From Trematomus loennbergii (lineage: Eukaryota; Chordata; Actinopteri; Perciformes; Nototheniidae), in contig JAAOOA010000033.1 of the NCBI GenBank assembly GCA_012861695.1, positions 17,895,934 through 17,959,933 on the forward strand: a stretch of DNA of 64,000 nucleotides, in the 5' to 3' direction. The notes under the pieces were generated by a model, which worked only from the letters and a program-made list of their open reading frames with translations, did not search any database and was not told the origin of the DNA. Positions 1-64,000 of the stretch are shown here, piece after piece. The position numbers were made by a program, and so were the translations under genes. Every line of letters begins with the position of its first letter. Positions within the stretch are counted from its first letter, which is position 1.

Positions 1-602
1 TTGAATGGTGATATACACAGTGATAGATGTTAAGGACTAACGTTTATAATAAATACATTTGTATTGATTTTAAGATCTTTTCATACAATCATACGTAGGC
101 TATTGGGATCATTTGTATTAATGTGGAGCGGAGGGAGAGGGTGACGAGCATAAGTTTCACTTTCCTTTTTTATTTCAATTCCAACTTTGGTCATGAAGAA
201 TATGTTTCTCTGTTGTCCCCGTTCATAAAGCATAAAACAACAGCATCAGAGCATGGTGCAGAGATGAGTTTACAGTAGTCCCTCGTTCTTATTATACATC
301 CATGTCCGCTGTATAGAAACTGTAGTTTCCATAGTTTCCCCACAGCAGCAGACGCACATTTATGACGTCCGCTGGCGCATCATAAACACGTCGGATAGTG
401 AAAGTGCAGTCGGATTCTCTAAAGTACCACAGTCTCTTCTCCTAAATCCTTTTGAATTATCCTATCCACTATCCCTTAACCCCATGACGTTTCACTCAGA
501 GGTCAAGGAATAGACGATAGGGTTAGAACTTAGGAGCTGTTTTTTTGGAGTATTCGACTGCAACCCTAGACCAATTATCTGAGCCGGCCCGGGTCAGATA
601 AT

Positions 603-1017
603 TGGATGGCCTACCTGCCTGTCAGCCTTCCATCTCGTGCACAAACTTATCTCGTGCCCTCATTGGTCATGTGCGCGTTTGTGTGTGTTGGAGGAGGGGC
701 TCTGTAAGGAAGTCTGAAGGAAGGGGCAGATTCTTTTCGGCTGCATACTTTCATTACATTACATTATTACATTACATGTCACTTGTTAGACGCTTTTATC
801 CAAGCGACTTACATACTGAATACTGTGGGCAATCCCCACAGGAGCAATTTGGGGTGAAGTGTCTTGCCCAGGGACACAACGACATGCTGACTGCAGTGGG
901 TTTGAACCTGTGACCCCCTGATCCGAACACCAACGCTCAACCCACTGCACCACACGTCTCCTTTCAAATTCTAGCGCACTCGAGCAGGTTTCTCCATTCT
1001 TACCTACCGTACCTTTA
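603..1017 (+). mobile_element. MITE copy A, left end missing, split by a SINE
   Basis: The sequence from about 603 to 750 and from about 957 to 1017 matches the internal and right-hand part of the complete element at 22838-23180. Shared landmarks include GGATGGCCTACCTGCCTG, CTCATTGGTCATGTGC and the right terminus TTACCTACC...ACCTTTAA. The left terminal inverted repeat seen in the other copy is absent. A SINE of about 204 bp sits in the middle (752-955). It is non-coding; the transposase that moved it is not in this window. Confidence 0.75.
752..955 (-). mobile_element. tRNA-derived SINE, minus orientation
   Basis: Read on the minus strand, this begins with a tRNA-like head that includes a B-box-like GGTTCAAACC. 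A body containing GTCCCTGGGCAAGACACTTC follows, and it ends in the tail GATAAAAGCGTCTAACA with ATTACATTACATT repeats. A second copy with the same head, body and tail lies at 60293-60488 on the plus strand. Both match the layout of tRNA-derived fish SINEs that borrow a LINE-like 3' tail. The element is inserted in MITE copy A, with a possible short CTTTC target duplication. Confidence 0.8.
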
Positions 1018-2819
1018 AGACATTCATAAATCATATTATGTGCTCAGGGCATCTCCAAATAAAAACATCATGCAGATTTGCTGAAATCTCTGGAAAGCAA
1101 AACTGTGAGCATAATGTTGGTGAAGAAATGTTCGTTAGCCTGAAAGGTTTATTAACAAAATCCTAAATTATCACTTTGATAACTTTAAACTTGCCACCGT
1201 TGTCCAAAAAGCCATATAAGGAAAGTTTGTTGAGTTTATCAACAGCAATGCAGATACAGTACAGGAAGCTGTGCAGGGGAGACTGGTTGCTTGGCACACT
1301 TTTCCCTCTGCAATATTTTTCTGGCATGATGTGTGTTAGCTGGTTGGTTATTTGTCTAACCAGCAGAAATGTAATGTTTATGTAACATCTATTTTAATGT
1401 GCGCAAAAAAGAAGAAGAAGCAAATAGGTCATTATGTACACGTTTATGAGTTGAAAAACATTACAAATTCAATATTTACAAAAATTCTAAAGCAAAAAAT
1501 TGAAACAAATTGAACATTTGATTCAAACAAGTACCTGCAAATATAAACCATTCATATTTTCAAGCATTTTTTCAGTTGCAAAGTCTAATGACCATTTAAA
1601 ATGATAATAATGATAATAATGATCAACTACGATATACATATTGTCTTTAATTGTTCAAAACTGTTTGAAATCTCTGAAAATGTCACATACAAAATAAACA
1701 TAAACAGTATCATTAGTGGGCAAATGTGCAAACAAATCCCAATATCAGTATTCAAACAAGCCCCGCTAACACTCGATTCAACTCTGTGATGAAATTATGT
1801 TAGCTATCATCTATTGCCATCAGCATTTCATTTAGTAACATTTCCAATATCTCCAACTAACACACCATTATTATGTGTTTATTCCACAGACCACTTCCAT
1901 ACTTCTGATTCCATTTTTGTGTCGTGACCTTCAAAGGACCATAACAGAGTTGTGTCTCAATATAGTCTGTATGGTTTATCTGTTTTTTGGTTGTGAAGCA
2001 TGTACATGTAGAGTAAATGATGTTACTCATTCATGCAGGTAACTTTAACATACTTGCATAAGCCATCGTGTGAAGAACATTTTAGAGTGGAGTTACGTGC
2101 AAGAAGGGTCCCCTCTGTCATTGGATGGCACAGGAGTATATATTGATGTGTGGGTTTTCATATGTTCCTCCCAGTTCAATTAGACTGTGCATCGTTGAGA
2201 GAGAGAGAGTTATTTTGTTCATCACCACTGTCTCATTCCTGTGGCTTCTTTGACGACGTAAGTACAGATGTTGGCTTCATGATAGATGTAGATAGTAAAT
2301 CTGAATTCATTCACTATAGCTGCCGAACTAGAATGAACTTGCATTCGAAAACCTAGTACTTTTGGAGTTAAATATAATGTATAATGAAATAATGTAATTT
2401 CTAATCATTTTAAAAGGCTGCATTTCGCACATAAAGACTGCATGGGATTACTTTTTTATTTCCCTTTTATTGTATGTCGCATTGCATTAATTATGTTTAA
2501 AATAAATGTATTTTTATTTATAAAAGTTAGCTTTTTTGTGTACAAAATACAAAAACATACTTTAATTAATTATTTCTGTGGATAGATAGACAATAAGGTC
2601 ACATGCAACTAAACTATGTGACATTTCCCCCGGGATCTATATCGTGCCAGTTTCTAAAGGACCAGGCCCAGCACACGCAGCACCAGTTGATGGAAACATA
2701 TTTCAGACCTTTACATCTTCATTAAGGGCACCGTGGAGTTAAAGGGACACATCTGAAATGGCGACCCTCAACAAAAGGACCACAGGCACGGAAAGACCAC
2801 TACCTCCAAATCTAAACAA

Positions 2820-5800
2820 ATGAAGCACCATCACCAAAATCAAGGCCATCGTCATCATCAAAAGTTACTTCAGTCAGATTACAATGAAAGCCCTGAGTAA
2901 GTCAGTTTTTTTTAACTGTAAATTGCCTTTCCTTATGTATAAATTATGTGATTAATATTAGACTGAACTATGATGTGTAAACATTTACCTTTTATTTTAT
3001 TTGTTTTGGGTCAATAGTGCATTATGAGGGCATTCATAGTGAAATATAATCTACTCATAATGCTTTACTCATAATCAAATAATATACTTTATCAACGAAC
3101 ATTGTAATTTAAATGTCTAATTCACTTTATTTATATTGCACCATTCAAACATATTACCAAAGTGCTTTCACTTAAAAATACACAAAGAGCAGTACTTTAG
3201 TAAATCTACTTAGTTACTTTACACCACTGATGATAAGTGATTATTATGTCTGAAAAGGCATTTACTTTACTGACCATCAGCAATTAAATGTTATGAGGAA
3301 GGATGCACAATTATGGATGCATACGTGTTTACTTCCTTATTACAGTTGATTGGTGTGTAACTAGTCGAAAGCATCCGTGAGACCCTTATGTAGTTCATTC
3401 AATAAGTCACATCAATGATTTTTATTTGACATATCCTCGTTTTGGTATCCCTGTAAGTCTTTATAACATGTATTTACACGTGTTTTCTTTTTAAAATAGC
3501 ACCCAATCAACAGCAGAGGACAGCATTTCACTGATCATCCGCCCGACCATCAGCGTCATGAAGACAAGACTCAACATCATCACCATCACAAACACAACCA
3601 TCGTCGTGCTTCTCTTTCAGAAACCTCACTGAGTTCCTCCTCTGGTTCCTCCTCATCCTCATCCTCTTCTTCATCTTCTTTATCTTCATCATCATCATCA
3701 TCATCATCAACATCTACACCCTCCTCCTCTTCTCCCTCTTCCTCCTCCCCTTCCTTTTCTTCCTCCTCTTCAAAATCTTCCTCTTCCACTAGCCTGTCCT
3801 CTGACACTAGCAGTAAGTGTTCAGACAAACATCAAATTAAGAAGCCCCAGCATTCACAGTCCTGCACTGACATTTCCAGGAAGTATTTGGAAGGTGACGA
3901 CACAGCCCCTTTGATAGATAAAGAGGGCATCAAAACAGGCTCTCTGCCAAACAAAGAAAGGATCAAGACAAGTCATCTCACAGTGGCACCCAAGGCACTC
4001 TTAAGAAGAAACAGAGGACTACAAAAGGCTTAGGAAAAGATGGGAGTTTCCGCAAAGCAAAATCAATGGAGGCTCTCACTAGACCCAAAAAGAGTTTGTA
4101 CGGAAATGAAGATGGAAATGAACATGATGGGAGAAAAGGTGAAGCCACGAAGAATGTAATGAAGGAAAAAAAGGATTTCTCTGCCTTTCTGAATGAGATC
4201 ACTCGACAGGTGCTCAGCCCTATGAGACTCAGCACTCTTGGGGTTAAAGATGCCAAAAAAAACTACAGTCCAGGACATGTCTCTGTTAGATCAAGTAGGG
4301 CGTCCAAACCTGAGAAACATAAACAGCCGAGGAGTCGGCTTGCCAGTAGAACATCAGTTACCTCCAGCAAGTTCTCCCATACCAGCAAGCACTCCTCTCG
4401 TCATTCTCACTCTCAAGAACATCAACGACACCACTCTACAGACTCACCTCTTAACCTGAGTCGCTCCCAATCACCGTCTAGTGAGCACTACCATCACCGT
4501 CACCAAGGACACCATCACAGTTCTAGTCATCATCATCATCACCATGGTAAATGCAACACCCATAGACATCACCATCATCACAAAACCCACCACAACACAA
4601 GTCATCACCATGGTGATCATGATCACTCATCCCGTCACCATCACTATGGTGACCATCATCACAGGGACCATTACAGCCCAAACCCTAGAGAGAATCACAG
4701 TGCGATTCTTCAACCTCACCGGGGCAAACATCGTAGCCCGTCTAGTCGTCATCACCATGGCCACCACCGTGACCATGCTCATCACCACCAACACAGTTCA
4801 AGTCGCCATTACCATACCAACCACCCCAACATTAAACACCCTACAAAATCAGGTCACCATGGAGATCACCACAGTAAATCTAATTGGCACCACCATAGAG
4901 ACGACCACAGCAAAGTTAATCAGCGTCACCATGGAGACCACCACAGTGAATTGCATCAGGATCACCAAGGAGACCACATCAGTGATTCAAATCCCGATCA
5001 CCATGGAGACCACCACAGTGAAGCAAACCAGCTTTCCCATAGAAACCATCACATTGAATCGCATCAGCATCACCATGGAGACCACAAGAGTTCGGGCCAT
5101 CTGCATCACCATGGAGACCACCACAGTGAATCCCATCACCATGAAGACCACCACAGTGAATCACATCTGCGTCACCATGGAGACAACAACAGTGAACTTC
5201 ATCACCATGGAGACCTCCCCAATGAATCCCATCACCATGGAGACCAGCACAGTGAATCACATCCACGTCACCATGGAGAACATAACAGCAAAACTATTCC
5301 GCATCACCATGGAGACCATCACAGCACAACTCTTCCGCGTCACCATGGAGACCATCACACCAAAACTCTTCCGCATGACCATGGAGACCATCACAGCACA
5401 ACTCCTCCGCGTCAGCATGGAGACCATCACAGTAAAACTCTTCCGCATCACCAAGAAGACCATCTCAGCAAAACTCTTCCGCAACACCATGGAGACCATC
5501 ACACCAAAACTCTTCCGCATGACCATGGAGACCATCACAGCACAACTCTTCCGCGTCAGCATGGAGACCATCACAGTAAAACTCTTCCGCATCACCAAGG
5601 AGACCATCTCAGCAAAACTCTTCCACAACACCATGGAGACCATCACAACAAAATTCTTCCACATCACCATGGAGACCATCACAGTGAATCTCATCAGCAT
5701 CACCAGGAAGACCACCACAGTGAATCAAATCACCATGGAGACCACCAAAGTGAATTGCATCACCATGGAGATCACCACAGTGAATCACATCACCACGTAG

Positions 5801-8800
5801 ACCACCACCACAGTGAATCACATCACCACGGAGACCGCCACAGTGAATCACATCTGCATCACCATGGAGACCAACATAGTTCTGGCCCTCTGCATCACCA
5901 TGGAGACCAGAACAGTGAATCCCATCACCATGGAGACCACCACAGTTCAGGCCATCTACATCATGGAGACCATCCAAATCCATCACATCCACATCACCAT
6001 GGAGACCACCACAATGAATCGCATCACCATGGAGACCACCACAGTACTGACCATCCCCATCACCATGGAGACCACCACAGTGAATTGCATCCACATCACC
6101 ATGGAGACCACCACAATGAATCACATCCGCATCACCATGGAGACCACCACAGTGAATTGCATCCACATCACCATGAAGACCACCACAGTGAATTGCATCC
6201 ACATCACCATGGAGACCACCACAATGAATCACATCCGCATCACCATGGAGACCACCACAGTACTGGCCATCCCCATCACCATGGAAACCACCACAGTGAA
6301 TTGCATCCCCATCATAATGGAGACCACCACAATAAATCCCATCCGCATCACCATGGAGACCAGCACAGTGCAGGACATCTACATCACCATGGAGATCACC
6401 ACAGTGAATCGCATCAGCATCACCATGTTGATTACCATAGCACAAGGCATAACCAAGGACATCACCCTGAATCACATCTCAACCATCCCCACTCCAAAAA
6501 AAAGATCTTGACCATGATGATCTTAATGATCCTGATGATCACAACGCTCATTTAGAGCGGCATTCTGCTGGCAGCCCAGCTCTCTCCAGCATTGCAGATT
6601 TACCCAGGAGTACTAGCAGCCCCTCCAGTCAGGATGAGGAACAGACAAGCTGCACTGGCTCATCGTTACATAAAGTATGACATTCACTTGGGTTAAACAT
6701 ATACTCATTAATTAAATTCCCTATAACAGTATTTCCATAAAGTAATTATTGGTAAATCAATAGTTCCTTGTGTTATACATGCTTGATTAAATTCTTATAT
6801 AATAATGTTCCACTCATTTGCTTGTTTATTGATTTGGGCACCAGTGTGCATGTAACCGTGAACTCTAGATTCAAGTTAAATTACAGAACAATAGATTGGT
6901 TATCATGTACAAACCAATGGTAATCATAATTGACATTTTCACATTTCTTTAAATGTATTCTTTTGTCATGATCAATAATATTTCTGATTGTAATATTTAA
7001 AGTTTTATTTTTTCCTTTCACGCAGGAAAAGAAACATGGACTGGGTAAAATCATGTAAGTGCGTTATAGTTATTTTGGGATTGTGAGCTGTGATTGGTTA
7101 GCTGGCCAGCTCTGTTGTGATTGGTCAAGCACTTAGAGATGTCCCGCCCCTTAGCCTATCACGCACAATATGTTGGAGCCCTAACCAATATTAGCATGAG
7201 TGATGTCACTATGTTACAGAAGTAAACAAAGGAGTCCAATGGAGGCGTTTCAGGAAGGGGGGGAGTGTGTGGGAGAGAAACACTTTGCGATTTTAGCCTT
7301 TCCAGACCATTTACATGCACACAAACCGATATTACACAGGAAAGGGAAAACCCCAAAAGGTTCAAATTCAAATAGGGCCCCTTTAAGAATTATTAAATTA
7401 ATCCATCAATTGCTCATTCACATTTTCCTCAGTTGGGATTCTCTTTTGTGAAACTGTCCTGATAGGATCCTACAGGAGCAGAACGAAGGTCTGCATAAGA
7501 CTTTGCTGAAGACCGCAGTGAGGATGGAGTGTTTAGAAGAGGAATTCATGAGCAGCCAGAAGCTTTTGGAGGCAGAACTTCAGAGGACACGTATGGAGCT
7601 TAGCACCATTACAGAGAAGTTTGGGAGGTAATGAATGCGCAGAAAACACATTTTGTTCTTCTGATTTTAACCTCCTTCGCTCCCGACACATAATTCATAT
7701 ATACTATACATCAGTCATCTTGGTATTTTTTCTTAAGGGAAGGAGGTCGTTTGTAGTACAAAAAATTACTTTGATTATTTCTCACTATGTTATTTCTATG
7801 GTGCCAAACACTTGACACTGCTTAATTAGCACACTATCAGTGTGTAGACGGTTTGGGGTTCCACAAATTATATTTAATAAGCTTAATAAATTAACCAAAA
7901 ACATGAAGTTGGGCTCATGCAGCTCCCTTCAATAACATGTAGTTGCAATATATTTGTCCAAACAATGGAAATATATGCAATTTCAGAGATCTAAAAGAGT
8001 TAACATTCTAATAAAAGTGAATAAGACTTACAAAGCCACCCATCATCCGTTTTCCTAAAAAAAACCTAACATGTGTGTATACTGCAATCTATTGTTGAGT
8101 AACTTTTTTCTGTCTTTCTGTACATCATTTCAGACTACATGAAAACTGCTCCTCAACACAACAGACTAATAGTGTTCTAGAGAATAAGCTTCAGTCAGCG
8201 GTAAGATTGGAATACTTTCTATGCTTCTTGTGCGTGAGCTTAAGTATTTAGAATCATCAAAATGGTTGTAAAACATGTCAAAGTTCCTGGACAATTCTTG
8301 GGAGGGGACGTTGTAACGTACATTACCCCCTTACTAATGACCTGTGACAACCGTGCTTCCTGTGCTCTCTCTGTCAGGCTCAGGGTATGGAAGGAGAACG
8401 TGAGAGGTTGAACCGGCGTATTTCTGCACTGACGGAGCACCTCGCTGATGCAAAATTTGCCAACAGTGTGGAAAAATGCAATGTAAGATCTTTACCTCAG
8501 TAAATATACATAGTGAAAAAATATGTTGCCTCTGCATTATTTAATCAATACAAATCTATCTGCGATCTCTACTTGATGAAGATAACTTCTGTGCTCCACA
8601 ACCCTGAACTCTAATTCAGTTAGGTGATGCCATGAATCAGGTGGTTTCTCCTATCACCCCCCCTCCAGCTGAGTTCATGGACATCCATGACTACGACAAC
8701 ACCAACCCTGGAGGGCAGGATCAATGTTTGGGGCCAGTTCCAGAGGAGGAAGAATCTGACTGGTCAGAGATAGGAGATGATACCCCACGATTTGTAATGA

Positions 8801-9354
8801 CAGGATCCAACAGAGGTCAGGTATGGAGACACCAGGATGCAGATATGGACAAAGACAGCGAGTCAGGTGGTGAGGAAATCCTCAGACGTCACTGTGCGCG
8901 CCAAATGCAGATACCTCATCTCCAGTTCACCATCCACAATGAGAATCTGTCTGAAGCTTTGACAGGTGAAGGCACTTACAGGATCACCACCAGTCCAAAC
9001 GTTGGCTCCGCCATCCTGATACGGTCTGCTAGCCTTGAGGAAATCCCACTGGCACGCCATCATATGCAGAAGGAGCTAAGGGGTACGGAGGCCATGATGG
9101 ACCTCCACCACCAAGGGGGCGAGGCCGTCGAAGATTTAGATAATGAGATCATTCATCACTGGAGAACCAGCAACGAGAGGGACGTGGCTGTTGTGAGGCC
9201 GTCAGAGGCAGATCTAGCCGGCCTGCAGTCAGCAGAGCGGATGCTCAACCACTTCATAGGTGGACCGCAGGCTGGAGTAGAGCAGGGGCAGGGCAGGGCC
9301 GAGGTGCACGCCTGGACAGACGAGGGGATAAAAGCAGAGCGAACAAAGCTGTGA
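2820..9354 (+). CDS. BEGAIN/TJAP1-like coiled-coil protein with giant His-rich repeat
   Basis: I rebuild seven coding exons: 2820-2896, 3514-6674, 7026-7054, 7466-7627, 8134-8200, 8378-8482 and 8620-9354. All have GT-AG borders and compatible phases, giving about 1,445 residues if two single-base gaps (within 3922-4030 and at 6496-6503) are allowed for. Domains in order: a His-rich start, a poly-Ser tract (about 3620-3800), a basic linker, 45-50 HHGDHHS-type units (4600-6470), an acidic/Ser segment, a coiled coil (7466-8482), and an acidic C-terminal exon with no recognised domain. The coiled coil resembles TJAP1 and BEGAIN, scaffold proteins of tight junctions and synapses, in spacing and motifs such as QxTNxxLExKL. 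The usual C-terminal family signature is missing, so this is a divergent paralogue. The His tract suggests divalent-metal binding (inference). The start is tentative: ATG 2820 is the first in-frame Met and overlaps the stop of a 21-codon upstream ORF (2758-2823). The acceptor at 3513 was chosen over the one at 3499 because only it keeps the frame. Confidence 0.72.
4600..6470 (+). repeat. Coding tandem repeat, His-Gly-Asp-His units
   Basis: This is a near-continuous tandem array of 24- to 36-bp units built around CATCACCATGGAGACCACCA, translated as HHHGDHH plus a variable Ser/Glu/Thr/Leu/Pro spacer. All unit lengths are multiples of three, so the frame is kept. Few codons in any frame can become a stop, and this is why long open frames also appear in a second forward frame (4481-5800) and on the minus strand (5609-6475). 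Those are shadows. Spacer classes group regionally: SESH units early, TKTLP/STTLP units in the middle, and NESHP/SELHP units late. This suggests local unit amplification. Confidence 0.9.
5344..5631 (+). repeat. 144-bp higher-order repeat, two copies
   Basis: Within the His-rich array a block of four 36-bp units (5344-5487) is followed directly by a second copy (5488-5631). Comparing them base by base I count three differences in 144 positions, against much greater divergence between neighbouring units. This is a recent in-frame duplication of 48 residues. Confidence 0.9.
7070..7387 (+). mobile_element. GGGGCCCT-type MITE copy 1
   Basis: The region in the intron between coding exons 3 and 4 of the His-rich gene ends in AGGGCCCCTTTAAG. 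That end is the reverse complement of the left end (AAAGGGGCCCT) of the copy at 25147. It shares GTGGGAGAGAAAC, CAGACCATTTACATGCAC and GGAAAGGGAAAACCC with the copy at 59290. It also carries ATTGGT motifs and a GATGTCCCGCCCC segment. It is a non-autonomous, fish-type interspersed element. Confidence 0.65.
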
Positions 9355-11540
9355 CAGAAACATGAAGGCCCTGTTCACTGTGTCAAAACATATAGTACTT
9401 TTAGCTATATATTTATTAGTAAAGTTCAATTAAGCTCTTTCTTTCACGGGTTCAGTGGTTCTGCCCCGCTAATTAACATGTGTTTTGATTCAACTTAACC
9501 TTTTAATTAAAACATGTTTTAGAGGAGCTCCCCCCACAGCTTTAGGACTTCCTTAAAGAGACAGCCCCTAAAAATGAGTGTTAAGAGACCAGAGGGTGAA
9601 TGGAGGTGTATTCAGGCTTGCATCGTTAAAGAAATAACATGTAATTTGAACACTAAAGCATGATAAAATGTTCCCTTAAAAATGCTAAATACAAGATGTA
9701 ACCCCCATGTCCCCTTTACCTCCTTTGGGTTCCTCATTTGTTTCTCAAAAAATATTTTAAATAAGATAGACAATTGTATTACAGCGTATAAATGCAACCC
9801 CTATTCATGACTGTACTTTTCTGTAACTTGAAAAATCCCTTTAGATTTAGTCATTTGATGAAACCTTTTATTTTTTTAGTATAATCATCGATACAAGCAT
9901 GTCGTTTCATCTCTTTAATCTGTTTGCTTTTTGCATGTGACATTATGTAATCATAAAATATTTTCTTCGTTTGTAGGTAGCCTCAATTATGCATTGTTGA
10001 ATGCTATATAAATATATATACTTCAAGTAATCTAAAACAAAAAGAAAATCCAGTGCTTTCTTGTTAATCCATTTGTTGTTGTCTTAGCGTGTACTATATA
10101 ACAAAATGTAAACTTATAAATATAAAATACCTTTAAATATGTGTATATGCAAAACTTATTTCCTCAGGTTACATTCATTCGCCTTTTAAAATAAATTCTT
10201 GCAAATAAACACATTTTACAAGCTTGTGTAAATGTCATCCATGTACCATGGTCAATGTAACATCTTATAAACAAAATGAAGAATCAATTAAACATAATGT
10301 CAGCTGTTTGTTTTATTTTAAATCAACTTTCTTTGGAAAGTTTGTCTTGATAAATACATAGAATGATAGAAGATGGACAACAGAGTGCTGCAAGGATGAT
10401 GTACTTTGTTGGCTAACTTAGTTTAGAACAGGGGTCGGCAACCCCTGGCACGTGTGCCACCATTGGCACGCGTGCAGCGAGGCTCCCCCCGCCCTCCAGT
10501 TGACAGTTCACGAACGTCGGCACACTAATCAGATTTTATTTTTTAAATGGCACTTCATATCAAAAAGGTTGCCGACCCCTGGTTTAGAACAACACTTGAC
10601 CATGATCGCATGACTTCACGTCATCTCCGCTAAGCTAAAGTTGGCCACTTGTTTAGAACCAACATTTTTTTAAATCACTTACAATTCTGCTTGTGGTTTG
10701 TAAAAGAAACTGGCATTGTACGGCCGGGATCAGTTTCAGGGTGTCGAAAAAAGCTTCCTCATGCTGTCTCGATTCTGCTTGAAACTTCCCTAAATTTAGC
10801 AAAGAGTCATTAACATTTCATCATTGTTAAACATGTTTGCTTACCATTGACACTTCTTCTTTACTTTTAACTCTTAAGGATTCACAAATAACTATATGAA
10901 ACAAATAACATTTTAAAATAAAGTATGAATACAGGATATCATATAATATATTGTCTTTTTTTTTATATGAAATATGTAACATTAATAACAAATGAATTCC
11001 AGATCCATTTAAAATTGTGTCATGAAGCTATGTGTAACACAGGTAATATATGTATAGATATACTGTATATCCATCTTCCTGTCAGGTTGGATTTGTTTTG
11101 TCCTCCATGTCCCTCTGTGTGTGTGATGGGTGCTGAGCAGACAATGGCCTGGATTCAGAGACAAGTTTAATTGGATAGGTAGGTATTAGTGGTAAGAAGC
11201 TCCCTGCATCAAGGTGCACCAAATCCAGTATGCCAAATCCACTGTGTGGTACACGGTGGTCAGTGGAGATAACTGGACTTTTTCAGCACTTTTTGGGGAG
11301 ACATTAAAAGGTGAATTGTCATGCTGTGAAATATGTTTTATATTGGAGATGCACCACTTCTGAAGCTTTAAAACGTTACTCTCCAAGGATTTGCTTTATA
11401 ACATCTTACTTTTTTTGAGAAATCCATCAGAAAACTATTTTCCATGTGTTCTTTGAGTTTATTTAGTGTGTGTATTTAGTGTTGAACTTAGCTTTTCCAG
11501 CCTCAGTGCCCTGCATCTGACCTCTCCTTCTTCCTCGCAG
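9355..11540 (+). other. 3' UTR of the His-rich gene and intergenic spacer
   Basis: AT-rich sequence follows the stop at 9352-9354. Canonical AATAAA signals at about 10190 and 10204 are good candidates for the 3' end of the transcript. The only clear element is the hAT-type MITE at 10429-10581. A pyrimidine-rich tract ending in CGCAG at 11540 looks like the acceptor of a rom1 5' UTR exon. No other gene is seen. Confidence 0.55.
10429..10581. mobile_element. hAT-type MITE with 8-bp target duplication
   Basis: The 153-bp element begins CAGGGGTCGGCAACC and ends with the exact reverse complement GGTTGCCGACCCCTG, a 15-bp perfect terminal inverted repeat. The flanks carry an identical 8-bp duplication, GTTTAGAA, at 10421-10428 and 10582-10589. 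The 8-bp duplication and the CAGGGGTCGGCAACC-type terminus are hallmarks of the hAT superfamily. The element is far too short to encode a transposase. Confidence 0.93.
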
Positions 11541-11627
11541 ACAAAGCACCGCAGCATCGGCACTCGTTGCCTCGTCCCTGTCCTTCCCCTATTCCCCTGG
11601 TAAGACCCAAATTCCCAGGCTGCAGCC

Positions 11628-14600
11628 ATGGTGGTAATGAAGATGAAGTTCCCCTTTCAGAAAAGGGTGAAGCTAGCCCAGGGACTGTGGCTTCTCTCCT
11701 GGTGTGCCACAGTGGCCGGGGCCATCACCTTCACCCTGGGCTGCATCCTCAAGACGGAGCTCCGCAGGAGGGCAGAGGTAATCAAGTTTTACATTTAAAG
11801 ACTATAATTCTAAAGGGAGTTATCAACCAAATACAAAAATCAGTAGAGTAATTACTTATGGTTTAATTGTTAAAGTTATCGCAAGTAATCCCACTTTGTT
11901 ACTGATATTCGGGGAAAAAACGACACGCCAAGTTGGTCTGATTATATTTTTGACAGAGAACACAGATAACCAGTTACAGTTATTCAGTACATACTGTATC
12001 TACAGTGAGGAACAGCAGTTTTGTGATACAGTGACTATTTTCATGAATAACCTCAAGATACCCTCTGTGCCTGTTTTACCTTTAAACTGTTAGAATTTAA
12101 AACATGACATTGCGTAAAAGTGTCTTATGGGATACATTAAATATAATATACTGTCCAAGAAATGTCCTTGATGGAGACTAACAAGTGGTAAAAATACCTG
12201 TGACCCACTTTGGATTCTGACTCATAATTTGAAAGCTGGCTTTGTCACTCTCAGTCAGCCTAACCCCTACTCCTGAATGCTGTCATCCTAATTTGGTATT
12301 AATAACAAACCTACATAGTTTTGTTTTGCTTATTGCTAATATTAATTATTTGCAGCCTCAAAAACATAATCTTTGCACAACTATGCATTTGCAACTGTGT
12401 TTTTTGCATTTTTTGCCCCAAAATAATTTTTCTAAATCATAAGAATTTAGTGTCAAGAAAGGGACTTTTTGATCTTCTTTGATTGATGTATGCTTTGAAA
12501 AGCTGAGGGTGTGATGGCTGTCTGTTTGCATGATTGTGTAAGTGCGGGTAAATTAATTAATTACAGAATCCATGAAGCTTATATAATTGTTCTCATATTA
12601 CAATGTATATTGCAATGCATTGTAGTTTACACTTAATTTTATCTTATGATTTGTAGTAAAGATATTTAGTAAGAATGAGGATAAGAGAAGTCTGAATATT
12701 TTATAAATGACATGTAACATAAAGCTTTAGTTGTAAAGACAAATATGTCTCAAGTCTGGTAGAACTTTGTGTTTTATTGTTGTATTTTAGGGGACATTTT
12801 TGGGAATTTCAGGCAAATAGCACCCTTTATCTCTATCAGGTTCTATAGTTTGAAACACCAGCACGTTTTCATAGCTTTGTATAAAGACTCTGTTTAATTA
12901 TTAGTAAGGCTGATGTTTCCTTACAGCAAACAAATGAAATTTGTTTTGTTAACATTATTGTCTGACTTATTTACAGGTTATGGATAACTCAGACGTACAT
13001 GTTGTGCCCAACACTCTCATGATTGTTGGTCTGGCCTCTTTGGGTATCAACATCTTTGCTTCAAAGATCTGTCAGGATGCTCTGGATGCCGAGAGATTTC
13101 CTCGCTGGAAGAACATGCTAAAGCCATATTTTGCCGTCTCTTGCTTCTTCACTGTCCTCATGCTGCTTGCTGTCATCATGAGCTATGCAATGAAGGGCAG
13201 TCTGGAGTCATCTCTGAAGGTCGGCCTGAAGAACGGCATCCGCTTCTACAAGGACACAGACACCCCGGGCCGCTGCTTCCAGAAACAGAACATCGACCGC
13301 CTGCAGATGGAGTTTCAGTGTTGTGGAAACAATGACTTCAGGGACTGGTTTGAGGTCCAGTGGATCAGCAACCGCTACCTTGATTTCAGCTCCAAGGAAG
13401 TGAAAGAGTAAGTTTAGCACAATATTATATAGTGCTGCACAGTTGTAGGCCAACCCGGAAGTAAGCATTACACTGTTTTCCTTGACAAAAAAACTATGGG
13501 ATTTTTCTTTTGGATTTTTAATTATTGGAGAAAATAAGCTATGAGGCAGACACATGTTTAGGAGATTATTTTCTCAAATGAACATTTTTTTCATTTGGTA
13601 AATGTCCGAAGTAAAAAGCATTAGCCTAAAAACATACACAATCATATGACTACAACATCAATACCCCTTAGGTGAGGTTCCCTGTCTGTCCAAATTAAAT
13701 GTGAAAATCACTTAAACTTGTGTTGAGCACAGACCTTATTTCAGGCATCCAACCAAGAAAAACACAAACAATGAAAAGAAAAAAACGATGTCTTCGTGAC
13801 AAGGGAACCAGAAGTGCAAAAATGCTGACTCATTCTTGGGTTTTACAACTCTTATAGAGTTCGGTGTAATGGGTTTACCATTTGTGGACGTTTATCGAAA
13901 AACAATATGTTAGATTACTGTAGGCCTACTGTATATATGAGCTCTGAAAAACCACTTTCATTTTTTTTCTTAGCCGCATCAAGAGCAACGTGGATGGTCG
14001 TTACTTGCTGGATGGAGTCCCATTCAGTTGCTGTAACCCCAGCTCTCCACGGCCATGCATCCAGTATCAACTGACAAACAACTCAGCTCACTTCAACTAT
14101 GAATACCAAACGGAGGAACTCAACCTGTACCTCCGAGGCTGCAGAGAGGCCCTGGTCAGCTACTTCATGGGCTTGATGAACACCATTGGGGCTGGAGTAC
14201 TGTCAGTCTTCCTCTTGCAGGTATACAACACAATAATTACAGTGGTTTTCACAGGGATTTCAGGCAAAGTTTGGGGTGAGCCTTTCAATTTGGAGTATCG
14301 TTGAGGAATACAACTGATTCCTAGGCATTGGTACAGCAACCAAGTTGTTTTAAAACCAGTATGCAACATTGTTTTATGTTTTTAATAACAATCTTGTTGG
14401 ATAGTAAACCTCAATTTATTCCTCACTTATTCTAGGGTCTGATGTTTACCGGTACATCTATGCATATCCATCAATTACTACTGCAATTTGGATCCTTGAT
14501 GATGCTCTCTAATGGAATCTGCTTGACAACTCTTTTCCCCCATTTCTTCCCCTTCCTCTCTCCCAGGGCTCTGTGCTGGTGAGCTTGCGGTTCCTGCAGA

Positions 14601-14773
14601 CGGCCATGGAGGCAGTGGCAGGGAATGAAAACACAGAGATTGAGACAGAAGGGTACTTGCTGGAGAAATCAGTGAAAGACACTGTGATGGAGTTCATTGA
14701 ACCTGTGATGCAGTTCTTCCTGTTTAAGAACCAGGTGGGGGAGGGCTCTTCTGAAGCCCCAGCTGACCCCTAA
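11628..14773 (+). CDS. rom1: ROM1/peripherin-2-family photoreceptor disc-rim tetraspanin
   Basis: The four coding exons are 11628-11777, 12977-13407, 13974-14220 and 14567-14773, giving 344 residues (human PRPH2 has 346). Proteins of this family form homo- and hetero-oligomers that bend photoreceptor outer-segment disc rims. The large loop keeps the family residues at PRPH2 numbering: Cys150 for the intermolecular disulfide, Cys165-Cys166 in CCGNN, Arg172, Cys213-Cys214 and a sequon at Asn229. The start at 11628 gives the same N-terminal length as PRPH2. Several segments favour ROM1 over PRPH2: [10 protein letters not shown] near the N-terminus, FLLQ-x-x-VL before the C-terminal tail, and TEGYL in the tail. 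The linked genes (frmd8, vps51, tm7sf2, cnih2) are also on human 11q with ROM1, whereas PRPH2 is on 6p. The retained glycosylation site is PRPH2-like. A 1.2-kb phase-0 intron after codon 50 splits what is a single 581-nt coding stretch in human PRPH2. A UTR acceptor probably lies at 11540. Confidence 0.9.
13425..13960. repeat. Possible interspersed repeat in rom1 intron 2
   Basis: The middle of this intron carries GCCAACCCGGAAGT followed by TGACAAAAAAACTATGGG, and later CCAGAAGTGC. It resembles widespread fish short repeats, but no second copy occurs in this window and no ends can be defined. The call rests on general familiarity rather than internal evidence. Confidence 0.3.
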
Positions 14774-16100
14774 ACCACACAGGAAACCCACTTGTGAATA
14801 TTTTTTCACACTGAGAGTGCAACAAATGAATGCTAATTTTTGACTTAAATATAAAAACAATACTTATTCATATGAATTGCACATATAAAAAGAAAACATT
14901 CCTTATTGTAACCATATACTGTATATCATCAGAAAATATACCCAACCACAAAACGTTTTTCAAGATGCATATCTCTGCCTTTCTTCTCCCTGTTAGTGAA
15001 AGCGATAGGATTATGAAGATTGATATAATCAATGTCAGTAATCCATCTAAAGCCATTAAGTGTGTCCCCTGTTAGGAAACCTTGCTAAAGCCTTTGATCC
15101 CATTTGTTAATACTCAACTTGCTGCCCTTGCAGTTGGACTCCTGCGTCAGGTGAATTTAGGATGGACAGTTAACTGTGCCCCTGCCCCTGCCCCTGCATT
15201 TGCTTATGAAAATCTAAGAACAGGAAAAAGTATAATATTGAGATCTTACTTTTCAAATTTGGATGAGAAGTTTGTGTTCTACACTCATGTCCCTGGGCAG
15301 TTCATTTAATATAAAAGGTCATTTTACTTCACTCTCTTTATTACCAGAAACAACAGAAACAATTTGTAATATCAACCCATGTAAATAGCTTAAATAAAGA
15401 TTATTTTAAAAACATGACTGTCTTGAATGATTTTCTGGAGACATGCATACCTCTTAGTCTTCTACCCAAGTAGTCAATCATATTCAGGTATACTATCACA
15501 TATAGGCTAAAACATCATAACAGGCTGAAACATAACAAAGTCCCCTGCGTACTAGCATTGTAATGAAAGTTATGTAGGACTAATGGACTGAGGTATATTA
15601 AAGTATTTAGGTTATAAAGGGCCTGTGTTTTTTAACAGTAGGGCTGCAGCCTACTAGGCAGCCAGGTAATACATGACTTTGTATCTGCCTGCGTGCCCAC
15701 GTACAGTATACACACGTAATGACGTTTCAATGACGAAGGGCGACAACAACGCGCGTGCTGGCATATTCGACTCATTCTGGAGATCCTTCCTTTTTGAGCC
15801 TGTTCTTGGTAAAAGTGTTCAAATGTTCAAAGTGTACACCGTCTGTAAGTTGTTTATATTATTTAAAATCATCCCCCGACTAACACTTTGAACATATTTT
15901 CTCTTAGCTGTTTTATTGTCTTCTACGTGCATGCATACCTCTGTAAAAAGGGTGTGTTAAGTCTTTCAGAGTTACTGTCACACCGTAAAGAGCCGTTCAG
16001 AGTGAGCGAATCGTTCTCCACACACAACTTCTAACTCTTGCGGTTGCCCGGAAAGCTGGCGAGCCGTGACTGGGGAGTTTCATCTAACCGTTGATTAGCT
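14774..16100 (+). other. rom1 3' UTR and spacer before frmd8
   Basis: After the rom1 stop (14771-14773) the sequence is AT-rich. A canonical AATAAA at 15393-15398 is the best polyadenylation signal and would give a 3' UTR of about 0.6 kb. From 15.6 to 16.1 kb the sequence becomes richer in CpG and probably includes the frmd8 promoter. No exon is recognised. Confidence 0.55.
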
Positions 16101-16183
16101 GATGTATTTAGCTGCAGTATTTACAATATTAGTCTTCCCATCCGCATAACAGCAAGTGGAGGGGAATTCACTTAAACTGGCAG
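16101..16183 (+). other. Candidate non-coding first exon of frmd8
   Basis: A good donor (CTGGCAG followed by GTAGGT at 16184) follows CpG-containing sequence. The first coding exon of frmd8 has a splice acceptor at 17341, eight bases before its ATG, so at least one upstream untranslated exon must exist. This is the best candidate donor I see. The 5' boundary is arbitrary. Confidence 0.4.
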
Positions 16184-17348
16184 GTAGGTGGACAGCAGAG
16201 ACATTTCGTTCCTGTACTTGCTATTAACGTGATCTCAGACTGTTGTGAAAAACACCGTTAGGGAGCTAACTAACCACCAAAGTAACAAACCCGTCATGGA
16301 GTGATGAGTGAAGCGTTTTGTTTTATCTTAGTTTCACGATAATGTTTTGTGTGTGTTTTAATACGCCTTTAGCTAGCAAGGTCGCTTCACTAGCCTTAAA
16401 GCCAAGGCATATTTCGTGAATTTAGTGGGGTTGAGTATGTATTTTAAACATTGTTTGAGATGGCATGTAAAGCTAGCTATGGTACGAAGTTAGCTAGTTA
16501 GCCCTTGTACCACGGGCCAGCATTTAGTTGATATGTCTCTGTATATATATATCTTCGTTGTATTTAGGCTATCCTATCTCTAGTTAAAGCCCTTACAAAT
16601 ACCATACAAACGCTGCTGAATATCAATGCCCGGGCGACTATAAGTTTGGTTTCACAGGGTGAGGTCAACAGTAGTCGACTGGGGTGTTGTGATTGTACAC
16701 AGGGTCTTTGTTTGTTTAGGCTACTGCCAAATGGTGGCGCTGGTGTACATAGTGAAACTAAATTAGTTGATTACTTGTTTATTCAGATATGACTGAAGGT
16801 CATGGATGAAGTGGCATATGTCCCTGTGGAAGACCCCACCAGGAATATTGCTGATATCTGTCTTGTCAACACACAAACCTATTTACTGTACATAGATAAT
16901 TGTGATTTTTGAACATTATAAAGTTCTGTGCTGAGAAATAGCACACTTTAGTAGTCCAATCCCATCACCCATGTACATACAAGTAGGCCCTATGGATCTA
17001 ATGTCCCACATCAGGCAGCTTAGGAAGCATGCATGAGTAATGCATTATGCATAGATAGAAGTGAGCTAAAGATAGTGGCATTTGTGTATTTAGGTAACAA
17101 CTGTAAACCTGGAAACTACCACATATGCAGAGCTTTCACACAAATAAATATATACTAAATATCAGGGATTTTTTTCCTCCTCCTGTCTGGCCATCTCACA
17201 CATCCACATTTCTATGGACTACTTTTCCAGTTCATGTATTCTGACTTTCTTAAGCCGTAAACAAAATATGTTGTATTGTACATGTAATGCTGCTGTGTGT
17301 ATATATTGTGATCACTTTTGTGTTTGTTCATTGTGTTGCAGAGTAGAG

Positions 17349-20300
17349 ATGGACGGAGACGACTGCAGTTTTCCTCCTGATTCATCAGATGGTCACTCGC
17401 AGAGAGGAAGTGTTGCTTCCTCTGCAACTCTCTCCCGTGGTACGCTTCAGCTTATATATTAATAATGTAACTCATGGAGGGTAAAATCACTCAGAGATGA
17501 CTAATATGCATTATTTCGATATGTTCTTTTTTTCTCTTTGGCTTACTTGTCTCTTTATATTTGTTTATTTTTGTGTTCATTTGTGTTTGTTCACACAGCT
17601 CAAGATGTGCTTGTATACCTCTGTGGTGACAGCGCTGTGCACCTAACAGTAGAAGGGCTTGGCAGTGTCTCTGTGCAGGAGTTGGGCCGCAGTGTTCGTG
17701 AGGCTCTCCATATTCCTGAGACTGCACAGGATGCTTTTGCTCTTTGGTTGTCTTCTCCCCTGCTCGGTAAGGACTTTCTTTTGTTCACACTTTCTACACT
17801 AATTAAGGCTATGATGCTTCATCTGGCAATATGTGTATACTAATCCTACTTTCTTGAATAAAACATCACATTCTGGCTACAAAATATTACTCTGCATGTG
17901 ATTATGGTAGGATGTTGTGTGTGGGATATTCTGTGTAGAATTTGTGCCTGAACAAGCGGAAATAAAACAGGCATTATACAGTACAATACTGCTTGGATTA
18001 GCAATAAAATGCTACAAGCAGGTTCAATACCATATGTTTAATTAATTTGGCATGAATAATTCAGTTTAAAAATCAGTTCAGTCACAGCAAACTATTGATT
18101 TGACATTGTGGTTTTGCCTTTACCATTGAACTGTACTCTTAAAACAAGATTACCTTCCTTAGATGTAAGCAGCTCAAGTATTACAACAGCAAAACACACT
18201 ATATTTACAGCAGGAAAATGGACACCTCTCACTTTGTTACATTTTCTTCCTCCTCAGAATTACAGTTAAAGGCTAGGCATCAACCATACAAGCTGTGTCG
18301 TCAGTGGCAGGACTTGCTGTATCGTTTTACTGAAGCCTCAGAGGAAGACATTTCACAAGGTGAGCTTTTGCTCCATATATTGCTGCGTTTATGTGCTTAT
18401 GTAACCACAATGATGTCAGCTTTCGTTGTTGGGATTATGGATGTTCAGTGACCCTGATCAGTTAAGCAGTGTCTACAGTATGTTGGCAAATCCTGTCCAA
18501 AAAAGTCTACAAAGGATACAGTGTATGTTTTAAAAGAAAGTACTAGCCTAGCATACAGAGCTGTCCATGTGGCATTGCAAATGTCGCAAAACACAAGAGT
18601 GACAGCTTAGCACTGTAATGGGAACTTCTGGAGCAATGGAGTCTAAATACAGTGAAACACTGATGGTTTATTATGAAGTTACGGCCTGAGAATTGACAAG
18701 ACATGTGCTGTAGCCACGAGTTGACACAGCGGTTGCCCGACCAATTCTGAAGATCTCTTCCGTATTCGGAGGTTTTAACTAGTTCAGAGTGTATTATCAA
18801 CATTCTTCATTAACAAAACTAAACAAACGGGCACTAAATCAAACTCAGGCCCGTCCACACGGAGACGAAAACGAACCGAATTCGATATCAAAAAAGTCTT
18901 CCGTCCACACGGAATCTGCTCAAGAAACGTGTCCGTCCACACGAGACCGCTCGACCCGCTGGAGACGCTGTAGTACATATAAGTATGTGCATACATATAC
19001 ATATGCCTGTAAGTGGCGCTGTACTTCCGCCACAAAATACACCAAAAGCAGCGAATAAGACCGATGACGATTATTATTATTATTATTATTATTATATTAT
19101 TATTATTGTTGCTGATGGTTGTGGAGCTGTAAATGTTGCACTAAAATCTGTATCATGGTCAGTAGCGTCTGGAGCACGAACGCAACCCTGTGATCCGCCA
19201 TTGTTGTTGTTGTTGGCAAAACGCATCAGCAATGATGCAGGGGTGAGCGGGAGAGGCGGGGCTATGGCGTCATCGTTTTCAGGGAATGATCGTATAGGGC
19301 GTACACACGGAGCCGCAAGCGTTTAGTCCTCAGACCTACCCACTTTGGGAGCCGTTATCAACGTGTATCGAATTTGGGCTCCGAATCCGCGGCTCCGTTT
19401 CGGCCTCGTGTGGGCGAACCGTCTATACGATAGAGAACGTTAGCGGATTCAACTGATATCGTCTCCGTGTGGACGGGGTTTAAAACTGTTGTCCATGGCC
19501 AAAGAATGTACGCCAGTGGGACCTACGCACCTGATAAGAAGGACTCCCAGATGTCCACAAACGATAAACTATCTCAGGTCAGCTTTTGCTCGGCAACCAG
19601 AAGTAGCCAGAGCTGCTCCTTCTTAAGAGAGATAGCAGCAATACCCCGAGGCCGTAGACCTATGCCATGGGACAGGAGATAGTGATGGACTGGGTTAAAG
19701 GTTAGATACCTAAGCAAAATATTCCCCAAGAAGCACTAACATACAAAAGTAGTATCACAAATATATTGCAAATTAACTTAAATGCTGTTACTTACTGTAG
19801 ATTAGGATTACCCTAATAAATCATGGTCCTCTGCTTCCTCCTCAGATGAACCGTGTCTCCAGTACCGTCGGAACGTGTATTATCCTAAATCTAAAGAGCT
19901 GCAGGTATTATTGTCAAACACATTCAATAATATTTGATATAAGCTAATTATAAAATGCTTGTCGTTCATCACAAGGAACTTGGAGTCTTATTTTCCTGAT
20001 GATTGAAGGATTGTTGTCTTTGTCTTGCTCCTGAGCAGATAGAGGATGAGGGAGTGCTCAGGCTCCTGTATGAGGAGGCCAGGGGCAACATCCTCATGGG
20101 CCGATACCCCTGCGACCCCGAGCACTGGACCACACTTGGAGCCTTGTCTCTCGCTATAGATGAGGGAACTGGTCTTGATGGGCAACAAATCACTACTACT
20201 ATAAGGTAAGCTAGAAAATATGGTTAAATAAAGTTGACCAAATTGTTGATATGGGTTTTCTAATGCTTTTGAAATGTTCAGGTAAGCGCCTTGTTGAACC

Positions 20301-23300
20301 CTTGGTTTCTTAAAGCAACAGTTAGATCTTTTATTAGAGTCATTTTCCAGATGAGAAGATGCATACTACTAAATGTTGGTTTTCAGACACAGCCTAACTG
20401 TTTCCACCTGCTTCCAATGTTTCTGCTTAGCTAGACTGATCTCCTGGTTATAGCTTCATATTGATCTTACAGGCCTAACAGTCATATCTTCTTGTTAATC
20501 TATTCATTTAAATAAATAAGCCAATTTAAACTAACCCTAACTACTGTACACAGGATATCTTTAGTTGGCATTGAACGTATCGAAAAACTAAATTATTTTT
20601 AAAAACTACATTTAATTTAGGTAAGGTACGTTTATTTATATAGCACATTTTCAGAGGCAATTCAAAGTGCTTTACATCATCATTAACACTTAACAAGAAG
20701 ACAACAGAAAGGAACACAATAAATAAACATAATGGAATAACAGATTCATAAAAACCATGCATACAACATTGTAAATACGGTAGGTGCTAAAACAAGTTAA
20801 AAGACTTCTGGGTAAGCAGATTAAAAAAAGTTGTGTTTTAAGTCGTGACTTAAAAGAACTCAGCGTTGGTGAAGACCTCAGGTTTTCTGGAAGTTTGTTC
20901 CATTTGTGGGGAGCATAAAAACTAAAAGCAGCTTCGGCGTGTTTGGTTCTGAGCCGGGGAACAATGAGTAAGCCCGCCCCCGATGATCTCGGAGCTCTGG
21001 GTGGCTCGTAACAGAGCAGCATGTCGGACATATATTGGGGTCCCAAACCATTTAATGCTTTATAAGTTAGCAATACAATTTTAAAAATCGATTCTGTAAG
21101 CTACTGGTAGCCAGTGCAGAGATCTGAGTACTGGGGTGATGTGTTCTACTCTTTTTGATTTGGTCAGGACTCTGGCAGCAGCGTTCTGGATTAGTTGCAG
21201 TTTAAGTGATTTTTTACAGAGACCTGTAAATACACTGTTACAGTACTCAAAAACAAATGCGTGAACTAGTTTTTCAAGGTCTGGTTGAGACATGAATATT
21301 CTAAGTCTGGCTATGTTTTTCAAGTGATAGTATGCTGTGGGATTTGAAATTGAGGTCGGGGTCCAGAACTACGCCTAGATTTCTCACCTTTTCCGATGTA
21401 TTTAGCAGTAGGGCTTCTAGTTTAGCGCTTACTTCAGCCCGTTCCTCCCTTATGGCACCAAAGATAATGGTCTCGGTTAAGTTTTTGTTTAATTGTAGGA
21501 AATTGTGGCTCATCCAGCTGCTGATTTGTTCCATGCAGTTGGTGAGGGATTGTAATGGTCCGTAGTCGCTAGGCTTTATTGTAATGTATAACTGAGTGTC
21601 ATTCGCATATTTGTGGTACGACATTTTGTTTACTTTTAGGACTCTAATTTAAGAGTATAAATGCTGATTTCTAGTAGGATAATCAACCACACAGACTTCT
21701 TTCTGTGTGGGCTCAGCACTTGCTTGAATGGACATTTTTTGAAGTTGTCAGCTGACCTTTTAGGAAATGAAGAAGTAAGTACTGGCCCCTTCTGCCATTT
21801 TGTCAAATGGTGAGAGGTCGCCTCGATTCAGCTTAACTAGAACTAGAATAAAATGGACACTGTGAAAAAGGGCAAGAAGCAAACATTTGATAAAGTCATA
21901 AAATAAGCTTCCTAAAGTACAATCAGCAACTACATGTTGCAATTCAAAGAAAATCCATAGGAATTATGAAGAAAATGTTTAAGGAGGTGTTGGTTTTTTA
22001 AATGCTGATAATAATGTGCTACTGTAGCATTATGATTTGTAGTTGCTACAGTAAGTACGAGAATGCACAGAAGGACATTTTTGTTTTATAATAAACAATA
22101 AAATAATAAACATGTCTGAATGGATATTTATGATGTCTCATGTATCTGCTCACAGTATGAATGTCTGAGTTTGTGCATGTGGTTTGTCACTGTTTGGTCT
22201 TTCTTCTCTGACCATGAAACTAAGCGTCATGTGCCAAGCTTTCCCAACAATAGAGGAAATGAGAGACTTGTCTTCTAAACAATGTCTCGTATTTCATTCC
22301 AATAAAATCCTTAAATTACAATATGATTGGACTATTGATAGCCATTATCTACTGATGGAGACATGCTTTGTATTATAAGTACTGGTTGCAGATACTACTT
22401 TAGAAGAAGAGGTCATTTTCAGAAGAACTCTTGGTAATCATCAGGGGATTTGTTTTTATGTCCATGAAGAAACAAAGCTCAATAGAAAGACAGTTATTGC
22501 GAAAGCAGCACGTTTTGACTTGACATCAGGGTCATGATAAAAACACACAAAAAAACAAATAAATGTAACAAGCTTGAATGAAAAACAGTCAATTGAGTGA
22601 TTTAGGAGAGAAATGTATCTCTATATTGAGGTTTACAACACCTGTAGGAGTGAACAAAACGGATTATTTCAGGAGAAATTGATAGTAATAATGGCACTAT
22701 ACAGTTGCATATGATCGTCTTGCATTGATGCAATTCGTAGTTTTTTTCATCTTACATACAGAGCAACCAAAGCATTGTGAAACACACGATTAAACAGTAC
22801 ATTTTGATAAATAATCTGAATATAATTGAATGTTATCTTAAAGGTGGGGTAGGTAAGTTTGAGAAACCGGCTCGAGATACACTTTTTGTTATATTCCATG
22901 GAATGCTCTTAACATCCCGATGGCAATGAATATCTTAAGTGCTTTGACAAAAATGTCATCTGTGGAAGCCGTAGTACTGTAAAAATAACTGGATGGCCTA
23001 CCTGCCTGTCAGCCTTCCATCTGTGCACAAACTTATCTCGTGCCCTCATTGGTCATGTGCACGTTCGTGTGTGTTGGAGGAGGGGCTCTATAAGGAAGTG
23101 GCAGATTTTCTCCGGTTGTGTATTTTCAAATTCTAGCGCACTCGAGCTGGTTTCTCCAAAATTACCTACCCCACCTTTAACCCCACATTTGCACAAAAAA
23201 TATGCACTTCAAACTTTTCTCTGCTTTCCACAGAGGGAAGAAGCTGTCCTCTTTCCTGCCCGTACATGTTGCCATGGGCAGTGGGGGGTTGCTCTCCACT

Positions 23301-25893
23301 CTGAGAGGGAAGTCGAGCCGTCAGACGGGGCTGGAGCAGAACCTGTTGGAGGAGTACAGAAAGATCAGCTCACCTGCTGGGAACTCTCCTGAGCCCACAC
23401 AGCTCCTCCACCAGTACCTCAACACATGTCACAACCTGCCTTACTATGGGTAAGGAGCTGTATAAGGAGCCATTTATACCAGTGTTCGTTTTGGCACCTA
23501 GTTAACATTTAGACGTTGTCTTTATATCAATCAGAATCTGAATATTTTTTTAAATAATTGAAATACATATTTAGTTGTAGTTTTATTTTTCACGCTAAGT
23601 TATACTCTGAATTGACTACACAAACAGGTGCGCTTTCTTCGGTGGAGAGATTGACAAACCAGTGCAAGGGATTCTCCAAAGGGCCAAACGCAAAGCTGTC
23701 AACGTTGGGATCTGCCTGGAGGGAGTTTATGTGATGGATGTAAAAGAGAAGGTGAGCAGAGCACACATTTATCAACTTATCGTCCCATGTATGTATATAT
23801 ACCTGATAATACATGCTGACCTCATGATTGCCCGTTATATTTAAATGTGTTTTTAAATAAAAATATCACTTACATTTTAGCCAACATACTGCCAGAACTG
23901 CAGGATTTCCCTTCCACCACACTTCCATCATCCTTATGCAGTCATTGCAGACAGAGCCAGAGAGTTTATCATTTATATTTTTTCACATTCCAATACTTCT
24001 TACTATTCTTGAAAACTAGATGCTTTTGCTCTTTAAAAGGGTGTTTTTGCTTTATTCTGTTATTATTTTACCACTATATCAGTGGCATACAATTGTGTTA
24101 ATATAACAATGAAATAGTTATTTCTGGGACATGTATTGGCCAACAACAGTAGTTATTGTGAAAGGCCTAGCACAATGCCATGTTTCTCACTTTGTACTTG
24201 TGGATACTTGCATAAGCACTGAGAGCATTTCCCTTTATGAAAGCGAATCTGATTACTCCGGTTAAACCCATGTTTTCCCAGCATGTGCTGCTGGGTCTGC
24301 ATTTCAACGAGCTTTCCTGGGACCACAGCTACCCCGAGGAGCAGGGGGACTCACACATCCTGTGGCTGGAGTTTGATGGAGAGGAAGACGGCACTCCTGT
24401 CAACAAGTTGCTGAAGATCTATTCAAAACAGGTGAAATAGAAAACAAAAGAATATTGGTGAAATAAGATTGAATTCCCTAATCATCTTATAAGACTATAT
24501 TTAACACCTGCACATACAGTGTCACCAACCAGCATGGGTACTGACATCGCCCCACTGTTCAGCATTTATTTTTCTTGTCTTCATCAATTCTGAAACGTCT
24601 TGCTGCTGAAACAGATGTTGTCCTTTTATGTGTGTCACAGCGCACAACACCTGGTGTTTTTCTGGTGCAGCTGCTATGCATATTTTTTCTTAACCCAACA
24701 CTCGATATTAGTGTTGAAACCTAATGGAGTTCAAATGTTTTGTTGTACTCTTATGTATCATCCGTGTTCAATGATGGTTAGGTTTAAAAGTCAACAGATG
24801 GTGAAGAGAGGTTACATAATGGTTGAGGCACGATACATAATCACACAGGGACCTAATCCAAAGCTGGCAATATGCCCCTTCATGTGAAGTACAGCTGTTT
24901 ATGTACAGTTTAAGATAGGGCCGCAATACACTATCATTTTCAATATCGATATACTGTATCTGCCATTTAATTAGTATTTAATTTATTCACTTAAATGTGA
25001 AAAGCAAGAAAACTCCACACTTAAGATAGTGATAGTCTGATAGTTTTCCATAAAAAAAATTACTTTTATGGTTAATCCAGTATCAAAATAGTCTTTATTT
25101 TCTGTTGATCAACAAATTGTTGCAGCTCTAATTTAAGGCTTAGACTCAAAGGGGCCCTATCATGCTCATTTTCAGGTTCATAATTGTATTTGAGACTGTG
25201 ACATCTTTACATGCTTTAATGTTCAAAAGCATGTTTGTGGGAGAGAAACTCCTTCTGTAGGGAACTTTTGGATTTCAGCCTTTGCAGACCATCTCCATGC
25301 ACAGAAACCTTTATAACACACGACAGGAAAGGGAACTCTACAAAACATGTAATATGGCCTTGTTAAACATTCGATCTTCTTTCTTTTGTCTACAAGGCAG
25401 AGCTAATGAGCGGCTTCATTGAGTTCTGTGTGGAGCTGAGGTCTGCGTCTGAGGGAGGAGCTGCAGCCGAGATGGACGGAGAGGTGGGGGCACATCAGCA
25501 GCCTGGGGGGCAGGACGGCAACAAGAACGGACGAGGAGGACGGCGCGGGATGCTGCGCAGGCAGAGCAGCGTGGTCTGCAGTCGAGTCCAGTCACTTAAC
25601 ACTATCAGCTACGTGGACAATGGTGAGTCTAATTATTGAATATAGTAGTAAATACTACTCGCAATTTACCCTTTCTGAAATAAGCTACTTCCAGACTAAG
25701 ACAATCTCTTTTTAGAAGCTTCAATTGGTCTATCAAAATCAATGTTTTTCTCCGTTGTCTTTCAGGAAAAGAAATCAAACGTTTGAAACCCAAGCGAGCC
25801 GCGTCCTTCTTCACCCGCCAGGTGTCTGCAGCCACGTACTCTGCAGCCACGTACTCTGCTGTGCAGGTGACGGAGAGTCTGGAGCAGGGGTAA
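17349..25893 (+). CDS. frmd8: FERM domain-containing protein 8
   Basis: Ten coding exons are found: 17349-17439, 17599-17766, 18258-18359, 19846-19904, 20039-20205, 23234-23449, 23628-23751, 24282-24431, 25397-25622 and 25766-25893. All splice phases agree and they encode 476 residues (human FRMD8 has 464). Family motifs appear in order: DVLVYL (start of the FERM ubiquitin-like lobe), KxRHQPYKLx[66 protein letters not shown], and the C-terminal tail ending ESLEQG. In mammals FRMD8 binds the cytoplasmic N-terminus of iRhoms. It stabilises the iRhom-ADAM17 sheddase complex at the cell surface, and it has been tied to Wnt/LRP6 signalling. The ATG at 17349 is chosen because it gives the family N-terminus. 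The last exon has a 15-bp tandem duplication (SAATY twice). Introns hold two TIR elements, a LINE fragment and a GGGGCCCT-type MITE. Confidence 0.95.
18850..19477. mobile_element. TIR element with CCGTCCACACGG termini
   Basis: A 19-bp perfect terminal inverted repeat (CCCGTCCACACGGAGACGA and its reverse complement) bounds about 628 bp in frmd8 intron 3. The core CCGTCCACACG recurs in direct orientation near 18901 and 18932, giving subterminal repeats. The interior holds a (TTA)n microsatellite and no transposase-like ORF. It is a non-autonomous DNA transposon; the superfamily is not assignable because no convincing target duplication is visible. Confidence 0.8.
19071..19108 (+). repeat. (TTA)n microsatellite
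   Basis: An interrupted run of TTA/ATT trinucleotides lies inside the TIR element of frmd8 intron 3. Confidence 0.9.
20620..21640 (-). mobile_element. Decayed CR1/L2-group LINE, reverse-transcriptase 3' portion
   Basis: On the minus strand three overlapping frames (21624-21301, 21323-21081 and 21073-20690) give consecutive parts of a non-LTR reverse transcriptase. These are a YANDTQLY box (degenerate YADD), then [11 protein letters not shown] and LRSLHWLPV, then YKALNGLGP and [13 protein letters not shown]. The stretch after these, read on the plus strand as GTTTATTTATATAGCAC and CAAAGTGCTTTACATCA, is typical of the 3' tail of such elements. It is 5'-truncated and broken by frame changes, with the catalytic box altered. 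It lies antisense in frmd8 intron 5. Confidence 0.88.
22838..23180. mobile_element. Complete TTAAAGGTGGGG MITE (copy B)
   Basis: The termini TTAAAGGTGGGGTAGGTAA and TTACCTACCCCACCTTTAA are perfect 19-bp inverted repeats. The similarity continues imperfectly to about 38-40 bp, out to CTCGAG on both sides. The element is 343 bp and non-coding. Its right end lies only 53 bp before frmd8 exon 6 (acceptor at 23233). Copy A at 603-1017 shares the internal sequence. The termini include TTAA, so a TTAA target site (as in piggyBac-like elements) is possible but not proven. Confidence 0.88.
25147..25365 (+). mobile_element. GGGGCCCT-type MITE copy 2, internally deleted
   Basis: This copy starts AAAGGGGCCCTATCATGC and includes GTGGGAGAGAAACTCC, CAGACCATCTCCATGCAC and GGAAAGGGAA, shared with copies at 7070 and 59290. 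It lacks the middle segment present in copy 1. It lies in frmd8 intron 8, directly upstream of exon 9. Confidence 0.7.
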
Positions 25894-28800
25894 ACTCGCC
25901 AGAGGCCCCATGCCTCTCACAGACCAAACCTGAACACTTTACACTGATACTTAAGGAGAAGGCTTGATACAAGCCTGAGACATTTAATTGAAAATATATG
26001 AACATGCAAAGGACCAAGTGAGGCATCTAGGTGTGAGCGACAATGTTTATCCTCTGAAGTTGTGTTTATATTAAGAATACAGATATGAAAAACAAAAAGG
26101 GTCTAATAACCTCTACTCTTCTGAGGTCGAACTGAAGGGCTATTTTCTATTAGGTAGCCTTACATAAAGAAACTATAATGACATTTCAAAAGAGCAGACC
26201 TCCGCCAAGGCCAGTGGTGCATTCACATGCTCCCCAAAGTATCCTGTTTCCAACTGCAGTATGTTCATTAGCAAAGATGTGTTGTAGTTTAATGCTAACA
26301 GTGTTTAAAAAAAAAAAGGTGAAACCTGTTTCCATTAAGTGTCCCAATTTGGAACACGTTTTTTAAGTTTTCAAACACTTTATGAATGCAGCATTAATGT
26401 ATCCACCTGTGATTTGGATGTCATGGGTTCTTCGTTAGCACATGATACACCCTTCCACTAAATGTCCTGAACATGTCCTGAATATGTGGCACTTTTCCCG
26501 TAATCCTGCTGAAAGATAAACTTAGCTGTGAACTATCCTTGGCGGAGGTGAATACGGCGTTCTCTGAGCAACTTATGATCTGACTTCATGAGACTAAGTT
26601 AGCCCTACAGACAATGACTCAGTTGATGACTGTATATCTCATGACCGTTCTGTCCTTTCTGCAGCACTCAGGAGCTGCGTTTACTGCTATTCAAAAATGT
26701 AAACCTCATTCGAGTATAACCACTGCTTTACCTCTTTTGGGGGACTTTGACGTAAAAAAAAAAATATCACAATACAATCTTTTTGTGAGAGTTAACACAC
26801 TCAACATGACAAACACTGTCAGGGGACGATATAAGGGCGTGCTCTCAACTTTTCTGCTTTTTCAAACTGCCAGTGCCTTGTCCTCATCTAAGGGTGAAGA
26901 CACTTTAGAAAAGTACTGGTAGAAATGTTGAGTGGTTGTTACTGAGTCCGTATAGAAGCACTGTGTCTGTGCTGGGGAAGTATCTCTTCTATATATATAA
27001 TTCGTATCAAATAATTCTGCTGTGAACGTAAAAATGAATAGGATAAAACGGACATTTAACAAAATCTCTTGTAAGCAATTATTGAATCAAATCACCATAG
27101 TTATGCTACTGAATGATAAGCAGGTTCAAGTTTAAAAGGAGAACAGAATAACAGCAGCTTGGCAGAATAGGTGCTCTTTGGATCCAAAGGACATGAGACC
27201 ATCCCTTTTTAAGACGTTAAGTTTAAATGTGAAGGCTCTAAGCCCATTTATTTGAGGCTTTCTGATTTTTGCGAAGCAGTTTACTTTGTGTTCTTTTGTG
27301 ATTACCTGTTGATCAAAGAGCCAAGTAGAATTTAACGGATCTCTTTTGATGGTCAAAGTTTCAAGTGATGCATCATCCATGGCACAGCTCAGACTTGATT
27401 ATCAAAGTAAAACAGATGCAGAACTGATGAGAAAGAAAAAACAACCTCCTTACTGTTAGCACTCTACTACCTGTGGACCCCGCGTTGAAATAATTGTTTC
27501 CATTGCAAACACAACAATGGGTGACTACAATGGATACACTTTTGTTTGTACAAAATTGTGGCCTCCTGTTTTTTGAATTTTTTTTTGTTTAGAAATAGTA
27601 CAGTTTTCATAATGTGTTAAGGAGCAAAACTGCTTCTATAAAATAAGACATTTCTGAGATTCATTTTCAAAGGACAGGACTATGTGCTCTGTGGCAGACC
27701 AACTGACCAATAACCTCTGACTATGCTGTTGAACTCTGTCTGTACACCAAAGCAAGCCTTCTAACGTGCTGCAACACAGTATGCTACCTTAAAGCCAGAC
27801 CTCAGTCTCCACAACATGTCAGAGTCCCTCCATTTGCCTCTGAACTTCACCCTAATGCTAATACAGGCCGTTTCTTTCATGTACTTCAACAAACAAGCTC
27901 TAATCACTAATAGCCATTTTTACCCTGCCTTCCACATCATGTATTCTTCCTGATTTTTCCACAGCATGCAAACTGACAAATATTTGTACTTTTCTTTAAC
28001 TCAATATGTCAGCTGTGTCTGTAACCTACCTGCAGCAGTCCACTTATTGTTGCTAACTTACACTATGCATGTCACATTGTAGAATAGGCATTCCACATCA
28101 GACTACACACACCTATACTGCACTATTAATACTAATACACTGTTTATATACTTGTTTTTCTATGGTTTGTGAGCTTTTACACGAAAATATTTGTATTTCA
28201 TTTCATATACTTGTCAGTGTTCATGCACAAGAATGAAGCAAAGAAATAGGTAATTGTCTTCTCAAGCAATCACTTTGCATTAAGTGCCTTTTTGTTTGTA
28301 CTCAGTTGGCGTCTGAATGACTGTTTTTGGTGCTTGGAAACCAGGAATGGATATTATTGCTATGGTTTAAAAAAATATATAATCATGTTTTATAATATAT
28401 TTATTTCCAGCTACACCATGCATTTCATATTTCATACTGTAGCCGATGTGAGTATATTGATAACGTGGATGACTACACTGGGCTGCTGTTGAACAGTGTG
28501 ATTCCTCTCAATGGAGTGGTTAATCTGCCTTCATTAGAATATGTCTTTTTTTCTTTTTTAAATAAATTGATGCCAGGCCTATCCATCTCTTAAAGGTGTG
28601 TGTAATACTTCACCTACTTATGTGTGATTTTATCAAAGCACTATGTTTGTATTTCTATACATGTTGACACGTTCTACAGTAAGTGCTGCTGAATGGATGT
28701 CCATCAATGTAAGCCTAATGATCTCATTTATGTGAGAGGCACCGAAGAAAGAAATGTATCACCATTAACCTCTTTCTCCTAAAACCTTATATGTTGCTTT

Positions 28801-29825
28801 GCGCTCTTCTCAGATAATACAGTTGTAGATTTATTTTACGGTGAAATCAAGAACGTGTTGGTTACAAATTGGTAATATGAGGGATGTGGTTTATCGTTAA
28901 GACCTATTTTAACCGTTGCTCTATGATTAATGTGTAAATAGTTTTCAATGCACCTAATAATATTGTATTTACTTTAAATGAATACTAATAAGTTGAACAA
29001 TGCCGAGCAGATCACAGGTTATTATTCCACTGATACATTGTTGTCCATAATGCAATATTATATAGTCTTTTGTCAGATTTTCAGTCTTTGATCAATAAAA
29101 GAAAAGTGTTTTTTTCTCAAGATAAAGAGTGTTGCCCTTCGTTTGTACTGGATTCAAATGTCTCCATTTCTTATTTCCACTCCAGCTATACAAAGAGAAG
29201 GCAAGAACATATCTCTGGTTTATTCCTTGATTAAGCATCACAAATGTGTGATTGATAAGTCAAGAAGGTCCAAAATTGTCCTTGTTTTTAGTGGTCTTAG
29301 TTTTTACAAGTTCTATATTCATATAGAATCAGAAAATGCTAAGTTGTAATAATTATGATCAGATATTGCTGTTCGACAGGCATTTCTCTGCAGAAAGAGA
29401 AGCTACAAATCTGCCTAAAGGTGTTTCCTCAGTTTCAAACGCTCCACTGTCGCCCCCTCCTGACCGGACAGGATCCAACAGTGATCCATTTGAAATGGAC
29501 AAACAACATACTAATCCAATATATACTGAAGAATATGGAGGGTGGTGAGGGTGGTTGGTTCAATGTTTAAACAGTCAACGCAGTGGATTTAAAGATGAGC
29601 ACATGGAGGCAGGAGTTCCAGATCATTGTTTTTATCGTAATTTGTTGATTCTTGTTTGTCTTAATTGTTGTCTGGTTGATTGATTATTTACTCAGACAAA
29701 CCATTGGTTCTCAAGAGTTGCATGAGGCCAGCCAGCTTCTTTGTTAAATAATGTTTATGTAATATTATTACAAAGGTTTCATGAAAATATCTCGTAATAT
29801 AATGTTACTTTAGAATGCTGAAAAG
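25894..29825 (+). other. Probable long frmd8 3' UTR and spacer
   Basis: AT-rich non-coding sequence follows the frmd8 stop at 25891-25893. AATAAA signals occur at 28561-28566 and 29094-29099; the second is followed by a T-rich stretch and makes a plausible distal poly(A) site. No exon, RNA gene or repeat with definable ends is recognised. Confidence 0.45.
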
Positions 29826-30500
29826 TGTGTGACATGTGCAGTAGTGCACTTCTGGACTGTTAGACGAGAAGTGCATTCATCACGGAAGTGAGTCTATTCT
29901 CTTGACTACACCTTCTCTTTGACAGAGTAACACCCAGTCTATGGTAACACCACAAGTTTAAAGGGATTTATTTAAATCTTTGAACAATGCAGGTTTCATG
30001 AAAAGGAAACCTGCATTGTCTATTCTATATCTGGAATATAGCATCGTTTTTTGTTTAGTTTTTTTGCTTAATTTAATCGTTTAAATACATTTACTTTCGG
30101 TCTTGACGTGACACACTCCGGTGCACTAGGTGGCGGCAGGCACCTTTAACAGTTTGTAGTCCGCCATAAAAAATAAAAGAAGAAGTAGTCGAAGTAATAA
30201 AAGAACAACACGGGACAACCCACCGACCCGAACATAGTGACTTTTCTTGAGCTAGCTGCTTGTGATTGGTAGAATAATAAAATAGCAAGCTAATTCTTAT
30301 TTTTTAAAGCTTTCTTATTTCTTGTTTTAATGCGCAGTAGCGTACTTCCGGGCTGTCAGACAAGTACATTCCTCACAAAAGTGAGTGTAGTCAACTCTCT
30401 TGACTTCACTTGCTCTTTGAAAACGTAACACCGGATAGGCTACAAACCCGGAACAGTGACGTTTTCAAGCTAGCTGCTTGTGTCTCACAGCAGATTAATG
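29826..30500 (+). repeat. Diverged duplicated segment upstream of vps51
   Basis: The segment 29826-29960 resembles 30328-30440. Both have GCAGTAG-GxACTTC, GGACTGTTAGAC versus GGGCTGTCAGAC, AAGTGAGT-, CTCTTGACT and TAACACC in the same order. A second landmark, GAGCTAGCTGCTTGTG at about 30249, recurs as AAGCTAGCTGCTTGTG near 30467. The layout is that of an old tandem duplication with unequal spacers. Between the copies sits a short hairpin (29984-30019) and a GGTGGCGG...CCGCCATAAA motif pair. The second copy abuts the vps51 5' end. Confidence 0.6.
29984..30019. repeat. Perfect 14-bp hairpin
   Basis: ACAATGCAGGTTTC (29984-29997) and its exact reverse complement (30006-30019) are separated by 8 bases. 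No T-run or known element flanks it. Its function is unknown. Confidence 0.85.
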
Positions 30501-30684
30501 AAATTTGCCAATTAATTATTACAGCCCTGTTATTAAGAACAGACAGCTTAGTTGCACGGTTAGCTGTCACTTTAGGGCAAGAATAACTATTTTTCGTTTG
30601 GTGGTTGTCAGCTTTCTCCTGCCAGCTGGTCGCCCTTTATTTGTGTTTACCTTCGTTTTATCTGTCAGCTGTCCAGGGTACAGT

Positions 30685-33600
30685 ATGGACACTGAGGCGG
30701 TGGTGTCGGAGGACTCGGGCCCCGACAGGAAGCGCAGGGTGCACGGCATGCTGAAGCTCTACTACGGGCTGAACGAGGAAGGAAAGGCCGAGGAGGAGGC
30801 GCAGTCCCTGGATCCCTGTGACATCAACGGGCCGCATTTTGACCCCGAGCATTTCTTAAACAAGGTGAGGACCACTGTTGTGATGTGAACTGTTTACACT
30901 GTGACGCATAATGTTATTATCGCTGTCTCAATGTCAGTGTTAACCGAAGCTTCTAATGTGAAGACCTAGACCAGTTACCTTTCTAAATGATTGTGTTGAT
31001 TAATAGACAACACATTCAAATGCAACCAATGAATTAGGAAGAGTCCCATTCAGCAATCATTGTTGACTCCCACATTTGAGTGTGTGTGACCATCACCTGC
31101 AGGCAACATGGACACTCCATTTAGGATATTAATTCAAAGGAAAAATAGGCACACATTATTATAGGTGATGCTACCCAGTAGTGTATAAAGTAATTCAAAT
31201 AAAATGCAACATTGAAGTGATGAACACATTAATGTATCAATCATTGTAATACCTATAATGAAAAAATCTGTTGCATAACGCAGGTATTTTTGTATGCAAA
31301 TACTTTTCAGTCTTAAGAACAATTTCACTTCTAACTGAGTATTTTTACATTGAAGTATTGCTACTTTTACTAAGTAAATCATCTGGAAAAAGGTATACTG
31401 ACAGTGTAACACTGGACCTTGTGTTTTATGTACTGTTTGTGACTGTGTCCTTATGTGTTTTGTGTTCAATGGCAGCTAAGAAGGGAGTGCTCTCTAGCGG
31501 AGTTGATGGACCAGGAGACTTGTATGGTCAAGCAGATCCGCTCTTTGGACAGTGACATGCAGACGCTGGTGTATGAAAACTACAACAAGTTCATATCTGC
31601 CACAGGTGAGGGAACGCCTCCTTACATTCCACTTGTTGAAATGTTTCATTGAAATGTGCATAATGGATCGGATCGTTAAACCATCTAGCCATGTTTTTCC
31701 AGACACCATAAGAAAGATGAAGAATGATTTCAAAAAGATGGAGGATGAAATGGATTGCCTGTCTGCTAACATGTCGGCAATCACTGACTTCAGCGCTCGG
31801 ATCAGCGGTACTCTTCAAGACCAGCACGCGCAGATTACAAAGCTCTCAGGTGAGACCTCAACCGACAGTATGTTTTGTTGAGTCAGTTGTAAGGACGCTG
31901 TGATTTTCACATGTTTCTCTTGTCTTGTTCCACCCCAGGCGTTCACACTCTGTTAAGGAAGCTGCAGTTTCTGTTTGAGCTGCCTGCCAGGTTGAATAAG
32001 TGTCTGGAGATGCAGGCCTATGCTCAGGCAGTGAGATCCCACCGCCTGGCCCGCTGTGTGCTGCAGCAGTACAGCCACCTGCCCTCCTTCAAAGGGATTC
32101 AGGATGACTGTCACGCCATCATGGACAAGCTGGCACAGGAGCTTCGACAGAAGTTCAGGTGGGAATCTCTCAATTTACATTCAGATTACAGATGCAACTG
32201 TAAGAGAGCATTGCAATTAAGAGTCACGTTTACTTCTTGCAAGATCCAGTAAGTGTAAAAAGAAAAAAACATAGAAATACAATGGGATTAAAAGAATTAC
32301 ATGACGTTTATTTAGACCGTTGCCATTGTTATCTCAATATTATGTCGGTCTTGTGCGCTTCCTTCTGTCCATTCACAGCTTTTCTCCCATACTACAGGTC
32401 CCCCAATCTAATATATTTCGTTCATATTAATGACTATATGCTCTAGTCTAGGCCCTAGAATTGTGGATCACTGAAAACACAAGAGGCCCTAGAGTCTAGG
32501 GCCTCTTGTGTTTCCAGTGATTCACAATTCTTTATAAACAGATTTGTATTGATTGTTTTACACCGTCATTGAGAAATGACTCTCACGCCTCTGAACTAGT
32601 TGTTAGGGGCCGTGGATGATCAACATCTGCTTTGGTAGCGAAAAGACAATTCAAGCAACATTTGCACATTCATTGTATACCCGATATGTAACGATCCTCT
32701 AAACTTAGACACAAAACAAGATGAATAAACTCCTATTTTTGTTATTGCTGCAATATTGTCAAGTTTAAGGAAGCCAGGAGGGACAATTCAGTGAGATTCA
32801 TCTCACTGTTGCATTGTTTATTGCAGATATTTATACTCCTCAACTCAAAAGTAAATTAAGAAAGCATTGGCCCAAATAGAGCTGTCACATTATTGAATGT
32901 GCTTGCCTGTCCACATCTTTCTGCAGTTTGAACATGTGACACATGTATTTCCTGTGAATCAACTATTTCTGCCTATTTGTTTGCTGTTGTCTCTCAGGGA
33001 TGGTGGGTCAAGCGCTAAAGATTTATCAGAGTGTGTGGAGCTGCTGCTACAGTTGGATGAGCCAGCGGAGGAGCTCTGTGATAAATTCTTGAGCCATGCG
33101 CGGTCTCGACTTGAGTCGGACCTCCAGGGTCTGGAAGCAGAGATAAGACCCTACCCGTCTGCTTCAGCCGTGAAAGATGCCTCTGTACGCAGGCTGTCAT
33201 CTCCTGCCTCGACAGGATCTCCGGCTGCTAGCTCCCCTAAAGCCAGCGCTATCTTTTCTCCCTCCTCAAACACTGACATCCTGGAGTTCATTGACAGAGG
33301 CTGCAATGAATTTGTCAGCAGCTTATGTCTAGTAATAACATCCTATCAAGAACTATTTGTCAGCCATGCTCAGACGGGGGAGCTCGCATCCAAAAACATT
33401 CCACAGATGGCAAACGCTAAGCTGCACGCATTTGTGGATGATCTGGCCGCTCGGTATTTCTCCCTCGTGGAGCGGAGGATACAGGAGGAGAAAGGGGTCG
33501 GAGATAACTCCCTCCTGGTCCGGGCCCTTGATCGCTTCCACCGCAGACTTCAGGCTGTGACCAAACTGCTGCCAGGCTCTTCAGTGCCATCCAAGGGGAC

Positions 33601-36600
33601 AGAGATCGTGATCCGTGCAGCCACGGAGCGAGTGAAGCAGTACCTGGCCGCCCTGCAGAGCTTCTACATGGACAGCCTGACGGACGTGAGGCAGGCCCTG
33701 GCCACCCCTCGGCTCTCTGTGGCCAGTGCTTCAGTGGGCGGAAGGGGGGCCTTCTGGGAGAGATGGTCCGAACAGCCTGCCAGAGCTGCTCTCCTCCCTG
33801 TCGGCCTCTATTCTCAACCAGATTAAATCAGTGTTGGCATCAGTGCATCTCTTCACAGCTAAGGACATTACATTCTCCAACAAGCCGTATTTTAAGGTGA
33901 ATAGTTTATTTCTGTTTAGCTGTTTTGAATTTCGGTTGTATGAGGAGCTTATCCTTAGTCAGTGTATATGGCGGTCGGAACACCTTCAGTAACGAGAAAC
34001 AGACAAGAGTTATGGCACAGAAGAAGAGCAATGTACTACTAGAGACCAGGACATCAGCAAAACATATTTGAGCCATGTAAAAAAAGGCCCACCTATATGA
34101 CTTAGTCTACACTACACTTTGAAAATGTTCATTGCTTTATAGCCGTCAGACAGCCCTTTCTGATGGGGAACTGAAGCCGCTATCTATGTATCCGTCACGA
34201 CTCCTTGAATAAAACAGTCATCTTACATTGCAGAACAAGCAACCTGCTCTATCCACCGCTGCCTCCATCGGTTGGTTGGTTTTTGTTCTAATGGGATGTC
34301 GGTGAACACGTACTAATCACAGTCACACAATTACATCGCACTAACGAGGCAGTGGTGGACCGACAACTCCTTCGTTCTGCTAGGAAAAACTGTTTATTTA
34401 GACGGGTTCTTGTGGCTTGAGTGAGAGCGGATAAAAGACAGAGATAAAAGCTTCAGTTATCAGTCAGAAAGGGCTATCTGAAGGCAAGGTATAGCTAATC
34501 AAATATTGAAAACATATAGCGTACATTTAAACTGATATTGAGTTTTATTTAGGTGGCTAAATTGTTTTGCCTTGTTCAGCTTCTGTGCCGGTACTGCTGT
34601 TTGTTTTTCCAAACTTGGGCCTTCCTGACCACCATCTACTGTAGGAAATACACTGACTTTACACAAGTACCTCATGCAACCCCACTTCAAAACATCCAAA
34701 CCATCCCTTTAACAGCTTTCCCCCCCAATAAGTATTTTCTTCCCAATCTTGAGATCGACAGCTGTGTGTCTTCTCCTCTTAGGGTGAGTTCTGCAGCCAG
34801 GGTGTGCGTGAGAGCCTGGTGGTGAGCTTTATAAAGTTTATTTGCCAGTCTTCTCGCCAGTTCTGTGAGAGTGCAGGCGACAAAGGCAGTTCGACTCCTC
34901 CGGCCCTGCTGTTGCTGCTGTCTCGCCTCTGCCTGGACTATGAAACCTCCACTATCTCCTACATCCTCACTCTCACAGACGAACAGTTCCTTGTGCAGGT
35001 AAATATCTTGAGACTTTGAAAATGCAGCGGCATGCACAAAAGCCCACAGTACACTGTCAGACTAAAGTATTTTACTTTGTGTTCTTTCTTGCCTACTTAA
35101 CTGCCATCTAAATACATGTTTTCTTCTTTGTGTACTTTCTCAGCACCACAGTCCCGTAACACCCGTCACAACTTTATGTACAGAAGCAAGGGAGGCAGCA
35201 CAGAAACTGCTGAACCACTATGTGAAGGTAGGTTTTCACCTACTTACTTTTCTTACTGAGGGGGAAATGGAGACATCAATGCAGGAAATATTCAACATAA
35301 CCTTTTTCTCACACGTGTGTATATTATCTTGTTTGTCTTTGCAGGTTCAGGGCCTGATCATCTCCCAAATGTTAAGAAAGAGCGTTGAAACACGAGACTG
35401 GGTCAACACCATCGAGCCACGAAACGTCCGAGCTGTGATGAAGAGAGTCGTAGAGGACACCACCTCCATAGATGTGCAGGTAATGGTTTACAATATTTTC
35501 ATCTGTGTTACGTACTCAAGTCCACTCTTTATACTTTCTTCAGTGTGTGCGCTGTACAAACCTTCTCTGCTCTTCTACAGGTCGGTCTTCTGTATGAAGA
35601 AGGAGTGAGGAAAGCCCACAGCAGTGACTCCAGCAAGAGGACCTTCTCTGTGTACAGCAGCTCCAGGCAGCAGGTTCGCTACGCTGCCAGCTACACTCCC
35701 AGGTAAACAAGCTGCACATACACACGTTTAAAAAAGAAAAAATGCATGATAACAATTTCGGTTTTCTTTGCATTCTTATATATCAAGATCAGACTCTGAC
35801 ATTGTTTTTTTTTTTTGTAATCACTGGGAATCATGACACTTAGATGGACCCTTATTTTGATCCATTTTCAAGCTCAATTATAATTACAAACATGTTTTTA
35901 AAAATAATGCAGCGTATAAATGTACAAAACATACAATTGATATGCTCTCTTCAAAGTCATCAGATTTAATTCACAGAAACTTTATTAAAATCCATTGTTC
36001 CAACAATCATCAACTCTGGTTTGAGACTTTGAAAGAGAGACTCAAAATACAACAGAAAGGCAAGCTCATCTACTAGCTTTAGGACTTGAGTGTATAGCCT
36101 AGTTTAAGCGGGTTTCCTGTGTTTAAAAACAGCATATACCTGATTATTTTAGTGTTAAAGTGGTATTAGATTCCATATAGTTTTCTTATTTCTTTGGTAT
36201 GAGAATAATGCATACTTTGGATGGAGAATATGTAAATATCCTGAATCTAAAGGCAAAATCTATCACTAATCTTGACACTGTCACAATTACATATATCCAC
36301 CGTTAATGCGTATGCATTCTTCCCTCCGTATATGAGTGGATTGGTAAGATAAAAGAAGCAGGCAGCTACTCTGTATTACATCCTACACTTTCACCCCTGG
36401 GGTAAATTGTTACTGAGTTGTCTTCAATCATAAGAAAAGGGTGATTGTTTTAATTGTGGATGCACTTGAGTAATTAATTTGTGTCTGTCTGCAGTGCTCC
36501 CATGGATACTAATCTGCTGAGCAACATACACAAGCTGTTTTCTGAGAGGATTGACATCTTCAGCTCAGTGGAGTTCAACAAGGTGAGTGCAGGTCTTTGT

Positions 36601-36917
36601 TATTCTGATGAATCTTTAGTGGAAAACATCTCTCACACACCTCTTCACTGTTCCAGGTCTCTGTGATGACTGGAATCATCAAAATCAGTTTGAAGACGTT
36701 CCTGGAGTGTGTCCGCCTGCGCACCTTTGGCCGCTACGGGCTGCAGCAGATCCAGGTGGACTGCCACTACCTGCAGATGTACCTGTGGCGCTTTGTCTCA
36801 GATGAGAACCTCGTGCACTTTCTGCTGGATGAGATAGTGGGGAGCTCCGCCCACCGCTGCCTGGATCCCGCCCCCATGGAGCAGAGTGTGATCGAGGTCA
36901 TCTGTGAGCGGGGTTAA
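30685..36917 (+). CDS. vps51: VPS51, GARP/EARP tethering complex subunit
   Basis: Eleven coding exons are found: 30685-30864, 31476-31605, 31703-31849, 31939-32158, 32998-33896, 34783-34998, 35144-35227, 35345-35479, 35581-35702, 36495-36582 and 36657-36917. They encode about 826 residues (human VPS51 has 782). The family landmarks are strong: [10 protein letters not shown] at the N-terminus (the conserved segment that contacts syntaxin 6/Tlg1), [30 protein letters not shown] (a coiled-coil region), [59 protein letters not shown] and VIEVICERG at the C-terminus. VPS51 joins VPS52 and VPS53 with VPS54 (GARP, at the trans-Golgi network) or VPS50 (EARP, endosomes) to tether retrograde vesicles. 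Exon 5 contains one extra base in a G6 run (33744-33749): removing one G restores both the frame and a phase-correct exon. The start is set by the family N-terminus. An ATTAAA near 37553 is the best poly(A) candidate. Confidence 0.95.
31173..31390. repeat. ACTTTTACT/AAGTA-rich interspersed repeat fragment in vps51 intron 1
   Basis: The fragment is rich in motifs such as GAGTATTTTTACAT, GAAGTATTGCTACTTTTACT and GTAAATCATCTGG. These are characteristic of a widespread teleost repeat whose other half is seen at 38420-38910. No exact ends are visible. Confidence 0.5.
32457..32531. repeat. 75-bp near-perfect palindrome in vps51 intron 4
   Basis: Two 37-bp arms (32457-32493 and 32495-32531) are inverted copies separated by one base. 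I count two mismatches: one would be a G-U wobble in the plus-strand RNA and the other an A-C pair. A partial extra copy of the CTAGGGCC core lies just outside at about 32448-32456. No transposon termini beyond the arms are recognised. Confidence 0.95.
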
Positions 36918-37680
36918 AGCTCAGAGTGCAGCACAGTCCTCTCCAAACACCAGATCACAAACACAGACAGAATAACTCTGGAATTGTGTATCGGAGATAT
37001 AACACCAGTTACAGAATTACTGTTTAATGTATTGATTCAGATTCAAATTATACTGTTATATGGAATTTGGGTAGCACTTTTAAAACTGTAGCAGTCTGAA
37101 GGAAATCAAGCAACATTTGACTGTCGAATCTGACGAACATTATTTTTCAGACCCTTGCCATACAAAGTGCACAGTTCTTAGTTGTAATAATATAAAAGTC
37201 ATTTCCAAAACATAGATTATAAGAAAACTCCCCTCTCATCTCCTCTATCTGCCAACTTGAAAAAATGAATAATTCAAGATAAAGCGAAACTTTTAAGCAT
37301 GCCTAAAGGAATAACATTGATTGTGATTACAGAATATTAACATAGTGAAAAAGTGGAAATCTCTTGTAATATATACATTCTTTTAGGGATCTTTTGCTGA
37401 ACAATATGCAATATGAATGTCATCTGATTATGTGATCCATGTCTAACACTAAAGTCACTCCTGAAGATTTACTGTAACTTCAGGTTGGTTGATTCTGTTT
37501 TCTGTGACATTTTTCAACAGATAAGTGAAGGAATGATATGTCTATGTATTCAATTAAATGGTATGGTTGTGATCAAAACGGTGTGTTCTTGCTTTGCAAT
37601 ACTCGTTTTAAATAGTATTTTCACAAATATATATATAAATATCATTATCAATGTAATTCAGGTGTATTTCACAACGTCCG
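36918..37680 (+). other. vps51 3' UTR and spacer
   Basis: AT-rich sequence with no exon. There is no perfect AATAAA near the stop; the ATTAAA at about 37553 and several AATATA-like strings are weak candidates for 3'-end formation. Confidence 0.4.
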
Positions 37681-37891
37681 CAACCATTCCTCCCAGTATT
37701 GCTGTCGCCACCTGAAGCGCTCATTTGATTGGCCAAGCCTTCTCTCCACCCTCTTCTGATGACCACGGAGTGATCTGATTGGCTGAGTGACATCTTTGTG
37801 CTGTTCAACGTGTTTTGGAGGCGTGTCCATCTGCATGCTGCTGGATGGATGCATTGGAAAATAATACCGTCCCATCTACACCTCTAAACCG
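37681..37891 (+). promoter_or_regulatory. Probable tm7sf2 promoter and untranslated first exon
   Basis: Two inverted CCAAT boxes (ATTGG at 37728-37732 and 37778-37782, in GATTGGCC and GATTGGCT contexts) lie 50 bp apart. Just before the second is ACGGAGTGAT (37765-37774), a 7-of-10 match to the reverse complement of the sterol regulatory element ATCACCCCAC. A donor CCG|GTAAGA at 37891/37892 would end the untranslated exon. The tm7sf2 ATG lies 13 bases after an acceptor at 39143, so a separate first exon is required. Sterol control by SREBP with NF-Y is known for cholesterol-synthesis genes; here it is inferred. Confidence 0.5.
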
Positions 37892-38419
37892 GTAAGACAC
37901 AGCATTTACTCTGTCACAAACAGTAATTTGTTTCTGCTCTTTATATACGCCTTAGACTTCGTCAATTCATTTTTCTTACGCTGTGAATATTTTAGCATTA
38001 GAAGCTAAATGGGACAACAACTAGACGGCCTTTCGTCTCATGTTTCATAATAGAAATGTAGCTGCATGGACACAGGAAATACCAGCGGTGTGAACTGGAC
38101 TTTAACTCTGTGGTTTAACAGTCATAATAATTCACAATAAGAGGTAATTTAAATGATGTGAAGAATGGGCTACATAAAAGAATATTCCGAGTTTTTTCGA
38201 CACTTAAATCTCACACTGTTACTTCCCTTCGCCTTTTTTATTTCTTATTTTTGCCACCGGTCTATGGCTTCTGAAAGTGTCTTCATGCTCAGAGATAATA
38301 CAGGAACATATTATAAGTCCTGTATTTTAAATGTCATGGGAAATATTATTACTACACGTACTTTAAGTATTAAAAGTAGCCCCTTGGAAAGTGTCAAAAT
38401 GGCCTTTTGCTTACTGTTG

Positions 38420-38910
38420 AACAGTGATGGTAACTTAGTACATTTACTCAAGTACTTTACTTTAGTACCATTTTGAGAGTTGTACTTTACTAGAGTATTT
38501 GCATTTTTTGCTATTTTGTACTTCTAATCTACTACAATTCGGAGGTAAATATTGTACTTTTACCCCACTATTCCTCTAGTTAGGTTGCAGATTTGGATTA
38601 ATGATGTGACATTTAATCAACATTTAAATTCAATTTATATTACATCTGGAGTAAATCCACAAGCTGCCTTGCACTATATGCAAAGGAATTAAACTGAGTT
38701 CCACCTTTTCCAGCTTTGATAACACTCGAATGCATCAATCATTATAATCAACACATATGATATATTGTATATTATTCAGAAATGGACCAATCTGCATAAT
38801 GAGTAAACTAACGTTTGTACTCTTAAGTATATTTTGATGCCAATACTTTAAAACTTTTATTTAAGTACGTTTTGAATGCAGGACTTTCTTGTAAGTACAG
38901 TTTGGTTTCT
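38420..38910. repeat. TACTCAAGTACTTTACTT-type interspersed repeat
   Basis: The region begins with GATGGTAACTTAGTACATTT and TACTCAAGTACTTTACTT. It continues with a GTACTTTTACCCCAC motif and ends with AATGCAGGACTTTCTTGTAAG. It is A/T-rich with many AAGTACT/AGTACTT palindromes. Related fragments occur at 31173-31390 and perhaps 3187-3226 and 40850-40930. This is a familiar teleost short element; its class is not determined. Confidence 0.55.
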
Positions 38911-39153
38911 TCATAGTGATTCTAAACACCTGTGTGGATATGTAGGCCCTTCAATCTGTAATAATACCTCATATTAAACTATGTAAATGTATGTATTTCA
39001 TTTTACTGTATATTACAAATGAAAAAATCTAAATCTCTTGTGCTGTCATTTTGACTAATTGCCATTACCATTTAATTACTATTTAATTGTTTCACAAATG
39101 TCTATATTTTGACTGAAATTGATCTACCATAATATTTTCCCAGGAGACCAATA

Positions 39154-47389
<8,236 letters not shown>

Positions 47390-50300
47390 ACAGCAGAGCA
47401 GATGGCTGGAACAGGACCAAAACGGTCTCACAACATCCTTCAAGTCCACATAGCAATAACCTGAAATGTGAATCCATTTTCACTTTCATAGACCACAAAT
47501 AATATCTGGTGCTTTTGCAGTTTAAATACGAAATGATGTTCACTGGATCACTATTTTCGAAGTTGTTGAATATTGACTTTGAAAGCTCATAGGAGTCTGA
47601 TAAAGGTTAATCCGTGCATCCAAACACAGCACAGGCCTTGGGATTTTTTCTCATAAAAATGAGATAAGAAAATGAGTTTTTGTAAACGTGAGAAAATAAA
47701 ATACATTTTTAATTGGAAAATACAACCCTAGAAAAATGACAGATGAAATGCAATTCTATAAAAACATTAGTGCCTTATTTCAATAAAAGGCATTTTTACC
47801 ATGCTTGTTTTTTTACAATGTCTACTTTTTTTTAAAGCGTGTTTGTAAAATTCATTTAAAAATAAACAAAACACAAAATGACACTTGCATCATCATTTCA
47901 TTCACCTCGCAGACAGTGAATGTCCGGGAAAGTGCTCCGGGGGGCTGAAATGTTAGTATGACTATTTATACATTTGCCTTTTTGAGTCTGTGAAGATGGC
48001 TGCTAACAGCTATGTGAGTTTTTAATAACCTTTCCAACCTGTTATCATCATCCTGCTTAAATGGCTTCTCTCTTCCGTGTTCAAACCTTAATGGCAAATG
48101 TTCTCCGAGCCGCTGGGCTTTATCTGTCAGGCTTCAGCTTTCAATATGCTCTGTTCCCTAATTACTCTGAGAGAACAATAAGTATATGGGCTGCATTAGT
48201 AACTGCTGTCAGAGGCTCCTTAAAAAATGCCTCAATAATCATTAACGCCGTGCTCCTACTTGAAGCGTTGAATAAGAGCAGGTTGATTCACTGTGTGGGA
48301 GGCAAGTGGTCGTATTTTGAATAGACTGCTGCCTCACCTTGAGGAAAGTTCTTTGAATAGGTGGTTACTAAGAAGTAAATCTTCCATAATAAATAAACGC
48401 CAGCAACTTCGCATTTTAATGGTGAGTTTGCCTGTTTTTACCTTTACCTTTACAGATTTAGACCTCTAATTTGTTGCAAAAGACCCCCAATTTGTTTGCA
48501 AGTAATCCCTTTTTCAATTATAACCCTGTGCATATACACTGCAAATAATATTTGTGTCACATTGCAGTGAGGTGTCCGCATACGTAAGAAAGAGCCCTCC
48601 ACTAATGCATATACTAATACCTTATATTCACCCTTTAAGCCCATTAACAGTGCAGTTGGCCCCTAGCTTTGTTTACACAGCACTCAAGCTATTTGTGTTG
48701 TTTTTCATGTTACTTATTGCTAATTATGTGCTAGTATAATGCTGCCAGTGCCTTCATGGTGGCTGGATTCATGATGAAATAACTAACAATATTCTCAGGT
48801 ATTAGGTGTGTAAAGTATATGTACTGTTTGTATATTTATTTTCCCCAATGTTGTTTATTATACTTCTCTTGTACCACTTTATTATGTGGTACCTAGCAGA
48901 TAATAACGCATATTCCAATTGTTAATTTTGATGGTGCTGTTGAAATCAATGAAGGGAAGTAAACAAATAGCTACTTTTACTAAACTATTATACACATTTG
49001 AGGTATTGTGCTTTGCTAAATTTGAAGTTGCATCTGTTTCAGAGTCAAAATAGAAGTCACATAAAGGAAACGTGAAATGGACAAGACAAGAAAAGGGATG
49101 TATAAACAGCAGAGAAGAAGCTGCGAGTCTGCGGCTGCAGGTGGGCACAGTTCAAGAGAGATGACATATGAGAAAAGATACATGTTCATTCAAGTACTCA
49201 CTGACATAAAGGGGTGTGGTCTCACCCTGGATGGGGCTAGCAGTTTGTGAACAGCACGACAATGCAATATTAAAAAATGACTGAAATTAAAAGTGATATC
49301 TCTGTTAATTTATCACTGGTTTAATTCACCGCCTATTAACCACTTAATCAAACACACAGATGCATGCTGGCATGCTAAATGCTATGCTAAATGCTCAGCG
49401 TTCACTGCCTTCAATGAGGCCTTTCTGATGTTTGTATCGGTTGAGGTCATAGTGAAATTGACACTGGGATTGGTTATAGTGGGACACAGAGGCTATATAT
49501 ATAAGTGGACTATATATTTAATGCAATGAAAATGAACAGCAGGGAAGTTGAAGCGGGAGCAGAGGAGGACTTTTGGTGCACAAGACTCTAATTCGGACAT
49601 GTGAGTACAACAATCCTAATTGTCATGGTTGCAAATGTTGCCATAGCACGTTTTGTAAGAACTTGGCATTTCAAAACGTTTATACATCTCTGTGTTGTGT
49701 GTTTTGGTGATTCGTTGTTCTGCTGTTGATTCTAAAGGAACTGCATTCTGAACGTGACTTCATAGCACTTGTTGGACCTGCCGTGGTGTCCATAGCTATC
49801 CTTTTGTGTTATTGGACTTTATTGTCTTTTTTGTTTCACAATACAAAGTATTGCATACTTTGAGACATTTTTTAAAAATAAATGTTACTTTACATATCAG
49901 TAAAACATGATGATACCATGACATATAATCCATCTGATTGAGAGATAGATTGGCTTCAGTAATAATAGTAAAACAATGTAACGGGAATAAAATCCTCCAA
50001 GTCTTTATTGATCAATACTTAATACTTATTATGATATCTTAAATTGAGTTGCAAGACCATTACAATAGTTTTTAAATCATCTTTGCAAACGTTTCAGGAG
50101 TTCGATCATGTATTAACAACCTTCAACTTGTCTTAACAAAAGACACCAGCGTGCCTACAGACACTTTCGTTTATAAATGTTGTGCTGATTTAGTTCTTAG
50201 TTTAAGGATAAACACATTTCAAAGGACGTTTTTTGTGATTGGTTTTAGAAAGTAATTTGCACATTATTGACAAATACAATGTCAAGCTTTGTAAAAAAAT

Positions 50301-50881
50301 AAGGCAATTCATTGATTTGTTTTCTAGTTACAGATAGAAGAGATGGGTTTTTATAGAAATGAGACAACATCTGAGTCACTGTCACAGGTTTCTGTCTGTA
50401 CAGACGATCCGCTGTTGAAATAAAAACACAAGTGCGAACAGGTTTGTCATATCCTTGGACACAGCAGCAAGCACATCTGCTCCTTTATTTTAGGAATCAA
50501 AAAAACAAAACACAACAGCACAAAATGTCAATACATGTAAATAGACTTTATGTAAATGTAATAACCAGGTTTGATTTGTGAATACGGTGGTCATTTTCAC
50601 TTTTCCCATTCTCCCCCTTCAATAGCCATGTCAAAATACACTTATTTAACTAAATCAATTCCTGAAATTGTGCTTTCTGCCTCTCAAATGTTGCCGTTAT
50701 ACACTGTATGTTCTTCTGTACGCATGTCTGAACATCCATAATAGTATGCAACATCCCGGAGTGTCTTGCATAATAATGAATAGGCAAAATGTGTGTGTCT
50801 GCATGCATGCAACTCTGCCTTGTGCGTGCACTTGCCAATTGTATGCCAATCGTGACGTTTCAGCTCCATCAGTTGTAGCCA

Positions 50882-50895
50882 GTTTCCATGGTAAC
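50882..50895. promoter_or_regulatory. Perfect X-box-like (RFX) palindrome
   Basis: GTTTCCATGGTAAC matches the RFX X-box pattern GTTNCCATGGNAAC at every fixed position. It lies in the intergenic island about 4 kb past the end of the cnih2 coding region. RFX factors are established regulators of ciliary and neuronal genes; binding here is inferred. Confidence 0.55.
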
Positions 50896-51284
50896 ACCTC
50901 TCTGAGAGCACAGACGTAGGAGGGAAGGGAAAGGCGCTGAGACAATTATGGTGGTGGAGGGTGCTGGAAAAAGGAAGAGCCCGGGATTGAGAGTGTGAAA
51001 CGGTGCGAACCGTGGGATGAGGCAAGACGGGAAGCAGATGCATGTGTTGCGTGTGTGTGTTGCTGTGTGTATCCTGGGAGAAGCAGGTGCCATGCATAGA
51101 AAAAAAAAGGGGGATTGTGGTCGTCATGACTACATATATGAACCTGTTACATATGCATCGGATGGAATATGAATTAAAAAGAGACAGAAAAAAAATGCTC
51201 CCAGGCATGTGAACTTGAATTGTTTTCTGTGTGTTTAGAGTGAGAGCCTCCGAGTGAGTCAACAGGAATTTCTAATACAATTTA

Positions 51285-51298
51285 GTTTCCATGGTGAC
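51285..51298. promoter_or_regulatory. X-box-like site
   Basis: GTTTCCATGGTGAC differs from the perfect site at 50882 by one base (A to G at the twelfth position). It lies about 400 bp from it. Confidence 0.45.
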
Positions 51299-54200
51299 AG
51301 CAAATGGACAGGGAATGATATGTCCTTTTCCAACAGAGGGAAAACGCCATTGGTGTTGCTCTGTCTGAATCATTGTTTACACCTGGCAAACATTACAGAC
51401 CCTACAAATGACTCAACTGCTAACTAACTGCTGCGTCTCCTTTCATCCATTTCAATGCAGAATAAAGAAAACTGCCCTGCACAAAAGTGTCAAACATGCT
51501 ACATTTGATAAAGCTGCAGTGTTCATTTCATCAGTAATCTCTTTCTGTGGAGATATACATGTTCTTTTGTGTCAAATTACTTTTGTTATCCAAACCAATA
51601 GCTATCCAGAGCTCTATAATTTGATATTCTGTATAGTATTCTTGTGATGCAGACATTAATGAGAGGCTATCATCCTCAATTTGTCGCCTCTCCAGAAACT
51701 CTTTTTACATCAGCAAGAAACTGTTCATGGAATTCAGTTATTTTGGTGCTTTTTAAGAGCTTGTGTGAATGTCTCTGAAACCACTTCTGAATGCAGCTGT
51801 TTTCGACAGCTTTTGATGTGGCCCTTTGTGTGCTATCCTCCGTCTAATGCACCACTCAGTATTCTCGCTTTCGAACAACCCTCATCATCCTCAGTTATAT
51901 TTCTCTCTTCCAGTTCATCTCTGGCGTTGGCAGAGCATCACGTCTGCAAAACTCCTCACAGATGGCCAAAAGACACTGACCGTCAGCAGACAGGAAGTAA
52001 GAAACTTGGAGATGATATTTTTTGGCAACTGTTTTATTAGAATACGGCATGAGAATCGCTTTATTAACTGTACGTCATAGTGTAACCTAATAAATATAAA
52101 ATAATCCACCAAATTTACTGTAGCGTACATTGATGACAAATGTATAAAAGACGGATACAAATAGATATACTCAAATACAATTTTCTAAAATGCTTTGTTT
52201 AGAGCAACTACATAATGACATTCAACCAAGCGGCAGTTCTCATTTTGTCCTCGTGTTACTGTGCTTTAATAGTGATTGTCCAGACTCCATACACTCATAT
52301 TGTTGGCAGAGTGTTGATACTGTGTGCAAAGTGTGTACTGTGTGCAAAAACGCTCACAGAAGATTATTAAAGTTGCTGCAGTTTGGTTGAAATTCTCAAA
52401 AGCAGTTTGAGTTGTTCTTTTAAAACCCTTCATTTGTTCCAAAGTGACATCAAAACAAACTGTGATCGACACAGCACTTGTGTTTGTGTGTTTGTGGTGA
52501 AGCTCTACCACACAGATTTCTGAATTAGTGGCATATCATTGAAGCTATTATTTGTCCTGAAAGGTGAAGCATAATGTAATGGACTGTAAGAAGCAGTCAC
52601 TACAGAGGACATTTTAATATTGTTTTGAAAGCATTCTTTTTTAAAACATTGTTTAATTTGGAATCAACTTCGTATTTAAAAGACAAGACTGAGGATATTT
52701 TTTTATGTCAACGAATCCTTTGAAAAGACTATAAAGATAAGAAGGATGTTTGGTGCGGCAGGGTCCTGCTGCAAATAAAGTCAATGGTAAATACTCACTA
52801 GTGCAGCAATGTGTATCAATCCCCTGCTGAAAATAGGCCCCATGAAATGCTCCATTTTACATTTCTGTGAGTGACATTTTCTGAAAACAATAGTGCCCAG
52901 CTTGGAAATGATTTACCCTTTAAGATTAAATTATATATTTGTAACCTCTTTCACACTTTAGTAACACATTTTGGGGCTGAGGTCCACAGACAGAATAGGG
53001 GAGTCAAAACTAAATACACATTGGTTTAAGTCTTCTCGTGGGATTTATTGACACCAACTAACTTATAAATATGCCAGCCTTATTCTATCTCTGCTTCCAA
53101 TTGAAATGTAGTTCAACCTGTCATAGGCTAACATACACACAATTTGAAAATGATGTATGTACATATAACAATAATAATTACTTAACTGTGATCTGTATTT
53201 AGGGTTGAATGAACATCCTGAATATTAGTGATACTAAAACTTGCATCAATGAATTGTTGCCACCATTTACTACGTGTCGGGCGTATGGCAAACACAGTTT
53301 GTTCTCAGGGTCCAGTATCATCTCTATTGTCTACTGATGTTTAAAAATCACACATTTTAACCATCACTTATCTACTCACAGATCAAACTAATGAACACAT
53401 GATAACAAAGGCTAGTTGAGGAAAGGCTTTACTGTTTACGAATCTCGATCATCAGCAACATGTAACTTCTGTCTGTATGATTGCAGGCGTGATGAGAGGA
53501 CATCACTGCCTTTACACTTCTGAGAAAAACTGAAACATTGTCATAGGCATTAATTGTCTCGTCTGCCACTTGTATCCCACTCGCCGTTATTACATAAATA
53601 AATAACACTGCATGGAAATGTCTTCTCAATCCAATCACATTGCTTGTTTGCTGTTTTTAATTGCTTCTTGTACATGAGATTTCTACGTTCTACCTCATAT
53701 CAGAGTAAAGTTGCTGTGCTAAAAACGACAATAGTATAGTTAGAATAAACTAGAAAAAGGTCACTTAAAAAAAAAAAACCCCACAACAGATCTACATGTT
53801 TTTTTTAAATGTTCATCAATTAAAAAACATTGTGCCAAAATGAAATGTGTGTTACAGAAAGTGAAAATAGAGAACAGAACTTGACAGTGCCTTAGCATGT
53901 AGTTGAAAAAGCCACACTATTAGTTTCCTTTCACTCACCCCAATTGATTTGGCACAATGTTTCTTTCAGATATATGTTTTGGCATTAAATGTCTGAGCAC
54001 GAAGCTCTTTGGAAAGCATGAACCTGTAGCTAAAATACATCCTTACTGGTATGGACATACTTATTATGAAATGCACATCACAAGCACTGACCCTCGCGGT
54101 CAAAGTTATAATTATTCCTCGTTGTTTTAGATACAGTGTGAAATGTGACTTTTGGTAGGGGGTGGCGTCAAGGAGATGTTGTGTTGGTTCATCTCCATTC

Positions 54201-54807
54201 CCCTGCCAGCCGTGTCAATTTCTTACAGTGCTTTAAAGTCCTCCTATACACTTGAACCTGTTTCTTACAGTTATATGTACCTCTAACACAATCAAAGCAG
54301 TGGTTTGATAATACAGATGTCTCTCATCTTAAGCACATGTCATCTTACTAAAACAACCCTGCTCTGAGTACATTTTCAAAGTCAAAGAATACAGACATGT
54401 TATTTCGTTTTCCAGCGCCTAAGTGTTTGGAGATTCACAGTGAGTTGAGCGACTGGATCAGTAAGAGCAGCATGGGAAAACTCCAGCCCTTCAGAGATGT
54501 ACTGTTGATTCGTATAATGGTTCAAAGGCAACACACCTGATGCGTCCTCTTTCTGTTTTGTTTCAGTCCTTTAAAACGTTGTCCAGTCGTCTGACAGCAT
54601 GGTCTGGGTCAAAGTGATATAATGGAGTCCTTTACATTCAAATGATCACTCAGATAAGTCTTCTTGTGTTTGTCCAATGTCAGACTGTTGACAACCCAAG
54701 CCAGTGTCGGGAAAGATACATGGAGAGAGGAAGAGTTAATGTCTCCATTTGTTCCTCTGAGTCTTTCTTACTGATACGTCCTTTTATTTCTCCAGATATC
54801 CTGTCTG

Positions 54808-57800
54808 CTAGAAGCTGATCAAGGAGTAGACCATACTTCAGCAGGAAAAAGTCCACGGCAATAGATGGAAAATACGGAGAAAACTGTAATTGTGCTTCTC
54901 TTTTGCAACTAAGGTCACAGAACATTGCAAGAAAATCTGAAAGCCATCACTGAAACCTAATCAAGCATCTGTGAATTGAGAAGATTGTGAATTTGTACTG
55001 ACCTGTAGAGATAATAGAAGAAAGAGAGCAGATAAAAGCCTAGCTTACACCAGGACTCCTTCTGGCAGTAATTGAGAATGTCGGCGTTCATCACACTGAC
55101 GGGATCATACATGACCACTGAGCCGTCAGCTGGCCGATGAAGAAACCTGGAAGAAAGAGAGAGTTTTGGCTCACGCGCGCACCAGATATACAAAAGCATG
55201 TCAGACATATGTTATGGGACCTTACCTCCAGAGATGGTAGAAGAGAAGTGGGATATTTAGGCCAAGTGTGACCCACTCTGCAGCACACATGAACATCAAG
55301 CAGAAGAGCCCGTGGATGGAGTACTCCGGCACCACCAACTAACCAGAGCAGGCACAGGGAGGCAGGTTAGATAGGTCTGCGTAACATAACACTCATGAGT
55401 AATCGCTCTTCAACAACTGCTGGGAAAACACTGAAAAATGCATGGGCTAGATGTTGGATACACTCGATAAAACCAGAATCACACTGCAAGGCAAAGACTT
55501 TCACACAGAAGGTGTAAATGTTACAAATAACTTGCTGTTACGGATGCAAATATAGTAAAAGATTGGATAATATGTAGTTTCACGTACATGTTCACTGCTT
55601 TTGAGAGGTAAGTAGAAATCATAGGCTCTATAAAAGAAGGGTCTGAATAGTGAAACTAATGCAGATCTGCCAGAAACCTGTATTTTATTTACATCGCTTC
55701 CGGCTCCTAACAAAACAATTTGATTGATTGGCAAAAATGGGTCACGACCCAATGGTAACCCTGGATTATCAAAAATGTGAGAAAAACTGGAGGCAGACTC
55801 ACTGCTGGATGACCTCGCCTAGTTTTGTAAAAATGAGGCCACAAAACAATGGATGACATCACGGTCAACTTTCTTTAAACTATTTATTGACAAACCAGTT
55901 GCTGACTTGGTCTGCTGTTTGGTTGATGTTTATTACAGCTTCTACAAACAACAACTTTTAAATTGGCATCATTCTTTTTGTTTTAAACAGCAACTTTTAA
56001 CTGCTCCAATCAATTGTTACCACTCTTATTGGCAATATTGTTGATGGGACACAACTTATTGGTTCAGAAAGGAATAACCCTCAAGGCTGAGTTGGCTTGA
56101 ACCCTGAGACTAACCCTGAGACTGAATAAAGAAGTCCATTTTGAATATGTAATGTGTACATCTTTTCAAATTGTTTCTCTCTGCAACAGTTAAAGACTTT
56201 GGTTATAAATAACATTTCCCCTATAGACTATAATTAACACACATGTGCCCTCTAATTTCTTTTTCAATCACATAGTAGTTAGTGGGTATATATTTGTGAC
56301 ACATAAGCTCCCTTCAGTGCAACTCTGTGGCAAAACAATATCATTTGAAGTAGTTCCAACTCTTCTCATTATTGAAGAGTTGTAGTTGATCCTACAAGTA
56401 TGTTCTGTCTAACCGAACTTATTGAGTACAACCAACATCATTTGCTTTGAACTTTAAAAGCTTTATTGAGTTGAACCAACTTAATATTAATTGAAAAGTT
56501 GTGGTGGTATTAAATGATAAAATGACTTTATATAAGCTATTATAACTTATTTATGTAATTCCATAATCCTCAAAAATGTCCATACAAATTTTTACCTCAA
56601 TTATTTTGAGAATCATTTCAATAAGTGAAAATAAATAAAACATTTCCGTTCCACTTTTTTACTGCACTTATGTTTGTAAGTTAAGAAAATGTTGTTATTT
56701 TAAACACATTATTTTGAAACTTATTTTTAAGCATTATCTTCTAACCCCAGTGTATCCCATGACTTAATTCAATTCATTAAAAAAACGATTTTCACACAAT
56801 TGAAATGCATTATGGTTCAAATTGTGATTCTGACCGAGATTAAACTATACTTTGTTTAAATGTATGTGGACCACTACCATTAGCATGCTACCATCTCTAA
56901 TAAATCAAACTTTACTGTTCTATTTTTGAATGATTAGTTGAGCTTATTTAAAACTTTTTTCAACACATAAATTGTCAAAATGGCCTCCACAGCAAGTCAC
57001 ATTTATTTTCAGGGACATCGAGTTCTCTTTCAGAATTCCTTTACATAGAAAAAGAAATCCATCACAACACACACACAGAACCTTGACGGTGTAACTGAAT
57101 GTCCATCTCTGTGTGAATGCAGAGCGCTGATGGTGGGCTGCACAGAAAAGCTACATGTGACATTAATCAGAGTGCGTCATGGTCCTCACAATTGCTAGAA
57201 AGTCAAATGGTCATGCGTGAAGCCACCTCTGTTTTAGTCATCCACCAGCAGCAAAAAGAAAACATACAAGAAAAAAGAAATACAAAACGATTACTCACTC
57301 TGCGGAGCAGGTTGCAGATTCTTTCAATGTTGAGAATCCTTTCCCTCTGCAAATGTAAGGAAAGTCTGGTTAATGGTCTGCATATTTCTTCATCCTACCT
57401 ACTTCTTGTATCTCCCATGAAAATCTCCAGGCAGAGCTAACACATGCTTTTGTTTAAAGCTGACAATTGTTGACATATTATTGACGCATCAACAATATGC
57501 AAAAGCTATCTGATGAGAGCTTTCAAATACAAAGAGAATCCTGCCTACATGTCAGTGCTACGGCTATGATTACAGATATGGCTGGAAAATACATATAATA
57601 AATAATAACTTACTGCCAAAACAACGTAATTTTCCATTTCAAATTCTTAAGTTGCTTTCCATTATATAATGGAAAAAAAAAATCCCCTTGCAACTAAGCG
57701 AAAAACTTAATTATGGATTGTCGAGAAAGCCAATTTTATGGATATTTTCCATCAACACATAAAGAACATCCGCCATTTTCAGTAGAGGTAACATTCTCTT

Positions 57801-60800
57801 GTCTCCTGTGAGCTGTGAGAGAGCTCAGTGATAATTTTTTCCAAATGAAAGCCATTTATCTTCCACTAGCCAGCACCTAGGGGTCTCTATGCTGATCTTT
57901 TATCTGGGTGTTTATTCATTAGCTAGCAAGGCAAATGAGATGTTATGCTGTAATTCATCAATCTACATTATTCTCTGCCCAATACCAAAGAAAAGAACCA
58001 ATATTCTAGATAATTAACAGATGGATCTTTTATTTGCTTTGCTTCATTCACTCTGTGATTGGATAAGCAGCATTGATATGCTATAGATAGCTTCAGCCGG
58101 AAAGACTCTCTTACTCATTTCGTGACATATTAAGACATCTGTCTTAGTTACAGGATGTCTGCTTCCAGAATGGAGGCTAGTGTGATGTGGCTTCCCTTTG
58201 GCCTGAGGCACAGACTGCACCTTTTCTCAAACTGTGGACATGAATTCAAACTCCCTCGGTGACCTGAAAGTAGATTCTGCCCTGAATCCACAACATCCAG
58301 CATGCAAGACAGACGCCGGCTCTCCAGCATCACTGTCTATTTGCAGATGTTGGTTTGTGTCAATTTCTTATTATGCGTGCTTTGTCCTTCAATGACACTT
58401 TGAAATGTAAAGACCACAACAATGGACTGATGTGTAAAGTTAGCTCCTTTCTTTTTGAAAGTCATTTTTTCTCAATTTGCCCCCCGAGACAAAGTGTTTA
58501 GAATTTAATTTGACATGCCGGCTAACTTATTTTACATTTTATGGTTAGTAATCGCACTTACAGTACAAATGATTGTCCTTCTGTAAATGTGTTTAGATTT
58601 ACAACTTGGAAACTGCCCTAATTAGTTACAGGTCATCCACTGCACTATGCATTTCTTATTGTAGCAACAAGCGAAACACGACTTTAGACATTAATCAAAC
58701 GCTTTGGGGACATTTCACAAGTCAAAGAAATCAAGGGCAAAGAGAGTAGTCAAGAATAGAGAATAATACGTACTCTATTTAAGTGGCAGGGAAGAACAAT
58801 ATCATTGATTGAACTGGTTTCACCAATAAAGAAGGCTTTAAATGAAGGAAATGTCAAGGGCTTGACTTTTGTAATGTGCTTTTTAATGGAGAGGTCAAAT
58901 ACTGCAGCAATTTGGCGAGCTCTTTTCAAAGGCTTAGCAAGAATAAATAATACTACATTTCAGCCACTCCTCTGTCAAGCAGCCACACACTTTGTCTCTC
59001 TTTTATACTGCAACTGTGATGGAAGGCTTTGCACAGGAACCTGATGAGGAAACACGTGTTGGTTAGTCTGTTGTGTTCATTTTGAATGTCACACGTCTTT
59101 TTCACAGACAGCAGCAGTTGAGTTACTACATTGCTCTTTACTCAAATCAGAAATTATTGCTGTTTATTTTCCGAAGCTGTTGCCAGGTATGTTTTCTTCT
59201 GTTTGTGCAGTTTATTGAATCTGGTAGCAGCTGAAAACACCAGCAGTTTATATTCTATCTGAACACATCTCACATGGTGACATGTCAAGTTGTTGATGAA
59301 ATAGGCCCCGCCCCCAGCACCTCTTTTCCCCTCTCTCTGAGTGTGTGGGAGAGAAACTCCCTCTGGAGGGAACTTTGGGATTGTAGCCTTTGCAGACCAT
59401 TTACATGCACACAAACCACACACTACAGGAAAGGGAAAACCCAAACCTGTCCTCTAATGATTTATATTTGTCAGAAATAACACATCTACTCCTTAACATC
59501 AGTATTTGGAGAGCTTCTGTTTTCAGTTGCATTATATTGTGTACAGGTGTTGCAGTTATTGTGTCCACCCCCCTGTAGCTGGCGGCGTGCCTCCACACCC
59601 CCGGTCTGCTTTCACAGTTTCCTCTCCCACTCCTCATCACTCTCACTTTGCAGTTCAGATGCAGGTTCACATGATTACTGGAACATTAGCTAACTTGTGA
59701 AAAAGACATTCACAGCTGCTGTTAACTTGCTAAATGAATAATGGCAGTCGTCATTGACTCATGGTGCTGATATTTTCTGTTCTTGCTAAGGAATGAGACA
59801 GAGACTTTCAGATGTGACTTTTTAGTTTGTGTTACAGTGAGGGAAACCAAGTATATACTTATTTGAGTATTTCATTGTGTGAACAGCAGCTTCATTTTCA
59901 TTGCTCTTTTTGTATTTAAAGAAGGTTGATTGTCTCAATCTGCATACAAACACATTTTCAAGGCAAATGATTACTCTTGCAATCACCTGGAAACAAACAT
60001 TTAAACGACTAACCGCAGCTGAATAAAACATTTGAAAGATTTCATTCCAAAATCACAAAACTGCATTTATATAAAGGGGTGCTTGCTGTTTTAGGATAAT
60101 AGAGTCTGTAAAAGCTTAGAGTCTGTGTGTTTGAAGGAGTTTTTGATCTCTGCTTTGGACATTTGTAATATTGGCTGATAGATTAAAGGTCAAATGCAAC
60201 ATTTTGGGGGTAAAACTCTGGATTTGTTCGCAGCATTTATGTGTAGTTCAGTAAAGGTTCTTCTTGGAAATGAAAAGATGGGATTCCTGTATGCGGCTGT
60301 GGCTCAGTGCATAGAGTGATGGACTTTGAATCAGGGGATAGCAAGTTCGAGTCCCACTGCAGTCAGCATGTCGTTGTGTCCCTGGGCAAGACACTTCACC
60401 CCAAGTTGCTCCTGTGAGGATTGTCCACAGTACTGAGTGTATGTATGTCACTTTGGATAAAAGCGTCTAACAAATGACATGTAATGTAAAAAAGGTGCAC
60501 ACAAGGGTTTGATCAGCTTAAAGAAGTGAAACAGCATGGTTCTTACCGCTCTGGTGGGATTGCTCTGATCAATGGGGTTTTTGAAGTCTGTGCCAAGCTC
60601 ATCAAATGCAATGATCTGAAAAACAACAGACGTGTTAGTTGTTTCTTTTTCAATGGGTTTCCTTCAGGGCACTAATGAATGCACATTCTGTAACTGTATA
60701 TCAAATAGAGGCAAAGTTGGTGTCTTTTCAACAGCACACTCTCCAGAAATATTCCTGTCTCAGCCTGTTGTACAACACTGTAGCTCTCTCTGTTCTGCAC

Positions 60801-62614
60801 ACCCACTGCTTCTGGTGCAGCTGCAGCCACATCGCTCACTTTGCTCGATTGAATGCTAAATGCATACATACTGTGATTGTAAGAGCTCATGTGTCATTAT
60901 GAAGTCCCCCAAGGAGCTACAATTACCCCTTTTTCCTGTTTCTCATCTAAAATAATCATAATAAACCAGTCTATATTGATAAAGTATGAAATGATGTGAA
61001 AATACCCGGACATTGACAGCTGTGAAGGGAAAAGTATCATTTATTTATCAATAATCTGAAATCACTTCACATTGAAAAAATGGTTGTATTTGAAATATAA
61101 AACTCAATGAGAATAAATAACCATATATGGAATTGAGGGTCACTGTAGAGAAAATAACGTAAGTGTTCATATATGTATCAATCATTCCCCCTGCTCCTGT
61201 GTGGGAGTATGAAGGATAATGTTTCCAGCTCTCTCTGATTAATGGCTCCATAAAAATACTAATAAGTCTTGGTGTAAAGGCCACCCGCTGTGCTTATCAT
61301 CAGTGGAGCCTGTAAACAGTGGAGCTTATCTTTGTCGGCTCATTGAGAAGCAATAAAAGCAGACATTATTCACAGATAAGAGAGCGTCTGATTCGCATCA
61401 ACAACGACAGATTGTTTAAAATAGAAGAAAAGCCCTGCTGGTAATTTCCCCATACAAGTCTATAGGGCTCTCCCTGGTTTTCCTTCACACTGTTGTAAAC
61501 AGATGCAGTTTCCATGGCGACACGGTGAGCCCCTCAGTGGGCTCCATGGTTACTATAGCAGTGAACAAACGTTCTGATTGGTTGAGAGCCACATAGATTT
61601 GGGGTGCTGGACCAGTGGGTAGAGGCGGACTGGGGGAAGGGGTGGACATCATCATACTTTGATAAGCGTTTCGATCACATGGTTGAACGCTGAGCCAGAC
61701 CTCTCTCTCACACTGCCTGACTCACATGGAGTCTCACCCACTTAGTCAATTGGTACGTTAGTCATTTCAAGTCTAATGTTCATAATGATGTATTTCACAT
61801 TATTCCTGCCTCCGTGGATTTGAATGCTGAAAGGTGGCAGATTAAAGCTTCAAGTGTTTGCTCAGCCTGCCCTTGTGTGAACGAGCAAACCGAGTGCAAC
61901 GGTGTGCGGGCCATATCTGTGCAAATTTCACTCAAAATGCCGCCGGCAGAGAGATTCACAACAGCCTGGCACTGAGATGTATGATTATTGAGTTTTGCTT
62001 TCTCCCTGGACTCATTTGCTGCACTTTGCTGAAGCCTGAACATCTTGTTTGAGGAACTGTGTGTCAGTTCTCTGGGATGACAGGTCGCCTACTGTAGAGG
62101 GATGGAGTCAGACGAGCTCCAGGTAATTATACTGTTGATCAACCAGCATGTTACTGTATGGAAATAGGTGAAAGAATTCAGACTGAACACAATGTTTTTC
62201 AACTCCTGCAACTCTCTGGTCTATTTCAACTAATTATGTATTTCCAGTTTCATGTAGGTGTTGAAATTGAAGGGTATAAAGTGGCATTTGTTGACTTCGA
62301 AGAGGCAATTTGAAATGTCAGTCAAATATAAGGTACAATTACACTGAGATTGGGAACATTTATGCATGCCATTACTGTGCCTCCTGAGTACCTCAGTGAG
62401 ATGTGTGTGTGTGTATGAGGTGTGTGTGTATGCCCGTTGGTGTTGTACAACCTTGTGTAGGCGGATGTGTTTGTCTGCCTGCGTGGGAGGAAGCGTGAAC
62501 AGACCATACATTTCTGCTTCCAGTGCTACTCACCTGCCATATGACGAAGAAGATGAGGGCAGCGCACAGCACCAAGGTGAGCATGTAGCAGAAGGCCGCA
62601 AAGGTGAACGCCAT
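54808..62614 (-). CDS. cnih2: Cornichon homologue 2, AMPA-receptor auxiliary/cargo exporter
   Basis: Six coding exons on the minus strand are found: 62614-62534, 60615-60547, 57346-57299, 55338-55226, 55146-55003 and 54835-54808. Every phase fits and the product is 160 residues, the exact length of human CNIH2. The N-terminus [17 protein letters not shown], the conserved [17 protein letters not shown] loop, the [12 protein letters not shown] segment, and [20 protein letters not shown] near the end are diagnostic. HRPADGS and [14 protein letters not shown] favour CNIH2 over CNIH3. The protein has three or four hydrophobic spans. It promotes ER export of cargo and binds AMPA receptors, slowing their deactivation. 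The tiny last exon (28 nt) encodes SMVYSLISF. An in-frame ATG 15 nt upstream (62629) in good context would add MAGSA; I use the conserved start. It converges tail-to-tail with tm7sf2. Confidence 0.95.
59290..59465 (+). mobile_element. GGGGCCCT-type MITE copy 3, truncated
   Basis: This copy shares GTGTGGGAGAGAAACTCCCT, GCAGACCATTTACATGCACA and GGAAAGGGAAAACCC with copies at 7070-7387 and 25147-25365. Both terminal GGGCCCC motifs are missing. It lies in cnih2 intron 2. Confidence 0.65.
60293..60488 (+). mobile_element. tRNA-derived SINE, plus orientation
   Basis: The head GCGGCTGTGGCTCAGTG contains an A-box-like stretch, and GTTCGAGTCC is a good B box. The body GTCCCTGGGCAAGACACTTC and the tail GGATAAAAGCGTCTAACA, ending in ATGTAATGT, match the minus-strand copy at 752-955. 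It lies in cnih2 intron 2, antisense to the gene. It is not a functional tRNA gene because the acceptor stem and anticodon arm do not fold properly. Confidence 0.85.
61508..61553. promoter_or_regulatory. Pair of X-box-like sites in cnih2 intron 1
   Basis: GTTTCCATGGCGAC (61508-61521) is followed 18 bases later by GGCTCCATGGTTAC (61540-61553). Both contain the CCATGG core of the RFX X-box, and the first matches most outer positions. They sit about 1 kb inside intron 1 of cnih2. Confidence 0.4.
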
Positions 62615-64000
62615 GGCTGAGCCCGCCATCCTGAAGACGAGATGGGTCGAGAGAGAGGAAGAGGATTTCTGCCTGGTGGCTACTGCCTCCCTCTTAGGTA
62701 GAGGTTATTTCTGTCTCCCCTCTGCTGCGAGCAGGGGCTGTATTGTCCAAGTAGGTAGAGCACTCAGTCGCAATCAATACCCAGCAGTCATGTCTTTGTC
62801 TCTTTGTGTATATCTGACAGCAGGGCGACCCCTTTGATTTAGGAAGCACTTATGAGTCTGTTAGCAGCCACAGTTGTCTCTGGTTCTTTTCTTTAGTCTC
62901 TGACAGGCAAAATGTCTGTCTCCTCCTCCTCCATCTTCCTGTAGTTTCTCTCTTTACAGAGCCTACACATTTTCTCCTCACAGTAACAAACGCAACAACG
63001 TGCGTGAGTGACACGCTGACCACAGGATTCTCATCGATACTAAGCACAGCGCTGATGATTATTGTCTGGGATGGTGGTGGCTTGTGACAGTTCAGCCGTT
63101 AGTCGTATGGCTTTCACTCCATCTGTCGCTCTAAATCAAGAACACCATTAATGACGCATTTCATCCAGTTGTAAACAACCAGAGGTGTGTTGTCTGTGAG
63201 TTATAGTTTACAGAGACAGCCTCCTAGGTATTACTTATTTTATCACTACATGTATTGGAACATGAATGTGCAAATGTATTACAGATACACGGTATTGCTT
63301 TGCACTTTAGACAGTTATATTCTCACAAAGCGATTCTTCTATTAAAGACTATAATATAATAAAAGAATGAAGCGGTACAAATTGGAATTTCAAATGAAAG
63401 AACTATTTAACATTACAAAGCCCAACACACACATCAAAGAGACTTATAATGACAAAATGAGAGTATTATATGGACTGTAGTTCTATTAAACATGTATCAT
63501 TGTCTGACTGATCGTAGTATCAAATAGAGAATACCTGTGTCTGGTTGGAGACGAGTCTGCCCCTGAACAGTCCTCTCTTTCCTCGTCTCTGTCAATTTGG
63601 GTCGGCACCATGTCACAATTCTCCTCTGTGCATCTTCCTCTCAGACGCATCCCCCAGATTGACCCAAACACATTTAGATTTGTCTCTGCTGACTGGCGTG
63701 CAGGGTCAATGATTCAAGTCTGGGGAGGAGGGGAAAGGGGGGGGGGAGATTTAACCAGAGACGTGCAGAACATCTACATGTTGAGCCGCGTTTACTCTGA
63801 CTTTGAAATCTCTTCTGTTCTCAAGCTAAAATGTCCACAGCCCTCAGAAGTCACAAGTCAATCAGTCCAGCTCTCTCTTGTCTCCTCCTTTCCTTATCGC
63901 CTTTGTGTCCTCTTTCCTTAAGTCTCTTTCTGAGATGTTAAAAGCTGCGTCTGCTGTCCCTCTCGGTCTCTACCTCTATTTCTTAGACTGCGAGAGAAAT
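62615..64000 (-). promoter_or_regulatory. Presumed cnih2 5' UTR and upstream region
   Basis: This lies upstream of the cnih2 start codon on the minus strand. It is pyrimidine-rich on the plus strand, with a G10 run near 63740, and contains no convincing exon. The core promoter cannot be located; no clear TATA box or dense CpG island is seen. Confidence 0.4.

What the first reader, a model, noticed from the sequence alone, without database searches (positions are those of the whole stretch)
2820..9354. BEGAIN/TJAP1-type coiled coil fused to a ~50-unit His-rich repeat
Phase-consistent splicing joins a Ser-rich and hugely His-rich exon (3514-6674) to coiled-coil exons that resemble TJAP1/BEGAIN. 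The known family members carry no such metal-binding-like tract. The combination may be a lineage-specific scaffold with Zn/Cu/Ni-binding capacity, next to a photoreceptor gene.
Basis: partly seen in the sequence, partly recalled or inferred. Interest (0 to 1): 0.78.

Follow-up and report, generated by a model that had tools for sequence, protein, structure and literature searches.

The report
Teleost BEGAIN-like scaffold with histidine array
This looks like the Antarctic-fish copy of an unstudied gene found in many bony fishes, which encodes a long, mostly unfolded adaptor protein with a coiled coil and a large histidine-rich repeat; the combination is real and widespread, but in this assembly the repeat exon is broken by single missing letters that may be sequencing errors.

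Summary
The combination is real, but it is neither new to this lineage nor one open frame here. The window gene is the ortholog of zebrafish si:dkey-273o13.3: coil and C-terminus match 120 proteins, best 97% identical to a Dissostichus eleginoides model. Database models from grouper, flounder, halibut, killifish, goby and sole carry Ser tract, a KSMEAL/FSAFLNEITRQ region, a His-rich linker, the coil and a C-terminal T-x-L in one frame. The coil is homologous to two BEGAIN-like genes of the same genome (hhalign 98.6%, score 87.8; best of 100 shuffled controls 30.6), with shared exon phases.

Corrections: exon 2 most likely starts at 3500, not 3514, and holds three single-base frame breaks (runs 3526-3528, 3920-3922, 6496-6503), so the literal sequence does not encode the fusion. 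A VPS51-like exon nearby is also frame-broken, which favours assembly error over decay. A paralog without the array lies before another peripherin gene.

Best reading: a dimeric, PDZ-ligand-bearing adaptor with a multivalent, possibly metal- or pH-sensitive linker. Function is untested; no paper in the searched library holds the gene name.

The parts
2820..2896 (+). coding exon 1 from the in-frame ATG (His-rich N-terminus MKHHHQNQGH)
   Evidence: donor GTAAGT; with upstream in-frame codons 35 of 53 residues identical to P0122
3500..6674 (+). exon 2 (3175 nt): start of DTQSTAEDS stretch, Ser tract, HSQSCTDIS, KSMEAL, FSAFLNEITRQ region, His array, HSAGSP tail; three frames
   Evidence: acceptor TAG at 3497-3499 and frames; Ser part 87 of 130 aligned positions identical to P0122, motif part 102 of 156
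3526..3528 (+). frame break 1 (T run, -1 relative to relatives)
3920..3922 (+). frame break 2 (A run, -1)
   Evidence: LI(DK) then RGHQNRLSAKQ, where P0122 reads on into RGYQNRLSAKQ
4855..6427 (+). His-rich tandem array, period 36 bp, about 45 copies, unit like HHHGDHHSESHP
6496..6503 (+). frame break 3 (A8 run, -1)
7026..7054 (+). exon 3 (29 nt), EKKHGLGKI
7466..7627 (+). exon 4, first half of the coiled coil (162 nt)
8134..8200 (+). exon 5, coiled coil (67 nt; same length in both BEGAIN-like genes and the C12 paralog)
8378..8482 (+). exon 6, end of the coiled coil (105 nt; 108 nt in the other three genes)
8620..9354 (+). exon 7, conserved C-terminus (PEEEESDWSE, IRSASLEEI) ending RTKL
12962..14256 (+). 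downstream neighbour: peripherin-2/ROM1-type tetraspanin (two exons matched; its N-terminal coding part was not mapped)

Best explanation
The gene is the ortholog (in what looks like a notothenioid fish) of teleost si:dkey-273o13.3, a paralog of BEGAIN. Its protein is a long, largely unfolded adaptor. Shown here: the domain order (Ser tract, one conserved helix, His array, coiled coil of about 108 residues, conserved C-terminus ending T-x-L), its presence in many teleosts, and the homology of the coil to BEGAIN-like genes. Inferred: the coil makes dimers, as reported for BEGAIN's N-terminal region; the T-x-L end docks on a PDZ protein; the FSAFLNEITRQ helix binds a further partner; the His array is a long multivalent linker that clusters the dimers, strengthened by Zn/Cu or by protonation of His, so that the protein condenses at a junction or synapse. 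The three frame breaks in exon 2 of this assembly are more likely homopolymer sequencing errors than decay of the gene.
For: Orthologs. Both parts in one frame in P0122, P0125, P0127, P0128, P0140, P0141. His-frame constraint among units. Coil homology; exon phases and lengths. Two confident helices in an otherwise disordered model of the eel relative. S/T-x-hydrophobic C-terminus in 162 of 168 collected proteins. A 1,690-nt contig coding 397 contiguous residues across exon 2 tail, exon 3 and coil, as spliced RNA would: P0025. A second frame-broken exon (VPS51-like) in the same window. BEGAIN homodimer and PSD-95 GK binding: PMC10716515, passages.
Against: No metal-binding, interaction or expression data. 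The linker is His-poor in some relatives (about 15% in several pipefish, 10.6% without an array in eel), so the array is not needed by all orthologs. Six of 29 measured relatives have much of the linker read in another frame. The units descend from each other, so the synonymous excess is not from independent events. The VPS51-like break is of the opposite sign (one base too many or two too few), so it does not show a deletion bias. Database models may have been frame-corrected by their makers, which I cannot see. The notothenioid models P0001-P0003 all lack the His exon.
Confidence: 0.5

Rival explanations
1. The array is a by-product of tandem-repeat slippage in a disordered linker. The protein works as a coil-plus-PDZ-ligand adaptor and the His content has no role of its own.
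For: Linker length and His content vary widely, from 1.7% to 34.0% in 29 measured relatives (part of the low values are other-frame readings). The eel relative and the C12 paralog have no array.
Against: Excess of synonymous differences in the His frame alone, and His-rich linkers in 23 of 29 relatives.
Confidence: 0.27
2. The gene is decaying in this lineage: the frame breaks are real mutations and only a short coil form, or nothing, is made.
For: Three breaks plus a lost upstream start codon. The Eleginops, Dissostichus and Chaenocephalus models start at or after the exon 2 tail, and the Chaenocephalus one skips exon 4. The residue G in MECLGEEF, nearly invariant in A1, is E here.
Against: All three breaks are in homopolymer runs, protein similarity continues across each break, another exon in the window is frame-broken, and models of non-notothenioids also omit the His exon (for example P0004, P0005, P0008).
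Confidence: 0.15
3. The His runs send the protein to nuclear speckles rather than binding metal at a membrane.
For: Runs of 6 or more His suffice for speckle targeting of GFP (PMC2644819, abstract and passages); the window has one run of 6.
Against: Most units here are interrupted (HHHGDHH); 10 of 29 measured relatives have a longest run of 3 or less in the linker. The PDZ-ligand end and BEGAIN kinship point to membranes (inference).
Confidence: 0.05
4. The His exon and the coil exons belong to two genes.
For: Many database models begin just before or inside the coil, and the window's frame is broken.
Against: Relatives carry both in one frame. The junction product is conserved. The C12 paralog keeps motif region and coil in the same order and strand.
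Confidence: 0.03

Closest known systems
si:dkey-273o13.3 orthologs (database names include tight junction-associated protein 1, BEGAIN, filaggrin-2, repetin, hornerin, mucin-2, LIM domain-containing protein A)
   Same: Same gene: same domain order, exon junction product and C-terminal T-x-L.
   Different: Frame broken three times in this assembly; array long (linker 33% His, 842 residues in the model) compared with the relatives measured.
BEGAIN
   Same: Coil homologous over 102 ungapped columns; exon 5 of 67 nt and phase-0 exon 6.
   Different: The two BEGAIN-like copies end in RKDSLTKAQLYGTLLN rather than T-x-L, and no motif region or His array was found in the 30 kb fetched around each (tblastn with the N part found nothing convincing). 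The name BEGAIN for these loci is recalled from that ending, not given by a call.
TJAP1 (Pilt)
   Same: Some orthologs carry this name in databases.
   Different: No Pilt match in any scan of this family; the own-genome search for PF15453 rang nowhere, controls included, so kinship is not tested.
Teleost-specific T/H-rich low-complexity proteins (PMC9470157, passages)
   Same: Teleost His-containing repeats proposed to scaffold assemblies.
   Different: That cluster is Thr/His repeats; here the unit is HHHGDHHS. Whether this gene is in the cluster was not tested.

Membership tests
si:dkey-273o13.3 orthologs | coil + C-terminus similar over their whole length | tested here: met
   69% to 97% identity at 95-100% coverage for the best full-coverage hits
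si:dkey-273o13.3 orthologs | N-terminal Ser tract and FSAFLNEITRQ region | tested here: met
   Present across frame breaks: 87 of 130 and 102 of 156 aligned positions identical to P0122
si:dkey-273o13.3 orthologs | one open frame from N-terminus to coil | tested here: not met
   Three -1 breaks in exon 2; cause (assembly or mutation) not testable here
BEGAIN/TJAP1 superfamily | homologous coiled coil | tested here: met
   hhalign 98.57%, score 87.8, against a maximum of 30.6 in 100 heptad-block shuffles; 14 of 16 chosen rows used. BEGAIN name of the targets recalled
BEGAIN/TJAP1 superfamily | same exon lengths and phases in the coil | tested here: met
   Exon 5 is 67 nt in 4 of 4 genes; exon 6 is 105 nt here and 108 nt in 3 of 3 others
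TJAP1 proper | Pilt domain PF15453 | tested here: inconclusive
   No match in protein scans; genome search uninformative because its controls rang in 0 of 14
BEGAIN proper | binding to the PSD-95 GK domain | not testable with these tools
   Known for BEGAIN (PMC10716515, passages)
Filaggrin/hornerin/repetin (names given by databases) | S100-fused-type N-terminus | tested here: not met
   No such domain in Pfam scans of the window's long frames, of 11 family rows and of P0158; the names probably follow low-complexity similarity (inference)
Metal-binding His-rich proteins | measured Zn/Cu/Ni binding | not testable with these tools
   Composition only

The most novel reading that the evidence does not exclude
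Teleosts evolved a metal- or pH-switchable version of a BEGAIN-type scaffold: coil dimers with PDZ-docking tails are clustered by a long His array that senses Zn at photoreceptor or other retinal membranes, in a gene that has stayed beside peripherin genes since an ancient duplication.
Probability: 0.1. Interest if true: 0.75.

Novelty: new variant of a known kind. Interest (0 to 1): 0.42.

Why it matters
An uncharacterised gene present in many teleosts is hidden under false names (filaggrin-2, repetin, mucin-2 and the like), apparently because of its low-complexity exon. Recognising it as a BEGAIN paralog with a T-x-L end and a His array gives a testable scaffold hypothesis. The array-free paralog is a natural control, and both copies lie just before a peripherin gene. 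It also warns that frame breaks in such exons can mislead annotation of fish genomes.

Tried and rejected
Rejected: two separate genes. Rejected: a lineage-specific fusion. Rejected as unnecessary: programmed -1 frameshifting at the A8 run; it would need three shifts, and relatives read through in one frame. Rejected as gene product: the 'ITMETTTV' frame in several database models, which is the +1 reading of the same kind of array. Led nowhere: Pfam and PDB for the coil and C-terminus (generic coiled-coil matches only, or none); PF15453 in the own genome (nothing rang, its 14 controls included); papers for 'dkey-273o13.3' (0 papers), TJAP1 with BEGAIN or teleost, TJAP1 with photoreceptor, His-rich/zinc terms: listings only. 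A PDB search for the VPS51-like exon found nothing, so that name is recalled. A second haplotype copy of exon 2 in the own genome was asked for and never answered; the last exon has one copy. I ran no second fold and no fold search, since 851 of 1037 residues of the model are below pLDDT 50.

Limits: one search scored only the 7,994 candidates sharing most words and listed 120 of 159 hits; the named ones listed were teleosts. In one search, P0160 could not be measured and the coil of P0146 was placed too early, so its value is for part of its linker. In one search the Ser part was read in the wrong frame; one search corrects it. Notebook entry 1 puts the second break too far downstream; one search places it. 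In one search the C66 and C12 coil matches are weak on their own (E 0.06 and 0.855); they rest.

Full report
WHAT IS THERE. The window is the stretch C33:17895934-17959933 of a 1.21-Gb genome in 3,566 contigs. The best protein match, 97% to Dissostichus eleginoides, points to a notothenioid fish (inference). The gene runs on the + strand with coding exons 2820-2896, 3500-6674, 7026-7054, 7466-7627, 8134-8200, 8378-8482 and 8620-9354; the six introns have GT donors and AG acceptors.

THE HIS ARRAY. Tandem Repeats Finder gives 4855-6427, period 36, 45.2 copies. In the His frame 261 of 665 residues (4501-6495) are His and there is no stop; the +1 frame has one stop and the +2 frame 55, so openness alone is weak evidence. 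Differences among 48 unit cores are synonymous more often than expected in the His frame (47 against 34.8; 0 of 1000 simulations), and not in the other two frames. Units descend from each other, so these differences are not independent.

FRAME BREAKS. Ser part, motif + His part and tail lie in three successive frames, each shifted by -1. Comparison with relatives shows a further break near the start and moves the acceptor to 3500. The breaks lie in runs at 3526-3528, 3920-3922 and 6496-6503. The upstream start codon of several relatives has no in-frame counterpart, while ATG 2820 is in frame. A VPS51-like exon (name recalled) in the same window changes frame at a G6 run, 33744-33749, in the opposite direction. 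Residual assembly indels are therefore the simplest cause, but reads are needed.

RELATIVES. The coil + C-terminus query (355 aa) found 120 proteins with E up to 1e-3, and a query aimed at longer proteins found 38. Those from grouper (P0122), flounder (P0125), halibut (P0127), killifish (P0128), goby (P0140) and sole (P0141) carry Ser tract, motif region, His linker, coil and C-terminus in one frame. Of the 168 proteins collected in three searches, 30 hold the F[SN]AFL[NDS]EI motif and 29 could be measured. In 23 of 29 the linker is at least 10% His, in 8 of 29 at least 25%; 6 of 29 contain long stretches read in the other open frame. The eel protein has the motif and coil but no array. A contig of 1,690 nt codes for 397 contiguous residues across exon 2 tail, exon 3 and coil (P0025), which a spliced RNA would explain. 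An 11-row profile search listed 120 of 159 hits; the named ones are teleosts.

FAMILY. In the same genome the coil matches loci on C14 (E 9.8e-4), C66 (E 0.06) and C12 (E 0.855). C14 and C66 look like BEGAIN (name recalled from their C-terminal end). Profile comparison gives 98.57% probability over 102 ungapped columns, score 87.8, against at most 30.6 in 100 heptad-block shuffles. Exon 5 has 67 nt in all four genes; exon 6 has 105 nt here and 108 nt in the other three. The C12 paralog has the motif region (tblastn of the eel N part, E 1.6e-21) and coil but no array in the 50 kb looked at, and its last coding base lies 4.0 kb before the first matched exon of another peripherin gene on the same strand; in the window that distance is 3.6 kb. 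Both neighbours match human peripherin-2 better than ROM1. TJAP1 could not be tested.

HOW IT PROBABLY WORKS. A model of the eel protein shows confident helices at 363-403 (with a short gap) and 625-732 in an otherwise disordered chain (mean pLDDT 45.5). The last residues fit S/T-x-hydrophobic in 162 of 168 collected proteins, a PDZ-ligand pattern (established knowledge). BEGAIN forms a homodimer through its N-terminal region and binds the PSD-95 GK domain through its C-terminal region (PMC10716515, passages). By analogy this protein should be a dimeric adaptor. The array would then be a multivalent linker whose stickiness depends on metal or pH; that step is inference. Runs of six or more His can also send a protein to nuclear speckles (PMC2644819, abstract and passages), a rival reading. 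Teleost-specific T/H-rich repeats have been proposed to scaffold assemblies (PMC9470157, passages), which gives a wider frame for such tracts.

VERDICT. The fusion is real and found in many teleosts. No paper in the library holds the gene name; searches by related names gave listings in which I saw no study of it. It is a new variant of a known scaffold family rather than a new kind of system.

Noticed in passing
33744-33749: A VPS51-like exon (name recalled) changes reading frame at a G6 run, of opposite sign to the breaks in the finding.
   Followed up: partly
L010:2680-3290 (C12:13878680-13879290): The last exon of the C12 paralog also seems to change frame near L010:3150.
   Followed up: no
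P0126, P0130, P0132, P0145, P0149, P0157: Database models of other fish read much of the linker in the 'ITMETTTV'-like frame, so frame breaks or mispredictions in this exon occur beyond this genome.
   Followed up: partly
L008-L012 (C12:13871891-13885002): A paralog of the finding's gene without the array, followed on the same strand by a second peripherin-type gene: an old tandem linkage kept in two copies.
   Followed up: partly
P0003 (Chaenocephalus aceratus): The icefish model skips exon 4 and joins pieces read in other frames around the coil, which may mean a disrupted coil there.
   Followed up: no
770-960; 10430-10590; 20690-21648 (minus): Repeat-like stretches: a tRNA-derived SINE-like stretch, a short element with inverted ends, and reverse-transcriptase-like frames (kinds recalled).
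   Followed up: no
17148-45630: Neighbours look like frmd8 and vps51 (recalled) and a tm7sf2-type sterol reductase (ERG4_ERG24, E 1e-20), an order resembling human 11q13 (recalled).
   Followed up: partly
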